From assembly GCA_944323655.1 (NCBI GenBank), contig CALUTL010000002.1:87490-151489 (forward strand): a stretch of DNA of 64,000 nucleotides, read 5' to 3'. Below are positions 1 through 64,000 of this stretch, piece by piece; the stretch's first letter is position 1; each line of letters begins with the position of its first letter. The translations under genes and the position numbers were made by a program. The stretch is from Candidatus Gastranaerophilales bacterium (GTDB lineage Bacteria > Cyanobacteriota > Vampirovibrionia > Gastranaerophilales > Gastranaerophilaceae). Under the pieces are notes generated by a model. It did not search any database, was not told the DNA's origin, and worked only from the letters and a program-made list of their open reading frames with translations.

Positions 1-165
1 GTCGCATTTTTTCTCAAACATCTGAACCGCCTGCCTTGAAAGCTTGTCCAAAAATTCACTTTTGTTTTCATCAAAGTCGCAAGCAAGAGGATTTAGCATG
101 CCCTGTATTGCTTTTTGCTTTCTTTGACTATTCATTTTAGAAACCAATTTCTTAAACATCTGCAT
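1..165 (-). CDS. Hypothetical protein, N-terminal 55 residues only
   Basis: The gene runs off the left edge, so only the first 55 codons are visible. The reading frame stays open to base 1. I chose the ATG at 165 (MQMFKKLVSK) because an AGGGAG ribosome site lies about 7 nt upstream; an in-frame ATG at 171 sits too close to it. The visible part is basic and then mixed-charge helix, with no signal peptide or recognisable motif. It is divergent from serS, with about 147 bp between them that hold both promoters. No function can be assigned. Confidence 0.6.
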   Translation of the reverse strand, partial: MQMFKKLVSKMNSQRKQKAIQGMLNPLACDFDENKSEFLDKLSRQAVQMFEKKCD

Positions 166-300
166 ACACATTCTCCCTATACTTATTATGCATTTTTTTG
201 TCAAAAATGCAATCAATCTTTAGATTTAAGGTTAGCGTGATTAAATCTTGATTATAATATATCTTTAAACTATAATATTTTTGCTAAAAAAATAAGATGA

Positions 301-1578
<1,278 letters not shown>

Positions 1579-1599
1579 TTATTATAATTTTACTAAGTT

Positions 1600-1629
1600 A
1601 AAGACTCCTTATTTCAAGGAGTCTTTTTT
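1600..1629 (+). terminator. Intrinsic terminator of serS
   Basis: An 11-bp perfect stem (AAAGACTCCTT / AAGGAGTCTTT) around the 5-nt loop ATTTC is followed by a run of T. It lies 22 nt after the serS stop. Confidence 0.9.
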
Positions 1630-1695
1630 ATTAAATAGGGTTTTTATTTGTAAATTATGTTATAATAATAGAAGAATAGTTTTTAAGGGTAAAAG

Positions 1696-3981
1696 ATGTA
1701 CGAATTTCCATTTGAACTGGACGAATTTCAAAAAGAAGCTTGTAATTTTATAGATAACGGAAAAAGTGTAGTTGTATGCGCGCCAACAGGTGCAGGTAAA
1801 ACGGTAATAGCAGAACACGCAATTCATAGAGCTTTGGAAAACGGAACAAGAGTTTTTTATACAACCCCCTTAAAGGCTCTTTCAAATCAGAAATTTTATG
1901 ATTTTGCCGCTAAATTCGGTCAGGATAAAGTTGGGCTTTTAACAGGCGACACTTCAATAAATCGTAATGCACAAATTGTGGTTATGACAACTGAAGTTTT
2001 CAGAAATATGCTTTATGGAACAAATTTTGGCGCTGTTGCTGACAATATGAAGGATGTCAGATACGTTGTATTGGACGAAGTTCACTATATGAATGATGAG
2101 CAAAGAGGGACTGTTTGGGAGGAAAGTATAATTTACTGCCCGACAAATGTTCAAATAATTGCACTTTCAGCAACGGTCGCTAACGCAGATGAATTAACAG
2201 ATTGGATTAATACGGTTCATTCTAAAACTGAGCTTATAAATACGGATTTTCGTCCTGTGCCTTTGAAGTTTTTTTATTTTGACAGTTCGCAGCCTTATAA
2301 ACTTCTGCCGCTTCTTACACCCTCAGGCGCTTTGAATAACAAAATTAAGCCTGAGAAAAAGAAATTTGCTCACGGAAAGATGAAGCAAAAAACTTACGTA
2401 AAAGAAGTTGTGAGGAATTTACAACAGAATGATATGCTTCCTGCGATTTATTTTACTTTTTCTCGCAGAAAGTGTGATGAACAAATGGAAAAATGCGCGG
2501 GATTAGAGCTTGTAACAAATGCCGAAAGGGCGCAAATCAGACAATTTATTGATGAATATATAGCGGAAAACCCTTATCTATATAATAACAAACATATAGA
2601 ATATCTTCTTTGCGGGGTAGCCTCTCATCACGCAGGGCTTTTGCCGTCCTGGAAATTATTAGTTGAAAAGTTATTTCAAAAAGGGCTTATTAAGGTAGTT
2701 TTTGCAACAGAAACCCTCGCAGCCGGCATAAATATGCCTGCTCGCTCAACTGTAATAAGTTCTACAAGCAAACGAACAGACAGCGGACACAGAATGCTGA
2801 CTGCAAGTGAATTTCTTCAGATGTCAGGAAGAGCCGGAAGACGCGGAATGGATGAAGTCGGCTACGTTACAATTGTCGGAAGCCCATTCCAAACACCTGA
2901 AGAAGTCGCAGAACTTGTTTTGAGTGACGCAAATCCGCTTGAAAGCAGATTTTCTCCAAGCTATTCTATGGTATTAAATCTTTTACAAAGATTCAGCCTT
3001 GATGAAGCTAAAGAATTAATATTAAAAAGCTTTGGATATTTTTCAACCGGCACAAGGCTTCATCCTATTTTAAAGCAAATTGAGCTTAACAAACGTGAAA
3101 TACAGGAAAGAACTTTTGCCTGTCCTTATAAGTATTCTGACGGTGACTTGATAGAATACGACAAAATACGAAATATCTACGTCCAAAATCGCCAAACTTA
3201 CAAAAAAATATGCAAACAGGAAAAAGCTAAAAACAGACCGCTTTCACCTGAAGCAATTCAATTTGGGCGAGAAACCAAAGCAATGCTTGCAAAAATGCAC
3301 GAATTTCACTGCGATATCTGCAAAATGTATAAAAAACATTCTAAAAACATCGAAGTTATAGGGCGATTAAATTTAAAACAAAAGAAGCTTGAAAAAGAAG
3401 TCGAAAAACAGCGTGATATTTTCTGGAATAAATTTTTATCCCATAGAAGTGTCTTAGCGGATTTTGGCTATCTTGAAAACGATTATCCGACCGCAAAAGG
3501 TATAACAACATCCCAAATTCGTTCTGAAAACGAACTTTATCTTGCAGAAATTATTTTTTCAGGCGTTTTGGAAAGCCTGACTCCATCGCAACTGTCAGCA
3601 GTAATTTGCGCAGTTGTGACAGAAGATTTGAGAATTGAAATCCCTTATATTCCGTTCTCAGAGCCTGTCAGAAAAACACTTAATCTCATACGCAACATCC
3701 GCCGCAAAATTGAAAAAGTTCAAAATAACCGTGATGTAGATGCTCCTTTGTACATAAATCCTTATTTCTCATCTCTTATTGAACTCTGGGTTGAAGGAGC
3801 GGAATGGGAGTCAATCTGCGGACAGATTGATATCGGCGAAGGCGATATTGTCAGAGCTTTCAAACGAGTAGTCGATGTTTTAAGGCAATTCACTACAATA
3901 GAAAATGTCCCTGAAGCTCTTGTTTTTACGGCAAGAGAAGCTATTGATAAAATATTAAGAGAACCTGTCGATCTTGATTAA
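1696..3981 (+). CDS. Ski2-like superfamily II DEVH-box RNA helicase
   Basis: This is an ATP-dependent helicase of the Ski2/Mtr4 type, found in cyanobacteria and actinobacteria and thought to act in RNA turnover or processing. Seen in its 761 residues: Walker A APTGAGKT (about residue 30), DEVH box in VLDEVHYM (about 130), SAT motif LSATV, and motif VI QMSGRAGRRGMD (about 375). The C-terminal part (about 560-761) matches the DSHCT helical region in position and character. The upstream ribosome site (AAGGGT) is modest. The stop is followed by a perfect inverted repeat that may end the transcript. The exact RNA substrate is unknown. Confidence 0.9.
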   Translation: MYEFPFELDEFQKEACNFIDNGKSVVVCAPTGAGKTVIAEHAIHRALENGTRVFYTTPLKALSNQKFYDFAAKFGQDKVGLLTGDTSINRNAQIVVMTTEVFRNMLYGTNFGAVADNMKDVRYVVLDEVHYMNDEQRGTVWEESIIYCPTNVQIIALSATVANADELTDWINTVHSKTELINTDFRPVPLKFFYFDSSQPYKLLPLLTPSGALNNKIKPEKKKFAHGKMKQKTYVKEVVRNLQQNDMLPAIYFTFSRRKCDEQMEKCAGLELVTNAERAQIRQFIDEYIAENPYLYNNKHIEYLLCGVASHHAGLLPSWKLLVEKLFQKGLIKVVFATETLAAGINMPARSTVISSTSKRTDSGHRMLTASEFLQMSGRAGRRGMDEVGYVTIVGSPFQTPEEVAELVLSDANPLESRFSPSYSMVLNLLQRFSLDEAKELILKSFGYFSTGTRLHPILKQIELNKREIQERTFACPYKYSDGDLIEYDKIRNIYVQNRQTYKKICKQEKAKNRPLSPEAIQFGRETKAMLAKMHEFHCDICKMYKKHSKNIEVIGRLNLKQKKLEKEVEKQRDIFWNKFLSHRSVLADFGYLENDYPTAKGITTSQIRSENELYLAEIIFSGVLESLTPSQLSAVICAVVTEDLRIEIPYIPFSEPVRKTLNLIRNIRRKIEKVQNNRDVDAPLYINPYFSSLIELWVEGAEWESICGQIDIGEGDIVRAFKRVVDVLRQFTTIENVPEALVFTAREAIDKILREPVDLD

Positions 3982-4038
3982 TAATAGGTTGAAAGACAGA
4001 AATAAGTGTAATTTTGCCTCTATTTAGTTTTGTAAAAA

Positions 4039-4060
4039 CTTTGTTGCTTTTGCAACAAAG
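4039..4060. repeat. 22-nt perfect inverted repeat
   Basis: CTTTGTTGC and GCAACAAAG flank a TTTT loop. It lies 57 bp after the helicase stop and just upstream of the -35 box of the next gene. It could be the helicase terminator, although its T tract is poor, or an operator for the downstream promoter. Confidence 0.6.
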
Positions 4061-4064
4061 AATA

Positions 4065-4093
4065 TTGAGAAATATGTAAATTTATGTTACAAT
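4065..4093 (+). promoter_or_regulatory. Sigma-70-type promoter of the phosphodiester glycosidase gene
   Basis: TTGAGA, a 17-nt spacer, then TACAAT. The predicted start of transcription is near 4100, which leaves a 5' leader of about 115 nt. Confidence 0.65.
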
Positions 4094-4099
4094 GATAGT

Positions 4100-4215
4100 A
4101 GAGGGGCGTTAAATGCCCTCAAAGTGGTTTTTTATACACCCCTTGATGAGTGTTATTCCCCACACCACTCTTAAATAAAAAAGGTATCCGATACTTCAAC
4201 CCGAGAGGTCGACCT
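4100..4215 (+). promoter_or_regulatory. Structured 5' leader, possible cis-regulatory RNA
   Basis: The leader contains several complementary segments. GAGGGGC pairs with GCCCTC at its 5' end. GTGGT near 4123 can pair with ACCAC near 4164. GTATCCGATAC and the palindrome GGTCGACC lie just before the start codon, the latter within reach of the ribosome site GAGAGGT. I compared it with the riboswitch consensus sequences I know (c-di-AMP, c-di-GMP, SAM, TPP, glutamine) and none fits. The segments are seen; a regulatory role is inference. Confidence 0.4.
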
Positions 4216-5532
4216 ATGGATACTATTTTGTCTTGCAAAAATTTGGTTATGTCAAACTTAATTGAAAAAGCATTTTGCTTTTCGGTTATTCTAGGGGTGG
4301 TATGTCTTCAGGCAATGGTTTTGCCGCAAAAAATTATGGCTGACGATGTAATCGTTGCTCATAATGCTGTACAGACAATTGATGTTAAAAATTTGAAGGA
4401 AAAAATTCTCATTGAACTTTCTCCAGAAGTCAGAAAGAAAAAATTTGATGAATACATTAAAGAAAAATACCCAAAAGCCATAATTACAGATGTTCAAGAC
4501 GGCATCAAACATATTAAACTTACAAATTACTACAACGGCAGACCTGTAAAAATTAATATTATTGAAGCTGACTTGAAAATAGCTGATAATATAGAATTAA
4601 CACCGGTTTTATCGACATCAGACAAGCTTCAAAGCAGGCGGACAATTACTACAATCGCCAAATCAAAAAATGCTATTGCAGCAGTTAACGGAACGTATTT
4701 TAAATTCCAATCAGGAGTTCCGCTCGGCACATTGATGATTAATGAAAAAGTTTACACAGGCCCTGTTTATGACAGAGTTGCATTAGGAATTTTTGATAAC
4801 GGATTTGATGTTGCACGAGTGCAGCTTAACGCAAACATCAAAGGAAGCGGAGTCAAAGTTAAAGTAGACAACATAAACCAACCCAGAATGCTTTCAACAC
4901 ACGTACTTGTATATACTCCGGAATGGGGTAAAACTTCTCCCTATGCTCCGAAGTATGGCATGAGTTTGAGGGTAGCGGACGGCAAAATTACAAAAGCCTC
5001 CGCTAACCCGCTCGATATCCCGCAAAACGGCTATGTAATCTCCGGCCCTAAAAAGCTTCTTCAACCGCTTTTAAAAGATAAAGACGTAGATTTGACTATT
5101 AAAACAATTCCGGAGTGGAATAATGTTAAGCATATAATAAGCGGCGGCCCTTATCTTGTTAAAAACGGCGAAGTCTTTGTTGATATGACAGCCCAAAAAC
5201 TCGGTGCAATAGGCGGCAGAAACCCCAGAACCGCTGTCGGCTACACATCTGATAATAACCTGATATTACTCACTGCGGACGGACGTGAGGGAAGTTCTAT
5301 CGGAATGACATTAATGGAGCTTGCAAGATTTATGCAATCCCTCGGCTGTATCGGCGCTATTAACCTCGATGGAGGCGGTTCTACCGTTATGTATGTCAAC
5401 GGCTCTGTCGTTAATAAACCTCAAATGAAAGGCGGAATTCCGCTTTCTAACGCTCTGGTTTTATCAGTTAAAGAGCCTGATAACAATGAAAATGACACTG
5501 AAATTACACAAAAAGAAGAAAATAATTCTTAA
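4216..5532 (+). CDS. Secreted phosphodiester glycosidase (NAGPA-domain) protein
   Basis: This is a predicted exported hydrolase of the NAGPA/DUF2233 family, whose members cleave phosphodiester-linked sugars and often act on envelope polymers. I use the ATG at 4216 because GAGAGGT precedes it and the protein then begins with a short polar stretch and a hydrophobic signal segment (AFCFSVILGVVCLQAMVL). A GTG-initiated extension from 4150 would run through the leader. The family signature is clear: AAVNGTYF (about 160), SGGPYLVKNG, GGRNPRTAVGYT, LLTADGRE, and the C-terminal INLDGGGSTVMYVNG. The mature protein should lie outside the membrane. It is a single gene with its own promoter and terminator. 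Confidence 0.85.
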   Translation: MDTILSCKNLVMSNLIEKAFCFSVILGVVCLQAMVLPQKIMADDVIVAHNAVQTIDVKNLKEKILIELSPEVRKKKFDEYIKEKYPKAIITDVQDGIKHIKLTNYYNGRPVKINIIEADLKIADNIELTPVLSTSDKLQSRRTITTIAKSKNAIAAVNGTYFKFQSGVPLGTLMINEKVYTGPVYDRVALGIFDNGFDVARVQLNANIKGSGVKVKVDNINQPRMLSTHVLVYTPEWGKTSPYAPKYGMSLRVADGKITKASANPLDIPQNGYVISGPKKLLQPLLKDKDVDLTIKTIPEWNNVKHIISGGPYLVKNGEVFVDMTAQKLGAIGGRNPRTAVGYTSDNNLILLTADGREGSSIGMTLMELARFMQSLGCIGAINLDGGGSTVMYVNGSVVNKPQMKGGIPLSNALVLSVKEPDNNENDTEITQKEENNS

Positions 5533-5583
5533 TTCTCATACCTTTTGTTCATATAAGTTACATTCTTACTCAATTAGCACCTT

Positions 5584-5616
5584 CCCTGCGCCAATACCCC
5601 GCAGGGATTTCTTTTG
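5584..5616 (+). terminator. Intrinsic terminator
   Basis: CCCTGCG / CGCAGGG stem followed by a T-rich tract, about 50 nt after the glycosidase stop. It also separates that gene from the convergent minus-strand gene. Confidence 0.75.
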
Positions 5617-5617
5617 A

Positions 5618-6022
5618 TTACTGCACATTCTGGTCAATTATATCTGAGATAATCGGAATCCTGCCATATAATCCCATAAAAGCTGTAATTGCTAAATAAA
5701 AAAGTAAAATATAAATAACCGTTTGAATTATCGAATAACCAAAAATCATCGGCATATTAAATAACAATGCAATCTGTGCTGCAATTATGTTAATTATCGG
5801 AATTAAACTTAGGATATTTAATACAAATCCCAAAATTAAACACAATAATACATATCCGATTGAAATAAATATTGATTGAAATATATGAAACTGTAAGAAC
5901 TTAGTTAAATTAGTACGTCTTATAAGACCGATTATAAGCCATATAAACCCGACTAATCCCATAGTTAAATAGCTTAAGCCAGCCACAATGCGCTCTATCA
6001 TAAATGGTTTTTCATGATACAT
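5618..6022 (-). CDS. Tic20-like multi-pass membrane protein
   Basis: A 134-residue protein with about four hydrophobic segments. The arrangement MIERIVAGLSYLTMG, then FLQFHIFQSIFI, resembles the cyanobacterial/plastid Tic20-Ycf60 family, where an aromatic-rich F-x-F-H-x-x-Q-S segment begins the second helix; the DUF4870 family is the alternative. The start lies 2 nt after the stop of the TPR gene, so the two are probably translationally coupled. An internal Met at residue 8 could be the true start. In plastids Tic20 forms a protein-conducting channel; the bacterial role is not settled. Confidence 0.5.
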   Translation of the reverse strand: MYHEKPFMIERIVAGLSYLTMGLVGFIWLIIGLIRRTNLTKFLQFHIFQSIFISIGYVLLCLILGFVLNILSLIPIINIIAAQIALLFNMPMIFGYSIIQTVIYILLFYLAITAFMGLYGRIPIISDIIDQNVQ

Positions 6023-6024
6023 AA

Positions 6025-7110
6025 CTATGCACTTTCTTCAATTTCACCATTTCTTTTTTTATCAATATATTCATCCAACACCTGGATATAAATAAGTTTA
6101 TGTTCGTCATTGTCAGGCTCAATCTTAATAGCTGCTCTGTACGCTGCAATTGCTTTTTCAATTTCACCCTTCAGATAATGACAGGTTCCCATAAACATAT
6201 ATGCTGAAGCACTGTTTGGCGAAAATTTCAAAACATCTTTATACAACTCCATTGCATCATCAAGTCTGTTAAGGTTTGTACAAAGGTTTGCCAACAATAA
6301 ATATGCATTTTCTTTTTTAGGCTCAAGCGCAATGGCTTTTTTGTACATTTCTATAGCAATATCATATTCTCTGAATTCGGAAAGTGCTATTGAATAACAA
6401 ATATAAGCTTTATAATTGTCGCCCTCCATCTGAAGCGCTTTTTCAAAGTAATTATAAGCCTTTTCTCTTTCACGCATTAAGGTAAGTGTATTTCCGATGC
6501 AAACAGCGACAATTTTGTTGTCAGGATTAAGCGCAAAAACTCTTTTGTAAAGCTCAAGTGCTTTCGGATAATCAAAAAGTTTAAAGCAAACATTCCCCAT
6601 ATCAACCAGCGCTGTTATGTTCTCAGGATCAAGCGAAAGTGCTTTTTCATAATAAGCTCTGGATTCAACATACTCTTCAAAATCCTGATATAAAAGCGCT
6701 ATTGCATTGTAAATTTCAGGGTTTGAAGAACAAAGATCAATTGCCCTGTTATAGTAAAATAACGCTTTTGAAAAGTTTTTCCATTCCGCAAAAACATTAC
6801 CGATGTTATAGTAAATCAAATAGTTTTTAGGGTTTATCTCAAGAGCCCTGTTATAATACGAAAGCGATTTTCTGAAATCTCTTTCATAAAACCACATTGT
6901 ACCCATTCCGATTAGCGCTTCAACATCATTCGGCGATATCGTCAGCAAACTTTCAAGAACTGACATAACTTTGTCATAATCCTGAAGTTCTAAATACAAC
7001 TTTGATAAAGTATGATAATTCGCAATATTTTGCGGGTCTTTGGCCATCGCAAGAATGGCTTCTTCTATTTGTTTATTTAAATCCTGTTTTTTAATATCTG
7101 TATTTTCCAT
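6025..7110 (-). CDS. Tetratricopeptide repeat protein
   Basis: This 361-residue protein is almost wholly TPR units: at least eight 34-residue repeats with the usual spacing, for example ALIGMGTMWFYERDF, YYNIGNVFAEWKNF, AYICYSIALSEFREY and AYMFMGTCHYLKGEI. It has no signal peptide, so it is probably a cytoplasmic scaffold for protein-protein contacts. It is the first gene of a two-gene unit with the Tic20-like membrane protein. There is no Shine-Dalgarno sequence; a -10 box lies only 6 nt from the ATG, so the message may be leaderless. The partner is unknown. Confidence 0.85.
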   Translation of the reverse strand: MENTDIKKQDLNKQIEEAILAMAKDPQNIANYHTLSKLYLELQDYDKVMSVLESLLTISPNDVEALIGMGTMWFYERDFRKSLSYYNRALEINPKNYLIYYNIGNVFAEWKNFSKALFYYNRAIDLCSSNPEIYNAIALLYQDFEEYVESRAYYEKALSLDPENITALVDMGNVCFKLFDYPKALELYKRVFALNPDNKIVAVCIGNTLTLMREREKAYNYFEKALQMEGDNYKAYICYSIALSEFREYDIAIEMYKKAIALEPKKENAYLLLANLCTNLNRLDDAMELYKDVLKFSPNSASAYMFMGTCHYLKGEIEKAIAAYRAAIKIEPDNDEHKLIYIQVLDEYIDKKRNGEIEESA

Positions 7111-7116
7111 GTCTAC

Positions 7117-7145
7117 ATTCTAACCTATATGTCCCAATTTGTAAA
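7117..7145 (-). promoter_or_regulatory. Promoter of the TPR gene, leaderless type
   Basis: TTTACA, a 17-nt spacer, TAGAAT, then six nt to the ATG. Transcription should start at or next to the first base of the start codon. Confidence 0.6.
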
Positions 7146-7160
7146 TCTATTGCGAAATGT

Positions 7161-7185
7161 AACGGGTATGATATTCATACCCGTT
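7161..7185 (-). terminator. Hairpin after rsfS
   Basis: AACGGGTATGA / TCATACCCGTT, an 11-bp perfect stem with a TAT loop, beginning 4 nt past the rsfS stop on the minus strand. The following T tract is weak, so termination may be partial. The TPR gene beyond it has its own promoter. Confidence 0.6.
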
Positions 7186-7189
7186 TAAC

Positions 7190-7585
7190 TTATGTATTGT
7201 ATTTGCTGAAGCCTTTTGAACTCTCTCGCCACTCTTCTTCCGGAATACTAAAAGCATTACTCCAGAATTTTTCTATTGCATAAGTTTCTCTTTCATCTTT
7301 ATGCAAAATATGAACTACTACGTCCCCAAAATCAAGTAAATTCCACCTGTTTTTAGCGTCATTTTCCATTCTTAAGGGTGCTCTATTTAGTTCTTTCTTT
7401 GTACGCTCTTTAACTGTTTCCATTAAAGCTTTTACGTGCGGCGTAGAGTCGCCTGTTACAATTACAAAATAATCCGCTAATGATGAAACGTGGCTAATGT
7501 TTAAAATCGAAATATCTTTGCCAAGTTTATCATCCAGTATTGCTGCTATTATACAGGCAAGTTTATGAGAATTAATTTCTTCCAA
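7190..7585 (-). CDS. rsfS: Ribosomal silencing factor RsfS (Iojap family)
   Basis: RsfS binds ribosomal protein L14 on the large subunit and blocks subunit joining when nutrients are short. The 131-residue protein has the family hallmarks: VSSLADYFVIVTGDSTPHVKA, then RMENDAKNRWNLLDFGDVVVH and the closing ETYAIEKFW. The start is a TTG (MEEINSHK) with AAGGA about 9 nt upstream; no ATG fits. It lies 12 nt behind rpiB in the same direction, so the two form an operon that ends at the hairpin downstream. Confidence 0.93.
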   Translation of the reverse strand: MEEINSHKLACIIAAILDDKLGKDISILNISHVSSLADYFVIVTGDSTPHVKALMETVKERTKKELNRAPLRMENDAKNRWNLLDFGDVVVHILHKDERETYAIEKFWSNAFSIPEEEWRESSKGFSKYNT

Positions 7586-7597
7586 AATCTTCCGTCC

Positions 7598-8032
7598 TTA
7601 CTCGATCAAATCTACTCTGCGTTTATGTCTTCCGCCTTCAAAACCTGTCTTAAGCCAAATATCAACTACATCAAGTGCAAGGTGTTCTCCGATTACACGC
7701 TGTCCAAGGCAAAGCACGTTTGCGTTGTTGTGGGCTCTTGAAACTCTTGCTGAATATGTATCGCCGCATAAGGCTGCTCTTATTCCTTTTACTTTATTTG
7801 CTGAAATTGACATTCCGATTCCGGTTCCGCAAATTAAAATCCCGCGGTTTGATTTGCCGGATATTACTCTTTCACAAACTGCTCGTGCTATTTCAGGATA
7901 ATCACAAGCTTCCGGTGTATGCGTTCCTAAATCAACATAAGGAATATTTCTTGCTTTTAAGTAATCTATTATCTTTTCTTTATACTGAAATCCGCCGTGA
8001 TCTGAGCCGATTGCTACTTTCAAATCTTCCAT
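7598..8032 (-). CDS. rpiB: Ribose 5-phosphate isomerase B
   Basis: RpiB interconverts ribose 5-phosphate and ribulose 5-phosphate in the pentose phosphate pathway. The 144-residue product has the typical order: VAIGSDHGGFQYKEKI, DLGTHTPEACDYPEIA, GILICGTGIGMSISANKV (with the catalytic Cys), NNANVLCLGQRVIG. The ATG at 8032 (MEDLKV) is preceded by AGAGGTG at good spacing; longer starts at 8065 or 8050 overlap that site. It is the first gene of the rpiB-rsfS operon. Confidence 0.95.
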   Translation of the reverse strand: MEDLKVAIGSDHGGFQYKEKIIDYLKARNIPYVDLGTHTPEACDYPEIARAVCERVISGKSNRGILICGTGIGMSISANKVKGIRAALCGDTYSARVSRAHNNANVLCLGQRVIGEHLALDVVDIWLKTGFEGGRHKRRVDLIE

Positions 8033-8157
8033 ATAAACACCTCTTTTCATTCTAAATAAGAACACTTGTTCTTATCTTTTCTATATTCTAATTATAATGT
8101 CTTTTTAATTTCTTGCAAATATTATCCCTTAGTTTTGTTACAAATATTTTACGCACT

Positions 8158-8182
8158 AAAAAGCCCTTATTTAAAGGGCTTT
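8158..8182 (-). terminator. Intrinsic terminator of the 8206-9825 operon
   Basis: AAAGCCCTT / AAGGGCTTT stem, 5-nt loop and a run of T on the minus strand, about 25 nt after the stop of the upstream gene. Confidence 0.85.
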
Positions 8183-8205
8183 AAACTTTTTTATTTATTT
8201 ATCCT

Positions 8206-8865
8206 TTATTCTTCTTTTAATTTAGCTTCGTGTTCTTTTTTTAATTCTCTTACTTCTTCCGGTGTTTCTCCTTTCAGTTCAATTTCTTTACCATCTTTAT
8301 CTTTTACTTTTGCTATATAAGAGCCGTCACTGGTTTTTGTTATACCTTCTTGGTATAATTTCGATTGTTCTTTTAATTCCTGTACTTCATCTAATCTTTT
8401 TTTATTTACTTCTTGTAATTTTTTTACTTGTTCAACTAATTCTTGTATCTCAGAAGAATCTGATTCTTTTGTAGATTTTGATTCGGATTTTTTGGCATTT
8501 ATTATCTCACCGGTCACTCCTGCCAGCTGCCCTAAAGTATTTAAAACGCCTCCTACTATGGCCGTGGTTGTTCCGGCTCCGCCGCCGTAAAAATCTCCAT
8601 ACAATCCCATACCCATCATGCCCATTGAATTGTACATACCCATAGAATTATACATTCCCATGCCCATAGGATTGTACATACCCATACCAATCATGCCCAT
8701 GTTCATCGGATTATACATGTCCATACCCATCATACCCATGCTCATTCCGCCACCAAAATTATTTATAGTGGATTTTTCAAAATGAACATTCAGGTTCTGC
8801 CTTGAACCTAATTGTAATCTTCCTGTTGGTACTGTGCAATGGTTACGACCTATCATCCATGCCAT
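8206..8865 (-). CDS. Met/Gly-rich repeat protein with NNFGGG motif and coiled coil
   Basis: Family not recognised. The 219-residue protein has no signal peptide. The N-terminal 35 residues are mixed. Then comes NVHFEKSTINNFGGG, followed by about 45 residues of Met-Gly-Tyr-Asn-Pro repeats (MGMGMYNPM and variants). A Gly/Ala stretch follows, and the C-terminal half is a charged coiled coil (about residues 130-219). An AGGAG site precedes the ATG. It lies 24 nt downstream of the next gene, with which it shares the NNFGGG motif and the overall plan, so the two look like an ancient tandem duplication in one operon. Function and location are unknown; surface or export is only a guess. Confidence 0.7.
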   Translation of the reverse strand: MAWMIGRNHCTVPTGRLQLGSRQNLNVHFEKSTINNFGGGMSMGMMGMDMYNPMNMGMIGMGMYNPMGMGMYNSMGMYNSMGMMGMGLYGDFYGGGAGTTTAIVGGVLNTLGQLAGVTGEIINAKKSESKSTKESDSSEIQELVEQVKKLQEVNKKRLDEVQELKEQSKLYQEGITKTSDGSYIAKVKDKDGKEIELKGETPEEVRELKKEHEAKLKEE

Positions 8866-8889
8866 TTTTATACATCTCCTAAGTTTGGG

Positions 8890-9825
8890 TTATTTGTTTT
8901 CTTCTTTTTCTTTGTTGGCAATTTCTTCTTCTGCGGCTTTTACGGCTTCTTCTCTTGTTTCATATAGAGTTGAGCCTACGCGTTTTCCGTCTACTGTCGG
9001 CGCATATTTGCTGCCTACTGCGACTGCACTGCTCTTATAGGTTTCATGTTTTTTAAGAGCATATTCTGATGGTTTGACATCTGAGTCAGGTACCTTTTTG
9101 TCATAGGTATATTTCTTTCCGTTTACTTCTACTTCCATCGGTAACTGAATCTTGCCTGTTGGTAGGGCTTTACCTTTGAATATATCATTGCAGATTGCCA
9201 TTATCTCTCCGTGAGTAAGCGGCGTTCCGTCTTCTGCTTTGTATTTTGCTGCAACTATGTTATAGCCTGTATAGCCTCTGTATAAGTTATCACCTATCTT
9301 TTGAGCCGTTACGTTAAATTCTGCATATTTCGCTTCTTGCTTTACTTCTTCTGCATCGGCTACGTGTTTATTACCATCATCAGTTTTGACAGGTGTTTCT
9401 GTCTTTGCTGGTTCCTCGACCGGCTTGTTATCTTTTAGTTCTTTTATTGTATCGTCCAATTTCTTGTTATCTTCTGTCAGCTGCTTTATTTGCGCATTTA
9501 AATCATCTATTACTGAATTATCTGTTTTTTCAACGCCGCCTTTTCCGTCTTTTTTAGCTCCGAAAATTGCGCCTAATATTGCTCCTAGACCGCCAAAAAT
9601 AGTTGATACGGCTAAACCCCATTTTTCTGCTTTTGTAAGACTCGGAGGGTTGTAATATCCATAATCCATCATAAAACCACCACCGAAATTGTTTACGGTT
9701 GTTTCTTTGTGGTAGATATTTATACTTGATGGCGGTCTTCTTACACCATGAAGCCCTGCTCTTAATTGACCAGTATTATATTTTAAAGGTTTATAAACAG
9801 GTATTTGGTTTGGATAGTCGCCCAT
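8890..9825 (-). CDS. NNFGGG-motif protein with coiled coil, paralogue of its neighbour
   Basis: Family not recognised. The 311-residue protein begins with a Pro/Tyr-rich non-signal segment and then has NIYHKETTVNNFGGGF (about 37-52). A short hydrophobic Gly-rich helix pair follows (VSTIFGGLGAILGAIFGA), then a coiled coil (about 105-145), an acidic Lys/Thr/Pro linker and a C-terminal globular part of about 150 residues. The neighbour 24 nt downstream repeats the same first half. AAGGAG precedes the ATG. A 17-bp motif, found again before the gene at 36966-37490, lies 27 bp upstream. It may be a surface or exported protein; that is inference. Confidence 0.7.
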   Translation of the reverse strand: MGDYPNQIPVYKPLKYNTGQLRAGLHGVRRPPSSINIYHKETTVNNFGGGFMMDYGYYNPPSLTKAEKWGLAVSTIFGGLGAILGAIFGAKKDGKGGVEKTDNSVIDDLNAQIKQLTEDNKKLDDTIKELKDNKPVEEPAKTETPVKTDDGNKHVADAEEVKQEAKYAEFNVTAQKIGDNLYRGYTGYNIVAAKYKAEDGTPLTHGEIMAICNDIFKGKALPTGKIQLPMEVEVNGKKYTYDKKVPDSDVKPSEYALKKHETYKSSAVAVGSKYAPTVDGKRVGSTLYETREEAVKAAEEEIANKEKEENK

Positions 9826-9852
9826 CTTAAGCTCCTTTTTATTTCTTCTTAT

Positions 9853-9869
9853 ATATATAAAGTATATAT
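9853..9869. promoter_or_regulatory. Shared 17-bp upstream motif, copy 1
   Basis: ATATATAAAGTATATAT, 27 bp before the start codon of the gene ending at 9825. The identical 17-mer occurs 28 bp before the start at 37490. It is an imperfect palindrome and could be a promoter core or a regulator site. Confidence 0.5.
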
Positions 9870-9983
9870 TGTTTTATATATTGCTATTTTTTTTGCTTAA
9901 ATTTACAATACTTAACATATAAAGAAGATATATAAGATACATATACCCTAAAAACCTTGTTTTTTCACACTATATAAGTAGGG

Positions 9984-12371
9984 TTAAATATCCAATCCTG
10001 TAAAAAGTTGGAGATTTGAAGCATTATCAAGTGCAGGATAATCATTTATGTCATAGTTATTTATAAAATTAATTGCTTCGTAGCGTGCTTTTTCTAATAT
10101 TTCGGCATCACGAACTATATCGGAAATTATCAAATCCGGAAGCCCGGATTGTCTTGTTCCCAAAAATTCTCCGGGGCCTCTGAGCTGCAAGTCTTTTTCC
10201 GCAATTACAAAGCCGTCATTGGTTTGTGTCATAATTCCGAGCCGCTCTCTTGTTTCCTGCGAGCGTGAAGAGGAAACAAGAACACAATAAGATTGTAAAC
10301 TGCTTCTGCCGACTCTTCCTCTTAACTGATGAAGCTGGCTAAGACCAAATCTTTCAGCGTTTTCAATTACCATAACAGTTGCGTTTGGAACATCTACGCC
10401 TACTTCTACTACCGTTGTTGAAACTAAAATGTTGTATTTACCATCTTTGAAATCTGCCATGACTTGCTCTTTTTCATCGTTTTTAAGTTTTCCGTGTAGA
10501 AGCCCTATTTTCATCTCCGGAAAAACTTCAGATTGAAGTCTTTCAGCCTCTTTTGTGGCGGCTTTGGCTGATAAGGTTTCACTTTCATCAATCAGCGGGT
10601 ATACAACATAAGCTTGACGACCGGCTTCAACTTCTCTTTTTATAAGCTCATAGACGCTTTTGTGAGATGAAGTAAGAGATGTTTTAATCGGTAGTCTGCC
10701 TTTCGGCAATTCGTCTATTATTGTTAAATCCAAATCACCATGAACTGTTAAAGCTAAAGTTCTGGGGATCGGCGTTGCGGTCATTGTAAGCATTTGCGGG
10801 TTTTGAGATTTCTTCTTTAAGACGTTGCGCTGTTTTACACCGAATCTGTGCTGCTCATCGACGACAATTGCACCTAAATTATTAAAATCCGTTGAATCTT
10901 GAATCAGAGCATGCGTTCCGACAGCAATATTTGTTTGACCGTTTCTTAAATCAGTTTGGAATTTTTCCCTGACTTTTTTCCCTTGACTTCCTAAGAAAAG
11001 CCCGACACTAAGCCCGAGCGGAGTAAGCCAGTTTACAAGATTGTTATAATGCTGCTGGGCAAGAATTTCTGTTGGTGCCATAATCGCTCCCTGATATCCG
11101 TTTTCAACACCTGCCAAAAGCATTATACAAGCAACTACGGTTTTTCCGCTTCCGACATCTCCTTGAAGCAGTCTTGCCATTGGCTTTTCCGAATGCAAAT
11201 CATTTAAAATTTCATTTACTGCGCGCTTTTGCCCTCCTGTAAGTTCAAAGGGCAGACTGTCTATGAATTTTTGAACTAATCCGTCACGCTTTATTTCCAG
11301 TGAAACCGCCGAATGTTTATTGTTTTCGTTTCTTAGGCGAACCATTTTTAATTGAACAATAAACAATTCTTCAAAAATCAGACTGAATCTCGCTTTTTCT
11401 AACAATTCCTGATTTTCGGGAAAGTGAATTTGCTCTATCGCTGTTTTTTTGTCCAGTAAATCGTATTTTTCTCTTAAATATTCAGGCAAAATATCTTTTA
11501 TAGAATCCTTGTAAAGCTGAATCGCATTATAAATCGCTTTTCTTAATGTTTTAACGCTAAGATTTTCGCAAACTGTATAAATCGGAACAATCCTTGCCAT
11601 ATTAAGATTTGAAGCGCCATTTTCAAGGAATTCGCCGGTCATAATTGAGTATGAAGGCTTGTCAAAGGTCAGACGGTGATCGTAATTGTTCATTTTTACA
11701 GTTCCTGAAACCATTATTCCGGCATTTACTGGAAATTGCGCTTTTGTCCGCTCTAGCGTATATCTGTTACCTTTTGCCTGAAAAAAGCCTAGCTCAATAG
11801 TGCCTGATTCATCGGATATTTTAACTTTTACAACAGATAAATTGTTTTTTGAATTAAATGCAGAAACGGACTTTACATAACCGAAAATCGTTGTCGATTG
11901 GCCTTCCTGAAGATTTCGAATAAGGGTTCTGCTTGAATAGTCGATGTGTTTTCTCGGAAGATAAAAAATTAAATCCTGTGCTGTGTAAATTCCAAGTTTA
12001 TTAAGAGAATAAGCAACTTTGGGGCCAACCCCTTTTACATAGGTTACATCAGTTTCTGAGGGGCTTTTAAGCGGAGTTAATGAAGAATTCTCTGACTTAT
12101 TTTCCGGCTTCGATTGAGCTATTTCAGAACGTATAACTTTTACCAGATGTTCGATAGAGCGTCTTCTTTCAGGCACCGAAGCTATCGGATAATGTGCAAA
12201 GGTTTCTGCAATAACCGCCCATTTAGGGTTCTTTTTGGAAAGCTTATAATATTTATTCGCCTCTGAAACTATAAACTTTGAAAAACACTTTGTTTTCCCG
12301 TGAATATCAATGTAGCGGTGCTTAACCTCAACATCTATCGCAAGTTTAAGTTTTTCCAAGTCCTCAATCAT
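9984..12371 (-). CDS. recG: ATP-dependent DNA helicase RecG
   Basis: RecG remodels stalled replication forks and branch-migrates Holliday junctions. At 795 residues it is longer than the roughly 690 residues of most bacterial RecG, because of an N-terminal extension of about 110 residues; cyanobacterial RecG is similarly long. A helix-hairpin-helix-like segment VKGVGPKVAYSLNKLGI and an OB-fold wedge domain come next. The motor follows, with Walker A QGDVGSGKT (about 405), DEQH box (about 505), MTATPIPRTLAL, and the C-terminal QLRGRVGRS and LQLRGPGEFLGTRQSG. It starts 25 nt after the cyclase gene, so the two are probably co-transcribed. Confidence 0.96.
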   Translation of the reverse strand: MIEDLEKLKLAIDVEVKHRYIDIHGKTKCFSKFIVSEANKYYKLSKKNPKWAVIAETFAHYPIASVPERRRSIEHLVKVIRSEIAQSKPENKSENSSLTPLKSPSETDVTYVKGVGPKVAYSLNKLGIYTAQDLIFYLPRKHIDYSSRTLIRNLQEGQSTTIFGYVKSVSAFNSKNNLSVVKVKISDESGTIELGFFQAKGNRYTLERTKAQFPVNAGIMVSGTVKMNNYDHRLTFDKPSYSIMTGEFLENGASNLNMARIVPIYTVCENLSVKTLRKAIYNAIQLYKDSIKDILPEYLREKYDLLDKKTAIEQIHFPENQELLEKARFSLIFEELFIVQLKMVRLRNENNKHSAVSLEIKRDGLVQKFIDSLPFELTGGQKRAVNEILNDLHSEKPMARLLQGDVGSGKTVVACIMLLAGVENGYQGAIMAPTEILAQQHYNNLVNWLTPLGLSVGLFLGSQGKKVREKFQTDLRNGQTNIAVGTHALIQDSTDFNNLGAIVVDEQHRFGVKQRNVLKKKSQNPQMLTMTATPIPRTLALTVHGDLDLTIIDELPKGRLPIKTSLTSSHKSVYELIKREVEAGRQAYVVYPLIDESETLSAKAATKEAERLQSEVFPEMKIGLLHGKLKNDEKEQVMADFKDGKYNILVSTTVVEVGVDVPNATVMVIENAERFGLSQLHQLRGRVGRSSLQSYCVLVSSSRSQETRERLGIMTQTNDGFVIAEKDLQLRGPGEFLGTRQSGLPDLIISDIVRDAEILEKARYEAINFINNYDINDYPALDNASNLQLFTGLDI

Positions 12372-12396
12372 ATTTTAATTTTATCATAATTATTTT

Positions 12397-14361
12397 TTAC
12401 GGCTCAGTCTGGCTTATGCGTAAAACTTCGTAAATATCCATTTTTTTAGCTTTACCGCGAATCGTTACTTCACTTATCTTTATTACATCCGCAATATTAC
12501 TTACGTATGAGTACGTTGAACTGCTTATCAAAAAGTTTGTGCGATAAACCTTATTATAACTCTCAATTCTGCTTGCAAGGTTTACTGTGTCACCGATTAC
12601 GGTGTATTCCAGACGCTTCTCGGAACCGATATTGCCGACAAATGCATCTCCTGTATTAATCCCGACTCCGATTTCAATTTTCGGTTTTCCTTCAAACAGC
12701 CACTTGTCACGAAGTTCATCAACCTTTTTTAACATTTCATAAGCGCATTTTACGGCATTTACAGGATGGTTTAAATCCTGTATAGGCTCTCCAAAAATAG
12801 CCATTACTGCATCTCCGATAAACTTATTGATAACTCCGTTATATTTAGTGATTATCGGCTCAATCTCCGTAAAATATTCATTCAATATTTTGGAAACTTC
12901 CTCTGCCGTCATCTTTTCGCTCATGCTGGTAAATCCTCTGATATCAGCAAAAAGCACGGTTACATTCGCTCTTTTTCCACCAAGCTTTATATCATCTATG
13001 TTTTTTACAACACTTTTCATTATATCCTGCGAAAGATATTTGCCCATTGCCTGTTTAATTTTTTCTTTGTTTTTACCCTCTACTATGAAACGATAGGAAT
13101 ATGCAAATATCATCGTTACAAGCTGAATGCCTAAAGGGGTTACTACATTTACCGCAAAATTATGCCTGTAACAAAATACCGCAAATATTAAATAACAAAA
13201 TGAGGTTAAAATTAGTAATAATAAGGACTTGAATACTGAAAAACGGCTTATTATTATAAATGTTAATATACTCAAAAGCAATATTACACAAAAATCAAAC
13301 TTCAAAGAACTAATCTTCATTATATCTTTGTTTATAAAATTGCTTAAATTAATAGCCTGAATATCAACCCCCGGATGCTCATGAAGCATAGGTGTCGGCT
13401 GAGCATCTATTACTTTTATGGCTGAAGCTTTTGCATTTGCACCGACAAATACAATTTTCCCGCTAAATTCCGATGGATTAATAACCGGAGGTTTGCCGTT
13501 TTTGATATTTTCAAGTGAGTCAATAAGATCTACAGCCGAATACTTTTTGAATGAATAAGATGTTCTGTCTAATATTTTGTAAAATTTTATGTAATTGTGA
13601 AGCCCGTTATAGCTTACGGTAGTCGGAATTTTTAATCCGGTCTTTTCAATTTGGACAAAATCGTCATACATAGTTACTTTGTCCGCACCGCTTAAAAGCA
13701 TGTACATCCTTAACGAAAGTGAAGGATAATATTTTTGATTTAGCGAGACTATTAAGTCATTGAAAACCATATAACCGTTTGAGGGCAATCTGGTTGAATT
13801 AACTGAACCTGCATATTTTACAGAATCAAAATAAGCTTTAGGATACTTCGAAAAACTTCCGTATTTTGAAGGAAAACGATATTTAACTCTCTTATCTTCT
13901 ATGTTCACACCGAATTTATCGTAAAATTTTTGTTCATATAATTCCGATTGCTCTTTATCGGCAGGCTTTTCGTCTATCAGGCTGAAACCTACCACAAGAT
14001 TCTTAATTTGCTTTACGGTATTAAATAACTCTTTATCGGCCTGCGGGGCTTCCTGATCTAAACTTGTAAATATAGCATCAAAACCTATTAATTCAGTGTT
14101 ACAGTATTTGCTTAAATATTCGAAAACTTTTGCATACAAATCCCGCTTCCAAGGCCAGCGGTATCTGGAAGTGGATTTATCATCAATTACAACCATCACA
14201 ATTCTGTCAGAGGCATTTTGAATCGCCGAAAAATTCTTGACCATAAAGTTGTATGCGTTAGGTTCAAGAATCTGCCATGAAATTAACAACAGCACAAATG
14301 TTAGCGCTACATAAAATATAAACGAATATATAAAAAACAGTTTAGATTTTAAGTTCTTCAT
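12397..14361 (-). CDS. CHASE2-domain class III adenylate/guanylate cyclase
   Basis: This membrane receptor cyclase of 654 residues has an N-terminal helix followed by an extracytoplasmic CHASE2 sensor (about 40-345; DRIVMVVIDDKST, WPWKRDLYAKV, IVFVGANAKA). Two or three membrane helices (about 350-425) precede a cytoplasmic catalytic domain (about 455-640). Metal-binding motif FADIRGFTSMSEKM, GDAVMAIFGEP and the motif TVIGDTVNLASRIES are intact, so it should be active, most likely making cAMP. The ATG follows AGGAGGGG. It is divergent from eda and upstream of recG, so its relation to DNA repair is probably only transcriptional. Confidence 0.93.
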   Translation of the reverse strand: MKNLKSKLFFIYSFIFYVALTFVLLLISWQILEPNAYNFMVKNFSAIQNASDRIVMVVIDDKSTSRYRWPWKRDLYAKVFEYLSKYCNTELIGFDAIFTSLDQEAPQADKELFNTVKQIKNLVVGFSLIDEKPADKEQSELYEQKFYDKFGVNIEDKRVKYRFPSKYGSFSKYPKAYFDSVKYAGSVNSTRLPSNGYMVFNDLIVSLNQKYYPSLSLRMYMLLSGADKVTMYDDFVQIEKTGLKIPTTVSYNGLHNYIKFYKILDRTSYSFKKYSAVDLIDSLENIKNGKPPVINPSEFSGKIVFVGANAKASAIKVIDAQPTPMLHEHPGVDIQAINLSNFINKDIMKISSLKFDFCVILLLSILTFIIISRFSVFKSLLLLILTSFCYLIFAVFCYRHNFAVNVVTPLGIQLVTMIFAYSYRFIVEGKNKEKIKQAMGKYLSQDIMKSVVKNIDDIKLGGKRANVTVLFADIRGFTSMSEKMTAEEVSKILNEYFTEIEPIITKYNGVINKFIGDAVMAIFGEPIQDLNHPVNAVKCAYEMLKKVDELRDKWLFEGKPKIEIGVGINTGDAFVGNIGSEKRLEYTVIGDTVNLASRIESYNKVYRTNFLISSSTYSYVSNIADVIKISEVTIRGKAKKMDIYEVLRISQTEP

Positions 14362-14409
14362 ACCCCTCCTTATTTTATGATATAATAAATTTTAAAAAAA
14401 GGATAGATT

Positions 14410-15018
14410 ATGAACGAAAATTTAGTAAAATTATTATCAGAACAAAAACTTTTACCTATTTTAAGAAGCAGAGATCCGGAAAAAGTCAGAAATACTGCTT
14501 TAGCACTAATTGATGGCGGAATTAAGTTTATGGAAATAAACGTCGTCAACCCTGAAATTTATTACGTAATTGACGAAATCTCAAAGCATGCAACCGTATG
14601 CGCCGGCGGAATAATAACATCACTTCAAGCCCAGACGGCTGTCGACGCTGGTGCAAAAGTATTGTCTTCACCGATATTTCAAATGAATCTTGTCAAATTT
14701 TCCAAAGACAGACAAGTTCCTTTTATTGCCGGTGCGTCAACTGCAAACGAAGCTTATTCGGCGTGGAAAGCAAGAGTTAAATTAATTAAAATATTTCCGA
14801 TAACAGCTCTTGGCGGGGTTTCTTATTTGGAAAACCTGTTAAGACCTATGCCGTTTTTAAATATTGTTCCTATGGGGGCGGCAAAACTTTCTGAAATTAA
14901 AGATTATATTAATGCCGGAGCTGTCGCCGTCGGTGTCGGAAGAGATTTGTTAAGCGGATATTCATATTCCGAAATTACAAACAGAGTTAAAACTGCTCTT
15001 GAAGAATTAAAGGATTAG
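14410..15018 (+). CDS. eda: KDPG/KHG aldolase
   Basis: This enzyme cleaves 2-keto-3-deoxy-6-phosphogluconate to pyruvate and glyceraldehyde 3-phosphate by a Schiff base. The 202-residue length fits. Visible family segments: the N-terminal LLSEQKLLPILRSRDPEK, GGIKFMEINVVNPE, CAGGIITSLQAQTAVDAGA, the active Lys segment LIKIFPITALGGVSYLENL, and the phosphate-binding VAVGVGRDLL. The usual TLRT-type segment is INVVN here, a noticeable change near the active site. It begins an operon with a KDG-type kinase one base downstream, which supports a role in hexuronate or Entner-Doudoroff metabolism. Confidence 0.88.
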   Translation: MNENLVKLLSEQKLLPILRSRDPEKVRNTALALIDGGIKFMEINVVNPEIYYVIDEISKHATVCAGGIITSLQAQTAVDAGAKVLSSPIFQMNLVKFSKDRQVPFIAGASTANEAYSAWKARVKLIKIFPITALGGVSYLENLLRPMPFLNIVPMGAAKLSEIKDYINAGAVAVGVGRDLLSGYSYSEITNRVKTALEELKD

Positions 15019-15019
15019 T

Positions 15020-15970
15020 ATGGAAGAAAAACTCGATATTATTACGATAGGTGAAAGCCTTATTGAGTTATCAAGCGATACTCATTTAAATGAGGCTGAG
15101 TGCCTTAAAAAGTATTATGGCGGAGATGCCCTTGCAACAGCAGTTGCTGCCTCAAGAGCCGGTTCTAAAGTCGGTTTTATTACAAGAGTCGGTGAGGATG
15201 TCTTTAAAGATTACCTCTTGGAAAGCTGGAAAAATGAGGGGCTTGATATCTCTAAAGTTAAAACCGCACCTGAGCCAAATGGGCTATATTTTATTGCTCG
15301 CCCGACAGGATGCCGAAAAGAGTTTGCTTATTACAGAAAACGTATTGCCCCTGCTAAACTTTCTATTGAGGATATTACCGAAGATTACATTGCAAATTCT
15401 AAAGTTGTATATGCTTCAGGTGTCACGCAGTCCCTTTCTATGTCCGCAAAGGAATCCGTTGCCACTGCTTTTAAATATGCAAAAGATAATGATGTTACAA
15501 CGGCTTATGATCCTAATTTTTCTTTGCTGATTACAACTCCTGAAAATGCCAGAGAAGACTTTAACAGTATAATTGGAAATGTTGATATCCTTTTCATGAG
15601 CGCAAAATACGATACTGTAAATATTCTTGAAATTGATTCTCTTGAAAATATTATGAAGAATATTTGGGATATGGGCGTTGGTATAATCGTTATTAAAGAT
15701 TCAAATTCAGGCGGATATTACACCGGTTACAACGGAAATATAATTTTTTCAGAATTTTATGCACATGATGTAGTCGACACAACTTGCTCTGGCGATGCTT
15801 TTAACGGCGGCTTTTTGCATGCCGTAACTCATGGGTTAACTCCGTTTGAAGCAACTCGTTTTGCCTCTATTGTTGCAGGGCTTCAGGCCAAAGGTATCGG
15901 TGCTATTAAATCTATTCCTTATAAAGAAGAAATCTATTCAATCTTCGAAAAAGGAGGGCTTGATGCCTAA
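15020..15970 (+). CDS. kdgK: PfkB-family sugar kinase, probable 2-keto-3-deoxygluconate kinase
   Basis: This 316-residue ribokinase-type enzyme is expected to phosphorylate 2-keto-3-deoxygluconate to the substrate of the aldolase encoded just upstream. It shows IITIGESLIELSS, the GGDALATAVAASRAGSKVGFI substrate region, FAYYRKRIAPAKL, AYDPNFSLL, and the ATP/catalytic signature DTTCSGDAFNGGF. In the signature a Cys stands where most members have Gly or Ala, while the base Asp of SGDAF is kept. The start codon lies one base after the eda stop. The exact sugar cannot be told from sequence alone. Confidence 0.8.
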   Translation: MEEKLDIITIGESLIELSSDTHLNEAECLKKYYGGDALATAVAASRAGSKVGFITRVGEDVFKDYLLESWKNEGLDISKVKTAPEPNGLYFIARPTGCRKEFAYYRKRIAPAKLSIEDITEDYIANSKVVYASGVTQSLSMSAKESVATAFKYAKDNDVTTAYDPNFSLLITTPENAREDFNSIIGNVDILFMSAKYDTVNILEIDSLENIMKNIWDMGVGIIVIKDSNSGGYYTGYNGNIIFSEFYAHDVVDTTCSGDAFNGGFLHAVTHGLTPFEATRFASIVAGLQAKGIGAIKSIPYKEEIYSIFEKGGLDA

Positions 15971-16985
15971 AAAAGTTGTTGTTTCCGGATATTATGGTTT
16001 TGACAACTTTGGCGACGATGCCATACTTTCGGTTTTGTGTGATAAATTAAAAACTCTAAATGCCGATGTTACCGTTATTTCTTCAAACCCTTCAAAAACT
16101 TCTTCCGATTATTGTGTTAAGTCCGTAAAAAATTTCGATATCAAAAATGTTATAAAAACAATTCAGAATTCGGATATCCTTATCTCAGGCGGCGGAAGCC
16201 TTTTGCAGGATGTAACCAGTTTGAAAAGCCTTTTGTATTATGCGTTTGTTATTTCCTATGCCTTATTTTGCAAAAAAGATGTTGTTATTTTTGCCCAAGG
16301 TATCGGCCCTCTAAATCGCAAAATATCGCAAAAAATAGTTAGAAATCTTGTTTCTAAAGCTAAATATGTTTCGGTTAGAGATAAAAAAAGTCTTGAATTG
16401 CTTCAAAGTTGGGGAATAAATGCTGAGCTTGTAAATGATCCGGTTTTTAATATTAAAATTAAAGATATACCTAAAAATTACGCAGTTGGCATTCAGCTAA
16501 GAGAGTTCCCCTCACTTAATGAAGATTTTTTAAATAGTCTTGCCGACAAAGTTTTAGAACAATTTGAAGGACGCAAAGTTGAGCTTTTTGTATTCCAAAA
16601 AGCCCTTGACGAAAAAGTTTGCAAATACTTTGCTGAGATATTAAAATCTAAAAATCCTAATGTCGATATCAAAATTGTCTATTACAAAAACAGGAAAGAA
16701 ACCTTTAAAAGAATTTCGCAGCTTAATTATATGATTGCAATGCGTTTTCACGCAGTAATTGCGGCTCTAAAAGCCGGAGTAAAGGTCGCAGGTATAAATT
16801 ATGACGTTAAAGTCGAAAAGCTTGCTGATGAAGCTTCTATCCCGCTGATTTCACTTGAAAATAAAACAAACAGTTGGTGTAAAATCTTTGAACAATTAAA
16901 ATCACTTAAACCTTCCGATTTAAGTGATTTTGCATCCTCTAAACACCTTGACTGGTCCGGTATTGAAAAATTATTCACTGTATAA
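15963..16985 (+). CDS. csaB: CsaB-type polysaccharide pyruvyl transferase
   Basis: CsaB adds pyruvate ketals to cell-wall polysaccharide, which lets SLH-domain proteins anchor to the wall. The ATG at 15963 is used because AAAGGAGGG precedes it; it overlaps the kinase gene by 8 nt. The 340-residue product begins VSGYYGFDNFGDDAILSVL and contains ISGGGSLLQDVTS, IFAQGIGPL, VSVRDKKSLELL and the C-terminal MRFHAVIAALKAGV, all typical. Its place behind eda and the sugar kinase may reflect co-transcription only. The 3' end overlaps the convergent gene by 15 nt. Confidence 0.9.
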   Translation: MPKKVVVSGYYGFDNFGDDAILSVLCDKLKTLNADVTVISSNPSKTSSDYCVKSVKNFDIKNVIKTIQNSDILISGGGSLLQDVTSLKSLLYYAFVISYALFCKKDVVIFAQGIGPLNRKISQKIVRNLVSKAKYVSVRDKKSLELLQSWGINAELVNDPVFNIKIKDIPKNYAVGIQLREFPSLNEDFLNSLADKVLEQFEGRKVELFVFQKALDEKVCKYFAEILKSKNPNVDIKIVYYKNRKETFKRISQLNYMIAMRFHAVIAALKAGVKVAGINYDVKVEKLADEASIPLISLENKTNSWCKIFEQLKSLKPSDLSDFASSKHLDWSGIEKLFTV

Positions 16986-17846
16986 ATCAACATGAATACT
17001 TTGAAGTTTTGGCTTTATATTCTCGTCAGTCGTAAAACTTCTTAGTGCCGCATCAAAACCTGAGGCTGTGATTTTACCATCTTTTTTATCGTCTTCAACA
17101 GTGTCAACATATTGAATAAATGCGCTAAGTTCATCTATACTTATTTTTCCATCATCATTTAAGTTCAATTTATTAAATATCTCTGAAAGTAACTCTTTTT
17201 GATCTGGGCTTAATTGCTCAGCACTTTCAATACAAAAGTATGACATCATATAATCAGTGAATTCGTCTTTGCTTAAGCTTCTGTCAGCATTACCATGTTC
17301 CGTATCAATGTAATTCATATAAGATTCTCCAGCAGTTTTTACAGAAACTTTATATGCTGAATTTAGATGTTCTTTTTCTGAATCGGTTTTGTTTTCTTTT
17401 TGGAACAGTGATGAATACAGAGAAGTTGTTATAGAATATTGGCCATTTTCTTTGTTTATTGCTGAATTGATTTCTTTCCCAATTTGGGTTGCTGTATTAA
17501 TATCAGTTTCTGTTGGTGGGAATTGAGGTCCAAATTGCTGCTCTTGCTTTTTATAATATTCGTACGCTTGATCAAAAATTTGTTTTGCTTGGGCTGTTGC
17601 AAAATCATTACCCTGCTGAATTAAATAAGGATTTGTTGTATTATCAGCATACATCGGATGCCAGATATTCAATGGAGGTGTGCATCCCCATGGCATAAAG
17701 GTTCCGCATCCCCATATGCTCCCGCCGTACATGCCGCCTCGATGAATCATGCGAGTCGTGTTCATTAAAATTCCACCTTGCATTAAGCCTTGTCCTAGGC
17801 CTTGCAAACATTTACCAAATATTTCCAAATTAAATTTTAATGTCAT
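16971..17846 (-). CDS. EF-hand protein with Gly-rich N-terminus
   Basis: A 291-residue protein of unknown role. The N-terminus has no classical signal peptide but begins with an amphipathic helix and a Gly/Met/Cys/Trp-rich stretch (RGGMYGGSIWGCGTFMPWGC) that recalls the GGG segments of the genes at 8206-9825. The middle is helical and Gln-rich. The C-terminal third has calcium-binding loops: a degenerate one near residue 182, LNDDGKISIDEL near 232 and DKKDGKITASGF near 258. A variant of the AT-rich upstream motif lies about 23 bp before the start. It may be exported or surface bound; that is inference. Confidence 0.7.
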   Translation of the reverse strand: MTLKFNLEIFGKCLQGLGQGLMQGGILMNTTRMIHRGGMYGGSIWGCGTFMPWGCTPPLNIWHPMYADNTTNPYLIQQGNDFATAQAKQIFDQAYEYYKKQEQQFGPQFPPTETDINTATQIGKEINSAINKENGQYSITTSLYSSLFQKENKTDSEKEHLNSAYKVSVKTAGESYMNYIDTEHGNADRSLSKDEFTDYMMSYFCIESAEQLSPDQKELLSEIFNKLNLNDDGKISIDELSAFIQYVDTVEDDKKDGKITASGFDAALRSFTTDENIKPKLQSIHVDLYSE

Positions 17847-17869
17847 TTTATACTCTCATTGTATACTAT

Positions 17870-17886
17870 ATATATAATAAGTATAT
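17870..17886. promoter_or_regulatory. Shared AT-rich upstream motif, variant copy
   Basis: ATATATAATAAGTATAT lies 23 bp before the start codon of the EF-hand gene. It differs from the 17-mer at 9853 and 37519 by a short insertion. Confidence 0.3.
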
Positions 17887-17945
17887 AAATTATTTAAAAT
17901 TGCACATTTTTTTGATTTTTTAATAATTTCTTTACAAATTGTAAT

Positions 17946-17974
17946 AAAAAAGACTTCCTTAAAAGGAAGTCTTT
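17946..17974 (-). terminator. Intrinsic terminator of tRNA-Leu
   Basis: AAGACTTCC / GGAAGTCTT stem with a TTTT-rich loop and a T run on the minus strand, right after the tRNA 3' end. Confidence 0.85.
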
Positions 17975-17978
17975 AGAT

Positions 17979-18065
17979 TGCCCTAAGCCAGACTTGAACT
18001 GGCACTGAGTTATTCACCCAATTGGATTTTAAGTCCAACGCGTCTACCGATTCCGCCATTAGGGC
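17979..18065 (-). tRNA. tRNA-Leu(TAA)
   Basis: This 87-nt gene has a long variable arm, as expected for a class II tRNA. The acceptor stem is GCCCTAA / TTAGGGC with discriminator A. The anticodon stem TTGGA / TCCAA holds the loop CTTAAAA, so the anticodon is TAA and it reads TTA/TTG. The T arm contains GTTCAAGTC. The CCA end is not encoded. A terminator follows at once. TTA is a very common codon in this AT-rich DNA. Confidence 0.95.
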
Positions 18066-18119
18066 TTATGTCCACTAAATAATAGTAATTTAAAAAAGAT
18101 ATATTGTCAATAAAAATTT

Positions 18120-19337
18120 CTATACCGAACAAGTTTGCTTATATTTCTCTAAATATTCCGATAACTCTGAGGTTTTCAGGCTTAAAGATTTAATAGCAAA
18201 ATCTAATTTATCAGATACAGCTTCCGCTTTATTCAAAGTTGTTTTGCCGAATAATGCCGGGTAATCTATGTTTTTATAAAAATATTTTTGAAATTCAGAA
18301 ATATTTTTGAAAATTTTTAACTCAATTACTTCCTTATAATCGCACAAATCTATAAATAGCTCTGCCGTTAAGGATTTAGCTTTTTGAATATTCATGCGCT
18401 TTAAATGCTTTTGAATTTTTATCAGTTTATCTTGAATATCCTGATAAATCTCTAATAGATTTTCTTTTTTTACAGGCAAATGCTTATTAAAATATTCGAT
18501 TGTTTGCGAATAACCGATTTGCATTAAGTCTTTACGCTTATCTTCCGGCATGTTAAAATCAACGATATTAGTTTCGCCGGTATTTATTACTATGTAATCA
18601 AACATATCTTTTTTGCCGTAAATATCAATTATAAAGTTAGTCGCCATTGAAGTCGTAAATGCATAAAGAGAATTTACGTATTCAATCATGTTTTTGTCAT
18701 TGCCTTCAAAATCACCTTCTAGTCTGAACTCAAGTATTCTGGATTCAATAGGTTCAAGGTGTTTGGACAATTTCCACATAGGCCAGCTCTTCTGCAAATC
18801 ACCGTCTACCAGAATTCTGTTATTATATTCAACAGGCCGCATAAGCCCGGGCATTCCGCAGGATATTCTTATTGCTGACGCTATCTCAAAATCAGGGGTT
18901 TCCCATCTTGAAAATTCTTTACATTCAAAGCTTGATAAATCCGTTGTTATAATAACAAGATTTTTACTTATATCTTTAAAGGTTACAGCCTTATGAGAAC
19001 CCTTTTTATACTTAGCTCCGTAATATTTTTGCTCTATTAAATCTCTTATCCACTCCAAAAATAATTCACCTTTACTTAAGGCAAATTTAGCACCAAGCGA
19101 AAGCTGAACATCTCTAAATACTTCAAAATTTATCTTTAAAAAGATGTCCTCAATTTCCGTGGCAGTGTAACCTACAGCAAGCAGTCCGGCTATCACAGAG
19201 CCAACAGATGAGCCGGCAAGAGTTTTGGGATTTATGCCAAGTTCCTCCATTGCCTTTGCTGTTCCAGCGTAAGCCGCACCTCTTATGGCACCGCCGCCAA
19301 ATAAGCATGTATATTCAAGTGATTTTTGGTTTTCCAT
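18120..19337 (-). CDS. Patatin-like phospholipase
   Basis: A lipid acyl hydrolase using a Ser-Asp dyad. The N-terminal patatin domain (about 1-230 of 405 residues) has the oxyanion hole GGGAIRGAAYAG, nucleophile elbow GSSVGSVIAG (GXSXG) and the Asp segment LVDGDLQKSWP, where DG replaces the common DGG. The C-terminal 150 residues are helical and not recognised. There is no signal peptide, so it probably acts inside the cell or is delivered by another route; some patatins are secreted effectors. There is no Shine-Dalgarno sequence, and a TATAAT lies 6 nt before the ATG. Confidence 0.88.
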   Translation of the reverse strand: MENQKSLEYTCLFGGGAIRGAAYAGTAKAMEELGINPKTLAGSSVGSVIAGLLAVGYTATEIEDIFLKINFEVFRDVQLSLGAKFALSKGELFLEWIRDLIEQKYYGAKYKKGSHKAVTFKDISKNLVIITTDLSSFECKEFSRWETPDFEIASAIRISCGMPGLMRPVEYNNRILVDGDLQKSWPMWKLSKHLEPIESRILEFRLEGDFEGNDKNMIEYVNSLYAFTTSMATNFIIDIYGKKDMFDYIVINTGETNIVDFNMPEDKRKDLMQIGYSQTIEYFNKHLPVKKENLLEIYQDIQDKLIKIQKHLKRMNIQKAKSLTAELFIDLCDYKEVIELKIFKNISEFQKYFYKNIDYPALFGKTTLNKAEAVSDKLDFAIKSLSLKTSELSEYLEKYKQTCSV

Positions 19338-19343
19338 AAAACA

Positions 19344-19372
19344 ATTATATCACTAATTCTTAATTATGTCTT
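19344..19372 (-). promoter_or_regulatory. Promoter of the patatin gene, leaderless type
   Basis: AAGACA, 17 nt, TATAAT, then six nt to the ATG. Confidence 0.6.
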
Positions 19373-19441
19373 GATTAAATACAAAAACACAGCCAACTTT
19401 ATATTTGACTGTGTTTTTAAACCTTTTTATTATCTTATAAG

Positions 19442-19726
19442 TTATGCTGCAATTTCACCTTTGATTTCACGAATCAAGTATTCTGCTACCCATTCAAAAT
19501 CTTTATTTTGTTTTGCTGCATTTTCAAGATATTTAATTGAAGCATCACCTAAGCGGATTAGTGTCATAGCTACAACCCCTCTTTTAATTCCTCTTACAAC
19601 CTGAAGCTGGTCTACAAGCTGAGGAAGTGCTGAGGTTCCGCATTTTACCAACATATTTTCTACTTCGTTTTTAACTGTATTATCTGCATTTTCTAACTTT
19701 GTAAGAATTTCTTTTACTGATTCCAT
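19442..19726 (-). CDS. Small HEAT-repeat-like helical protein
   Basis: A 94-residue cytoplasmic protein made of paired helices that look like HEAT/ARM repeats (ENMLVKCGTSALPQLVDQL, then AMTLIRLGDASIKYLENAA). I chose the ATG at 19726 (MESVKE) because GGAG lies 7 nt upstream; a TTG four codons earlier would overlap that site. It stands alone. It may be a small interaction or scaffold protein; no specific function is visible. Confidence 0.65.
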   Translation of the reverse strand: MESVKEILTKLENADNTVKNEVENMLVKCGTSALPQLVDQLQVVRGIKRGVVAMTLIRLGDASIKYLENAAKQNKDFEWVAEYLIREIKGEIAA

Positions 19727-19851
19727 GATAATCTCCAATTTCTTTTCTTAACTATATTATTATTATAGTCGAAAATTGAGCTTATCCGGATTTCCTTACA
19801 TAATCTTTATATCTTTATATAAAATATTAAGATTTATCTAAAACACTTGGT

Positions 19852-21828
19852 TTAGCTGAAGTATTTAAAATGTCTTTCTACGTTCTTATCCAAAGCTGAT
19901 TTTATTGAATCATATTCGGTTTGAAGGGCTTCATGTTCTGTATCTATATCCTTCAATTCTAAGTCATACAATTTATCTTTTGCTTGAATTTTGTTTGTTT
20001 CACGGGTATATTCTGCTTCAGCCTGGGTAATTAGCAAATCTATTGTATCTTCTGTTATATCACTACAATTTGAATACATTGTAGATACCCATTGAGATTC
20101 ATCATCTACCTGAATCATGCTTAATAAGCCGCTTTCAAACGCATACTGAATCCAATCGGCACTTTTTGCAAGTTCTGCTGATATTTCTTGATATCCGTCT
20201 TCATTCATTTTATTAAAGATATTTGTATACCATTGAGCCTTTGCTTCTGCGTTTTCATCCGGATTGTTTTTGTCAATCCATGTATATTTTGGTGCTCCAA
20301 ATTGATCTATCATTTGTTCTATCAAATATACATCAAGAACCGCTTCAAAGTTTGTTTGATACTCAACAGGTTGAGTAACTTCGCCAATAACCTGCTCAAT
20401 TGTTACAGTGGTTGTACTGTCAAGATTTGTTGTCGGAATACCGCTTTCGTTTATAATCCAGTACATATCGTCAAGGTTATCGTAATTTTCTGGCCCGATA
20501 TCCTTACCAAAAATGAACATTGATAACTGTTTTGCTGCTGTTTCATAAGCTGCTTTTTCTGTTGGCGCTAAGGCTGAGAATTTGTCTCTATCCATTTGCG
20601 AAAGAATGTTTTGATTAAAATATTTGTATATATATTTAACTTGTTCGGCAACTTTTTCTTTTGACGCATTTTCTTGAATTTCAGCAGTTTTATTATCCAA
20701 ATTGAATGTACAAGTACCGCTTCCTGTTGATGTTGTACCGTCACCATTATCTTCGGTATAAGTATATGTGAAAGTATAGGTAGAACCCGAACCGGTTACT
20801 GCGCCACAAGAATAGGTTATACCCTCTTCAGATGGCCCGGTAGCTGTATATGCACCGGTATTCTCATCTTTTGTAATTGTGAAAATTCCGTCTATACTGT
20901 ATGGCCCAGGATCTGTTCCTGTGATACCAACTTGGTTTGTTATTACAGCACCGCTTCCGTTAAATGATATTGAGTCATTTAGTAAATAGTCCATGTTTTC
21001 ATAGAATATTGATGGTTCAACTGTCCCGTCTGGTTTTTTTATTTGCGTATCAATATATTTATTTGACACTAATTCGCCAAACATTGTTTTGAGGTAATTC
21101 AAAGCCTCTTGAGAGCCTGATATCTGGTCTGTCTTGGTTCCGCCAACGACATCATTATACATGTCTTCGTATGGTGTTGTGAAACCTTGTGGTTTGTAGC
21201 CATATAGATAATTTTTCATCTCTTTGACTACGGCACTTGTATATGCTTCATCTGCCTTTGTATAATCACTGAGCAATCTTTCATAAACACCTATTTCTGT
21301 AGATGTTTTTGACATTTCATATCCGTAATGATAACCGCTAATTCTGTCTCCGTTTTCATCATATTCTATATCACCTTCATATCTGGCTCTCATATCTTCA
21401 CTAAGCCCGTTTGTATCCCAATATGAAGTGTCATCTTTTTCCAAACCATAAAGTTTTAAAAATTCTGTTAACGCATCAGTATCTTCATTAGCTTCTGCTG
21501 CTGCTAGTGCTTGTTCGTATTTTGCAGCTTCTAGCTCTGTCACAACCATTTCTCCTGATTTATTTATCAATCCGTATTGGTTGTTATAAGAGCTGTATGC
21601 TGTCAAACTGTTATAAGTTAATTGCTGATAAAGATCATTTCCTTGGAAATCTTTATTTGACATCATTAATTGTGTCTGATTTAAGGCATTAATATATTTT
21701 TCGCTTGCCTTTGACGAATCTTCGGTAAGACGTATTTTAGCATTGTTAATCAACTGCGCCCGTAATTCGTTATCCGACATACGGGAGGTTATTGATAATA
21801 ATCTGGCTTGTGATGCTGCCATTCCCAT
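19852..21828 (-). CDS. Large signal-less protein with axial-protein-like architecture
   Basis: Family not named. The 658-residue product lacks a signal peptide and starts MGMAASQARLLSITSRMSD, followed by long helices to about residue 110. The centre (about 290-390) is Gly/Ser/Thr-rich and beta-like (GSGSTYTFTYTYTEDNGDG). The last 60 residues are a charged helix (EYTRETNKIQAKDKLYDLEL to ERHFKYFS). Helical ends around a variable beta centre, with no signal peptide, is the plan of flagellar hook, hook-associated and flagellin proteins, but I see no specific motif of those families. A TAAA-N16-GCCGATAC promoter lies upstream, which matches the flagellar sigma consensus. Function is unproven. Confidence 0.65.
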   Translation of the reverse strand: MGMAASQARLLSITSRMSDNELRAQLINNAKIRLTEDSSKASEKYINALNQTQLMMSNKDFQGNDLYQQLTYNSLTAYSSYNNQYGLINKSGEMVVTELEAAKYEQALAAAEANEDTDALTEFLKLYGLEKDDTSYWDTNGLSEDMRARYEGDIEYDENGDRISGYHYGYEMSKTSTEIGVYERLLSDYTKADEAYTSAVVKEMKNYLYGYKPQGFTTPYEDMYNDVVGGTKTDQISGSQEALNYLKTMFGELVSNKYIDTQIKKPDGTVEPSIFYENMDYLLNDSISFNGSGAVITNQVGITGTDPGPYSIDGIFTITKDENTGAYTATGPSEEGITYSCGAVTGSGSTYTFTYTYTEDNGDGTTSTGSGTCTFNLDNKTAEIQENASKEKVAEQVKYIYKYFNQNILSQMDRDKFSALAPTEKAAYETAAKQLSMFIFGKDIGPENYDNLDDMYWIINESGIPTTNLDSTTTVTIEQVIGEVTQPVEYQTNFEAVLDVYLIEQMIDQFGAPKYTWIDKNNPDENAEAKAQWYTNIFNKMNEDGYQEISAELAKSADWIQYAFESGLLSMIQVDDESQWVSTMYSNCSDITEDTIDLLITQAEAEYTRETNKIQAKDKLYDLELKDIDTEHEALQTEYDSIKSALDKNVERHFKYFS

Positions 21829-21873
21829 AGTTTTACGCCTTTTCCTTTCGAGTTAGTACTATTCTTATCTTAG

Positions 21874-21901
21874 GTATCGGCTCTATTTGGCAGTTTCTTT
21901 A
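21874..21901 (-). promoter_or_regulatory. Sigma-28/FliA-like promoter
   Basis: TAAA, 16 nt, GCCGATAC on the minus strand, about 45 nt upstream of the 658-aa gene. The flagellar sigma consensus is TAAA-N14-16-GCCGATAA/T. An AAGGAAAAGG ribosome site lies in the short leader. Confidence 0.5.
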
Positions 21902-21929
21902 ATAATTATAAACTTTTTATTACAATTTG

Positions 21930-22967
21930 TTACAATTTTAATAATGCACTTTTTAGTCTGTTCAGTTTTTTTATATCAGTACCTATTCCGCATAGTAAAA
22001 GTGACGAAATTGTATTATTTCGCTCATCTTCTATACCGTATTTTTCATACAAAATTGACGAAAGTTCTTCACCTGAATATTTTTCTGACTTTATTAAAAG
22101 TTTGGTTATATCATCTCCGCCAAAAGTTATATTTTTGCATGCGCTTTTCAAATCTTCAATTTGGTTTATTAATTCAGTTAATTTCCGTTTTCCCTGTCGG
22201 CTGTTAAGATAATTTATATTTGCTTCTATTGTTGCTAACAAGGGATATGATGGAGATGTTGTATTTATCATCTTTAAGGCTTTTTCAGGATTTATTTCAC
22301 AGTTTGAATGCAAAAGTGCAGTAGGGTTAAGTCCTCCTGCGGTTTTGTGCAATGATTGAACCGTAAAATCCGATATTTTTACTGCGCTTTGAGGAAGTTT
22401 ATCCGAAAACGGGTATAATGCGCCATGTGCTTCATCAACAATCAACTTTGCTCCATATTTATGACAAACATCCGTAATCTCGGCAATATCAGAAGCATAC
22501 CCTTCATAAGTCGGAGAAGTTATTATAACGGCTCTGATTTTATATTTTTTTAAATACGGCTCAAGATTTTCTGCTGAATTTCTGCCATATACTCCATACT
22601 CATCTATTATTGGAAGTTTATAAAATATCGGATTGCAGCCTGCAAGTTTCACAGCATTAGCATGACTCGGATGGGCGTCTTCATGCAATAAAACATTTTC
22701 GCCTCTGTTTGTCGCGGCAATTACAGACGCTATTACTCCGCTTGAGGAGCCGTTCGTCAAAAATAAGGTATAATTTACGTCATATATCTTAGCTGCTTGC
22801 TCTTGGGCTTTTATTAGGGCATCTTCAGGATTATGCGTATCGGTTTCTGAAATATCAAATTTGTAAAATTGCCTGAACTTATTAACTATAAAAAATTTCT
22901 GCCCGTGCGACGGAGTCGTAAATAAAGCGTTTCTTGTTTTTTTTCGAAATAATGACAATAAACTCAA
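21930..22967 (-). CDS. PLP enzyme of the Orn/Lys/Arg decarboxylase family, short form
   Basis: A fold-type I PLP enzyme of the ornithine/lysine/arginine decarboxylase family. The aminotransferase-like major domain is clear: LFLTNGSSSGVIASV, DAHPSHANAVKLAG, IITSPTYEGYASDI, LIVDEAHGALYPF and the PLP-Lys segment SLHKTAGGLNPTALL. At 345 residues it is much shorter than the 470-plus usual in this family and appears to lack most of the C-terminal domain, so the reaction is uncertain. The start is a TTG with AGAGG about 9 nt upstream. It follows the PilZ gene by 11 nt in the same operon. Confidence 0.8.
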   Translation of the reverse strand: MSLLSLFRKKTRNALFTTPSHGQKFFIVNKFRQFYKFDISETDTHNPEDALIKAQEQAAKIYDVNYTLFLTNGSSSGVIASVIAATNRGENVLLHEDAHPSHANAVKLAGCNPIFYKLPIIDEYGVYGRNSAENLEPYLKKYKIRAVIITSPTYEGYASDIAEITDVCHKYGAKLIVDEAHGALYPFSDKLPQSAVKISDFTVQSLHKTAGGLNPTALLHSNCEINPEKALKMINTTSPSYPLLATIEANINYLNSRQGKRKLTELINQIEDLKSACKNITFGGDDITKLLIKSEKYSGEELSSILYEKYGIEDERNNTISSLLLCGIGTDIKKLNRLKSALLKL

Positions 22968-22978
22968 GAAATTAGCCT

Positions 22979-23578
22979 CTATTTATTTGCAATTTCCAAG
23001 CTGCGCTTTGAACAATACTGTATTATAGTAAGCTTTATCTTATTATCAGTGAACTTGAATTCACCTGAAAGAGTGTAGGCACTGTCTTCGCCATTTAAGT
23101 TTTTTTCTATTCTTATCGGTGAAAAAATACAATCCACACTTATCTCGTCTGACAATGGCAGCGTAATATTGTATTCTTTGTCTATATCAATGCTGCTGTT
23201 TGTTACAAACTTCATACCGCCTGCTGAAATATCAAGGGTTGAAATATCGTAAGAAGTTTCGCCGCAAGTTAGTTTTAAATCATGCATATATTTAATACGC
23301 GTAAAACGTCTTCTTTGAAGAAATTTATGCTTTGCAGGGCTTGCAATGGTAACTCTTTTGCCATCTATATCCTTTGCATAAGAATCAAAATATAAAATCC
23401 CGTTTGATGTTTGCGTATAAAACTCGCAATAGTTGCTTTTTAAAACACCTTTCGGATCATAGTCAAGCTCTATTGTAAAATTATCAGGCTGCACATCAAC
23501 GATAGTTCCCTTATTTGCATTTCTAAAGTCATAAGTAACCATTGTTATACGTTGATTGTTCTCTATTAATTCTCTCAT
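22979..23578 (-). CDS. PilZ-domain protein, YcgR-like
   Basis: A 199-residue predicted c-di-GMP receptor. The N-terminal half (about 1-90) is a beta-rich domain like that of YcgR flagellar brakes. The C-terminal half is PilZ, with the QRRRFTRI box supplying the RxxxR motif and DISAGG supplying D/NxSxxG, both needed for c-di-GMP binding. YcgR slows flagellar rotation in enterobacteria; whether this organism has flagella is not shown here. An AAAGGG site precedes the ATG. It is the first gene of a two-gene unit with the PLP enzyme. Confidence 0.88.
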   Translation of the reverse strand: MRELIENNQRITMVTYDFRNANKGTIVDVQPDNFTIELDYDPKGVLKSNYCEFYTQTSNGILYFDSYAKDIDGKRVTIASPAKHKFLQRRRFTRIKYMHDLKLTCGETSYDISTLDISAGGMKFVTNSSIDIDKEYNITLPLSDEISVDCIFSPIRIEKNLNGEDSAYTLSGEFKFTDNKIKLTIIQYCSKRSLEIANK

Positions 23579-23661
23579 TTATTTACCCTTTCAAAGCTAT
23601 TATCTAAAGCAATAATACTCTATTTCCTTAAAAATTGCAAAAATATTAACAATTTGTAAAA

Positions 23662-23682
23662 GAAAAGCCCCTGTTAAGGGGC
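23662..23682 (-). terminator. Second hairpin downstream of secY
   Basis: GCCCCT / AGGGGC stem with a GTTA loop and TTTTCTTTT after it on the minus strand. It lies about 100 nt beyond the first secY terminator. Confidence 0.7.
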
Positions 23683-23695
23683 ATAAACTGAGCAA

Positions 23696-23776
23696 TCAGA
23701 AGAGTTGAGGATTTACATAATTATCATACATTTTTTTTAACCGGTATTCATTGCAGAAATCTGCTATTTTTAACAT
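23696..23776 (-). CDS. Possible 26-codon small ORF between two terminators
   Basis: An ATG-to-TGA frame of 26 residues (begins MLKIADFCNEY) fits exactly between the two terminators downstream of secY. There is no convincing ribosome site. It could be a small protein, or this could be a small RNA read through from secY. Support is weak. Confidence 0.2.
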   Translation of the reverse strand: MLKIADFCNEYRLKKMYDNYVNPQLF

Positions 23777-23777
23777 A

Positions 23778-23810
23778 AAAAAATAGCCCCAAAGTTTATG
23801 AGGCTATTTT
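23778..23810 (-). terminator. Intrinsic terminator of the rpsE-secY operon
   Basis: AAATAGCC / GGCTATTT stem and a run of seven T on the minus strand, about 23 nt after the secY stop. Confidence 0.85.
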
Positions 23811-23833
23811 CTTAGTTAAAATTTAAATATACA

Positions 23834-25171
23834 TTACTCCTTCAGGAATGACTCGTAATTTCTTGCCAGAAGATGAGTATTAACCTGATTGATAAGGTCA
23901 AGCGCAACACCTACCATGATTATTAAAGACGTCGCACCGATACCTTGAAGAGTTTTGATATTTGTAACGTAACTTGCAAATGATGGAACCAAAGCTATTA
24001 CACCAAGTCCGATTGCACCGATAAAAGTTGTTTTTGATAAAATCTTATCTAATGCATCTGCTGTCGGTTTGCCTGGTTTTACACCCGGAATTGATGAACC
24101 GTATTTTTTAAGATTGTTTGCAATATCTTTAGGCTGCATATTCGGCATAATCGAAGCATAAAAGAAGGTTAATGCGACGATTAATGCAAAATACAAACCG
24201 TAATATACAATTCCGTCCGGGCTCATTATGGTCGTTAATTTAACCACAAAGTTCTTTACTGCCACTGAATTAAAGTTAGCTTGTCCGACTAAACTTAAAA
24301 CAGTTGACGGGAACAATAATATTGCAATCGCAAAGATTATCGGCATAACGCCGCCCGGATTGAGTTTAAACGGAATATATGAATTCATTCCGCCGTAAAC
24401 TTTGTTTCCTACCTGTCGTTTCGGGTTGACAATTATGACTTTTCTTACAGCTTCCTGCATTATAACTATGAAAATCATTGTTATAAAGAAAATTATCAAT
24501 AATCCTATCAAGCCCATCAACATCGGTGTACTTTTTTGAACCATCTCAAATGTCCTTGAGGCATATACCGGAATCCCCGATAAAATACCCACAAAGATTA
24601 TTAATGAACCTCCGTTACCGATTCCTTTTTCGGTTATCAGCTCGGAAATCCACATTATAAGTACAGAACCCGCTGTAAGTACGGTTATTGAACTGATATA
24701 AAACATTAAATGGTTTACATCCGGCGCAATTGCTCCCGGCAGATGCCTCATAAATAACATAAATATTATTGATTGAAACACTGCTAAAACTACCGTAAAT
24801 ACTCGGGTATACTGTGATAATTTACGTCTGCCTGCTTCACCTTCTTCTTTCTGAAGTTTTTCCAATGAAGGAATTACAACAGAAACAAGCTGCATGATGA
24901 TTGATGCCGTAATGAAAGGGCCGATACCAAGCGCAAATATTGATACTTTTCCTAAAGCTCCGCCGGAAAATAAATCTAAAAATCCGATAATATTATTCCC
25001 CTGCGCAATATTTGAAAACACTTGGTTATTAATACCATATAAAGGCATTTGAACACCAAATCTGAATGCGGCTATCATTAAAAATGTAAAAATGATTTTC
25101 TGCTTCAAGCCTGAAGCCTGCCACATTGACATCAAATCTTCGGTAGAAGGCATTTTCATTCCTTGTGCCAT
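23834..25171 (-). CDS. secY: Protein translocase subunit SecY
   Basis: SecY is the channel of the Sec translocon in the inner membrane. The 445 residues hold the ten expected membrane helices. Seen: FALGIGPFITASIIMQL, the cytoplasmic loop EEGEAGRRKLSQYTR, ITEKGIGNGGSLIIFVGI, and the C-terminal SSIPGVKPGKPTADALDKI and GVALDLINQV. The start overlaps the rplO stop by one base (TAATG), so translation is coupled. No adk, map, infA or rpsM follows; two hairpins end the unit instead. Confidence 0.97.
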   Translation of the reverse strand: MAQGMKMPSTEDLMSMWQASGLKQKIIFTFLMIAAFRFGVQMPLYGINNQVFSNIAQGNNIIGFLDLFSGGALGKVSIFALGIGPFITASIIMQLVSVVIPSLEKLQKEEGEAGRRKLSQYTRVFTVVLAVFQSIIFMLFMRHLPGAIAPDVNHLMFYISSITVLTAGSVLIMWISELITEKGIGNGGSLIIFVGILSGIPVYASRTFEMVQKSTPMLMGLIGLLIIFFITMIFIVIMQEAVRKVIIVNPKRQVGNKVYGGMNSYIPFKLNPGGVMPIIFAIAILLFPSTVLSLVGQANFNSVAVKNFVVKLTTIMSPDGIVYYGLYFALIVALTFFYASIMPNMQPKDIANNLKKYGSSIPGVKPGKPTADALDKILSKTTFIGAIGLGVIALVPSFASYVTNIKTLQGIGATSLIIMVGVALDLINQVNTHLLARNYESFLKE

Positions 25172-25623
25172 TATACTAACTCAACCTTTCCGCCTGCTTT
25201 TTCTATTTTTTCTTTTGCTGATGGTGTTACGTAATTTGCTTTTACCGTAATAGCTGCACTAATTTCGCCATTACCTAATATTCTCAACAAATCTGCTGAC
25301 GGATGTGCTTTTCCTGCTTCTTTTAATGCTGCAAGAGTAACTTCTTTAAGACCGAGTTGAGCTAATCTGCCAACGTTAATTTCTGCTGAAACCGGCTTTT
25401 TGTATACTTGGAAGCCTTTTAATTTAGGCAATCTTCTGTATGATGGCATCTGTCCGCCTTCAAATCCTCTTTTAGATGAGCTTCCTGATCTCTGGCCTTC
25501 TCCGTTATGACCGCGGCATGATGTTTTTCCTCTGCCTGATGAACGGCCTCTGCCTACTCTTTTAATTTTGTGGGTTGAACCTTCTGCAGGTTGTAAATTT
25601 TCTAATGTTATTGTATCTGTCAT
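25171..25623 (-). CDS. rplO: Large-subunit ribosomal protein uL15
   Basis: L15 is a late-assembling 23S rRNA-binding protein of the large subunit. The 150 residues show the family features: N-terminal LENLQPAEGSTHKIKRVGRG, the Gly/Arg/Ser-rich RNA-threading segment (about residues 22-58), GFEGGQMPSYRRLPKLKGF, and the C-terminal AKEKIEKAGGKVELV. It lies between rpmD and secY, the canonical order. Confidence 0.97.
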   Translation of the reverse strand: MTDTITLENLQPAEGSTHKIKRVGRGRSSGRGKTSCRGHNGEGQRSGSSSKRGFEGGQMPSYRRLPKLKGFQVYKKPVSAEINVGRLAQLGLKEVTLAALKEAGKAHPSADLLRILGNGEISAAITVKANYVTPSAKEKIEKAGGKVELV

Positions 25624-25678
25624 TTTTCTTTTCCTTTATTTTATTTGTGTACCGCTCGCGTGAACTTACGCAGTATTG

Positions 25679-25861
25679 TTATTCCGCTACTTCCAATAAA
25701 TGCGGAACTTTGTTTACCATTCCTCTGATTGTTGCGCTGTCTAAGTGTTCAACAACCTGGTCTTTTTTCGTAATGCCTAAACCTCTTACTACTTTTTTCT
25801 GTGCTTCTGATGCACCGATTAGGCTTTTTACTAATTTAATTTTAATTTTTTTATCTGCCAT
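25679..25861 (-). CDS. rpmD: Large-subunit ribosomal protein uL30
   Basis: L30 is a small 60-residue large-subunit protein. The sequence begins KIKIKLVKSLIGASEAQKK, and VRGLGITKKDQVV and GMVNKVPHLLEV complete the usual pattern. An AAGGAA site precedes the ATG. It lies between rpsE and rplO as in the standard spc operon. Confidence 0.95.
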   Translation of the reverse strand: MADKKIKIKLVKSLIGASEAQKKVVRGLGITKKDQVVEHLDSATIRGMVNKVPHLLEVAE

Positions 25862-25923
25862 TTTGATTATTCCTTTTATCTTTATAATTATTACTAAAAT
25901 TCTTTTAACAATTAACCGTCAGG

Positions 25924-26562
25924 TTAGTTTAAAAGTTCAGCCATTGTTAAACCACGTTTTTTAGCAACATCACTGAACGGTGTTAAAGCTTTTAACGCTG
26001 CTATTGTTGCATTTGCTGCGTTTAGAGGTGATTTTGAACCGAGTGATTTTGAAAGTATGTTTTCAATACCAGCAAGTTCTAATACTGAACGAACTGCACC
26101 GCCTGCAATAATACCTGTACCTTGTGATGCAGGTCTTAACATTACTGCACCTGCTCCTGAACGTCCTGTTATCGGATGAGGAATTGTTGTTTTAAAGATT
26201 GGTACTGTTATTAGGTTCTTGCGGCCGTCTGCTATTGCTTTTTGTATTGCAATAATTACTTCTGCAGCTTTTGCACAACCTACACCTACCTGACCTTTTT
26301 GGTTGCCGACAATTACTATTGCACGGAAGCTTAATTTCTTACCGCCTTTTACAACCTTGGTTACACGGCTGATTTGAACTACTCTTTCCGTCCATTCGCT
26401 TTGCGGTTTTTCTTCCACTGTTTCTATTTTCTGTTTTCTGCCGCGGCCTTTTCTGCCTCTTGCCGGTTTTTCTTCTTCAACTGTTTCTTCTGTCTCAACT
26501 GCTTCTTCCGTAATTTCTTCAATTACTTCTGAAGAAAGTTCTTCTTTGTTTTCTAAATCCAT
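25924..26562 (-). CDS. rpsE: Small-subunit ribosomal protein uS5 with acidic N-terminal extension
   Basis: S5 helps keep decoding accurate in the small subunit. The core is normal ([52 protein letters not shown], and the C-terminal [13 protein letters not shown]). At 212 residues it is longer than the usual 165-175. The first 56 residues are an extra tail that starts very acidic (a long run of Glu and Val/Thr) and turns basic ([11 protein letters not shown]). It has its own promoter, and rplR is not upstream, so the spc operon is broken here. Confidence 0.96.
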
Positions 26563-26682
26563 TGATTTTTACCTTTCGTTTTCTTTAATAAACAAATTTT
26601 TGATATTTTTTCGAATATGCCAAAATAAAGCCTTTTAAAGCTATTGGAATTCATATTCGTGAGTAACTTTTCTGACAAATTG

Positions 26683-26711
26683 ATTCTAACATTAAAAAAA
26701 AATTAAATCAA
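26683..26711 (-). promoter_or_regulatory. Promoter of the rpsE-rpmD-rplO-secY operon
   Basis: TTGATT, 17 nt, TAGAAT. The leader before the rpsE ATG is about 115 nt. Confidence 0.6.
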
Positions 26712-26717
26712 GTGTTT

Positions 26718-27308
26718 TTACTCTTTATTTAAGCATCCTGTTACAGTGCGAACGCATCTTACACCAAGAAGTTTTATACTATCAGCATAAGCATTCGTCA
26801 TACCGTTTATAAAATTAGCGCTATAGTGGCCGTTTCGGTCATAGCGGTCTTTCAGCCAGTAATTCCCATATCTGAAAACCTTTTCATCCAAAAATAAAAG
26901 ATCACTGTTTGCATTGCAAAAGTAATTTACTTGCTTTGAGGGTAAAAGACAATTTTCTTCTAAATTATGGCAGGATTTAATAAAAGTAGTTTTATCTTTA
27001 ATTATGTGATTATTTAAAACCATTGCAATCTTGCAGTTTGCAGAGGCTCTCCACATCTCCCAGGCTTGCTCACGGGTCGGCAGCTCCATTCCGCGCGAAT
27101 TACAATAGTATTCGGCTGACTCAAAATCCATCGGACCTGCATTAGTGTCATCAACATAAAAACTGTCATTCAAAAGGGTCATACCGGATCCATTTGTATT
27201 TTTAAAACTGTCTATGGGCTCAAACTCTCCTGTTGTTGAAAACATCAACAATATTAAGGCTAAACTAAGCAAGCCGATGATTAAAGTATTTTTTTCGCTA
27301 TCTTTCAT
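26718..27308 (-). CDS. Membrane-anchored DUF1566-like protein
   Basis: A 196-residue protein with an N-terminal membrane helix (LIIGLLSLALILLMF) and an extracytoplasmic domain. The pattern FESAEYYCNSRGMELPTREQ, then YWLKDRYD and a closing VRCVR, with several Cys, resembles DUF1566/Lcl-type and sulfatase-modifying-like C-type-lectin folds, in which WRLPT and YWSS and VRCV are the landmarks. It starts 4 nt after the phosphomannomutase stop, so it is probably coupled to that gene. Binding partner unknown. Confidence 0.6.
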   Translation of the reverse strand: MKDSEKNTLIIGLLSLALILLMFSTTGEFEPIDSFKNTNGSGMTLLNDSFYVDDTNAGPMDFESAEYYCNSRGMELPTREQAWEMWRASANCKIAMVLNNHIIKDKTTFIKSCHNLEENCLLPSKQVNYFCNANSDLLFLDEKVFRYGNYWLKDRYDRNGHYSANFINGMTNAYADSIKLLGVRCVRTVTGCLNKE

Positions 27309-27312
27309 AATC

Positions 27313-28770
27313 TTATTTTAGTACACTTTCAAGAGTTTCAATCATACAATTTTTGTATCTTTCGCAAGCTTCTTTTGTCTTTCCTTCAAATCTCAACGTA
27401 AACACAGGTTCGGTATTACTTTGTCTTATAAGTGCAAAACCGCCGTCAAAGACTATCCGCATTCCGTCAAGTGTTATTATGTCTTTAATGGGGCTGCCAA
27501 AAAGATTTGAGTTATTTTCTACACAATGTTTAAATTTTTCAAGTGTTTCTTTTTTCTTATCGTTCGGGCAGGGAAATCTTACTTCGTCTGATGAACAAAC
27601 AGCATCAAAGGGTTTTAGCATATCTTGAAGCTTAAATTCAGCATTTTTCTTTTTATTTTTTGAAATAATTTCGATAATTCTGCATCCGGCATAAATTGCG
27701 TCGTCAAACCCGTAATAGCGGTCTTTAAAGAATGTATGCCCGCTCATCTCACCTGCCAGAAGCGCATTTGTTTCTTTCATTTTGTCTTTAATATACCCGT
27801 GGCCGGTTTTGCACATAACAGCATGCCCGCCTTCGTTATTTATGGTATCAAAGAGAACTTGAGAACACTTAACTTCACTTACAACAGTAAGTTTACTCCT
27901 GTCATCAATAGTATTTAGCAAATCTTGTGCGTAAATCAGCAGAAGCTTGTCGCCTGTCAAAGGTTCTCCTTCATTTGTAATAACGCCAATTCTGTCACTG
28001 TCACCGTCATAGGCAATTCCGACATCGGCTTTATTTTCAACGACTGTTTCTTCTATAACTTTTAAAGTTTTCAAATCACTGGGATTCGGGTGATGGTTCG
28101 GGAAATTTCCGTCGGGAGCGGAGAAAAGCTCAATAACTTCACATCCTAATTCTTTATATAATTGAGGCCCGACAACTCCGCCAGTTGCATTTGCGCTGTC
28201 TACAACAACCTTTACCCCCTCGCCGATTTTGCCGAAGCGTTCTTTCATATCTTTTATGTAATTCGGGATTATATTATATTCAACAACTTTTCCTGATTTT
28301 TTAACCGGTGATTTATTTTCTAGCTCTTTAAAGGCATATTCTTTAACTTCTCTAATTTGAGCTTCATTCAAAGTTCTGCCGCCAAAAGTCATTTTTAAAC
28401 CGTTGTATTCTTTTGGATTATGGCTTGCTGTAATTATCATTGCCGAAAAAACTTTTTTCCCTTCTGTAATTTCAGAAGGAATACCGACAACTTCACTGTA
28501 ATATCCGATTGGAGTCGGTGCAAGGCCTAAATCAACAACATTTGCGCCGGTCGAAATTACACCGTCTGTCAAGGCTTTAGCAAGTACAGGCGAATGGGTT
28601 CTTGCATCTCTTGTTACGGTAACCCAAATTTCTTCTTCTTTTTTGGATGTAAGATTTTTTAAATATTCAACAAAGCCGCGCCCTGTTGCATAAAATATTT
28701 CTTCCGTTATATCCTCGCCGTAAATCCCTCTTATATCGTTCTTGCCAAAGGCATGTTCATATTTTTTCAT
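27313..28770 (-). CDS. Phosphomannomutase/phosphoglucomutase
   Basis: A 485-residue alpha-D-phosphohexomutase that interconverts hexose 1- and 6-phosphates for envelope polysaccharide or glycogen synthesis. All four domain signatures are visible: GKNDIRGIYG at the N-terminus, catalytic phosphoserine loop ITASHNPKEYNGLKM, metal loop AYDGDSDRIGV, sugar-binding GEMSGHTFF, and phosphate-binding RQSNTEPVFTLRFEG. GGGGAGA precedes the ATG. Whether it prefers mannose or glucose cannot be told from the sequence. Confidence 0.92.
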   Translation of the reverse strand: MKKYEHAFGKNDIRGIYGEDITEEIFYATGRGFVEYLKNLTSKKEEEIWVTVTRDARTHSPVLAKALTDGVISTGANVVDLGLAPTPIGYYSEVVGIPSEITEGKKVFSAMIITASHNPKEYNGLKMTFGGRTLNEAQIREVKEYAFKELENKSPVKKSGKVVEYNIIPNYIKDMKERFGKIGEGVKVVVDSANATGGVVGPQLYKELGCEVIELFSAPDGNFPNHHPNPSDLKTLKVIEETVVENKADVGIAYDGDSDRIGVITNEGEPLTGDKLLLIYAQDLLNTIDDRSKLTVVSEVKCSQVLFDTINNEGGHAVMCKTGHGYIKDKMKETNALLAGEMSGHTFFKDRYYGFDDAIYAGCRIIEIISKNKKKNAEFKLQDMLKPFDAVCSSDEVRFPCPNDKKKETLEKFKHCVENNSNLFGSPIKDIITLDGMRIVFDGGFALIRQSNTEPVFTLRFEGKTKEACERYKNCMIETLESVLK

Positions 28771-28797
28771 AATATTTTTCTCCCCGAATATTTAAAC

Positions 28798-28803
28798 TAT
28801 AAT
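28798..28803 (+). promoter_or_regulatory. -10 box of the ABC permease gene, leaderless type
   Basis: TATAAT, nine nt before the ATG at 28813; no ribosome site. The -35 region is poor. Confidence 0.45.
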
Positions 28804-28812
28804 AAATATAAC

Positions 28813-29703
28813 ATGGACATAAAGAATTTTATCACTGAATCGCTTAATAACCAAAAATTTGCGGGTTGGATTTTCGTTCTGCCGGCTTTGGTCGGAATTT
28901 TGATTTTTATTATTATTCCCGTAATCTGCTCTTTCGGCTTAAGCTTCACAAAATGGGATTTGATTAACCCGATAACTTTTGCGGGATTTAACAATTACCG
29001 AGAAATTTTTACCGAACCTTTGTTCTTTAAGATTTTGGTTAATACGTTTGTCTTTGCTATCTCTACATCAGTATTAGGCGTTATTATACCTTTAATTCTT
29101 GCGTGTATTCTTAATTCTAAAATCAGGGGTTCAGAGTTTTTTAAAACAGCATACTTCTTGCCCTTTATTACTCCTATGATTGTTATAGGTATTGTTTGGC
29201 AGTGGATTTTTGATCCTAATATCGGACTTTTGGCAAATGTCCTAAATTTACACATTAACTGGCTTTATGATACAAATTTTGCTATGCCTGCACTTATTAT
29301 TGTAACGGTTTGGAAGCTTATCGGATACAATATGATTATATTTCTCTCCTCCCTAAGCGGAATCTCCAACAGTATGTTTGAAGCTGCTAAAATCGACGGA
29401 GCAAATTCTGTACAAACTTTCATTAATGTAACTGTCCCTCTTATGGCTCCTTCTATATTTTTTGTCGTGATTATAACTGCAATAAGTTCTTTTCAGGTAT
29501 TTGACCTCATATACCTTATGACACAGGGCGGGCCTTTAGACAGCACTAATGTTCTTGTTTATGCTATTTACAAAAACGCTTTTGAATACTTTAACGTCGG
29601 AAAAGCAAGCGCCATTGCGTATGTTTTGTTCTTTATAATACTTGTCCTTACGCTTGTTCAGTGGAGTTTGCGCAAAAAAATTGTCTATAACGAAATTGAT
29701 TAA
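28813..29703 (+). CDS. Orphan sugar ABC transporter permease (MalF/UgpA type)
   Basis: An inner-membrane permease of 296 residues with six hydrophobic helices. The cytoplasmic EAA loop that contacts the ATPase is clear (FEAAKIDGANSVQTFINVTV). The end MTQGGPLDSTNVLVYAIY is typical of MalF/UgpA-type subunits for sugars or glycerol phosphate. I use the ATG at 28813 (MDIKNF); a longer frame starting at 28753 would lie within the divergent gene. No second permease, binding protein or ATPase gene is next to it, so the partners must be elsewhere. Its stop overlaps the convergent gene by 4 nt. Confidence 0.9.
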   Translation: MDIKNFITESLNNQKFAGWIFVLPALVGILIFIIIPVICSFGLSFTKWDLINPITFAGFNNYREIFTEPLFFKILVNTFVFAISTSVLGVIIPLILACILNSKIRGSEFFKTAYFLPFITPMIVIGIVWQWIFDPNIGLLANVLNLHINWLYDTNFAMPALIIVTVWKLIGYNMIIFLSSLSGISNSMFEAAKIDGANSVQTFINVTVPLMAPSIFFVVIITAISSFQVFDLIYLMTQGGPLDSTNVLVYAIYKNAFEYFNVGKASAIAYVLFFIILVLTLVQWSLRKKIVYNEID

Positions 29704-30047
29704 CCGAACAACTTTTTATATAAAACACTTGATTTGTCCTGCAAACTATTTAAAAGATTCATTGTAAATTCAACAGGATTCTTTGTTTTTGATGAGGTTT
29801 CTGTAATTATATATTTAATCCCGTTCTTTTCATACTTAATCTCTGTTTTTACAACATCAAGAGCTTTGCTGTAAAGATGTTTTATGTTGAATTTATAGTT
29901 TCCTACAGCTTTTACGGAATTATTAACCTGATCCATAAAGTTGCTGATACCATTTTCTTGCGCAAATTTGTTTACTTCAGCCGTCGCTTTTGAACTCATA
30001 AACCTTGATGTAAAGACGGGAGAGTTAAAATTATTGCCGATATCCAT
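29700..30047 (-). CDS. Hypothetical 115-residue protein
   Basis: Not recognised. There is no signal peptide or membrane segment. The N-terminus (MDIGNNFNSPVFTSRFMSS) is polar, followed by helices and a short beta region (VVKTEIKYEKNGIKYIITET). AAGGAGG precedes the ATG, so it is very likely expressed. It stands alone, convergent with the ABC permease. Confidence 0.65.
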   Translation of the reverse strand: MDIGNNFNSPVFTSRFMSSKATAEVNKFAQENGISNFMDQVNNSVKAVGNYKFNIKHLYSKALDVVKTEIKYEKNGIKYIITETSSKTKNPVEFTMNLLNSLQDKSSVLYKKLFG

Positions 30048-30194
30048 GGATGCCTCCTTGCTATTTCTTAAATCGCCTGAAAATTTATTTTTGCGTTTCT
30101 GAAGTAAATTTTTGTAAAAATTGAATTATTTTTTCTCAAGTATTTATGACTTTCTGCCGAAATACATTTTATTAGTTATGAGAGGGTTATGTAT

Positions 30195-30338
30195 ATGGAT
30201 TTTGAAAACTTAAAAAACGAAAACATTATTATTGAAATAAGAGCTTTAATTGATCAAAGTATCGAAGATTTGGACGATATTGACAGCTATTGCGAATTTA
30301 TGAGAGAAATGATTTTAAACACATCAGGATTAAACTAG
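30195..30338 (+). CDS. Small acidic 47-residue protein
   Basis: The frame encodes an acidic helical peptide (MDFENLKNENIIIEIRALID, then SIEDLDDIDSYCEF and MILNTSGLN). AGAGGG lies 8 nt before the chosen ATG; an in-frame ATG two codons earlier is too close to it. It lies 49 nt before the CoA-disulfide reductase gene, which has its own promoter. Good initiation signal and amino-acid bias support a real gene; function unknown. Confidence 0.5.
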   Translation: MDFENLKNENIIIEIRALIDQSIEDLDDIDSYCEFMREMILNTSGLN

Positions 30339-30349
30339 CCTGTCAGGGA

Positions 30350-30378
30350 TTGCGATAAAAATAAAAAAAGCTTAGTAT
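30350..30378 (+). promoter_or_regulatory. Promoter of the CoA-disulfide reductase gene, leaderless type
   Basis: TTGCGA, 17 nt, TAGTAT, then nine nt to the ATG. Confidence 0.55.
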
Positions 30379-30387
30379 GGCAATATT

Positions 30388-31755
30388 ATGAAAATTGTTA
30401 TACTTGGCGGAGTTGCGGCAGGCGCAAAGGCGGCTGCAAAAGCTAAGCGGCTTTTACCTGATGCAGAGATTAATTTATACACCGACGACACACACGTTTC
30501 TTATTCTGCGTGCGGGCTGCCTTATTTTATTGAGGGCAATTTTGAAGATTTCAGAATGCTTTTGGTAAGACTGCCCGAAGAATTTGAGAAAGACGGCATT
30601 CATATTCACCTGAAACATCGTGCGGCAAAGATTCTGCCTGCCTCAAAACAGGTTTTAATTGAGATTATGGGCGAAAATAGGGCATTTTTAACTGATTATG
30701 ACAAGCTTATAATTGCAATCGGCGCATGTCCGATAATCCCTAAAATTAAAAATGTCGAACTGAAAAACGTTTTTACCGTAAGAAAAGTTGAAGACGGGAT
30801 TGCGATTAAAGAAAAAGCGGAAAATTCTGAAAAAGCAGTTATTATAGGCGGCGGCTACATCGGAATAGAAATGCTTGAAGCGCTTGTTAAGCAAAATGTG
30901 CACACAACACTGATTGAATATGCACCGACGATTATGCAGAACTTTGATGACGATATGTCAGAACTTATCCTTAAGCAATTAAGAGAAATCTCATCTGACA
31001 GGTTTGAAATCCTAACATCAGAAATGGCGACTGAATTTTCTGGCGACAACAACGGTGTTAAACTTGTAAGAACAGGTTCCGGAAAAGAAATTGAGGCTGA
31101 TTTTGTTGTAATTTGTGCAGGAGTAAAGCCTAATATTGAAATAGCAAAAGATGCAGGGATAATCTTAGGTGAAACAGGCGCAATAAAAGTTAATGAGAAA
31201 ATGGAAACCAATATAAAAGACATTTATGCCTGCGGGGATTGCGTTGAAGAAAATTTGCTTATCACAAACACAAAAATCTGGATGCCATTAGGCACTAATG
31301 CAAACAAAGAAGGGAGAACAGCCGCAGTCAATGCTTGCGGCGGAAACGACAGGTTTGCGGGAGTTTTAGGTTCGGCCGTAACAAGATGTTTTTCGCTCAG
31401 TATGTCGATGACGGGGCTTACGGAAAAAAAGGCTTGCTCACTCGGTATTGAAACGATTTCCGCAACCGTAACAAAAAATGACAAAGTCGGTTATATGCCT
31501 GATGTAAATAATATAACTCTCAAGCTTATTGCAGAAAAAAATACAGGCAAGCTTCTCGGATGTCAGGCAATCGGCTCAGGCGATGCAGATAAGCGTGTTA
31601 ATGCTGTAACCTCAGCTCTTCTTGCAGGATTAACAGCTGAAGAATTTTTACAAAATGATCTGACCTACGCTCCGCCGTTTTCGCCGACAATAGATCCGCT
31701 TCTTAATGCCGCACAAATTCTTGCTGAAAAAATTTACTCCTCAAAAGAATTATGA
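30388..31755 (+). CDS. CoA-disulfide reductase / NADH oxidase-type flavoprotein
   Basis: A single-cysteine pyridine nucleotide-disulfide oxidoreductase of 455 residues. FAD site VILGGVAAGAKAAAKAKRL, redox Cys42 in SYSACGLPYFI, NAD site AVIIGGGYIGIEMLEAL, second FAD motif IYACGDCVEE, and the dimerisation domain ending YAPPFSPTIDPLLNAAQILA. The single Cys fits CoA-disulfide reductases and NADH oxidases/peroxidases, which protect anaerobes from oxygen and keep CoA reduced. No rhodanese domain is fused. The end overlaps the convergent FAD gene by 22 nt. Confidence 0.88.
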   Translation: MKIVILGGVAAGAKAAAKAKRLLPDAEINLYTDDTHVSYSACGLPYFIEGNFEDFRMLLVRLPEEFEKDGIHIHLKHRAAKILPASKQVLIEIMGENRAFLTDYDKLIIAIGACPIIPKIKNVELKNVFTVRKVEDGIAIKEKAENSEKAVIIGGGYIGIEMLEALVKQNVHTTLIEYAPTIMQNFDDDMSELILKQLREISSDRFEILTSEMATEFSGDNNGVKLVRTGSGKEIEADFVVICAGVKPNIEIAKDAGIILGETGAIKVNEKMETNIKDIYACGDCVEENLLITNTKIWMPLGTNANKEGRTAAVNACGGNDRFAGVLGSAVTRCFSLSMSMTGLTEKKACSLGIETISATVTKNDKVGYMPDVNNITLKLIAEKNTGKLLGCQAIGSGDADKRVNAVTSALLAGLTAEEFLQNDLTYAPPFSPTIDPLLNAAQILAEKIYSSKEL

Positions 31756-33053
31756 TGTTTTTCAAGTTCAGCCAAATATTTTCCAAGCCCTACCCCCATT
31801 GCAAAACAGCTTGCTTGAACTCTGATTGCCCCTTGCGCCATAAAATCAGTCGAAATACAACGCCCTGCAACGTACAAATTATCAACATCTGTAGACATTA
31901 AGGATTCCAACGGAAGCTCATAATCTTTAACTACCCTTAGAGTAGACTTGTCCTTTTTATTGCTGTGAACATCAATCGGGTAATTGGAAACAACAACAGG
32001 ATGCTCAAATTTCTTACCCGAAACTATGTCCTCAACACCATAAACATATTTTCCCTTAATTCGCCTTGAAACCCTCACCCCAAGGATATCCGCAATGTTT
32101 GATACATAAGCATTTTCAAATCCCGGAAAATAAGTCTTGCAAAATTCCGCAAGTCTTAATATACTCTGACGCCCGTCCTGCAAGGCTTTTGAAACATTTT
32201 TTACATTACTTGTATCTGTATGATCTATAATTCTCGGGCAGTTAAACGCAACAGCAGAAGGCATTCCAGCCACCGTAAATACTTGAAAATAGTTCCAATC
32301 TTGACTTTCTATAACACCTTTACGCTCAGCCTCTCTAAACAAAGGCGCTAAAGCCCATTTTGTACCTTTATCCCACGTGCAAGCAGTCGAAAGATGGACT
32401 TCACCGTCTATCTCCTCTACTGTTGTGACGTTTCGATCCTTATCATAACTTTTAAGCCACTCACCAAAGCGCTTTACATCAACTCCGCCCATTATAAACC
32501 TTAAACTTACAGGCTGCTGTTCCTCTTTTTTTTCTAAAAATTCGCAATTACAAAGTTTTCCAATTTCGCAATTTCCAGTCGCATCTACATAATACTTCGC
32601 CCCGATAGATACCGATAACTTTTTATCTTTATTTTCTAACTTATCGTTATATACAGATAACATTTCGTTTGATATTAGTAAAGCCTTAATCTGTTTGTCT
32701 TTAAGTATTACATCCTGTATATGAACGCTAAACAGCGCTTCCACAGAGGCTTTTCGCATAAGATTGTCAAGCGCAATCTTGGTAAGCTCAGGATTGAACC
32801 ACCCTTGATTACCTAAATACGTCACCTGCCCGCCAAGTAACTTTAATTCAGCAGTCAAAGCATCGTAAAATTCTGTATTAATCTGATTTTCACCGCAATT
32901 CATAACCGGAACCACAAGCCCTGAGGTAATCGCACCACCAAGATGAATACTTTTTTCAAGAAGTAATACCTTTAAACCTGCCATCCCTGCCGAATAAGCC
33001 GCTGCACATCCTGCAGTTCCGCCACCAATTACTATTACATCATAGCTGCCCAT
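31734..33053 (-). CDS. FAD-dependent oxidoreductase (FAD_oxidored family)
   Basis: A 439-residue flavoprotein with the dinucleotide-binding motif VIVIGGGTAGCAAAYSAG at the N-terminus, LEKSIHLGGAITSGLVVPV next, YVDATGNCEIGKLC in the middle, and the C-terminal FAD motif VDNLYVAGRCISTDFMAQGA. This matches the large FAD_oxidored family of anaerobes, most members of which have no known substrate. There is no Shine-Dalgarno sequence; TATAAT lies 6 nt before the ATG. Confidence 0.85.
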   Translation of the reverse strand: MGSYDVIVIGGGTAGCAAAYSAGMAGLKVLLLEKSIHLGGAITSGLVVPVMNCGENQINTEFYDALTAELKLLGGQVTYLGNQGWFNPELTKIALDNLMRKASVEALFSVHIQDVILKDKQIKALLISNEMLSVYNDKLENKDKKLSVSIGAKYYVDATGNCEIGKLCNCEFLEKKEEQQPVSLRFIMGGVDVKRFGEWLKSYDKDRNVTTVEEIDGEVHLSTACTWDKGTKWALAPLFREAERKGVIESQDWNYFQVFTVAGMPSAVAFNCPRIIDHTDTSNVKNVSKALQDGRQSILRLAEFCKTYFPGFENAYVSNIADILGVRVSRRIKGKYVYGVEDIVSGKKFEHPVVVSNYPIDVHSNKKDKSTLRVVKDYELPLESLMSTDVDNLYVAGRCISTDFMAQGAIRVQASCFAMGVGLGKYLAELEKHHNSFEE

Positions 33054-33059
33054 ATCAGT

Positions 33060-33089
33060 ATTATAGAATTTTCTATATTTGATTGTAAA
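33060..33089 (-). promoter_or_regulatory. Promoter of the FAD oxidoreductase gene, leaderless type
   Basis: TTTACA, 18 nt, TATAAT, then six nt to the ATG. Confidence 0.6.
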
Positions 33090-33107
33090 ATATTTAATAA
33101 TTTTTAA

Positions 33108-33767
33108 CTATTTTAAAAGCCAAGATTGATAATAGCAAGGAGGGTGTTTACAAAAAGGACTTTGCGTTAATAGATCTCTATTATAATAAGGAACAACTTT
33201 TTTATAATTACTAAAATTGTTTACTCTATTATTATTTATATCAGCAAATGTAAAAATCCATCTGTCACGCCCAAATCTGTTCGGATTTGAATGACCATTT
33301 GTATCCACTAAAAATATATTTTCGGAATAATAATATGTACACCAACTTTGACCACTACCATCAATAAAACAGTAAGCTTGCCCCTCTCTAGGAGCACCGT
33401 TATCCATATCTATACCGTCTGAAGAATTCCCCGAAGTACATGCCCCCCCGCATATAGTATCACCTTTCTTCCAACAACGCTCTATATCTTCCTTTCCACA
33501 ATCAAGCAGTAGCTTAAATTTGGACTTTAATATATTAAACTCTTCTGTTGTAGCATTTATTGAAAATTGTTCTGTTCTTGTAAATTCTTGATTTAATAAT
33601 GCCTCTTGAAATACTTGTGATATTTCAGAATATACTTTTTTATATGCAGTTTTAAACTGTCTTTCCTGATAATTATTGATTAAACCCGGTAAAGTCATTG
33701 CTGCAACGATTCCAATTATCCCAATCGTTATCAAAACTTCAGCCATCGTAAACGCCTTTATTCTCAT
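33108..33767 (-). CDS. Type II secretion/type IV pilus pseudopilin-like protein
   Basis: A 219-residue prepilin. The leader MRIKAF is followed by the prepilin peptidase site and hydrophobic helix TMAEVLITIGIIGIVAAMTL, with Glu at position 5 after the likely cleavage. The usual Gly before the cleavage site is Phe here (KAF-TMAEV). The globular part has several Cys and the Gly/Asp-rich segment DMDNGAPREGQAYCFIDGSG. It stands alone with a GGGAGG ribosome site; pilus or secretion-machine genes are not in the window. Confidence 0.85.
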   Translation of the reverse strand: MRIKAFTMAEVLITIGIIGIVAAMTLPGLINNYQERQFKTAYKKVYSEISQVFQEALLNQEFTRTEQFSINATTEEFNILKSKFKLLLDCGKEDIERCWKKGDTICGGACTSGNSSDGIDMDNGAPREGQAYCFIDGSGQSWCTYYYSENIFLVDTNGHSNPNRFGRDRWIFTFADINNNRVNNFSNYKKVVPYYNRDLLTQSPFCKHPPCYYQSWLLK

Positions 33768-33908
33768 ATTTCCTCCCGTTTTTTAAGTTATATTAATAAA
33801 AAATAGATTTATACATCTATTTATTGATAAATACATCTATTATTATAATACTCAACCTAATAATCGTCAATACAATCAATAATTTGTAAAATTTAGCAAG
33901 GAGCAATT

Positions 33909-34127
33909 ATGACAGCCAGAGAATACGTTAAAATTTTACTTGCTAAAGAAGGGATAACGCTTAAAGAACCTGCAAGACTTGCAACAGAAAACAGCAACAA
34001 AAAGTATACACTTGATGGAGTTTCTCACAAAATGCGGCTTGGCACTTTAAGATTTGAAGATTTTGAATTGTTTGCAAAAATTTTAGGATATTCGATTGAA
34101 TTGAAAAAAAATGATGATGCTGTATAG
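33909..34127 (+). CDS. Small helical, possible HTH regulator
   Basis: A 72-residue protein. The second half (VSHKMRLGTLRFEDFELFAK then ILGYSIEL) resembles the end of Cro/C1-type helix-turn-helix proteins, in which a similar G-T-I-R-F-x-E-x-E segment precedes a closing helix. The recognition helix is not certain. AAGGAG precedes the ATG. It stands alone and could be a DNA-binding regulator. Confidence 0.5.
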   Translation: MTAREYVKILLAKEGITLKEPARLATENSNKKYTLDGVSHKMRLGTLRFEDFELFAKILGYSIELKKNDDAV

Positions 34128-34163
34128 ACATATAACTACTAGTTATATACCAATAAAATTTGC

Positions 34164-35579
34164 TTAAAACTTAGTTTTATAATCTTTTATAAATTTTGAA
34201 CTTGATATTTTATCACTGTTTTTAACTTCAATTTCGTGAGAAGCGATAATCGCCTCATTAGAGCGGTTTAAATTTTCATCACGATAAAATATACCTGCAC
34301 GAGAATTTATAAGCCCTAAATCGTATTCTGAAAGCTCATATTTTATAAGCGATTTATTTTTAGCAGCAACCGTCCCTGTGTATTTATCAATTTTGGGATT
34401 ATAAATTTTACCGACGTAAAATCCTGCGTTTATCATGGCATTTCTGACTGCAGCGGAATTTGAATAAGTTAAAATCATTCCATCGTTATCCAAATGCTCA
34501 AAAAGCAGCTTAAAAAATTCCAACGACCAAAGCGCAGGACATTTAGCAGGCGTAAAAGCATCCAAAAATATCAAATTATAGATGTTTTTATCATTAATAA
34601 GAGAAATCCTTGCATCCTCGACTTCGGGTTCAAAAATAAAATCGTCTAAACACAAGGCGTTTAGTGCCTTTTTATAACGATTTGAAATATACCTATAATA
34701 TATATTATGTAAGAACGCTTTTACTCTTGTTAACAAGCCATATTTACCCCGATTATTTTTAAAAAGCTTAAAAAGGGCTATAAATTTCTTATCGAAAAAC
34801 GCCGAATATCTTTTTGAGGTTAAAATTTGCTCAAATTCAATGTCTTCGAATATTTCAGACATTTTCGCTATGATATTTTTAAAAATAAATAAATTTACAT
34901 CATTTTTTAACTTGTATTTTTGCTCAAAATTGCCTTGTAAAAGTTTATTTATTTTTTCATAATTAAAATCTATACTATTGTATTTTTTATCCTCTTCCAA
35001 ACCTTGTCTGAAAAACGGAGAAAAATAAAATAATTTTGCATCTGTATCAATCGCTTTTAAAAAAATTTTATTATTTTGAGCTTTGCTTGTAGAATTTTCT
35101 TTAGAAATATTATTTGAATATAACGCACCGTTATTTATTGCATCTTCATGAGTATTTTGCATCCGAAATTCTTCAGAAATATTATTGCCATATATCTTGT
35201 CGGTATAATTTGTGTTATTTGAATGTATCTCGCCGTTATATTGGTTATTTTCAATATTATCGGTATGTATCGGAACGTTATTTTGTTTTATTAAATTATT
35301 TTTTTTAATTTTTTTTAAATTTTTATTTTTAAAATTTATAATATTTTTTTCTAATAAAAAATTTAAAAAACTTTTTGTGTTGTATCCGATTCCGTAGCAA
35401 ATATCGAGAACTTTAATTTGCGAATTATTTTGAAAATATTTCTCAAGCTCTGCGGGTATTACAAACTTTTCATAGGCTTCCGCTAAGGCGCCGTATGTAG
35501 AGTGGTAGATATCGTCAGCTTCAGGGCTAAAGAGTCCGACTGACCCGTCGTTGGTAAAATATGGGTGTATTTCATACAT
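34164..35579 (-). CDS. MnmC-like methyltransferase with low-complexity insertion
   Basis: This looks like the methyltransferase half of MnmC, which finishes the wobble U34 modification of some tRNAs; the FAD domain of enteric MnmC is absent, as in cyanobacterial forms. N-terminal GSVGLFSPEADDIYHSTYGA, SAM-binding VLDICYGIGYNTKSF, and the C-terminal LIFLDAFTPAKCPALWSLEF and LTYSNSAAVRNAMINAGFYV fit that family. Residues about 78-172 are an Asn/Lys-rich insertion with degenerate repeats, unlike other members. The total of 471 residues is therefore long. TATAAT lies 6 nt before the ATG with no ribosome site. Confidence 0.75.
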   Translation of the reverse strand: MYEIHPYFTNDGSVGLFSPEADDIYHSTYGALAEAYEKFVIPAELEKYFQNNSQIKVLDICYGIGYNTKSFLNFLLEKNIINFKNKNLKKIKKNNLIKQNNVPIHTDNIENNQYNGEIHSNNTNYTDKIYGNNISEEFRMQNTHEDAINNGALYSNNISKENSTSKAQNNKIFLKAIDTDAKLFYFSPFFRQGLEEDKKYNSIDFNYEKINKLLQGNFEQKYKLKNDVNLFIFKNIIAKMSEIFEDIEFEQILTSKRYSAFFDKKFIALFKLFKNNRGKYGLLTRVKAFLHNIYYRYISNRYKKALNALCLDDFIFEPEVEDARISLINDKNIYNLIFLDAFTPAKCPALWSLEFFKLLFEHLDNDGMILTYSNSAAVRNAMINAGFYVGKIYNPKIDKYTGTVAAKNKSLIKYELSEYDLGLINSRAGIFYRDENLNRSNEAIIASHEIEVKNSDKISSSKFIKDYKTKF

Positions 35580-35585
35580 AAATCA

Positions 35586-35613
35586 ATTATACAGCGCATT
35601 TAAGGGGGTTCAA
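35586..35613 (-). promoter_or_regulatory. Promoter of the MnmC-like gene, leaderless type
   Basis: TTGAAC, 16 nt, TATAAT, then six nt to the ATG. Confidence 0.55.
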
Positions 35614-35702
35614 GTTCTTCAAAAAACGCAATAATTGGTTGCTTTAATTGTTCAAAATTTCTCTTTGTGATAAGATTATTTTGGAAAATCTAAAGAGGAA
35701 AT

Positions 35703-36647
35703 ATGAAAGTAAGTGTGAAAGTGCCCGCAACAACGGCGAATTTAGGCCCGGGCTTTGATTGTATGGGAATGGCGCTTCCTATATATAATACGGTAACTAT
35801 TGAGGAAACTGTTCTTCCCGGTACCGGAATAGAGATTAATGTAATATCAGAAGATGACAAAGCTGATGAGCTTTCGCTTGAGCATATACCGATGGACGAA
35901 AACAGTATAATATACAAAGCAGTAGAGCTTTTATACAACTCAATCGGGCAGACGCCAAGCGAATTAAAGATAACAATTCATACACAAATACCCGTAGCAA
36001 GAGGATTAGGCAGCAGTGCTTCAGTAATCGTCGGCGGACTTTTGGCAGCTAACGAGCTTCTCGGGCATCCTGCCGATGAAGCAGCTTTACTGTCAATAGC
36101 AACGGAAGTTGAAGGTCATCCGGATAACGTTACTCCTGCTATTGTCGGCGGACTTGTTATTACCTCAAGCGAAGAAGACGGAAGTATCGCTTACAGAAAA
36201 CTTGAATGGCCTAAAGAATGGTCAATTACTGTTTGTATTCCTGAGTATGAGCTTGCAACGGACATATCTCGTTCTGTTTTGCCCAAAGAAGTCCCTATGC
36301 AGGACGCTGTGTTTAATGTTAAAAGAATGGGAATGTTTGTTCACGCAATTCATACTAAGGATTCTGCATTAATGAAACTTGCCCTGAAAGATAAGCTTCA
36401 TCAGCCTTATAGAATGAAACTCGTGCCGGGACTTGAAAAAATTGCAGCTAACCTGAAACACGAAGAAAATGTTCTAGGCTGTGTTTTAAGCGGCGCAGGC
36501 CCTGCAATACTTGTTATCAGCGAAAAGAACAATCTCGATAAAATTAAATCAATCGTAAGAGATACTTGGAACGATTTAAATATAAAAGCAGAAATTATAA
36601 CACTTCCGGTTGAAGAAAACGGCGCTGAAATAATTAAAATCGACTAA
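35703..36647 (+). CDS. thrB: Homoserine kinase
   Basis: ThrB phosphorylates homoserine in threonine synthesis. This GHMP kinase of 314 residues has VPATTANLGPGFDCMGMAL at the N-terminus, the ATP loop PVARGLGSSASVIVGGL, EGHPDNVTPAIVGG, and the C-terminal GCVLSGAGPAILVI. AAAGAGGAAAT precedes the ATG. No thrC or homoserine dehydrogenase gene is next to it. Confidence 0.96.
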   Translation: MKVSVKVPATTANLGPGFDCMGMALPIYNTVTIEETVLPGTGIEINVISEDDKADELSLEHIPMDENSIIYKAVELLYNSIGQTPSELKITIHTQIPVARGLGSSASVIVGGLLAANELLGHPADEAALLSIATEVEGHPDNVTPAIVGGLVITSSEEDGSIAYRKLEWPKEWSITVCIPEYELATDISRSVLPKEVPMQDAVFNVKRMGMFVHAIHTKDSALMKLALKDKLHQPYRMKLVPGLEKIAANLKHEENVLGCVLSGAGPAILVISEKNNLDKIKSIVRDTWNDLNIKAEIITLPVEENGAEIIKID

Positions 36648-36711
36648 TAACAAAAGAGAATGAAATTCCTGCCAAATAAGTAAATACTTATATAATAAAG
36701 GGAAAGTTTTT

Positions 36712-36897
36712 ATGCATATAAGTATTTCTGATAACTGCACCGGATGCGGGGTGTGTTCCACAATAAATCCTGAAGTATTTGAAATTCGTAAAGCATTTGC
36801 AGTTCCAGACCACACAAAGGTAAGCGGAAACGAAGAAAGCTGTATGGATGCGGTTTTTAACTGCCCAGTCGGTGCAATTCATATTGATGAGTTTTAG
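36712..36897 (+). CDS. Small [4Fe-4S] ferredoxin
   Basis: A 61-residue electron carrier with one cluster. DNCTGCGVCSTINPEVF supplies Cys9, Cys12 and Cys15, and NCPVGAIHI supplies Cys50. An extra Cys44 lies near the second motif. It lies 64 nt after thrB and ends before a strong terminator. Such ferredoxins serve many reductases, so its partner is not clear. Confidence 0.9.
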   Translation: MHISISDNCTGCGVCSTINPEVFEIRKAFAVPDHTKVSGNEESCMDAVFNCPVGAIHIDEF

Positions 36898-36927
36898 CGG
36901 GTCATCAAATGAAGTTTAAAGATTAAA

Positions 36928-36957
36928 AAAGCCCCCTTGCCCTTAGGCAAGGGGGCT
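36928..36957. terminator. Strong hairpin between convergent genes
   Basis: A 12-bp perfect stem AGCCCCCTTGCC / GGCAAGGGGGCT with a CTTA loop. The T run is good on the minus strand and weak on the plus strand, so it ends the minus-strand gene and probably also the ferredoxin transcript. Confidence 0.85.
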
Positions 36958-36965
36958 AAAATTTA

Positions 36966-37490
36966 TTAACCTTGTCCCGAATACTGCGGGGTGAAGTCTT
37001 GTTGTGAAGATTTCGTCATGCTTTCTGCAGCTTTTTCTTGCTGTTCGATAAGCTGTATTCTCGATTCGATATTGGTTTTTCTGATTGTTAAGCTTTCTTC
37101 CAAACTCTTGAGCGGTTCCATTTTAGCTTCTTTATAGTTTTCAAAGTAATCAGCCCATACAGATTGAGCTTGTGCGTATCTGTATTGTGCCTGCTGCTGA
37201 GTATAACTAAACGCTTGCATTCCAGCTGAATCCATCCCTGTTAAAGTTGCAGGATTGTTCGGATCAACACCCGGATACTTATCTTGTAGAGTACTCCAAA
37301 TACTATACTGTGTTTGCTGGCGCAAAGCAAGGTCTGCGCTTCTCTGCTGAGAAGTCAACATTTTTTCCATCTGGCCCATCTGTTTGGTAACCCGATTTAA
37401 TTGCGACATAATGGAGGTCAACTGATGTTGCAGTTGAATTCGCATTCGCGCTGTTTGCATTTTTAGGTATGTACCAGTTAGGAAACCCAT
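36966..37490 (-). CDS. Signal-less Gln-rich coiled-coil protein
   Basis: Family not recognised. The 174-residue protein begins MGFLTGTYLKMQTARMRIQL, then a coiled coil rich in Gln, Met, Arg and Lys to about residue 65. A short PG/NP-rich middle follows, then a second helical pair (about 95-160) and a polar tail. No signal peptide. The MG start and the paired helices recall the 658-aa protein at 19852-21828. The 17-bp motif 28 bp upstream is identical to the one before the gene at 8890-9825. An exported or surface role is inference only. Confidence 0.65.
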   Translation of the reverse strand: MGFLTGTYLKMQTARMRIQLQHQLTSIMSQLNRVTKQMGQMEKMLTSQQRSADLALRQQTQYSIWSTLQDKYPGVDPNNPATLTGMDSAGMQAFSYTQQQAQYRYAQAQSVWADYFENYKEAKMEPLKSLEESLTIRKTNIESRIQLIEQQEKAAESMTKSSQQDFTPQYSGQG

Positions 37491-37518
37491 GTTTAACCTC
37501 GATTTTAGTCCTCGTTAA

Positions 37519-37535
37519 ATATATAAAGTATATAT
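37519..37535. promoter_or_regulatory. Shared 17-bp upstream motif, copy 2
   Basis: ATATATAAAGTATATAT, 28 bp before the ATG at 37490; identical in sequence and almost identical in position to the copy at 9853-9869. Confidence 0.5.
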
Positions 37536-37676
37536 TTATAGTAAAATTGACTTTATTACTAAATTAATTTACAAAACTTAATAAATTTGTTACATTTGCT
37601 ATTAAATTTGTTTACAATTGAAAAAAAATTATTTTATTGATAAACTTTTAAAGTAAAAATTTTTGAGAGGGATAAT

Positions 37677-38729
37677 ATGATACCAAGATTTTTTTCAGTA
37701 AAAAATATAGCTTTTATCGCAGGAATTGTAGTGTTACTTTTAATTTTGCCCAAAATTTCGGGTATTGTACTACTGTTTTTTGCGGCTTACGTTCTTGCCT
37801 GCGCTATGGATCCTTTTGTTGTGAAATTGCAGTGTAAGCTTAAAAATAACCGGATTCTTGCTTCAGTTATAACTGTTTTTGGCGGTATTCTTGCTTTGTT
37901 TGCTCTGTTTGCACCGATTATTGCAATCGCTTATAAAGAAATAAAAACATTTATTAAAGTTTTTCCGGACAAAATTATGGATGCGGCGAATTATGTGACA
38001 ACCTTAAAGATTTACGGACACAAAATTGCCGACCTTGTGAATTTTACATCAATTTTTGACACAAATCCTGACTTTGCCCAGAACCTGTTCAGCCAGTCAT
38101 GGAATATTACAATAGGCGTTTTTCAGTTTTTTGTAGTGACAGTTGCTATAGGAATGATTATCTTCTACCTGCTTGTGGATAAAGAATATCTGGTGGAAAA
38201 ATTTCTGGAACTTTTCCCGCAAAATCTTAAAGAACGTGCGGATTTTATATTTAATACAATTAGCAGCAAGGTCGGCGGATACGTAAGAGCGCAAATTCTT
38301 TCAATGCTGGCGATAGGTATTTTGCAGATGCTTGTACTTATGATGCTCGGTGTGGATTATGCACTTTTATTAGGCTTGATAACAGGTATTATGGATATTG
38401 TGCCGGTTTTGGGGCCTACAATCGCTCTTGTAGTAATCCTTCTGGTGGCTTATCCTGTAGGAATTGTAAAGTTTATCTTAATTCTTGTGACCTTCTTCCT
38501 GATTCAACAGGCGTCTAATATTATTGTCAGACCTTTACTGTTCGGCAAATTTATGAAACTTCACCCGCTTACAATATTCTTTGCATTATTTGTATGCGAA
38601 CAATTTATGGGATTTTGGGGTGTAATCCTTTCTCCTGCAATTGCCTCAACAATCTGTGTTTTGATAGATGAGCTTTATATTAAACCGATTAACGAAAAAA
38701 CAGAAACTGCTTCGGAGGGAAATGACTGA
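37677..38729 (+). CDS. AI-2E family transporter (PerM-like)
   Basis: A 350-residue inner-membrane protein of the AI-2E/PerM family, with about eight hydrophobic helices. Family segments are ISGIVLLFFAAYVLACAMDP near the N-terminus, FFVVTVAIGMIIFYLLVDKE in the middle, LLGLITGIMDIVPVLGPTIA, and VRPLLFGKFMKLHPLTIFFA near the end. Members have been linked to autoinducer-2 export, Na+/H+ exchange and organic anion efflux, so the substrate here is unknown. TGAGAGGG precedes the ATG. It overlaps the radical SAM gene by 8 nt. Confidence 0.9.
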   Translation: MIPRFFSVKNIAFIAGIVVLLLILPKISGIVLLFFAAYVLACAMDPFVVKLQCKLKNNRILASVITVFGGILALFALFAPIIAIAYKEIKTFIKVFPDKIMDAANYVTTLKIYGHKIADLVNFTSIFDTNPDFAQNLFSQSWNITIGVFQFFVVTVAIGMIIFYLLVDKEYLVEKFLELFPQNLKERADFIFNTISSKVGGYVRAQILSMLAIGILQMLVLMMLGVDYALLLGLITGIMDIVPVLGPTIALVVILLVAYPVGIVKFILILVTFFLIQQASNIIVRPLLFGKFMKLHPLTIFFALFVCEQFMGFWGVILSPAIASTICVLIDELYIKPINEKTETASEGND

Positions 38730-40281
38730 GTCTGATATTTACCTTTACGATAGGATAATCTCTAAAAACGCAAATTATACAATGTGGCTTGCATTTCCCG
38801 GCATAAAGTCATTTGCATTGTCTTCACTGGGCTTTTTGTGGATGTTTAAAGAAATTGACGAGATGCCTGATGTTAATATCGAAATGATATGCTCTGATAC
38901 GGCAAAAACCTTATACAGAGAAGAAAATGTCGGTTTAATCGGATTTTCATTTACATTTGATACAGATTTTTTGACAATATTTTCAATGCTTGATAAGTAT
39001 TCAATTCCTTTAAAGGCAAAAGACAGAGGAGAAGATTTCCCCTTAATCTTTGCCGGAGGTCCCGTTGTCAGTGCAAATCCCGTTCCTTATAAAGACTTTT
39101 TTGATTTTATTATTGTTGGCGACGGAGAAGATGTAAATTCCAAAGTTGTTGAAATTTGCAAGAATAATGAATTAAAACAAAAAAAATATATCTTAGAATG
39201 TCTTTCGGGATTAGAAGGAGTTTATGTTCCAAGTCTGGCTCAAGAGAAAGTTAAAAAGCTCACTAAACGCCTCGATAATTGCGTTTACACACCTATTATA
39301 AGCGAAGAAGCTTTTTTTAAGAATACATTTATAGCAGAGCTTGCCAGAGGCTGCGCAAATCGCTGCGGATTTTGTCTTGCCTCTTATATGAATCTTCCTT
39401 TAAGATGCGCACCTTATGATGATGTACTTGAAGCAGTAGAACTTGGGCTTAAATACACTGATAAAATAGCCCTTTTAGGCGCTCAAATAAGCGCTCATCC
39501 TAAATTTGAGGAACTATTCCAGATAATTGATGATAAAATTAAATCCGGTCAAAAAATCGAAATGAGCGTTTCTTCTCTAAGGGTAGATGCAATAAAGCCT
39601 GAAATAGTAAAAACCCTTGCGGATGCCGGCCAAAAGAATATTACACTTGCGATAGAAGCCGGCAGTGAAAGATTAAGAAGGGTTATAAACAAAAATCTTA
39701 AGGAAGAACAAATTATAAACGCAGTTGATATCGCTTCCTCCTGCGGGTTAAAAGGCATAAAATTTTACGGAATGCTGGGACTTCCGACAGAGACAGAGGA
39801 AGATATAAATGCACTAATATCGCTTGCAGACAAGATTAAAAAAGCACACAAGGGATTTGATATATCCTTTGGTTTTTCAAGCTTTGTACCGAAACCAAAT
39901 ACTCCATTCCAGTGGTTTGGCAGAGAAAGTACAAAATCTTTGGAAGCAAAATCCCAATATTTAAAGAAAGAAATGCACAAAATCGGAGTCAGTACAAACA
40001 TTTCAAGTATAAAATGGGATTACTGGCAAGCCGTACTTTCAAGAGGAGATGAGAATTTTACCGATTTTCTTATGGATGTATACAAATCAGGCGGCAAGCT
40101 CGGCGACTTTAAAAAAGCAGCCCGCATAAATAAACTGAACACAGACTACTTCGCAACAGAAAATTGGGACTTAAATTCAGTTCTCCCGTGGGATTTCATT
40201 GAAGTTAAGCCCGGAAAAGAATTTCTGCAAGCCGAAAATAAACGACTTTTAGAGTTAAGCAAAATCTACAGCGGTGTGTAA
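38722..40281 (+). CDS. Radical SAM protein with B12-binding-like N-terminus
   Basis: A 519-residue radical SAM enzyme. I start it at 38722 (MTESDIY), where GGAGG is well placed and the gene overlaps the AI-2E stop by 8 nt. The N-terminal 200 residues resemble the B12-binding-type domain (LIGFSFTFDTDFLTI, LIFAGGPVVSANP) and the core carries the cluster motif in ELARGCANRCGFC, then LGAQISAHPKFEE and MLGLPTETEEDI. The pattern is that of the TIGR03960-type proteins without their usual DUF2344 tail. The substrate is unknown. Confidence 0.85.
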   Translation: MTESDIYLYDRIISKNANYTMWLAFPGIKSFALSSLGFLWMFKEIDEMPDVNIEMICSDTAKTLYREENVGLIGFSFTFDTDFLTIFSMLDKYSIPLKAKDRGEDFPLIFAGGPVVSANPVPYKDFFDFIIVGDGEDVNSKVVEICKNNELKQKKYILECLSGLEGVYVPSLAQEKVKKLTKRLDNCVYTPIISEEAFFKNTFIAELARGCANRCGFCLASYMNLPLRCAPYDDVLEAVELGLKYTDKIALLGAQISAHPKFEELFQIIDDKIKSGQKIEMSVSSLRVDAIKPEIVKTLADAGQKNITLAIEAGSERLRRVINKNLKEEQIINAVDIASSCGLKGIKFYGMLGLPTETEEDINALISLADKIKKAHKGFDISFGFSSFVPKPNTPFQWFGRESTKSLEAKSQYLKKEMHKIGVSTNISSIKWDYWQAVLSRGDENFTDFLMDVYKSGGKLGDFKKAARINKLNTDYFATENWDLNSVLPWDFIEVKPGKEFLQAENKRLLELSKIYSGV

Positions 40282-40889
40282 TCCGAATAAATCAAGCTTT
40301 TCCAGCTTTCAAAATAACTGATTTGAGTTGCGCTTCCGGTTTTTATATAAATTCTCGGCAGCGATGCAGCAGGAATGTTTAATGCATCGCATATTGCGGC
40401 TTTAATTACGTCAGGATGAGTTACTATAATAACTCTATTCTGAATATTATCCTCCACAATACGGTCAATAATACCGCTTATTCTTTTTACAAAATCACCG
40501 ACAGACTCGGCATCCCCAGGAGTTGCAATTGAAGGGTTTGTCACTAAAACCTTAAATTCCTCAGGATACTTTTGCTCTATCTGCTCATAAGTTAAACCGT
40601 TAAAAGAACCGCACCTGCGCGGTGTTAAATCTTCAATAATTTCGTAGTTCTTTTTGTATAATTTTGCAATAACTTCGGCAGTCTGAAGGGTTCTTGTTGC
40701 AGCGGAAGAATAAATTTTATCATTCTTGATTGCCCTGCGTCGTAAATAATCCGTAATTTTTTCAACTTCTTCTTGTCCTGCGTCATTTAAGGGCGGATAG
40801 TTCAAAACGTCCGAAAATCTGCCTTCTTCAGAATATATAGTCGCACCGTGTGATATATAAGTTATTTTACATTTTCTGCTGAAATACAT
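40266..40889 (-). CDS. Histidine phosphatase family protein with SHG in place of RHG
   Basis: A 207-residue member of the phosphoglycerate mutase-like family. The expected phosphohistidine His14 is present, but the motif reads YISHGAT, so the Arg before the His that helps hold phosphate is Ser. The other landmarks are normal: SSAATRTLQTAEVIA (second Arg), FNGLTYEQIEQKYPEEF (acid residue region) and IIVTHPDVIKAA (second His). It may act on small phosphate esters or be a weakened enzyme. The 3' end overlaps the radical SAM gene by 16 nt (convergent). Confidence 0.85.
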   Translation of the reverse strand: MYFSRKCKITYISHGATIYSEEGRFSDVLNYPPLNDAGQEEVEKITDYLRRRAIKNDKIYSSAATRTLQTAEVIAKLYKKNYEIIEDLTPRRCGSFNGLTYEQIEQKYPEEFKVLVTNPSIATPGDAESVGDFVKRISGIIDRIVEDNIQNRVIIVTHPDVIKAAICDALNIPAASLPRIYIKTGSATQISYFESWKSLIYSDYTPL

Positions 40890-40978
40890 AATAATTGTCC
40901 TCTTAATCTTAATTTCTTAACAATTATATCATATAATCTTATTTTTTGTAGTATTATGAAGAAAACAAGGAGGAAAGC

Positions 40979-41476
40979 ATGAGAGGAAAAGCCTTTAAAT
41001 TCGGTGATAACATTTCAACAGACCACATTGCACCCGGGAGATTGTTTCATTTAAGATCAAATTTGGAAGAATTTGCAAAACACGTACTTGAAGATGCGGA
41101 TGAGACATTTGCATCAAGGATGAGTAAAGGTGATTTTGTAGTTGCAGGAAACAATTTTGGGCTAGGATCTTCCCGTGAACATGCACCTCAAATTATAAAA
41201 ATTGCAGGCGTCGGAGCTGTTATTGCTAAATCCTTCGCAAGAATTTTTTACAGAAATGCTATAAATATAGGACTTTTGGCAATCGAGTGCGACACCGACG
41301 CAATTGATGCAGGCGATGAACTGGACGTTGATATTGAAAAAGGAATTATTACAAACCTTACAAACGGTGCAGTAATTCAAATTGAACCGATTCCTCCTGT
41401 TATGCGCAAAATGCTCTCAGACGGCGGGCTTGTCGAACATATTAAAAAACACGGCGACTTTAAGCTTAATGATTAA
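40979..41476 (+). CDS. leuD: 3-Isopropylmalate dehydratase small subunit
   Basis: LeuD is the swivelling small subunit that works with LeuC in leucine synthesis. The 165-residue size is the archaeal/LeuD2 type. Seen: KAFKFGDNISTDHIAPGRL, AGNNFGLGSSREHAPQIIK, VIAKSFARIFYRNAINIGLL and the end MLSDGGLVEHIKKHGDF. AAGGAGG precedes the ATG. No leuC, leuA or leuB lies nearby. The small subunit of a homoaconitase-like enzyme is the main alternative. Confidence 0.88.
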   Translation: MRGKAFKFGDNISTDHIAPGRLFHLRSNLEEFAKHVLEDADETFASRMSKGDFVVAGNNFGLGSSREHAPQIIKIAGVGAVIAKSFARIFYRNAINIGLLAIECDTDAIDAGDELDVDIEKGIITNLTNGAVIQIEPIPPVMRKMLSDGGLVEHIKKHGDFKLND

Positions 41477-42133
41477 TTACCAAAGTTTGTAATCATCAAG
41501 TAGTTTTTTGGCCTTATCCACATCTCTTTTGTCCAAAATTACGTATTCGTTAGTTTTGTTGTTTATTATACAAAAGGTTTTTGCGCATTCTTTATAGAAT
41601 GCTTTAACAGCATCAATTCTTGCTTTCTGTTCGGTCATTTGCTTTTTATGCTTTCTTGAATCGTCATCTTTTGGAACATAATTTGCAGCTTCTACATTTT
41701 TCAAAACATTTTTTTCATAGAAATTTGCGCCATAATCCGTCACAAATTTATTCTTGTAATTTCCGTCAGTTCTAACTTCCTTAAGGTAAGCGTCAATTGA
41801 TTTATGAAAAGCTTCACTGTCTGACGGAAGCGTTGAACCGGGTTTGAACTGATAAAACACGGATTTTTTATGTGGATTCAAAAAAAGATAATCATAAAAA
41901 CTGTTTTCCTTTGAACCTGCCAAAACATCCTCCGGAATAGGCTTTGGCAAATATTCAGGAATATATTCATAAATATTCGGATCTCCGACAACGACTTTTT
42001 TAATGTGAATAGTCGGCGGAAGCTCTTTTTCTTTTTCAGCCTTATAATCATCAGACATTATGAATAATGCATATAACCAAAACCCAAGTAACAGTAGTAT
42101 TATTGATAAATAAACTTTAATTTTAAATTTCAT
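41477..42133 (-). CDS. Hypothetical membrane-anchored protein
   Basis: A 218-residue protein with one N-terminal helix (VYLSIILLLLGFWLYALFI) followed by a hydrophilic domain that should lie outside the membrane. The domain is Lys/Asp/Tyr-rich with no family motif I recognise; near the end it has KTFCIINNKTNEYVILDKRD. GGAG lies before the ATG. Its stop abuts the convergent leuD stop. Confidence 0.6.
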   Translation of the reverse strand: MKFKIKVYLSIILLLLGFWLYALFIMSDDYKAEKEKELPPTIHIKKVVVGDPNIYEYIPEYLPKPIPEDVLAGSKENSFYDYLFLNPHKKSVFYQFKPGSTLPSDSEAFHKSIDAYLKEVRTDGNYKNKFVTDYGANFYEKNVLKNVEAANYVPKDDDSRKHKKQMTEQKARIDAVKAFYKECAKTFCIINNKTNEYVILDKRDVDKAKKLLDDYKLW

Positions 42134-42215
42134 CTGAAATCTCCATATAAATAATATATATTATAACCTTTTATAAGTGATATTTCAAGATTCTTAATGA
42201 AAAAATTAAGCTGAC

Positions 42216-42244
42216 TTGACATAAGAGCCTGTTTGAATTTAAAT
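42216..42244 (+). promoter_or_regulatory. Promoter of rpsL-rpsG
   Basis: TTGACA, 17 nt, TTAAAT. This is the best -35 match in the window. Confidence 0.65.
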
Positions 42245-42250
42245 AGCAAT

Positions 42251-42413
42251 AGACAATAGCCGGAATTTTCGTGCTGGAATATTCGGCTGTCAGGCAAAAA
42301 TAGGACGTAGGGACAGCACTTTAAAAGTCCGGCAGTCCCGTCATAGCCGGAATGCGTAAGGGTTTCAGGATATGATTTTGCCGAAATAATGTACTTAATA
42401 AAAGGAGAAAACA
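42251..42413 (+). promoter_or_regulatory. Structured rpsL leader, possible autoregulatory RNA
   Basis: The 160-nt leader of the rpsL-rpsG unit holds nested complementary segments. AGCCGGAAT pairs with ATTCGGCT with a bulge. GACGTAGGGAC pairs with GTCCCGTC around an inner GGAC/GTCC option. A second AGCCGGAAT copy occurs near 42344. AAAAGGAG precedes the ATG. S7 represses its own operon in E. coli by binding mRNA, but at a different place (between rpsL and rpsG), so any such role here is inference. Confidence 0.4.
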
Positions 42414-42809
42414 ATGCCTACAATTAACCAGCTTGTACGTCGTGAACGTAAAAAGCTTACAGACAAAACAAAATCTCCGGCTTTGATGGATTGCCCGCAA
42501 AGACGCGGAGTTTGCACTAGGGTTTACACAACTACCCCTAAAAAACCGAACTCAGCTTTGAGAAAAGTTGCCAGAGTTCGTTTGACCAACGGATTTGAAG
42601 TTACTTCATATATTCCGGGTATCGGCCACAACCTTCAGGAGCACAGTGTTGTTCTTATCAGAGGCGGAAGGGTTAAAGACCTTCCTGGTGTTCGTTACCA
42701 CATTGTAAGAGGCACTCTTGATACTGCTGGTGTTGCTAACAGAACTCAGAGCAGATCTAAATACGGTGCTAAAAAGAATGCGAAAAATGCAAAAGGAGGT
42801 AAGAAGTAA
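42414..42809 (+). CDS. rpsL: Small-subunit ribosomal protein uS12
   Basis: S12 lines the decoding centre. The 131-residue sequence is highly conserved: [80 protein letters not shown]. Lys of [10 protein letters not shown], the site of streptomycin resistance changes, is present. The stop overlaps the rpsG start by one base. Confidence 0.98.
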
Positions 42810-43279
42810 TGTCTAGACGTTCTAAACCTGCAAAACGTGTTCCGTTAGCAGATCCGGTATATAACAGCGTTGACGTTTCTAAATTTATCAATAGAATTAT
42901 GAGACGCGGTAAAAAATCTTTAGCTGAAAAGATTTTCTATTCAGTTATGGAAAGAATTAAAGAAAGAACTAATCAGGATCCTATGGAAGTTTTCCAAAAA
43001 GGTCTTACAAATGCTACTCCGCTTCTTGAAGTTAAAGCAAGACGTATCGGTGGTTCTACTTACCAGGTTCCGATTGAAGTTAAAGCAGACAGAGGTTTTG
43101 CACTTTCTTCAAGCTGGATTATCGATTTTGCTAAAAAACGCGGCGGTAAATCTATTATTGAAAAATTGACAAACGAAATCATTGACGCTTCAAACGGTAC
43201 AGGTTCAGCTTGCAAAAAGCGTGAAGATACCCACAAAATGGCTGAAGCTAACAAAGCGTTTGCTCATTACAGATATTAA
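42809..43279 (+). CDS. rpsG: Small-subunit ribosomal protein uS7
   Basis: S7 starts assembly of the small-subunit head. The 156 residues show SRRSKPAKRVPLADPVYNS, FINRIMRRGKKSLAEKI, ATPLLEVKARRIGGSTYQVP and the end HKMAEANKAFAHYRY. AAAGGAGG in the rpsL 3' end serves as its ribosome site. The gene is followed by a terminator, not by fusA and tuf, so the str operon is divided. Confidence 0.98.
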   Translation: MSRRSKPAKRVPLADPVYNSVDVSKFINRIMRRGKKSLAEKIFYSVMERIKERTNQDPMEVFQKGLTNATPLLEVKARRIGGSTYQVPIEVKADRGFALSSSWIIDFAKKRGGKSIIEKLTNEIIDASNGTGSACKKREDTHKMAEANKAFAHYRY

Positions 43280-43298
43280 TATTTTTGATATCATATTT

Positions 43299-43328
43299 AA
43301 AAATCCCGTCTTTATGGCGGGATTTTTT
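43299..43328 (+). terminator. Intrinsic terminator of rpsL-rpsG
   Basis: AAATCCCG / CGGGATTT stem and a run of six T, about 20 nt after the rpsG stop. Confidence 0.9.
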
Positions 43329-43349
43329 GTATTTAAACTTTTCTCAAAT

Positions 43350-44954
43350 TTATAAATCATATATTATTTTTAAGTCATCTTCAGGATTTAAGGCCTGATA
43401 TATTCCGTAGAAATTTTTCATCGCGCTTTGAATACTTGGGTTTATAACAAAGGGCGGACATTTTGTTAAAAATATATTCTTAGCACCTGCGTTATGAAGA
43501 TTTATAATGTAAGAAATTGAACTCGGGTCACATTTTGTGAGAAAAAATGAAAGCCGATTTGAAGTTATATCAATTTTAGTGAATATTTTATCAATCACAT
43601 CAGCAATCAGAGGAAGATTATTCCCTAGATTTATATGCAGCTCATTATCTTTGCCGCTGTTGTGAGAAAAAGTGATGACAAAAGTTTTCGGTTTTAAAAG
43701 TTTAAAAAGTTTTTTAAAATATTCGTCTTGAACACCCGAAAAATCAGACCTGCCGACAATTAGAAGATTTTCGATTTCTAAAGTTTTGAATTTTTCTGAA
43801 ATCTCATCTAATTGATTTTCAAGTTCAAAATCGTCGTAACCGACAGTGATTGAGGGCATTTCTTTCCCTTTTGTAAACCCTTTTGCCTCAAGCGATGCTT
43901 TAATAAGAGGGGTATAGTCATTATTTTTTATTTTCAAAACCCCTGTTGGCGGAATATCTTCACCTGAAAACAGTTTTCCGCGATAGAGGTAATCAACATT
44001 CGGAAAAGTGTTTTTAGTAAGAAGAATTGCGCCGGGAAATGTCGCAAAATCTACTATACAATTGGTATAACAACTGCCGTATTGACCTTTTAAGTTTGAA
44101 AATTCTTCAAATCGTTTAAAAGCGTGTGCTGTCAAAAGATCCGAATGGGTATAAACATCAACATCAAAATCCATTGAGCTTTTTAAAACATCATAAAGGT
44201 TTTGAAAATTCGAACCCGAAACAAGAATCGCTTTTGCAGGTTTTGTGGAGCGTGAAACGGATTTTTTCATAACAGGTCCGAATTTTTCCTTCTGGGCTGA
44301 AAAAATCATTTTTACAATTTCCAAATTATTTTCAGACAAAGAAGTTATCTTTTGTTTTAATTTTTGCAGTGCAACACGCTGAAAGTTTAAAATATTTAAC
44401 CCTTCCAGCATGTTTTTCAAAATATCAGAATCTGATTTATCAAACTCTTTAAGCTTTGAAAGGTTTGTGCAAATACTTTTTATAACCAGAATTAAGATTT
44501 CCTTAAGTGTTTTCTGCCTTAAAGAGAGCTTTTTGTAATTTTCAAGAAATACTTTTTCTCCGGCGCGTATTATTTCATTCAAAGTCATCTCAGGACTAAG
44601 CTTTAATGACAATTTTAAATCTTCGCATTTTATATTCTTAAGAGTACAAAAATTCTGATATTCTTTTCTGGCATACAAAAGTTTGGAATAAATCTTGCTT
44701 ATTATATCAAGAAGCTGTTCATGAGAATATTCAGAAGTTGATATAAGTGAAATTACACCGCTCATAACAATTTCTTTATTCTCAAAGTATGCCATATTAA
44801 GTTCTTCTGCTTTTAATTCATAAAAAGCCAACTGGCATGTAAACATAAGAATAACTTCTTGAATTGCGCGGATTTCAGGCGATATTGCACAATTTCCCCT
44901 TGCCACGCAATCATTATAATCAGTTCCTTCGGCATTATATTTATTGAAAAACAT
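43350..44954 (-). CDS. Divergent hybrid-cluster-protein (hydroxylamine reductase) homologue
   Basis: The 534-residue protein matches the hybrid cluster protein family in its core: ILVSGSNFQNLYDVLKSSMD, VYTHSDLLTAHAFKRFEE, GSCYTNCIVDFATFPGAILL, and the late segment LHNAGAKNIFLTKCPPFVIN. HCPs handle NO or hydroxylamine and can act as nitrosylases. The classical N-terminal four-Cys cluster motif is replaced by DCVARGNCAISPEIRAIQ, so the first cluster may be altered or lost. A glutaredoxin gene starts the operon one base away, which suggests thiol redox or nitrosative-stress work. The assignment is by family resemblance only. Confidence 0.7.
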   Translation of the reverse strand: MFFNKYNAEGTDYNDCVARGNCAISPEIRAIQEVILMFTCQLAFYELKAEELNMAYFENKEIVMSGVISLISTSEYSHEQLLDIISKIYSKLLYARKEYQNFCTLKNIKCEDLKLSLKLSPEMTLNEIIRAGEKVFLENYKKLSLRQKTLKEILILVIKSICTNLSKLKEFDKSDSDILKNMLEGLNILNFQRVALQKLKQKITSLSENNLEIVKMIFSAQKEKFGPVMKKSVSRSTKPAKAILVSGSNFQNLYDVLKSSMDFDVDVYTHSDLLTAHAFKRFEEFSNLKGQYGSCYTNCIVDFATFPGAILLTKNTFPNVDYLYRGKLFSGEDIPPTGVLKIKNNDYTPLIKASLEAKGFTKGKEMPSITVGYDDFELENQLDEISEKFKTLEIENLLIVGRSDFSGVQDEYFKKLFKLLKPKTFVITFSHNSGKDNELHINLGNNLPLIADVIDKIFTKIDITSNRLSFFLTKCDPSSISYIINLHNAGAKNIFLTKCPPFVINPSIQSAMKNFYGIYQALNPEDDLKIIYDL

Positions 44955-44955
44955 A

Positions 44956-45192
44956 TTACTCCTTCATGCTATTTCTGAAATAATCTATAATATCATCTGA
45001 TTCATACATTCTGACACCATTTTTTTCGTCATCAAGAAAAGGAACCTGTGATTTGCCGCCGATTTTCATGAGATTATCATAATTCTCCGGTTCTGAGATA
45101 TTAAACTTGTTGTATTCAATATCGTTCTCATTCAGAAAATCCATAACTTTTCTGCAATACGGGCAAGATTCCAGAATATATAAATCAGGCAT
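44956..45192 (-). CDS. Glutaredoxin
   Basis: A 78-residue thiol-disulfide oxidoreductase with the active site CPYC at the N-terminus (YILESCPYCRKVMDFL), a cis-Pro segment SQVPFLDD, and the glutathione-site end MYESDDIIDYF. I use the ATG at 45192, where AAGGAG is well spaced; a GTG two codons earlier overlaps that site. It is followed after one base by the HCP-like gene, so the two are co-translated and probably act together. Confidence 0.9.
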   Translation of the reverse strand: MPDLYILESCPYCRKVMDFLNENDIEYNKFNISEPENYDNLMKIGGKSQVPFLDDEKNGVRMYESDDIIDYFRNSMKE

Positions 45193-45269
45193 TTGCACTC
45201 CTTTTAGTTAACTCATCGTATATTTATTTTATAAAATGAAACAAATTTTATATTCTCTTAGCGGGTTAC

Positions 45270-45299
45270 TTGATTGCATATATATAATTTTGTTATAAA
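45270..45299 (+). promoter_or_regulatory. Promoter of wecB, leaderless type
   Basis: TTGATT, 18 nt, TATAAA, then nine nt to the ATG; no ribosome site. Confidence 0.5.
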
Positions 45300-45308
45300 A
45301 TTTAAAGT

Positions 45309-46436
45309 ATGGAGAGAAAAAACATACTAGTTGTATTTGGGACACGTCCGGAGGTTATCAAACTTGCTCCGGTAATTCTTGAACTAAGAAAACATCCCGA
45401 TAAATATAATGTAATCGTTTGCAACACAGAGCAGCAAAAAGAGCTTTCAAATCAGACGCTTTCTTATTTTAATTTGAAAGCAGACATAAATCTTGATTGC
45501 ATGAAACCAAATCAATCGCTTTTGGAAATTCAGACCAGAATTCTTACAGCCTTAAACGGGGTTTTCAGCTCAAATAAAATAGATGCAACAATTGTACAGG
45601 GCGATACAATGACGGTTTTGTGCGGAGCGTTGGCAAGTTTTTATAATAAAATTCCTGTTTTCCACGTGGAAGCAGGATTAAGATCTTATGACATTTACGA
45701 ACCGTTTCCCGAAGAAGTTATGCGCCAAATGACGTCAAGAGTTACGGCTTTAAACTTTGCGCCAACCGCAAAAAATAAAGAAGCTCTTTTGAAAGAAAAC
45801 ATTTCTGAGGATACAATTTTTGTGACCGGAAACACCGTTATAGACGCTCTTTTCTGTCTGTCAGATAAGACTCTTGCCGATAGCGCTGACTTTTTTAAAG
45901 CTAACAATATTGAAATTAATGACAAATTAGTGCTTATAACCGCACACAGACGCGAAAACCACGGCGAAAGAATTGACAGAATTATTTCGGCAATAGAATT
46001 TCTTGCTAAAAAATATTCTGATCACACGTTTGTAATTCCGGTTCACCCGAATCCGAATGTTAAAGACAAAATTTACATGGCGCTTGAAAATTACAGTAAT
46101 ATTAAACTTTTAACGCCATTGGATTACCCGAATCTTGTTTACTTAATGAAAAATGCTAAGCTTATCTTGACAGACTCAGGCGGCATCCAAGAAGAAGCAC
46201 CCTCTTTCGGCTGCCCGACGCTGGTTATGCGCTATGAAACGGAACGTCAAGAAGGCATAGATGCAGGAGTTTCTACTCTTGTAGGCGCTGATTATGACAA
46301 AATTCTGGAACATAGCAAAAATGTTCTTTCAAATTCGTTTACATCCACAAGGCTAAAAGCCGTCAACCCTTACGGCGACGGCAAAGCTGCACAGAAAATT
46401 GAAGGGATTATCTTTAATTATTTCAGCCTTAGCTAA
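45309..46436 (+). CDS. wecB: UDP-N-acetylglucosamine 2-epimerase (non-hydrolysing)
   Basis: WecB converts UDP-GlcNAc to UDP-ManNAc for envelope polysaccharides such as enterobacterial common antigen or teichoic-acid linkage units. The 375 residues show VVFGTRPEVIKLAPVILEL, VQGDTMTVLCGALASFY, HVEAGLRSYDIYEPFPEE, ITAHRRENHGERI and LTDSGGIQEEAPSFGCP with the ligand-binding Glu residues. It stands alone; later steps of the pathway are not in the window. Confidence 0.95.
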   Translation: MERKNILVVFGTRPEVIKLAPVILELRKHPDKYNVIVCNTEQQKELSNQTLSYFNLKADINLDCMKPNQSLLEIQTRILTALNGVFSSNKIDATIVQGDTMTVLCGALASFYNKIPVFHVEAGLRSYDIYEPFPEEVMRQMTSRVTALNFAPTAKNKEALLKENISEDTIFVTGNTVIDALFCLSDKTLADSADFFKANNIEINDKLVLITAHRRENHGERIDRIISAIEFLAKKYSDHTFVIPVHPNPNVKDKIYMALENYSNIKLLTPLDYPNLVYLMKNAKLILTDSGGIQEEAPSFGCPTLVMRYETERQEGIDAGVSTLVGADYDKILEHSKNVLSNSFTSTRLKAVNPYGDGKAAQKIEGIIFNYFSLS

Positions 46437-46572
46437 ACCTGCATTTTGCTCATAAAATAAAACTCTGAAAGAACTTCAACACTTACCTCTAAAGTTAATC
46501 GGGTAAAAAGTCGGATTATCTTTTACATTTTTAGACTCATTGCAAAAATTGTTCTTTTGCACAGCCTGCTGA

Positions 46573-47229
46573 CTATTTCATAGACATTTTTTGCAAGCTT
46601 CTTATTGTAGCAGCATTTTTTGTAATATTTGCAATTCTTGCCTTTGCAAGATTTTCCTTAATTTTGCTGTCTATTTTGGCTGAAGTTATTATATTTGACT
46701 TGTATTCTTTGTAAAACTTGATTTCACGTTCTGTAAGATCATTTTCATAAGTTACGCGGGCATCTTTTTCCGCAGATTTCTTGAAGCTTCCTGCCATCGC
46801 AAATACCAAAACAAATGCAGCAGCAATCCACCCTACCTGATTACGTGAAATTCCGTCTCCTACAACCACTGGCGGCGCTGCCGGTGTATCAAAAATTACA
46901 TCTGCCTTAGCGGCTTTTGGGGCTTCTATATATATATTTACCCCATTGTTCGAAGTATTTTCTACAATCACATTGTCTATGTTGTTTGCATTAACATACT
47001 TGGTATCCATATTTAAAGAAGTCGCTATGTTCTTTAATTCCAGAACCAATACTCCGCTATCGTTAAATGATTTCTTTATACTTGCAACTCTGTCTGTGCG
47101 TAGAATTACATTATAACTGTCGTCCGATACACCTTCTATAATTATTGAATTTAAACTGTTATCCGAAGCAAAAGCAGCCGAAGATATCATTGATATAATT
47201 ATAAAAAGGCTTAATATTATTTTCTTCAT
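46573..47229 (-). CDS. Exported AMIN-like domain protein
   Basis: A 218-residue protein with a cleavable signal peptide (IILSLFIIISMISSAAFAS). The next 90 residues are a small beta domain that resembles AMIN domains (SLNSIIIEGVSDDSYNVILR, VLVLELKN). A proline-rich linker (AAPPVVVGD) precedes a membrane helix (VGWIAAAFVLVFAMAG), and a basic helical cytoplasmic tail follows. AMIN domains anchor proteins to peptidoglycan or the outer membrane secretin. GGAGATATTGAGAG precedes the ATG. Confidence 0.6.
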   Translation of the reverse strand: MKKIILSLFIIISMISSAAFASDNSLNSIIIEGVSDDSYNVILRTDRVASIKKSFNDSGVLVLELKNIATSLNMDTKYVNANNIDNVIVENTSNNGVNIYIEAPKAAKADVIFDTPAAPPVVVGDGISRNQVGWIAAAFVLVFAMAGSFKKSAEKDARVTYENDLTEREIKFYKEYKSNIITSAKIDSKIKENLAKARIANITKNAATIRSLQKMSMK

Positions 47230-47441
47230 ACTCTCTCAATATCTCCTTAGTCTGTTTTCACACTATAAGCATATATTTTCTAAAAACAAATAACATCAAC
47301 CAATAGAGCGTATTTACTCCATCTATGGATTTATATTTGACAATACCTTATGTAAACAAATGTTACAAAAAAGGTGCATGCTGAAATCCAACAATTTTGT
47401 TTTTTTTTATATAAGTACCACGAGGCTTAAAGGAGTAAAAA

Positions 47442-47807
47442 ATGACAAACAACATTTTCGCACGCACTTCACAACAAACATCAACACAAACTATTTCATC
47501 AAAGAAATCAGAAACTGCAGAAACAGCAGGCTCTTTAGCTCTTAAATCAGAAAAAAGTTATTTAGCAATGAATTCATACGATGCTGTTGTATTCAGCACA
47601 CCACACGTAATAAATGTAGATTTTTCAAATTATTCAACAAGCGAAGCTGGCGCAGCTAACACAGGATTTTTAAGCAACTTTGCAAATGCAGTTGCTGTAA
47701 TCGGCACAGATTGTGCCGGCGGATTCGTCGGTGCAGGCGCAGCCGGCGGATGCGCAAGCTCTGGTTCCTGCGGAGGCGGGGGCGGTGGCTTTACCTCATT
47801 TGTATAG
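47442..47807 (+). CDS. Small protein with a Gly/Cys-rich tail
   Basis: A 121-residue protein of unknown family. The first 70 residues are polar and Ser/Thr-rich without a signal peptide. The last 35 are nearly all Gly, Ala, Ser and Cys (TDCAGGFVGAGAAGGC, then ASSGSCGGGGGGFTSFV). AAAGGAG gives a strong ribosome site, and TTGACA lies about 105 nt upstream. A leader plus a Gly/Cys core is a possible RiPP precursor, but no modifying enzyme or transporter lies nearby, so this is speculation. A structural or metal-binding role is as likely. Confidence 0.6.
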   Translation: MTNNIFARTSQQTSTQTISSKKSETAETAGSLALKSEKSYLAMNSYDAVVFSTPHVINVDFSNYSTSEAGAANTGFLSNFANAVAVIGTDCAGGFVGAGAAGGCASSGSCGGGGGGFTSFV

Positions 47808-47865
47808 GATTTAAATAGAAAAGTTTATGGTTTTATAATTGTGAGAAAATGTAGAAAAATAATTT

Positions 47866-47893
47866 AAGACGACGATTTCAAGTCGTCTTTTTT
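47866..47893 (+). terminator. Intrinsic terminator of the Gly/Cys-tail gene
   Basis: AAGACGAC / GTCGTCTT stem followed by TTTT. Confidence 0.85.
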
Positions 47894-47910
47894 ATTGTAA
47901 GGTACTTATT

Positions 47911-48156
47911 ATGGATAAGAAATATTATGTTTATATGCTTTTGACGGAAGACAATACACTATATTGCGGCTTTACTGACGATGTTGAAAAAAGATTTGAG
48001 GCTCACAAGAACGGAGAAGGCGCAAAATATACTCGTGTTCATAAACCGATAAAAATTGTCTATTCAAAAGAATTCAACACTAAATCCGAAGCTATGAAAG
48101 AAGAATACCGAATTAAAAAACTTAAAAGAGCCGACAAATTAAAATTAATCAGCTAA
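47911..48156 (+). CDS. GIY-YIG domain protein (UPF0213 type)
   Basis: An 81-residue GIY-YIG nuclease-fold protein. The motif reads YYVYMLLTEDNTLYCGFTDD in place of GIY-x-YIG, with the Arg-type segment VEKRFEAHKNGEGAKYTRVH and the Glu segment KSEAMKEEYRIKKLKR. Such small stand-alone proteins are widespread; some are thought to act in DNA repair, but most are untested. It ends 4 nt into the convergent gene. Confidence 0.88.
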   Translation: MDKKYYVYMLLTEDNTLYCGFTDDVEKRFEAHKNGEGAKYTRVHKPIKIVYSKEFNTKSEAMKEEYRIKKLKRADKLKLIS

Positions 48157-49604
48157 TCCTCTACCGTATCAGGTTCTTCAGCACCTGCCGAAACCGAACC
48201 CGATGAATTATTTTTTCTCTGCTCTCGTTCCAAACGCTTTTGTTCTCTTGCTTCCTGCCGTTCTTTGGCTTTTTGCTCCTTTTCCAATTGCTTTTGCTCA
48301 GCGTTTTCTAAAACTTCTTCCACTTTTTCAACAGCATCGTTTCTTGATGTTGAGCCTTGAACTTTTCCTCTTAAATCGTCTTTCTTTATCTCAAATTTTA
48401 ACTCTTTATCGAGTTCTTTTAATTTTTGCTTGTATTCTTTCTCCAGAGCCTCAAGTTTTTCTTTTTCTTCTTTTTTCTTTTCCTTAGCATCAAGCTCATC
48501 AAGATATTTTTTATGTTTTTCTTCCTGCTCAATTATTACGGGCGGAACTACCCCCGAGCGAACCATTTTAACACCGTTCATGCTTATTTGAACTTTGTTT
48601 TTAGGATCAAGCGAAAGCAAAAGCGAACGTTCACCTTTTGAATCAACACTCCAATTTCCTAAAAAAACAGGGGTTGCACCTGTATAAGCAAATGCAGCTA
48701 CTGCAATTCTGTCAGGATTATCTACTTCAAACCCGAGAGGATAAATATCCCATCTGAAATCGCTTAAATTCAGATTTTTGTATTCTTGCCAATAATATGT
48801 AATCGCATCACGAATTTCATTTAGCTTGTATGAAGTATTTGTCGAAAAATCATATACTATTGCATTTGTCTGCCAGATTCCGTCGGAATTACTTCCGATT
48901 TTTTCTTTTACAAGAAGCTTTGTACCGTCTATGTTGAAATCAATCGGAGTTAAAGTTCTGAATATACCGTATTCATCGGTTGATTTTTCGGTCGAAAGGA
49001 TAGGCTCCTGATCTCTGTGCATTACGTTTGCTTTTTTTATTCTTGAAAGAGCATTTCCACTCTGCTCAAGCGGAATTACAAAAAGATCACAGGTAACTAT
49101 ATTTTCTTTGTGGTAATAATAAACCGACGGATAAACAAGAATTGAATAATCCGGAGATACTATTCCCTGTACATTCTGCTGCCTTCGTTCTTTGAAATAA
49201 ACATTCAAGGAAATTTCCGGACTACCCGGCGGATCATTATAGCGAACAATTTCATAATCGTACTCAGGAACATATTTCATATCAGAAGCTTTTTCCGGCT
49301 TTGGAATCGGGATTTCTTCAAGTTTTTTATCTTTAGGCGCAGAGAGCATTTCGTATTCTTCCACCGTCATATAAGGATTTGGATGAAGCCTCAGTTTTTT
49401 GCGCCCGTACTCCTCCTCTAAATCATCCTTTTTAACTTTATTTAGATATTTTGCTTTTTGCGTTGCAGAATTATCCTCTTTCTTCCACGGAGCAGAAAAT
49501 TCCATTTCATCAATACGATCTTTCAAATCTTCAAAAGACCAGGCATTCGCAGCTATTGGCACCATCAACAACAATGCGGCAGGTAAAAGCCTTTTCAACA
49601 ACAT
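48153..49604 (-). CDS. Secreted protein with charged C-terminal coiled coil
   Basis: A 483-residue protein of unknown family. It has a signal peptide (LPAALLLMVPIAANAWS), a region (about 100-370) of beta-like segments (YSILVYPSVYYYHKENIV, IDFNIDGTKLLVKE, WQTNAIVYDFSTNT) that might form a propeller or lectin-like fold, and a very long Lys/Glu coiled coil (about 370-470). It begins directly at the stop of the NarL-type regulator and so is the last gene of the FlhA-like/kinase/regulator cluster. It is probably the periplasmic or surface part of that system. Confidence 0.65.
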   Translation of the reverse strand: MLLKRLLPAALLLMVPIAANAWSFEDLKDRIDEMEFSAPWKKEDNSATQKAKYLNKVKKDDLEEEYGRKKLRLHPNPYMTVEEYEMLSAPKDKKLEEIPIPKPEKASDMKYVPEYDYEIVRYNDPPGSPEISLNVYFKERRQQNVQGIVSPDYSILVYPSVYYYHKENIVTCDLFVIPLEQSGNALSRIKKANVMHRDQEPILSTEKSTDEYGIFRTLTPIDFNIDGTKLLVKEKIGSNSDGIWQTNAIVYDFSTNTSYKLNEIRDAITYYWQEYKNLNLSDFRWDIYPLGFEVDNPDRIAVAAFAYTGATPVFLGNWSVDSKGERSLLLSLDPKNKVQISMNGVKMVRSGVVPPVIIEQEEKHKKYLDELDAKEKKKEEKEKLEALEKEYKQKLKELDKELKFEIKKDDLRGKVQGSTSRNDAVEKVEEVLENAEQKQLEKEQKAKERQEAREQKRLEREQRKNNSSGSVSAGAEEPDTVED

Positions 49605-50270
49605 TTAAACAAGCCCTTCCTTCATTGCAGTCGCAATAGCTTTGGCACGTGATCCTACATAAAGCTTCTGCAAAATACTGTGAACATGAGTTTTGGTTGT
49701 TGAAATTGTAATCACAAGCTTATCAGCAATTTGAGGATTAGTAAGCCCGTCCACAATCAATGCCAAAACCTCCATCTCTCTTTCGGTTAATCCGTATAAG
49801 TTTTTGCCTAATTTATAATTGATTTCACCACGCCTTTGCTGAGGCTGAGTATTTCTTCTTACGTTTGTTAAAACAACTTTAGCTATGGCAGGATCAAGCC
49901 AACCGGCCCCTTCGCTTACCGCCAAAACCGCAGACACTGTCTGCTCCGAAGTTGCGCCTTTTGTTATATAACCGTCGGCTCCCGCTTGAAATGAATCAAA
50001 GATATCATCCTCATCTTCTCTTGATGTGTACATCAAAACTTTAATCCTTGAATTGGCAAGTTTAATTTTTTTTGTAGCTTCAATCCCGTCAATAGTCGGA
50101 AGCCCGATATCCATTATTACAACATCAGGCTCTAATGATAATGCTTTATCTACACCCTCTTGACCGTCGGATGCCATATCTGCTATTTCTATATTCGGAT
50201 TTTTGCTCAAGATTACCGAAAGCCCCATCCGTGCCATATCGTGATCTTCAACTATCAAAACCCTAACCAT
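49605..50270 (-). CDS. NarL/LuxR-family response regulator
   Basis: A 221-residue response regulator. Receiver domain (about 1-120) with VLIVEDHDMARMGL, phospho-acceptor Asp in VVIMDIGLPTIDG and KVLMYTS; a linker rich in Gln/Arg; then a LuxR-type helix-turn-helix (about 155-215: LTEREMEVLALIVDGLTNPQ, VITISTTKTHVHSIL). It overlaps the sensor-kinase gene by 8 nt and abuts the secreted-protein gene, so the four form one unit. It most likely receives phosphate from the kinase. Confidence 0.93.
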   Translation of the reverse strand: MVRVLIVEDHDMARMGLSVILSKNPNIEIADMASDGQEGVDKALSLEPDVVIMDIGLPTIDGIEATKKIKLANSRIKVLMYTSREDEDDIFDSFQAGADGYITKGATSEQTVSAVLAVSEGAGWLDPAIAKVVLTNVRRNTQPQQRRGEINYKLGKNLYGLTEREMEVLALIVDGLTNPQIADKLVITISTTKTHVHSILQKLYVGSRAKAIATAMKEGLV

Positions 50271-51849
50271 TTACAACCTGTCTTTCTTCGTTTGATTTTA
50301 CAACATCTGTCAAAAGGAAGGTAAATTCACTTCCTTTATTTATTTTGCTTTCAACCCAAATTTTGCCGCCATGAGCCTCTATTATCTGACGTGAAAGGTA
50401 AAGCCCTAAGCCCGTTCCCGTTGATCTTTTACGGCTTGTCCCCTGTGAAAATCTAGTAAATAACTGCGGAATGTCAGATTTCGGTATGCCGTTTCCGTTA
50501 TCCTCTACTGAAAAAATTAAATCGCCTGCTTGGGCTTTCAAAATTATTTTTATATGACCTTCTTTGTTCGTATAATTAACTGCATTCCCGCATAAATTCG
50601 TAATTACACGTTTTAATTCACCTTTGTCGGCTAAAATTTCAAGCCTTTCATCAAATTCGCACTCCAATTCAAGCGATATATTCTTACTTTTTGCAAGCGG
50701 CATTAATTCTTCAATGCACTGTTCCACAAGAGTTCTCGGAGCAAAAACCGTTTTGCAAAGCTCAAGCTTTCCGCTGTCAAACCTGTAAACTTCCAGTAAC
50801 GCATTTACAAGCCCCAGCAAATCCTCATTACTTTGAAGCATCGTTGATAATAGCACTCTCTGCTTGTCATCCAAATCGCCCAATGAACCGTCCAGAAAGA
50901 ATTTTAAAGTCTGAATTGCCGCAAGCAGCGGGGTTCTTAAATCGTGAGTCAGAGTTGCTATAAAATCATCTCTTAGACGTTCAGTCTCTTTTTGCGTTGT
51001 AACATCTCTTATTACACCTACATACTTTTCAGGTAAATCTCCGCTATCATCACTTATTGCCGCAAGATTTATTTCAACAGGAGTCATTGCCCCGCTTAAA
51101 GAATTAACAACCGAACAGTCTTTTAATAAAATCTCGGAATTGTCCGAATTTAACCCGAATAAACCGCCGTTATCAGAAATCATATCACGCTTGCAGCCTT
51201 TCACAAATTGAGTGAAAAGCTTTCCGATAATTGCTCCGCCGTCAACTCCGGTCATATTCTCACATGCCGGATTTATCTGCTCAATTTTGCCATCACTGTT
51301 TAGTATTATTATCCCGTCAGCGCAATGATTAATAATCCCGCTTAATTTCTGGTTTGCTTGAGATAAATCATGGGTTCTTTCGGCAACAAGTCTTTCCAAA
51401 TCGTTGGAATAAATCTCTAGCTGCTTTTTAGCTTCTTCCAATTCAGATATTTTTTGTCTTAAATCACTTAAAAGATGACTTCTTTCAATACCGTTTCGGA
51501 TATTCATTAACAAATCGTCGTTATCCCAAGGTTTTTCGATATACTTATAAAGCCCGACTTCATTAATGGCTCTGATTGCATTTTCCTTATCAGCATATCC
51601 CGTCAAAAGTATCATACTCGTTTCGGGATACATTTTCTTTGCTTCACGCAAAAACTCCAATCCGTTCATCTCAGGCATTAAAAAGTCCGAAATAATTAAA
51701 TCTGGAGCTTCTTTCTTCATATATTCAAGAGCTTCTTTAGGCGAATTAAAAAACACACCGCCCTTTATTCCCTCGACTGCAAATAAAGTCCTGAATGCCG
51801 AGGTAACCATTTTTTCATCATCTACAACTATTATTCCGGAATTTTCCAT
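50263..51849 (-). CDS. Hybrid sensor kinase: receiver-PAS-HisKA-HATPase
   Basis: A cytoplasmic histidine kinase. I start at 51849 (MENSGIIVVDDEK), giving 528 residues; the longer frame from 51906 would run through the promoter. The N-terminal receiver (about 5-120; LIISDFLMPEMNG with the acceptor Asp, LLTGYADKENA) is followed by a coiled coil, a PAS domain (about 165-285), HisKA with DFIATLTHDLRTPL, and HATPase boxes (AVNYTNKEGHIKI, VEDNGNGIPKSD, STGTGLGLYLSRQII). The receiver-first order is unusual for kinases and suggests it takes a signal from another phosphotransfer protein. It lies between the FlhA-like and NarL-type genes. Confidence 0.93.
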   Translation of the reverse strand: MENSGIIVVDDEKMVTSAFRTLFAVEGIKGGVFFNSPKEALEYMKKEAPDLIISDFLMPEMNGLEFLREAKKMYPETSMILLTGYADKENAIRAINEVGLYKYIEKPWDNDDLLMNIRNGIERSHLLSDLRQKISELEEAKKQLEIYSNDLERLVAERTHDLSQANQKLSGIINHCADGIIILNSDGKIEQINPACENMTGVDGGAIIGKLFTQFVKGCKRDMISDNGGLFGLNSDNSEILLKDCSVVNSLSGAMTPVEINLAAISDDSGDLPEKYVGVIRDVTTQKETERLRDDFIATLTHDLRTPLLAAIQTLKFFLDGSLGDLDDKQRVLLSTMLQSNEDLLGLVNALLEVYRFDSGKLELCKTVFAPRTLVEQCIEELMPLAKSKNISLELECEFDERLEILADKGELKRVITNLCGNAVNYTNKEGHIKIILKAQAGDLIFSVEDNGNGIPKSDIPQLFTRFSQGTSRKRSTGTGLGLYLSRQIIEAHGGKIWVESKINKGSEFTFLLTDVVKSNEERQVVNG

Positions 51850-51858
51850 AACATTTAT

Positions 51859-51887
51859 ATAATAAAGTATTTTGTCATTACAGACAA
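51859..51887 (-). promoter_or_regulatory. Promoter of the sensor-kinase gene, leaderless type
   Basis: TTGTCT, 17 nt, TATTAT, then nine nt to the ATG at 51849. It lies in the 60-nt gap after the FlhA-like gene, so the kinase can be expressed alone. Confidence 0.55.
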
Positions 51888-51888
51888 A
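51871..51888. promoter_or_regulatory. Inverted repeat overlapping the kinase promoter
   Basis: TTTGTC-N6-GACAAA is a perfect 6-bp dyad that covers the -35 box of the kinase promoter. This is the position expected for a repressor or response-regulator site. Confidence 0.4.
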
Positions 51889-51909
51889 TAGGTTACAAAT
51901 TCGCAATAA

Positions 51910-53682
51910 TTAGATTTCGCACAATTGCACGACTTCTATATCTTGAGATAATTCGGCAAATGACATAACTCTTATATTATCAATATGCTTTGACAAAATA
52001 TCAAACAGCGGTTTTCTTATTTTTGGAGAAACAAGAAGAACCAAATCTTCTCTATGTTCATCAAGTTCATTGAGCTTCTCCAATACGGAAGTTACCAGAT
52101 TTTCAAGCTCTGAAGCTTCAAGCTTAATAAAATTACAAAAATCCGTCACGCATACAGAATTAAATAGCTTATTCTCCACCTCGTGACTTAACTCTGCCGT
52201 ATACAAAACCGGTTTATTATCGGTTTTAATTGTGTATTTATCGCAAATTTGAGGAGCCATCTCTACTCTTAGGCGCTCTACTAATACATTCGGACTTGTA
52301 TTTAATCTTGCTACTTCACAAAGCCTTTCGAAAATTAATATCACGTCTTTTATAGGTATTTCCTCCTGCACAAGCGCTACAAATATTCTCCTTAAATCCA
52401 CAGCCGAAATCATTGTAGGGATTAAATCATTTACAAGAGTAGGATTTTCGCTTTCCACAAGTGTCATAATCTTTAAAATATCCGTACGGCTTATTATTTC
52501 ATTTGCATATTTTATACAGCATCGGCGTAAATGCGTTTTTATAAGCTCTACTATCTTGGCATTAGAAAGTCCCGCTTCTGCAAAAAATGTATCTCTTCTT
52601 ACACCTCGTACATAAATACCAAATTCATTGGGTTTGTATGACATATCGTCCATGCATCTTATATTTGGCATTATATACCCCAGAGTATCCGTTAATTCCG
52701 TTCTCAGATTAGATATCATAGGTAAAAGACAATTTTCGGCATCTGGATCCGCAAAATCTATTAAATCTGAACCTAATCTTATTGAAAGAACATCTACACC
52801 TAACCTTTGGTACATTTCGTTCGGACCGTTTAGTTGCACTTCATCATTTTGGCTTTCACTATCCTTAGAATGCAAACTATTGATTATCCAACTGACGCCG
52901 GACGAATCATAATTGGTTATCTTAATTACTGTGTCAACTAAGGCAACCAAAAGCCAGCCCAAATAAAATCCCCAAACGATTTTCATATATGCAGAATTAA
53001 TTTTTGTAACATCCGATAATATAAATGTCAGATAAAGGAACGGAATAACTGATAGAAAGTAAAATATAAACCTGAACTTGTGAAGTTTTATCCATTTTTT
53101 TATGCTGTTTAAGTAAACGCATCTGCCGTTCAAACTTGTAAATAAATCTTTTTTGGTTTCTTTAGGCATATCGTCTTCAATACTGCTTTTTTCAAGCTCC
53201 TTATAGGATTGGGCAAGTGCAAAGGTATATATACCTTTATCAATCTTCTTATCCGAATATAGTTTGCTTAAAACAGACCGATACACTGATTTTACAATAT
53301 CAGCCGTAATTTTTGCGTAATCATTAGACCTTAGACTTTCTTCCGTAATCTCTTCTACAGTATTCTGTTCTACAAGATGTTCATAAATAGAAGAATTGAT
53401 GCTGCTTAGTATTGAATCGTGAAATTCAATCGGCACATCGCCATAAATCAAATCTACAATCTTATAGAAAGTCCATTCCGCAATTGTTCTTGTTATAATT
53501 TCACAGGCTTCTACTTTCACGGAAGGATTCTGATAAAGTGATTTTGCGGCCACCATGGCACTGTCATATACATGCTTTCTCACATATTTTTCCATTGCCT
53601 CATCAAAATAATCAGGACATCCCCCGCCTATCTGAAATCGAAGCATATTCACAAAATCTTTATAGTTAAAGTCTCTGCTCAT
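51910..53682 (-). CDS. FlhA/SctV cytoplasmic-domain protein with own membrane anchor
   Basis: The C-terminal 300 of 590 residues match the cytoplasmic ring domain of the flagellar/type III export gate FlhA/SctV, which docks export substrates and chaperones. Matching segments in order: LGVDVLSIRLGSDLIDF, LRTELTDTLGYIMPNIR, YKPNEFGIYVRGV, IKTHLRRCCIKYANEII, NPTLVNDLIPTMISAVDLRR, EEIPIKDVILIFERLCEVA, LVLLVSPKIRKPLFDIL and the end VMSFAELSQDIEVVQLCEI. The normal N-terminal gate with eight helices and the FHIPEP motif is missing. In its place are 200 helical residues and two membrane helices (about 204-222 and 233-254). About 50 residues of the ring's second subdomain are also missing. It heads a cluster with a kinase, a regulator and a secreted protein. 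Function unknown. Confidence 0.8.
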   Translation of the reverse strand: MSRDFNYKDFVNMLRFQIGGGCPDYFDEAMEKYVRKHVYDSAMVAAKSLYQNPSVKVEACEIITRTIAEWTFYKIVDLIYGDVPIEFHDSILSSINSSIYEHLVEQNTVEEITEESLRSNDYAKITADIVKSVYRSVLSKLYSDKKIDKGIYTFALAQSYKELEKSSIEDDMPKETKKDLFTSLNGRCVYLNSIKKWIKLHKFRFIFYFLSVIPFLYLTFILSDVTKINSAYMKIVWGFYLGWLLVALVDTVIKITNYDSSGVSWIINSLHSKDSESQNDEVQLNGPNEMYQRLGVDVLSIRLGSDLIDFADPDAENCLLPMISNLRTELTDTLGYIMPNIRCMDDMSYKPNEFGIYVRGVRRDTFFAEAGLSNAKIVELIKTHLRRCCIKYANEIISRTDILKIMTLVESENPTLVNDLIPTMISAVDLRRIFVALVQEEIPIKDVILIFERLCEVARLNTSPNVLVERLRVEMAPQICDKYTIKTDNKPVLYTAELSHEVENKLFNSVCVTDFCNFIKLEASELENLVTSVLEKLNELDEHREDLVLLVSPKIRKPLFDILSKHIDNIRVMSFAELSQDIEVVQLCEI

Positions 53683-53727
53683 TATTAAAATCTCTACTCT
53701 CTAAAATCCCAATATCGAATCCGACTA

Positions 53728-53756
53728 ATTATATATTTTTTATCAAAACTTCGCAA
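53728..53756 (-). promoter_or_regulatory. Promoter of the FlhA-like gene
   Basis: TTGCGA, 17 nt, TATAAT; leader about 40 nt. Confidence 0.6.
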
Positions 53757-53830
53757 CTTGTTAAGAACACACCAAGGCAGGAAAATTATCGTAATTTCCC
53801 TGCCTCATAACTATAACTCTCTTTCAAATT

Positions 53831-54343
53831 TTATGAACTGTAAGTATGCTGCTTGTATTCTCTTGAGCCAAGCTCCTTATCCAAATGGTACAAAGCAGCT
53901 TTTTCAGAACCGAACATCTTTAGCTTTTTAATAATTTCATCTACATTCGCTTCTTCTTCTACCTGTTCTGATATATACCAGTTTATAAAATATCTTGTCG
54001 CCAAATCGCATTCTTCATCCGTCATATTGGCAACACAGTTTATGCTGTCGGTTACGTATTTTTCATGCGCATAAATTTTTTCAAACACTTCTAAAGGATT
54101 CCCGAAATTTTCTTCGGGCATTTCAATCTGTCTTAATGAAACTCGCCCTTGACGGTCTATTATATAATCGAAAAGAATCATACCATGATCTACCTCTTCG
54201 CGTGCTTGAACTTTTGTCCAGTCAGCAAAACCTTTAAGACCCATTTCATCAAAATGTGCAGACATAGCAAGATACAAATAAGCTGAATAAAATTCTTTGT
54301 TAATCTGCTCGTTAAGTATGTTTTGAATTTTTTCACTAATCAC
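53831..54343 (-). CDS. ftnA: Ferritin
   Basis: A 170-residue bacterial ferritin that oxidises and stores iron. I use the GTG at 54343 (first residues ISEKIQNILNEQINKEF), since GGGAGG lies about 7 nt upstream; it overlaps the superoxide reductase gene by 8 nt. Ferroxidase-centre segments are NEQINKEFYSAYLYLAMSAH, QAREEVDHGMILFDYI and WYISEQVEEEANVDEI. Linked with superoxide reductase, it should bind iron released in oxidative stress. Confidence 0.94.
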   Translation of the reverse strand: MISEKIQNILNEQINKEFYSAYLYLAMSAHFDEMGLKGFADWTKVQAREEVDHGMILFDYIIDRQGRVSLRQIEMPEENFGNPLEVFEKIYAHEKYVTDSINCVANMTDEECDLATRYFINWYISEQVEEEANVDEIIKKLKMFGSEKAALYHLDKELGSREYKQHTYSS

Positions 54344-54731
54344 GTTTTCCCTCCCATAACCCGTGTAAATTACAGTATTCATAAGCAAAATCAAGAAAAT
54401 CCTGATCTTTTACAAAAAATTTTGCTTCATCACCGGGGTATAAATATCTGAGTTCTAATTTATTTTTATCTTTAGAAATCGCTTCAATAAACATTATATA
54501 GTGATTTTCTTCCATAGGATGCGGTGTTGACCCGACTGCAATAATGTCATTTCCGTTATCATCCTTCATAAAAACAGGAACATGTTTTTCTGTTTTCCCT
54601 TCATCCTCTTTCTGCGCATTTAAAAGCTTCATCGGCTCGCCGCAGCAAACAAGTTCGCCCTGACCTTCAAGAATGACCTGAACAAGATTTCCGCAGACAC
54701 TGCACCTATATAGTTCTAGTCTTTGAGTCAT
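54336..54731 (-). CDS. dfx: Desulfoferrodoxin (superoxide reductase)
   Basis: A superoxide reductase of 131 residues that turns superoxide to peroxide without making oxygen, typical of anaerobes. The N-terminal desulforedoxin site has Cys10, Cys13, Cys29 and Cys30 (YRCSVCG and LVCCGEPM). The catalytic iron site has HVPVF, STPHPMEENHYIMF and the Cys/His pair in YCNLHGLW. It is co-transcribed with ferritin through an 8-nt overlap. Confidence 0.95.
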   Translation of the reverse strand: MTQRLELYRCSVCGNLVQVILEGQGELVCCGEPMKLLNAQKEDEGKTEKHVPVFMKDDNGNDIIAVGSTPHPMEENHYIMFIEAISKDKNKLELRYLYPGDEAKFFVKDQDFLDFAYEYCNLHGLWEGKRD

Positions 54732-54852
54732 CTTTCATCTCCTTTCTGGCTTTAAAATAGCTTTAAAGAAGAATTAAAAAAATTGCTCTGTCGGAGAAAA
54801 TTAAAGACCACTCGGCTAATAATAAAAAATACATTCTCAAAAAAAAATAAAA

Positions 54853-55110
54853 AGCCGTGCCTCTGTCTATCGAATCCGCCAAACATAAGTATCGGAAAAT
54901 ATTTTCTCCCCTTAAAATCAAGACACCCATAAAGGTCACCTTAGTGCTGCTATGTTTCCATCCTGACACGGTTCGGAGTTTTATGCCGCCCTAACTCTAA
55001 AGTTCATCAAAAATATTAACTTTTACCCTGCCCGACAAACCCTCACAACAGGCTCTGCACCCGGCGTTAACTTCCGGTCGAGGGATTGCAATTCCCCGTG
55101 GAGCACGGCT
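54853..55110 (-). ncRNA. ffs: Signal recognition particle RNA, large bacterial type
   Basis: This RNA of about 258 nt scaffolds Ffh for cotranslational targeting. The two ends pair (AGCCGTGC at the 5' end with GCACGGCT at the 3' end), followed by a T run. The conserved domain IV tip reads GTGTCAGGATGGAAAC then ATAGCAGCAC, the Ffh-binding loop. The 5' part (CCACGGGGAATTGCAATCCC) is the Alu-type domain known from Bacillus and cyanobacteria. The 68-residue frame across this region is a shadow. Confidence 0.93.
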
Positions 55111-55152
55111 TAATTCTTATCTTACATCAAACATTATCAAATTGCAAAATAC

Positions 55153-55578
55153 TTAATAACTAATACCGACAGGAACAAATTGACCTTTTGAATTGTATCC
55201 GTAATTTATCTGTCTGCCTCCGATGCCTGTCGGGACGTAGTTTCCTTTCGGGTTATACCCATACTGTATATGATTACCGCCGATTCCGGTCGGAACATAA
55301 TCCCCACGAGGATTATACCCGTAATCTATTTTATTACTGCCGATTGACGTCGGAACGTAATCTCCTCTTGAATTATATCCGTAATTTATTTTATCATTTC
55401 CGACAGATACTGGAACATAATCTCCTCTTGGATTGTATCCGTAATTTACACGCTGACCGTCTACTGATATCGGAACATAATCGCCTTTTGCATTATACCC
55501 GTACCGTATATCGCCTGCTATTACAGAAGTCGATGAAATCAAAAGCATCGAAAAAATTATAATAAAAACTCTTACCAT
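55153..55578 (-). CDS. Secreted protein of six 20-residue YGYNPRGDYVP repeats
   Basis: A 141-residue exported protein with a signal peptide (FIIIFSMLLISSTSVIAG) followed by six tandem units. The consensus is close to NYGYNPRGDYVPTGIGGNKI; the last unit is cut short. The repeats vary in residues 13-20 but keep YGYN, G and the VP pair. This looks like a solenoid or ligand-binding surface, but I do not recognise the family. TATAAT lies 9 nt before the ATG, with no ribosome site. Confidence 0.7.
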   Translation of the reverse strand: MVRVFIIIFSMLLISSTSVIAGDIRYGYNAKGDYVPISVDGQRVNYGYNPRGDYVPVSVGNDKINYGYNSRGDYVPTSIGSNKIDYGYNPRGDYVPTGIGGNHIQYGYNPKGNYVPTGIGGRQINYGYNSKGQFVPVGISY

Positions 55579-55587
55579 ACAAAATCC

Positions 55588-55615
55588 ATTATATCATTTT
55601 TTTCACTCTGTTCAA
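55588..55615 (-). promoter_or_regulatory. Promoter of the repeat-protein gene, leaderless type
   Basis: TTGAAC, 16 nt, TATAAT, then nine nt to the ATG. Confidence 0.55.
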
Positions 55616-55716
55616 CCCTGCGACTGAATATTTTATAGATTAAGAAATTAAACATATTTTCATTATTTAGAATTTTATAATATAATTGACAGGTACATCT
55701 TCAGAGGATTATTTAA

Positions 55717-56559
55717 ATGACGGATAAATACCTTATTCTTAATGCGGACAATTTCGGGATTTCAAAAGATTTTAACAGAGCCGTACTTTATGCTTACGAA
55801 AAAGGGTTTTTGAAAAGCGCAAGCCTATGCGCTACCGGTGAAGCGTTTGATAATGCCGTTAACGAAATTCTTCCCGAATGCCAATCTCTCGGATTTGGAA
55901 TTCAGCTTAACCTCACGGACGGACAATCCCTTACCCGCTGTCACTTTTTAACTGATAATAACGGAAAATTTAATAAAGGTTACTTTTATCTTTTAATAAA
56001 TTCCAAAAACAAAGAACTTCTAAAACAAATCGAAAATGAATTTCGTGCACAGATAGAAAAGCTGATGAAATTTGTAAAACCAAATCATATTGCATCTTTA
56101 AAATACATCCACGAAATCCCCGAGATTTTCAAACTTACGCTCAAACTGGCCAAAGAATACAATATTCCTTACATAAGAACGCATTACGAAGCGTTTTATA
56201 CCGTAGCTAAATTTTCTAAAAACCTAAATTTAAAATATCCCAGAAACATCTTAAAATTAATCATTTCCAACCATTTTGCAAAAACAAACAAACAACTGCT
56301 TAAAAATACCGACATAAAAACAAATGATTATATAATTGGAATTGAATACTCAGGCATGATGGACGAGCAGACTGTAGAACAAGGGCTGGAAGCACTTCCT
56401 GATACCCCTTGCATTACGGAAGTTGTAATTCATCCCTGCAAGTACAATACAAATAAAACCAATTCAAATGTCAAAGAATTTATGATTACGCAAAACAGAG
56501 AACTTGAAAACAAAATTCACGGATTGGGATTTGAAATTTCAAACTACAAACAATTATAG
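55717..56559 (+). CDS. ChbG/YdjC-family protein with altered metal site
   Basis: A 280-residue member of the YdjC/ChbG/HpnK deacetylase family (LILNADNFGISKDFNRAVLY, SASLCATGEAFDNAV). The family needs Asp and two His for its metal. Here NADDFG reads NADNFG, the GVHLNLTEG-type His reads GIQLNLTDG (His to Gln), and the SHQHVH segment reads SLKYIH. So the metal ligands are largely lost, and the protein is either inactive or does something new. AGAGGA precedes the ATG. The next gene starts directly after its stop. Confidence 0.75.
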   Translation: MTDKYLILNADNFGISKDFNRAVLYAYEKGFLKSASLCATGEAFDNAVNEILPECQSLGFGIQLNLTDGQSLTRCHFLTDNNGKFNKGYFYLLINSKNKELLKQIENEFRAQIEKLMKFVKPNHIASLKYIHEIPEIFKLTLKLAKEYNIPYIRTHYEAFYTVAKFSKNLNLKYPRNILKLIISNHFAKTNKQLLKNTDIKTNDYIIGIEYSGMMDEQTVEQGLEALPDTPCITEVVIHPCKYNTNKTNSNVKEFMITQNRELENKIHGLGFEISNYKQL

Positions 56560-58362
56560 ATGAAGAAAAAATTTTTAAGAATAATTTATATAACAATACT
56601 ATTCGCGTTTTTTGCGGGATTTGAAATTTATAAAAACTCCGGCACAAGAGTGATCGAAGTATTTTCGCCGACACAATTTGCCGTTGACTTAAACAGCAAC
56701 GGAGTTTATGACGAAGGTGAAACGGTTTGCATTCAAGGGATTGAAACATTTACTTCAGACTTAAAAGTTAATCAAAATGACCTGATGAAGAAATTCAATC
56801 TTTCACAGGCGGATTCAATAAACGCAGGATATATGGCAGATGAATTTGCCAAGGAACTTCTGCTTGGCAAAAGAGTAAAAATAAGTTTTAAACCCGAAAG
56901 AACGAGCGATTGCCGTTATGCAGAAATTTTTGCAGGCGAGATAAATTACACAGAAGAATTGCTTAACTCAGGTCATGCAATAATTGACGGCAAACTGACT
57001 GAACCCGAACTTTTTAGAGAAAAACTTAATTATGCACGTAAATTAAACCTTGTTATCCTAAACAGAAAAAGCGGAAAATTTCATAAACTTGATTGCAGAT
57101 ACGGAGTAAAAACAAGTGATTTTCTGATTTTACCGATGCAGGAGGCGGAATTACAATTTGAAAAATGCAAATATTGCATCGTAAATCCTGAAAAAAGCCA
57201 AAAACTAAAAGAAAAAGAAGCCCCAACCCTTGATAAATCCTCATATCCCGAATCAAAAGATATTGAAGGAATAAAGTTTTTACTTTCAGATTACACAAAC
57301 CACCTGACTCCCGACACAAAATGCCTTCATCCGTTTTGCAAAGAAACAGTAAAACTGATTAATAACACAAATTCGACTCTGGATATGGCAGTTTATGAAT
57401 GGAGCAGGATTCCTGAAATTGAAAAGGCAATAGAAAATGCTAAGAAAAAAGGAGTCCAAATCCGCATTGTCTATGAAGTTAAGGAAAACCAACCGCCAAG
57501 AGAAGAAATGAACGATTTTTTAAATACAATTGAAAATAAACGTTCTGACGAAATTACGGAAAACAAAAAGTTAACCTCAATGCTTATGCACAACAAATTT
57601 ATAATTTCGGACAAGAAAAGATTAATGACGGGTTCAATGAACTTTTCAAGAACAGGCTTTTCGGGCTTCAACGCAAATAACATCGTAATAATTGACTCAC
57701 CTGCGCTTTCAGAATATTACACAAAAGAATTTGACCAGATGTACTCAGGCAAATTCCACACTCTCAAAAACCCGCTTGACAGCACAAATACTTTTACGGT
57801 CGGAGCAACAAAAGTCAGCGCATACTTTTCACCTCAGGACAAAACCGTAGAAAAAGCTCTTGTTCCGCTTATTGAAAATGCACAAAGCTATATTTATCTT
57901 CCTGTTTTTGTAATAACGCATAAAAAACTTACCCAAGCACTAATAGATGCCAAAAAAAGAGGGGTTGACGTCAAAATAATACTTGATGCAACAAGTGTTC
58001 GCTCAAACCACACAACCCACGAAATCCTAAGAGAAGCAGGGATTCCTTTGAAAACCGAAAACTACGCAGGCAAAGTCCACAACAAATCAATGATAATAGA
58101 CGATAAATATGTAATAACAGGCTCTATGAACTTTTCAAACAGCGGAGAAAACCGAAACGACGAAAACTGCCTTGTTATAGAAAATTCTGACCTTGCAAAA
58201 TTTTATAAAGGCTGGTTTGAATTTATCTGGAAAAAAATCCCTGAAACTTATCTTAAATACTCCGTCCGCCCGGAAAGCCGATACTCGATTGGATCTTGTT
58301 ATGACGGTGTAGATAACGATTTTGACGGCAAAATTGATTTTAATGATGACGGATGCAAATAA
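56560..58362 (+). CDS. Secreted phospholipase D-like protein with SNase-like N-terminus
   Basis: A 600-residue protein with an N-terminal membrane/signal helix (IIYITILFAFFAGFEIY). An SNase-like beta region (about 30-170) ends in a Cys motif typical of SNase partners (FHKLDCRYGV then CKYC). Two PLD catalytic motifs follow: MHNKFIISDKKRLMTGSMN (about 345) and VHNKSMIIDDKYVITGSMN (about 510), both intact HxKxxxxD. The tail DGVDNDFDGKIDFNDDGC is a calcium-loop-like segment. Such PLD enzymes cut nucleic acids or phospholipids; here it is probably an exported nuclease. It begins directly after the ChbG-like stop. Confidence 0.8.
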   Translation: MKKKFLRIIYITILFAFFAGFEIYKNSGTRVIEVFSPTQFAVDLNSNGVYDEGETVCIQGIETFTSDLKVNQNDLMKKFNLSQADSINAGYMADEFAKELLLGKRVKISFKPERTSDCRYAEIFAGEINYTEELLNSGHAIIDGKLTEPELFREKLNYARKLNLVILNRKSGKFHKLDCRYGVKTSDFLILPMQEAELQFEKCKYCIVNPEKSQKLKEKEAPTLDKSSYPESKDIEGIKFLLSDYTNHLTPDTKCLHPFCKETVKLINNTNSTLDMAVYEWSRIPEIEKAIENAKKKGVQIRIVYEVKENQPPREEMNDFLNTIENKRSDEITENKKLTSMLMHNKFIISDKKRLMTGSMNFSRTGFSGFNANNIVIIDSPALSEYYTKEFDQMYSGKFHTLKNPLDSTNTFTVGATKVSAYFSPQDKTVEKALVPLIENAQSYIYLPVFVITHKKLTQALIDAKKRGVDVKIILDATSVRSNHTTHEILREAGIPLKTENYAGKVHNKSMIIDDKYVITGSMNFSNSGENRNDENCLVIENSDLAKFYKGWFEFIWKKIPETYLKYSVRPESRYSIGSCYDGVDNDFDGKIDFNDDGCK

Positions 58363-58369
58363 ATCCTAC

Positions 58370-59044
58370 TTATAATTCATGTATAAAGGCTTTAGGATTC
58401 GTTGCTTGATGCGCCAATATACCTTTTTCTTCAGGTTGACCTTTGAAAAGCTTTAACAGCAAATCAAACGGCTTTAATTCAATTATTTTTTTTAATTCTT
58501 CTTGATTCTTAATTCTAATCGACATTTCGCCAATTTTTTGAACATCAGAAACGTCAATATCCGACTCATAAATATACTCAATTGGAATCTTTCGTCTTGT
58601 GTAAACTGATTGATAAATTGCACTGTCAGACTCATCAAACTGCACAATATCTTGTCTTCTTATTTTCAGTTTGTTAATATCCATATTTTTAGTCGGAATT
58701 CTTAACATCACTATATCCTCAGCTTTTCCGATAACAGAATCATCACAAGAGTGTTTCGATAAAAGCGCTCTGCCAAGATTAACTTTCATATCATCAATAT
58801 TAAACCAGGTATTTGCCCACCGCTTTTCAAAATTTTTCAAATCGAACATGAAAACTCCGCACAAGTCACTGTGACCGGTATCAGAATATGCATTTATCAA
58901 ACCTTTTTCCAATATTTGCTCGTAATTTTTCTTTCGTGTCATATGATACAAATACCGTGGGATATCAGGCTTTCCTGTCTTTCTGATTAAGCCTGAATTT
59001 TTAACTATTGTTCGCCCTAATTTGTACAAATCTCCGGCAAGCAT
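58370..59044 (-). CDS. Hypothetical protein with ADP-ribosyltransferase-like N-terminus
   Basis: A 224-residue protein without a signal peptide. The segment RYLYHMTRKKNYEQILEKGL resembles the first strand and helix of ART-fold enzymes such as DarT and Tpt1, where a His follows a YH-x-T motif. GVFMFDLKNF and the later RRKIPIEYIYESD also fit the plan of that fold (a V-P-x-E-Y strand). The catalytic Glu is not certain. AAAGGAAAA lies before the ATG. It could be a toxin, an effector or a tRNA-type enzyme. Confidence 0.45.
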   Translation of the reverse strand: MLAGDLYKLGRTIVKNSGLIRKTGKPDIPRYLYHMTRKKNYEQILEKGLINAYSDTGHSDLCGVFMFDLKNFEKRWANTWFNIDDMKVNLGRALLSKHSCDDSVIGKAEDIVMLRIPTKNMDINKLKIRRQDIVQFDESDSAIYQSVYTRRKIPIEYIYESDIDVSDVQKIGEMSIRIKNQEELKKIIELKPFDLLLKLFKGQPEEKGILAHQATNPKAFIHEL

Positions 59045-59106
59045 AATTTTCCTTTATTTTCCCTTATATTTATATAAAAATTTTCTGACGGGAAAATTGC
59101 TTGATT

Positions 59107-59814
59107 TTAAGGAATAATTTTAGCCTCAACATTCTTTTTTACATTAATACTTTTATTAAGGCTCCTTGCAAGTTCAGCAGCCGTATTTGCGCTGTAAAAT
59201 TTTCCGCCGGTCACAAGAGAAGTACACTCTAACTGATCCAAATCGTCCACCTCAGTAACATTAAAAGCTATAACATCAATAACAATATCTTTTCGGTATT
59301 TTACAAGCTCCATTACCCATTTACAGGGGCTTTCGTCGCAGTTTTCACCGCCGTCGGTAAGGAGAATTATATGCTTTCTTCCGCTAAATCCCATAAAATC
59401 CTTTTTTACCGCCTCTTTCAATGAAAAAGTAATCGGAGTCATTCCTCTGGGTTCGGTATCTTCAAGTGCAGATTGAATATTACTAACACTTGCTCTTGAA
59501 ATCGGCACCTTTAAACTTGACGCCCTGCAAGCCTCATAAGGAGTAAACCCCATTCTGTGTCCGTAAACCCTAAGCCCGATAAAGCTTTCCGGACTAATTT
59601 TGGGTAATATTTTTTTCATAGTATCAAGCATCAAATCAACTTTTCTCTCTCCTTCTAAGTATTCGCTCATACTGTTTGAAAAATCCAAGATAAAAAGAGT
59701 TTTTTCGCCATCCTCAGAATTATAATTGTAATTTTCCGGAGTATGCAGAGAATATTCCGAAGCAAAAGCCGGAAGACTAATTAAAATTACTAATATTAAA
59801 ATTATTCTTTTCAT
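59107..59814 (-). CDS. Exported von Willebrand factor A domain protein
   Basis: A 235-residue protein that I start at 59814 (MKRIILILVILI), which gives a good signal peptide ending LPAFAS; a longer frame starts at 59865. The VWA fold has an intact metal site: DFSNSMS (DxSxS), PRGMTPIT (Thr) and LLTDGGENCD (Asp). It should bind a protein ligand outside the membrane. No ribosome site is visible; TATAAT lies about 26 nt upstream. No associated MoxR-type ATPase is present. Confidence 0.8.
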   Translation of the reverse strand: MKRIILILVILISLPAFASEYSLHTPENYNYNSEDGEKTLFILDFSNSMSEYLEGERKVDLMLDTMKKILPKISPESFIGLRVYGHRMGFTPYEACRASSLKVPISRASVSNIQSALEDTEPRGMTPITFSLKEAVKKDFMGFSGRKHIILLTDGGENCDESPCKWVMELVKYRKDIVIDVIAFNVTEVDDLDQLECTSLVTGGKFYSANTAAELARSLNKSINVKKNVEAKIIP

Positions 59815-59871
59815 AAGACTAATTTTAAAAAGCAAAAAAATTATATACATTACCCTTTCGGGCACAAAAAT

Positions 59872-59897
59872 TAAAATATAAAATATTGCGCCGATAA
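59872..59897 (+). promoter_or_regulatory. Second sigma-28-like promoter candidate
   Basis: TAAA, 14 nt, GCCGATAA, about 46 nt before the PLP-lyase ATG. It fits the flagellar sigma consensus, but the gene is not an expected member of that regulon, so chance is possible. Confidence 0.3.
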
Positions 59898-59943
59898 AAA
59901 CCTTCGTGATAAAATTTAGCTATTGAAGAAGGGATTAAAAAAA

Positions 59944-61170
59944 ATGAACAGCCGAGAAATTATAAAAAAAGCCGAAAAAGAATTAAGTGAACAATTTGAA
60001 TATATTGAAGACATAAGAGATTTCAACCAGAAAAAAGTTTTAGAAGCCTTTATAGAAAACAAAGTTGCGCCGGAACATTTTTACACAGTTTCAGGCTACG
60101 GGCATGACGATTTAGGACGAGAAGTATTAGACAAGGTATTTGCGGATGTATTTAAAGCCGAAAAAGCGATAGCAAGAATTCATTTTGCTTCAGGCACGCA
60201 TACTTTAGCCTGCTGTCTTTTCGGATGCTTAAGACCCGGAAACAAATTATTGTCAGTTGCAGGAACCCCTTATGACACAATGCTTGAGGTAATCGGCACC
60301 GCAGGCGATGACGAAACAAAAGAAGATTCGCTGATTGCTCACGGAGTTTTGTATGAAGAAGTTCCGCTAAAAAATGATGACATTGACTTTGAAAAACTTG
60401 AACAAATGGTGGATGAAACCGTTACAATGGTTTTAATTCAGCGTTCAAAAGGCTATTCGACAAGAAAATCTTTGTCAATGGAAACAATTGAACGTATTTG
60501 TAAAATTGTAAAATCAAAAAATCCAAATTGCATCTGCTTTGTAGACAATTGCTACGGAGAATTTGTAGACTCAAAAGAACCTTTAGAGGTCGGGGCAGAC
60601 CTAATCGCAGGCTCCCTAATCAAAAACCCCGGCGGAGGAATTGTAGAAGCCGGCGGATATATAGCAGGGAAAGCGAGATTAGTGGAAAAATCCGCAAACC
60701 GATTAACAGCCCCCGGAATAGGTTTTGAGGGTGGCGCAATGTTTAATCAACACCGATTAATTTTCCAAGGACTTTTTATGGCGCCTTCAGTAGTTTGCGA
60801 TGCCGTAAAAGGTGCCGTTTTGGCCGCAAAAATATTTGATGAAATCGGTTATGATTCTTCGCCAAAATATAACGAAAAAAGAACAGATATAATCCAAAAC
60901 ATAACCTTTGGCGCACCGGAACCACTTGAGCAATTTTGCAGAACAATCCAGTCATTATCTCCCGTAAACGGTTATGTAACGCCAATTCCTGAGTATGTTC
61001 CGGGATATGAAGACAAAGTAATAATGGCAGGCGGAACATTTATTGAAGGCTCCACAATAGAACTTTCAGCCGACGGCCCTTTAAGAGCACCTTATGTAGC
61101 ATACATGCAGGGCGGTTTAAATTATGCACACGTAAAAATTGCGCTGGAAAAATTTCTTGAAAAAATTTAA
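59944..61170 (+). CDS. PLP-dependent Cys/Met lyase-like protein (aluminium-resistance family)
   Basis: A 408-residue fold-type I PLP enzyme of the COG4100 family (cystathionine beta-lyase-like, once tied to aluminium resistance). I use the ATG at 59944 with AGAAGGGA upstream; a TTG at 59923 would overlap that site. Motifs: HFYTVSGYGHDDLGREVLD, FASGTHTLACCLFG, RSKGYSTRKSL, FVDNCYGEFVD, and the PLP Lys in SLIKNPGGGIVEAGGYIAG. It probably cleaves C-S bonds of sulfur amino acids. Confidence 0.88.
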   Translation: MNSREIIKKAEKELSEQFEYIEDIRDFNQKKVLEAFIENKVAPEHFYTVSGYGHDDLGREVLDKVFADVFKAEKAIARIHFASGTHTLACCLFGCLRPGNKLLSVAGTPYDTMLEVIGTAGDDETKEDSLIAHGVLYEEVPLKNDDIDFEKLEQMVDETVTMVLIQRSKGYSTRKSLSMETIERICKIVKSKNPNCICFVDNCYGEFVDSKEPLEVGADLIAGSLIKNPGGGIVEAGGYIAGKARLVEKSANRLTAPGIGFEGGAMFNQHRLIFQGLFMAPSVVCDAVKGAVLAAKIFDEIGYDSSPKYNEKRTDIIQNITFGAPEPLEQFCRTIQSLSPVNGYVTPIPEYVPGYEDKVIMAGGTFIEGSTIELSADGPLRAPYVAYMQGGLNYAHVKIALEKFLEKI

Positions 61171-61180
61171 AATAAAATAA

Positions 61181-61912
61181 TTAGTATTCAATTATTTTAT
61201 ATTCCAACTGATTTCCGTTCTTATCGTAGTACCAAAACTCTGAAGCATATTTTGAATTTTTGATGACATTTGAACTTCCGTCAGGTTTGACTGTTCGGTA
61301 GGTTTGTGTGCTGTACAAATCATCATAATCAATATAAGTTACATCGCCATTTTTATATTTAATTTCTTCACGCGTAATTTTGCCAATTACGTTATAATCT
61401 TTTCGTCTTATAAGTATAGGATCTTTAGGATTATTAATTTTTACATAATATTTACTGAGCATTAAGCCGTTGTTATCAAAAACAGTTGTATGATCAAGCC
61501 TTCCTTTAATGTCATAATAATCTGCATTAATCCTTGTTTCGTGACTTGCAGCATCAAACATTCTCTCGTAAATTTCATACGAACCGTCATCAGGATTTTT
61601 CACAATAACTTTTTTAGAAAAATTTTCATCACGCAAAAATAAATGAAGAGCTTTTTGCTGATTCTTAACCTCAATCGGTTTAGCTTTTGCGGCGATTTTA
61701 GTAATTGCAGAAGCTTCAGGCTTAAGTTCTTTCACAAACTCATCATTAGAATTTGTAAACTTTGATGTGATGTAACTTTCAAGCTTTTGCCAAAAACTGT
61801 TTTTTATATTTCCGCAGAAACAAGGATTTGTTGTACATTTAAAGCCATTATTGCAAGCACCTTTCTGGGAATTGGTACTTTGTGAATAATTTGTAATTCC
61901 AAAAATTCTCAT
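61181..61912 (-). CDS. Hypothetical 243-residue protein with YD-like beta repeats
   Basis: Not recognised. There is no signal peptide. The N-terminal 45 residues hold several Cys (GACNNGFKCTTNPCFCGN) that could bind metal. A helical region follows. The last 130 residues are a series of short beta segments with Tyr/Asp/Gly turns (YDIKGRLDHTTVFDNNG, YKNGDVTYIDYDDLYS, YYDKNGNQLEYKII) similar to YD/Rhs or toxin-antitoxin-repeat proteins. It is convergent with the PLP lyase. Confidence 0.6.
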   Translation of the reverse strand: MRIFGITNYSQSTNSQKGACNNGFKCTTNPCFCGNIKNSFWQKLESYITSKFTNSNDEFVKELKPEASAITKIAAKAKPIEVKNQQKALHLFLRDENFSKKVIVKNPDDGSYEIYERMFDAASHETRINADYYDIKGRLDHTTVFDNNGLMLSKYYVKINNPKDPILIRRKDYNVIGKITREEIKYKNGDVTYIDYDDLYSTQTYRTVKPDGSSNVIKNSKYASEFWYYDKNGNQLEYKIIEY

Positions 61913-62056
61913 ACTACCCGCTTTCTTTTTTCCTATTAAAATTTAAAAATAATAAAATTTGCATCAAAATAGAGCTTCTGTTAAGTTTTATAAAGTTGAA
62001 ATAGCTATATATGACTAATTCTTAAGGATTAGATAATCAAAAAGTGTTGGTTAGAA

Positions 62057-62062
62057 TTGACA
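62057..62062 (+). promoter_or_regulatory. -35 element upstream of the glucan phosphorylase gene
   Basis: TTGACA is a perfect -35 hexamer; the -10 is unclear (TAAACT at 15 nt). A CCAC/GTGG hairpin lies in the leader near 62095-62110. The 240-nt gap holds nothing else that I can name. Confidence 0.4.
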
Positions 62063-62154
62063 GTAGAATTTTTGTGGTAAACTGTTAAGGTACCCCACAA
62101 ATGAGTGGTATTAGACAAAGTACATAGTATTAGAAGAAGAGGAAAGGTGAAGAT

Positions 62155-63846
62155 ATGTCATTACCAAACGTAGCATATTTTTCAATGGAAATCGCGATGG
62201 ATCAGTCATTAAAGACATATTCAGGCGGTTTAGGATTTTTAGCTGGCTCTCACATGTTATCTGCCGGATATTTGCAAATGCCTATGGTCGGTGTAACAAT
62301 GTTATGGTCATACGGTTATTATGACCAGCGAATAGCACACGACGGTCAAGTAGAAGTTGCATATATCAGAAAATATTATGATTTCTTAAAAGATACGAAC
62401 GTTTCAACAGAAGTTGATATTTTTGGCGAAAAAGTAAAAGTAAAAGCATACTTAGTTGAGTCAGACTTGTTTGGTGCCTGCCCGGTATACCTTTTAACAA
62501 CAGATATTGAAGGTAACAGTGATTGGGCAAAAAGCATTTCACACAAACTTTACGACGGAAACGAAAAAATCAGAATAGCACAGGAAACAGTTCTTGGTGT
62601 AGCCGGAGTAAGAATACTTCAAGCAATCGGATACAAATTTGATGTAATCCATATGAACGAAGGTCACGCACTTCCTGCAGCATTTGAACTTTTAAGACAA
62701 TATAACGGAAATCTTGAAGAAGTTAAGAAGAAAACCGTATTTACTACACACACACCGGTAGCAGCAGGAAACGAAGTTCACTGGGTAGACACCCTGCTTG
62801 AAGGCGGCTTTTTTGCAGGTGCATCACGTGAAACAGCTGTACAATTAGGTGGAGAAAATTTCTCACTAACAGTTGCGGCATTAAGAATGTCAAGACTTGC
62901 AAACGCAGTTTCACAGCTTCACGGACTTGTAGCAAACAAAATGTGGGAATGGGTTGAAGGCAGATGCCCGATTAGAGCAATCACTAACGCCGTAAACCTC
63001 CACTACTGGCAGGATCCAAGAATTAAGAAAGCTAACACACCTGAAAAATTACTTGCTGTTAAACGTGAAATGAAAACAGAATTGTTTGAATACGTAGCAA
63101 ACGTAGCAGGCAAAAGATTCAATCCTGATGTATTAACGATTACTTGGGCAAGAAGATTTGCAGATTACAAGCGTGCTTGGCTTATCTTGATGGACAAAGA
63201 CAGAATCAACAAACTTCTTGACGAAAACAAAATTCAGATTATTTTTGCCGGCAAATTCCATCCGGATGATGTAATGGGTAAAGAAATGTTCAACAAGCTT
63301 CTTAACCGTTCACACACACTTAAAAACGTTGTTGTACTTCCGGGTTATGAACTTGAACTTTCAGGAATGCTAAAACGCGGTTCCGATATTTGGTTAAACA
63401 CACCACTAAGACCGTTTGAAGCATCAGGAACTTCAGGAATGTCAGCAAACGCAAACGGAGCACTTCACCTTTCAACATTTGACGGTTGGACAGTAGAAGG
63501 TACATTTGACGGAATCAACGGTTACACAATTGAATACCCTGAACTTGATGATGAAATGCCTTGGGAAGAACGTCATTGGAAAGATCATGAATGCATGATG
63601 AACAAGATTGAAAATGAAATTATTCCGACCTACTACGAAAACAAACAGGAATGGGCAAGATTGATGAGACAGGCAATCAGAACATCTGAAGCATACTTTA
63701 ACTCAGACAGAATGGTTATCGAATACTACAACAGATTGTATAAACCGATTGCGCATAATGATTCAACCTCAGGCGGAAAGAAAAAAGAAATGAATATTTC
63801 TGAAACTCCGACATTTGATGCTTGGACATTCTCAAATATCAAGTAG
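62155..63846 (+). CDS. glgP: Alpha-glucan phosphorylase-like protein (GT35, short form), PLP Lys replaced
   Basis: A 563-residue protein of the short GT35 group, whose members degrade glycogen or maltodextrin to glucose 1-phosphate. N-terminal VAYFSMEIAMDQSLKTYSGG, then GGLGFLAGSH, FDVIHMNEGHALPAAFE, TTHTPVAAGNEVHW, and WARRFADYKRAWL are typical. The C-terminal PLP-lysine motif, usually SGTSGMKAA, reads EASGTSGMSANANGALH, so the Lys that binds PLP is Ser430. The enzyme may have lost phosphorylase activity or use a different mechanism. AAAGGTGA precedes the ATG, and a strong terminator follows. Confidence 0.85.
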   Translation: MSLPNVAYFSMEIAMDQSLKTYSGGLGFLAGSHMLSAGYLQMPMVGVTMLWSYGYYDQRIAHDGQVEVAYIRKYYDFLKDTNVSTEVDIFGEKVKVKAYLVESDLFGACPVYLLTTDIEGNSDWAKSISHKLYDGNEKIRIAQETVLGVAGVRILQAIGYKFDVIHMNEGHALPAAFELLRQYNGNLEEVKKKTVFTTHTPVAAGNEVHWVDTLLEGGFFAGASRETAVQLGGENFSLTVAALRMSRLANAVSQLHGLVANKMWEWVEGRCPIRAITNAVNLHYWQDPRIKKANTPEKLLAVKREMKTELFEYVANVAGKRFNPDVLTITWARRFADYKRAWLILMDKDRINKLLDENKIQIIFAGKFHPDDVMGKEMFNKLLNRSHTLKNVVVLPGYELELSGMLKRGSDIWLNTPLRPFEASGTSGMSANANGALHLSTFDGWTVEGTFDGINGYTIEYPELDDEMPWEERHWKDHECMMNKIENEIIPTYYENKQEWARLMRQAIRTSEAYFNSDRMVIEYYNRLYKPIAHNDSTSGGKKKEMNISETPTFDAWTFSNIK

Positions 63847-63864
63847 ATTTGAGTAAAAAAATAA

Positions 63865-63896
63865 AAAAGAGCCGGTCAAAAGCCGGTTCTTTTTTT
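63865..63896 (+). terminator. Intrinsic terminator of the glucan phosphorylase gene
   Basis: AGAGCCGG / CCGGTTCT stem (one G-T pair) followed by seven or more T, about 20 nt after the stop. The remaining 100 nt to the right edge hold a possible promoter but no gene start that I can support. Confidence 0.9.
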
Positions 63897-64000
63897 GTGA
63901 TATAATTGAATTTCGGCGTTTTATGTAACGAAATATTACAAAAAACAGATAAAAAATTAAAGATTTTAAAGAGCAATGCCGTAACACATGACACAAGGAA

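Follow-up and report, generated by a model that had tools for sequence, protein, structure and literature searches.

A gate-less FlhA ring domain lacking subdomain D2, fused to a helical N-domain and a predicted membrane hairpin in a Gastranaerophilales bacterium

Within a 64,000-nucleotide stretch of a Candidatus Gastranaerophilales genome (referred to below as the window), a gene at 51910..53682 on the minus strand encodes a 590-residue fusion protein in which a helical N-domain and a predicted membrane hairpin are joined to the cytoplasmic ring domain (FlhA-C) of the export protein FlhA, deprived of both its gate and its subdomain D2. Our preferred reading, which we hold tentatively, is that this fusion is an accessory ring subunit that does not receive cargo and tunes the cell's own, apparently filament-less, export apparatus.

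The N-domain (residues 1-160; 53203..53682, minus strand as for all parts of the gene) is predicted to form a bundle of about six helices. It is followed by the predicted hairpin of two hydrophobic helices (residues 205-223 and 231-249; 52936..53070) and by the FlhA part, which begins with a first segment of D1 (residues 285-361; 52600..52830). A short linker (residues 362-375; 52558..52599) occupies the place of D2, approximately residues 427-482 of Salmonella FlhA, and leads to the second segment of D1 (residues 376-396; 52495..52557), in which T383 aligns with Salmonella T490. D3 (residues 397-475; 52258..52494) and D4 (residues 476-590; 51913..52257) complete the protein. Profile matching and structure comparison both identified the FlhA-C fold with D1, D3 and D4 all present, as the preliminary description of this DNA had proposed for a domain of the FlhA/SctV type. 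D1 and D3 are the best-kept parts when compared to the cell's own FlhA (53% identity over the first segment of D1 and 56% over D3), whereas D4 is the least conserved (30%). In a search of the whole genome, the fusion matched positions 306-397 and 445-656 only of the FHIPEP profile, and its score of 170 bits did not reach the NCBIfam FlhA equivalog cut-off of 772.1. Neither the profile search nor a hydrophobicity scan detected the multi-helix gate with its FHIPEP signature, whose absence had already been noted; the identical scan found two hydrophobic segments in the fusion (within residues 205-249) versus seven in the cell's FlhA. Judged by these comparisons, the fusion carries the ring domain of FlhA but not its gate, and the suggested origin of the ring from the export apparatus is borne out.

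The first hairpin helix is preceded by five lysine or arginine residues in 15, a clear bias that is weak in the relatives P0046 and P0047 (1/15). The predicted hairpin would place both soluble parts of the fusion on the cytoplasmic side. Pairwise comparison by hhalign gave an E-value of 0.0013 (probability 18) against FlhA helices 7-8 and of 0.022 against small N-domain proteins, with five controls ranging from 0.062 to 0.36. A link of the hairpin to the small N-domain proteins (probability 94) was set aside, as the comparison included the end of the N-domain, which could have driven the score.

The same genome carries an operon of flagellar type, fliE-fliF-X-fliH-flhA, in which X is a protein standing at the position of fliG. 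This fliG-position protein matched the N-domain of the fusion in a search of the genome (E-value 3.9e-12), and the reverse search with its own profile recovered the fusion (E-value 1.6e-21). The kinship was also found by BLASTP (5e-12) and through bridging small proteins, and the order of helices is similar in two structure models. On these sequence comparisons, the N-domain of the fusion is homologous to the N-terminal helical domain of about 160 residues of the fliG-position protein. The preliminary description had spoken of a new membrane scaffold; the helical region and two predicted membrane helices are indeed there, but the scaffold is not new, its N-domain being shared with the cell's own fliG-position protein. 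The two proteins differ otherwise. The fliG-position protein continues with a proline-rich linker and another C-terminal half, with no hydrophobic helix found and no FlhA part, while the fusion lacks this half, ends in FlhA-C and is encoded outside the fliF-fliH operon, between a ferritin gene and a histidine-kinase gene. No FliG match was obtained for the fliG-position protein with Pfam or NCBIfam. Its C-terminal half possibly resembles the N and M domains of FliG, a suggestion based on gene order and on middling structural Z scores (5.4-6.6, some with an rmsd of at least 14). The small N-domain membrane proteins (220-314 residues) likewise carry no FlhA part; in P0151 the N-domain precedes two hydrophobic helices, in P0152 four. 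A third N-domain protein of 274 residues is encoded in the same genome on contig C14 (L141 1254-2078; profile match 1.1e-22, no Pfam match). In G233, from another family of the class, a helical-looking, N-domain-like protein of 170 residues (L138 2279-2791, minus strand) was recognized by eye between the fliF-like and fliG-position genes.

The deletion in the second subdomain of the ring, previously estimated at about 50 residues, amounts to about 45 and corresponds to D2. Residue 362 of the fusion falls at chain position 71 of 6ch1 (Salmonella residue 426) and residue 376 at position 128 (Salmonella 483), so that about 56 residues of Salmonella FlhA are reduced to 13. We counted the gap by alignment over all rows for the 47 full-length family members (P0001-P0047, clustered at 90% identity) found among the best 120 of 841 matches: the D2 stretch has 16 or 18 residues in 47/47 of these proteins versus 61-63 in 71/71 FlhA-type proteins, with 63 in the cell's own FlhA. 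By this alignment, the internal deletion is real and conserved.

Chaperone-substrate complexes dock in the cleft between D1 and D2 of FlhA (PMC5932034, PMC8166844), where the dimple residues D456, F459 and T490 at the interface bind FlgN, FliS and FliT with their cargo (PMC8166844). D456 and F459 fall inside the deletion and have no counterpart in the fusion, leaving T490 alone of the dimple set, as T383. The idea that the fusion is a gate-less docking platform for such complexes can thus appeal to the presence of an FlhA-C domain and to this threonine, but we regard it as improbable since the missing residues are D2, absent from every one of the 47 family members, and the complexes bind in the D1-D2 cleft. 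The loss of D2 need not end all docking, as in SctV-type rings the D3-D4 surface, rather than D1-D2, may serve cargo (PMC5932034).

The preliminary description had also remarked that no other flagellar or type III gene lies in the window, of which our Pfam scan covered 41 of the 58 open reading frames of at least 100 residues (the fusion and 40 others). The remark does not extend to the cell, which is not without an export system. The genome (1.95 Mb, 99.87% complete) carries an intact, full-length flhA on a contig other than that of the fusion, the export-gate components FlhA, FlhB, FliP, FliQ and FliR, FliO, a FliM/N-type protein and rod genes (two FlgF/G-like and FlgB/C-type). Searches of this genome, the only one covered for flagellin, gave 0 matches for flagellin and 0 for the torque domain FliG_C, each control being positive in 4/14 named genomes. 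These absences fit a report that, among nine Gastranaerophilales genomes, complete flagellar gene sets were found in three only (PMC4040986). FlhA-type matches were present in 190/191 sampled genomes of the family, among the matches listed, which points to a flagellum-derived export apparatus being widespread in the sampled family, flagellin having been sought in the fusion's own genome only.

How the fusion might act on this apparatus can be outlined from its parts. By way of its N-domain, the fusion would reach the fliG-position protein and with it the base of the machine, a guess that follows homotypic logic. The linker of FlhA contacts D1 and D3 of the ring neighbour (PMC8166844), and the cytoplasmic domain of Chlamydia pneumoniae FlhA binds the C-terminus of FliF (PMC2830194). 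Retention of D1 and D3, the parts of FlhA in contact with the ring neighbour, would let the fusion cap or join the FlhA nonamer, as their conservation suggests. Since much of the chaperone cleft is gone, the fusion could not take chaperoned late cargo; as a consequence, the machine would have fewer receiving sites and its export could be biased towards rod-type or unchaperoned cargo, or its flow lowered. Mutants of the FlhA dimple showed increased secretion of FlgE and FliK in one genetic background (PMC8166844). More specifically, the fusion could be a blank ring subunit devoid of the cargo-receiving wing D2, which shares the N-domain of the fliG-position protein, engages both layers of a machine lacking motor and filament, and sets what that machine exports; in this complete form the proposal is doubtful. 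If the fusion does join the FlhA ring, it would constitute a natural experiment on the role of D2 and on the setting of substrate choice. Alternatively, the fusion could stay outside the FlhA ring and act as a decoy or brake that lowers export by titrating, at the membrane, either FlhA itself or its partners of the FliH, FliI or FliJ type. A decoy had been among the roles first proposed and is possible, if unlikely: the fusion retains D4, FliJ has its binding site in the cleft that D4 domains leave between them (PMC8166844), and a promoter-like site of its own would permit separate control, yet of the FlhA parts that remain D4 is conserved least, and no inhibitor phenotype is known.

The same genome encodes a second gate-less FlhA-C protein (L042 7318-8793, contig C7), 491 residues long with a weakly DUF4177-like start. 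Both are gate-less FlhA-C proteins of the same cell, but this paralogue keeps the D2 stretch (60 residues versus 63) and the scan found no hydrophobic helix in it. In the FlhA-C tree, which four of the six soluble paralogues sought entered, it forms a separate, strongly diverged clade from the fusion. Its best matches reached an E-value of 1e-74 or lower in 184/191 family genomes (hand count), while six further genomes gave FlhA-level matches only (1e-37 to 1e-41) and one gave none, all among the matches listed. No flagellar gene was recognized by eye among its neighbours. The divergence of this second paralogue, the conservation of D1 and D3 and the location of the fusion gene and the export operon on different contigs would all suit an independent membrane ring, a homo-oligomer built through D1-D3 that displays N-domains for a job unrelated to export. 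This too seems rather unlikely, given that the N-domain ties the fusion to the fliG-position protein and that all seven fusion-bearing genomes also show an FlhA-length match (six) or the fliG-position protein (G104), a co-occurrence with flagellar genes that the preliminary description had suggested looking for.

Compared to FlhA/SctV proteins of the FHIPEP family, the fusion has the fold and sequence of D1, D3 and D4 in common but lacks the gate and D2 and bears a foreign N-domain. Export genes kept without a full flagellum, as here, are known from Chlamydia pneumoniae (FlhA, FliF and FliI) and from non-motile Gastranaerophilales (PMC2830194; PMC4040986). No gate-less or D2-less FlhA paralogue is described in the sections of these two papers drawn on here, nor did one appear among the titles and openings of abstracts listed by our searches of the open-access literature. 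The fusion is built from known parts and is not a new kind of system, the literature negative applying to open-access sources.

Full-length orthologues of the fusion were found in 7/10 sampled genomes of the genus, and none appeared among the matches listed for the other 181 sampled genomes of the family. As the three genus genomes without it still hold the fliG-position and flhA genes, the fusion is dispensable. Gene order in the other six fusion genomes is the same as in the window: desulfoferrodoxin, ferritin (53831..54394, minus; the upstream gene at 7/7 fusion loci), fusion, a REC-PAS-HisKA-HATPase histidine kinase (50263..51849, minus) and a NarL/LuxR-type response regulator (49605..50270, minus). 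A terminator-like inverted repeat, read from the sequence, follows the ferritin gene (53776..53804, minus) and is also present at the empty site of G160, where the kinase is 95% identical and the ferritin terminator runs directly into the kinase leader. The fusion is likewise missing at this site in G050 and G175. Upstream of the fusion lies a promoter-like site, TTGCGA-17-TATAAT (53728..53756, minus), whose TATAAT begins 29-51 nt upstream of the ATG in 7/7 orthologues, with a variable upstream hexamer. The fusion is an optional cassette, and it likely has its own promoter. It adjoins the kinase on the same strand in 6/7 loci, at a distance of 60 bp in the window; in G143, an extra gene for a 238-residue protein consisting of the N-domain only (L041 7148-7864, minus) overlaps the end of the fusion gene and precedes the kinase. 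This arrangement is the only positive evidence for the sensor role also raised earlier, and for the fusion being a signalling partner of the adjoining kinase and regulator. The latter is very improbable, since kinase and regulator are paired in eight genomes without the fusion there, the 60-bp leader of the kinase gene (51850..51909, minus), with its sequence TATTGCGAATTTGTAA, is kept in the three of these that were compared, and identity between G000 and G078 is 97% for the kinase against 74% for the fusion. The fusion is tied to the kinase by gene order and nothing further; co-evolution with the kinase/regulator pair, which persists in genomes without the fusion, was rejected as unsupported.

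The frame is open in 7/7 loci. Between G000 and G078, the closest relative (one genome pair), the 74% identity of the fusion goes with a dN/dS of 0.12, at a dS of 1.39 that is near saturation. Constraint is strongest on D3, the slowest part to evolve (96% identity, dN/dS 0.034), while the membrane part evolves fast, with saturated synonymous change. A frameshifted flhA, the explanation feared at the outset, is not what we see. An accessory distribution and a fast-evolving membrane part might also be expected if the gene were a decayed or misassembled flhA, but 47 distinct proteins from independent genomes share this intact architecture, which, with the low dN/dS and the intact flhA on another contig, makes this reading barely credible. 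For the same genome pair, dN/dS was 0.032 for the kinase, 0 for the regulator, 0.163 for desulfoferrodoxin and 0.127 for w55717 (68% identity). Fast evolution was not retained as a special mark of the fusion, which evolves faster than most neighbours, yet similarly to w55717 and desulfoferrodoxin. In a poorly resolved tree of kinase and regulator, from which outgroups G014 and G006 were dropped (no motif match) and in which G007, cut to 46%, forms a long branch, four changes between presence and absence of the fusion are needed. G160 nests with G000 and G078 (100/99), and at least one loss of the fusion gene is therefore likely on this tree.

Shorter FlhA-C proteins provide a further view of D2. 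The D2 stretch has 18 residues in 3/5 of them and in L043 of G039, and 62-63 residues in 2/5. Since P0143-P0146 and L043 end 64-67 residues past the PTLV motif, versus 181 in FlhA, they lack most of D4; L043 (6095-6979 in G039) and P0143-P0146 are thus gate-less FlhA D1-D3 proteins. D2 is missing by the same length as in the fusion from P0144-P0146 and L043, whereas P0143 retains D2 and two hydrophobic helices. In the tree, where their grouping carries a long-branch warning and the fork joining fusion and FlhA as sisters has a support of 89/67 only, those of the truncated proteins that were entered form a clade apart from the fusions, together with the D2-bearing P0143. It is on this account likely, though uncertain given the long branches, that D2 was lost at least twice. 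If a second gate-less FlhA lineage did undergo a D2 loss of the same size, D2 would be a detachable cargo module, and export rings could combine subunits that receive cargo with others that do not. The cited sections of the flagellar papers describe FlhA-C as a unit of four domains belonging to the gate protein. In the fusion, evolution has split the ring-making parts from the gate as well as from the cargo wing and has reused them; the cell retains an intact FlhA, and its genome gives no match for flagellin or the torque domain.

Two other proteins encoded in the window were noted. A 658-residue protein without a Pfam match (19852-21828, minus) starts with MGMAASQAR, a peptide at the beginning of four genes in the genome (0 for a reversed-pattern control); one such gene lies about 7 kb from fliE (L075 10679-12247 versus 3705-4052 for fliE). 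Possibly, these proteins constitute a family of export substrates. A 141-residue protein (55153-55578, minus), also without a Pfam match, carries repeated units of the YGYNPRGDYVP type after a signal-like start, and is encoded near the fusion in 4/6 of the other orthologue loci as well as in G160, which has no fusion.
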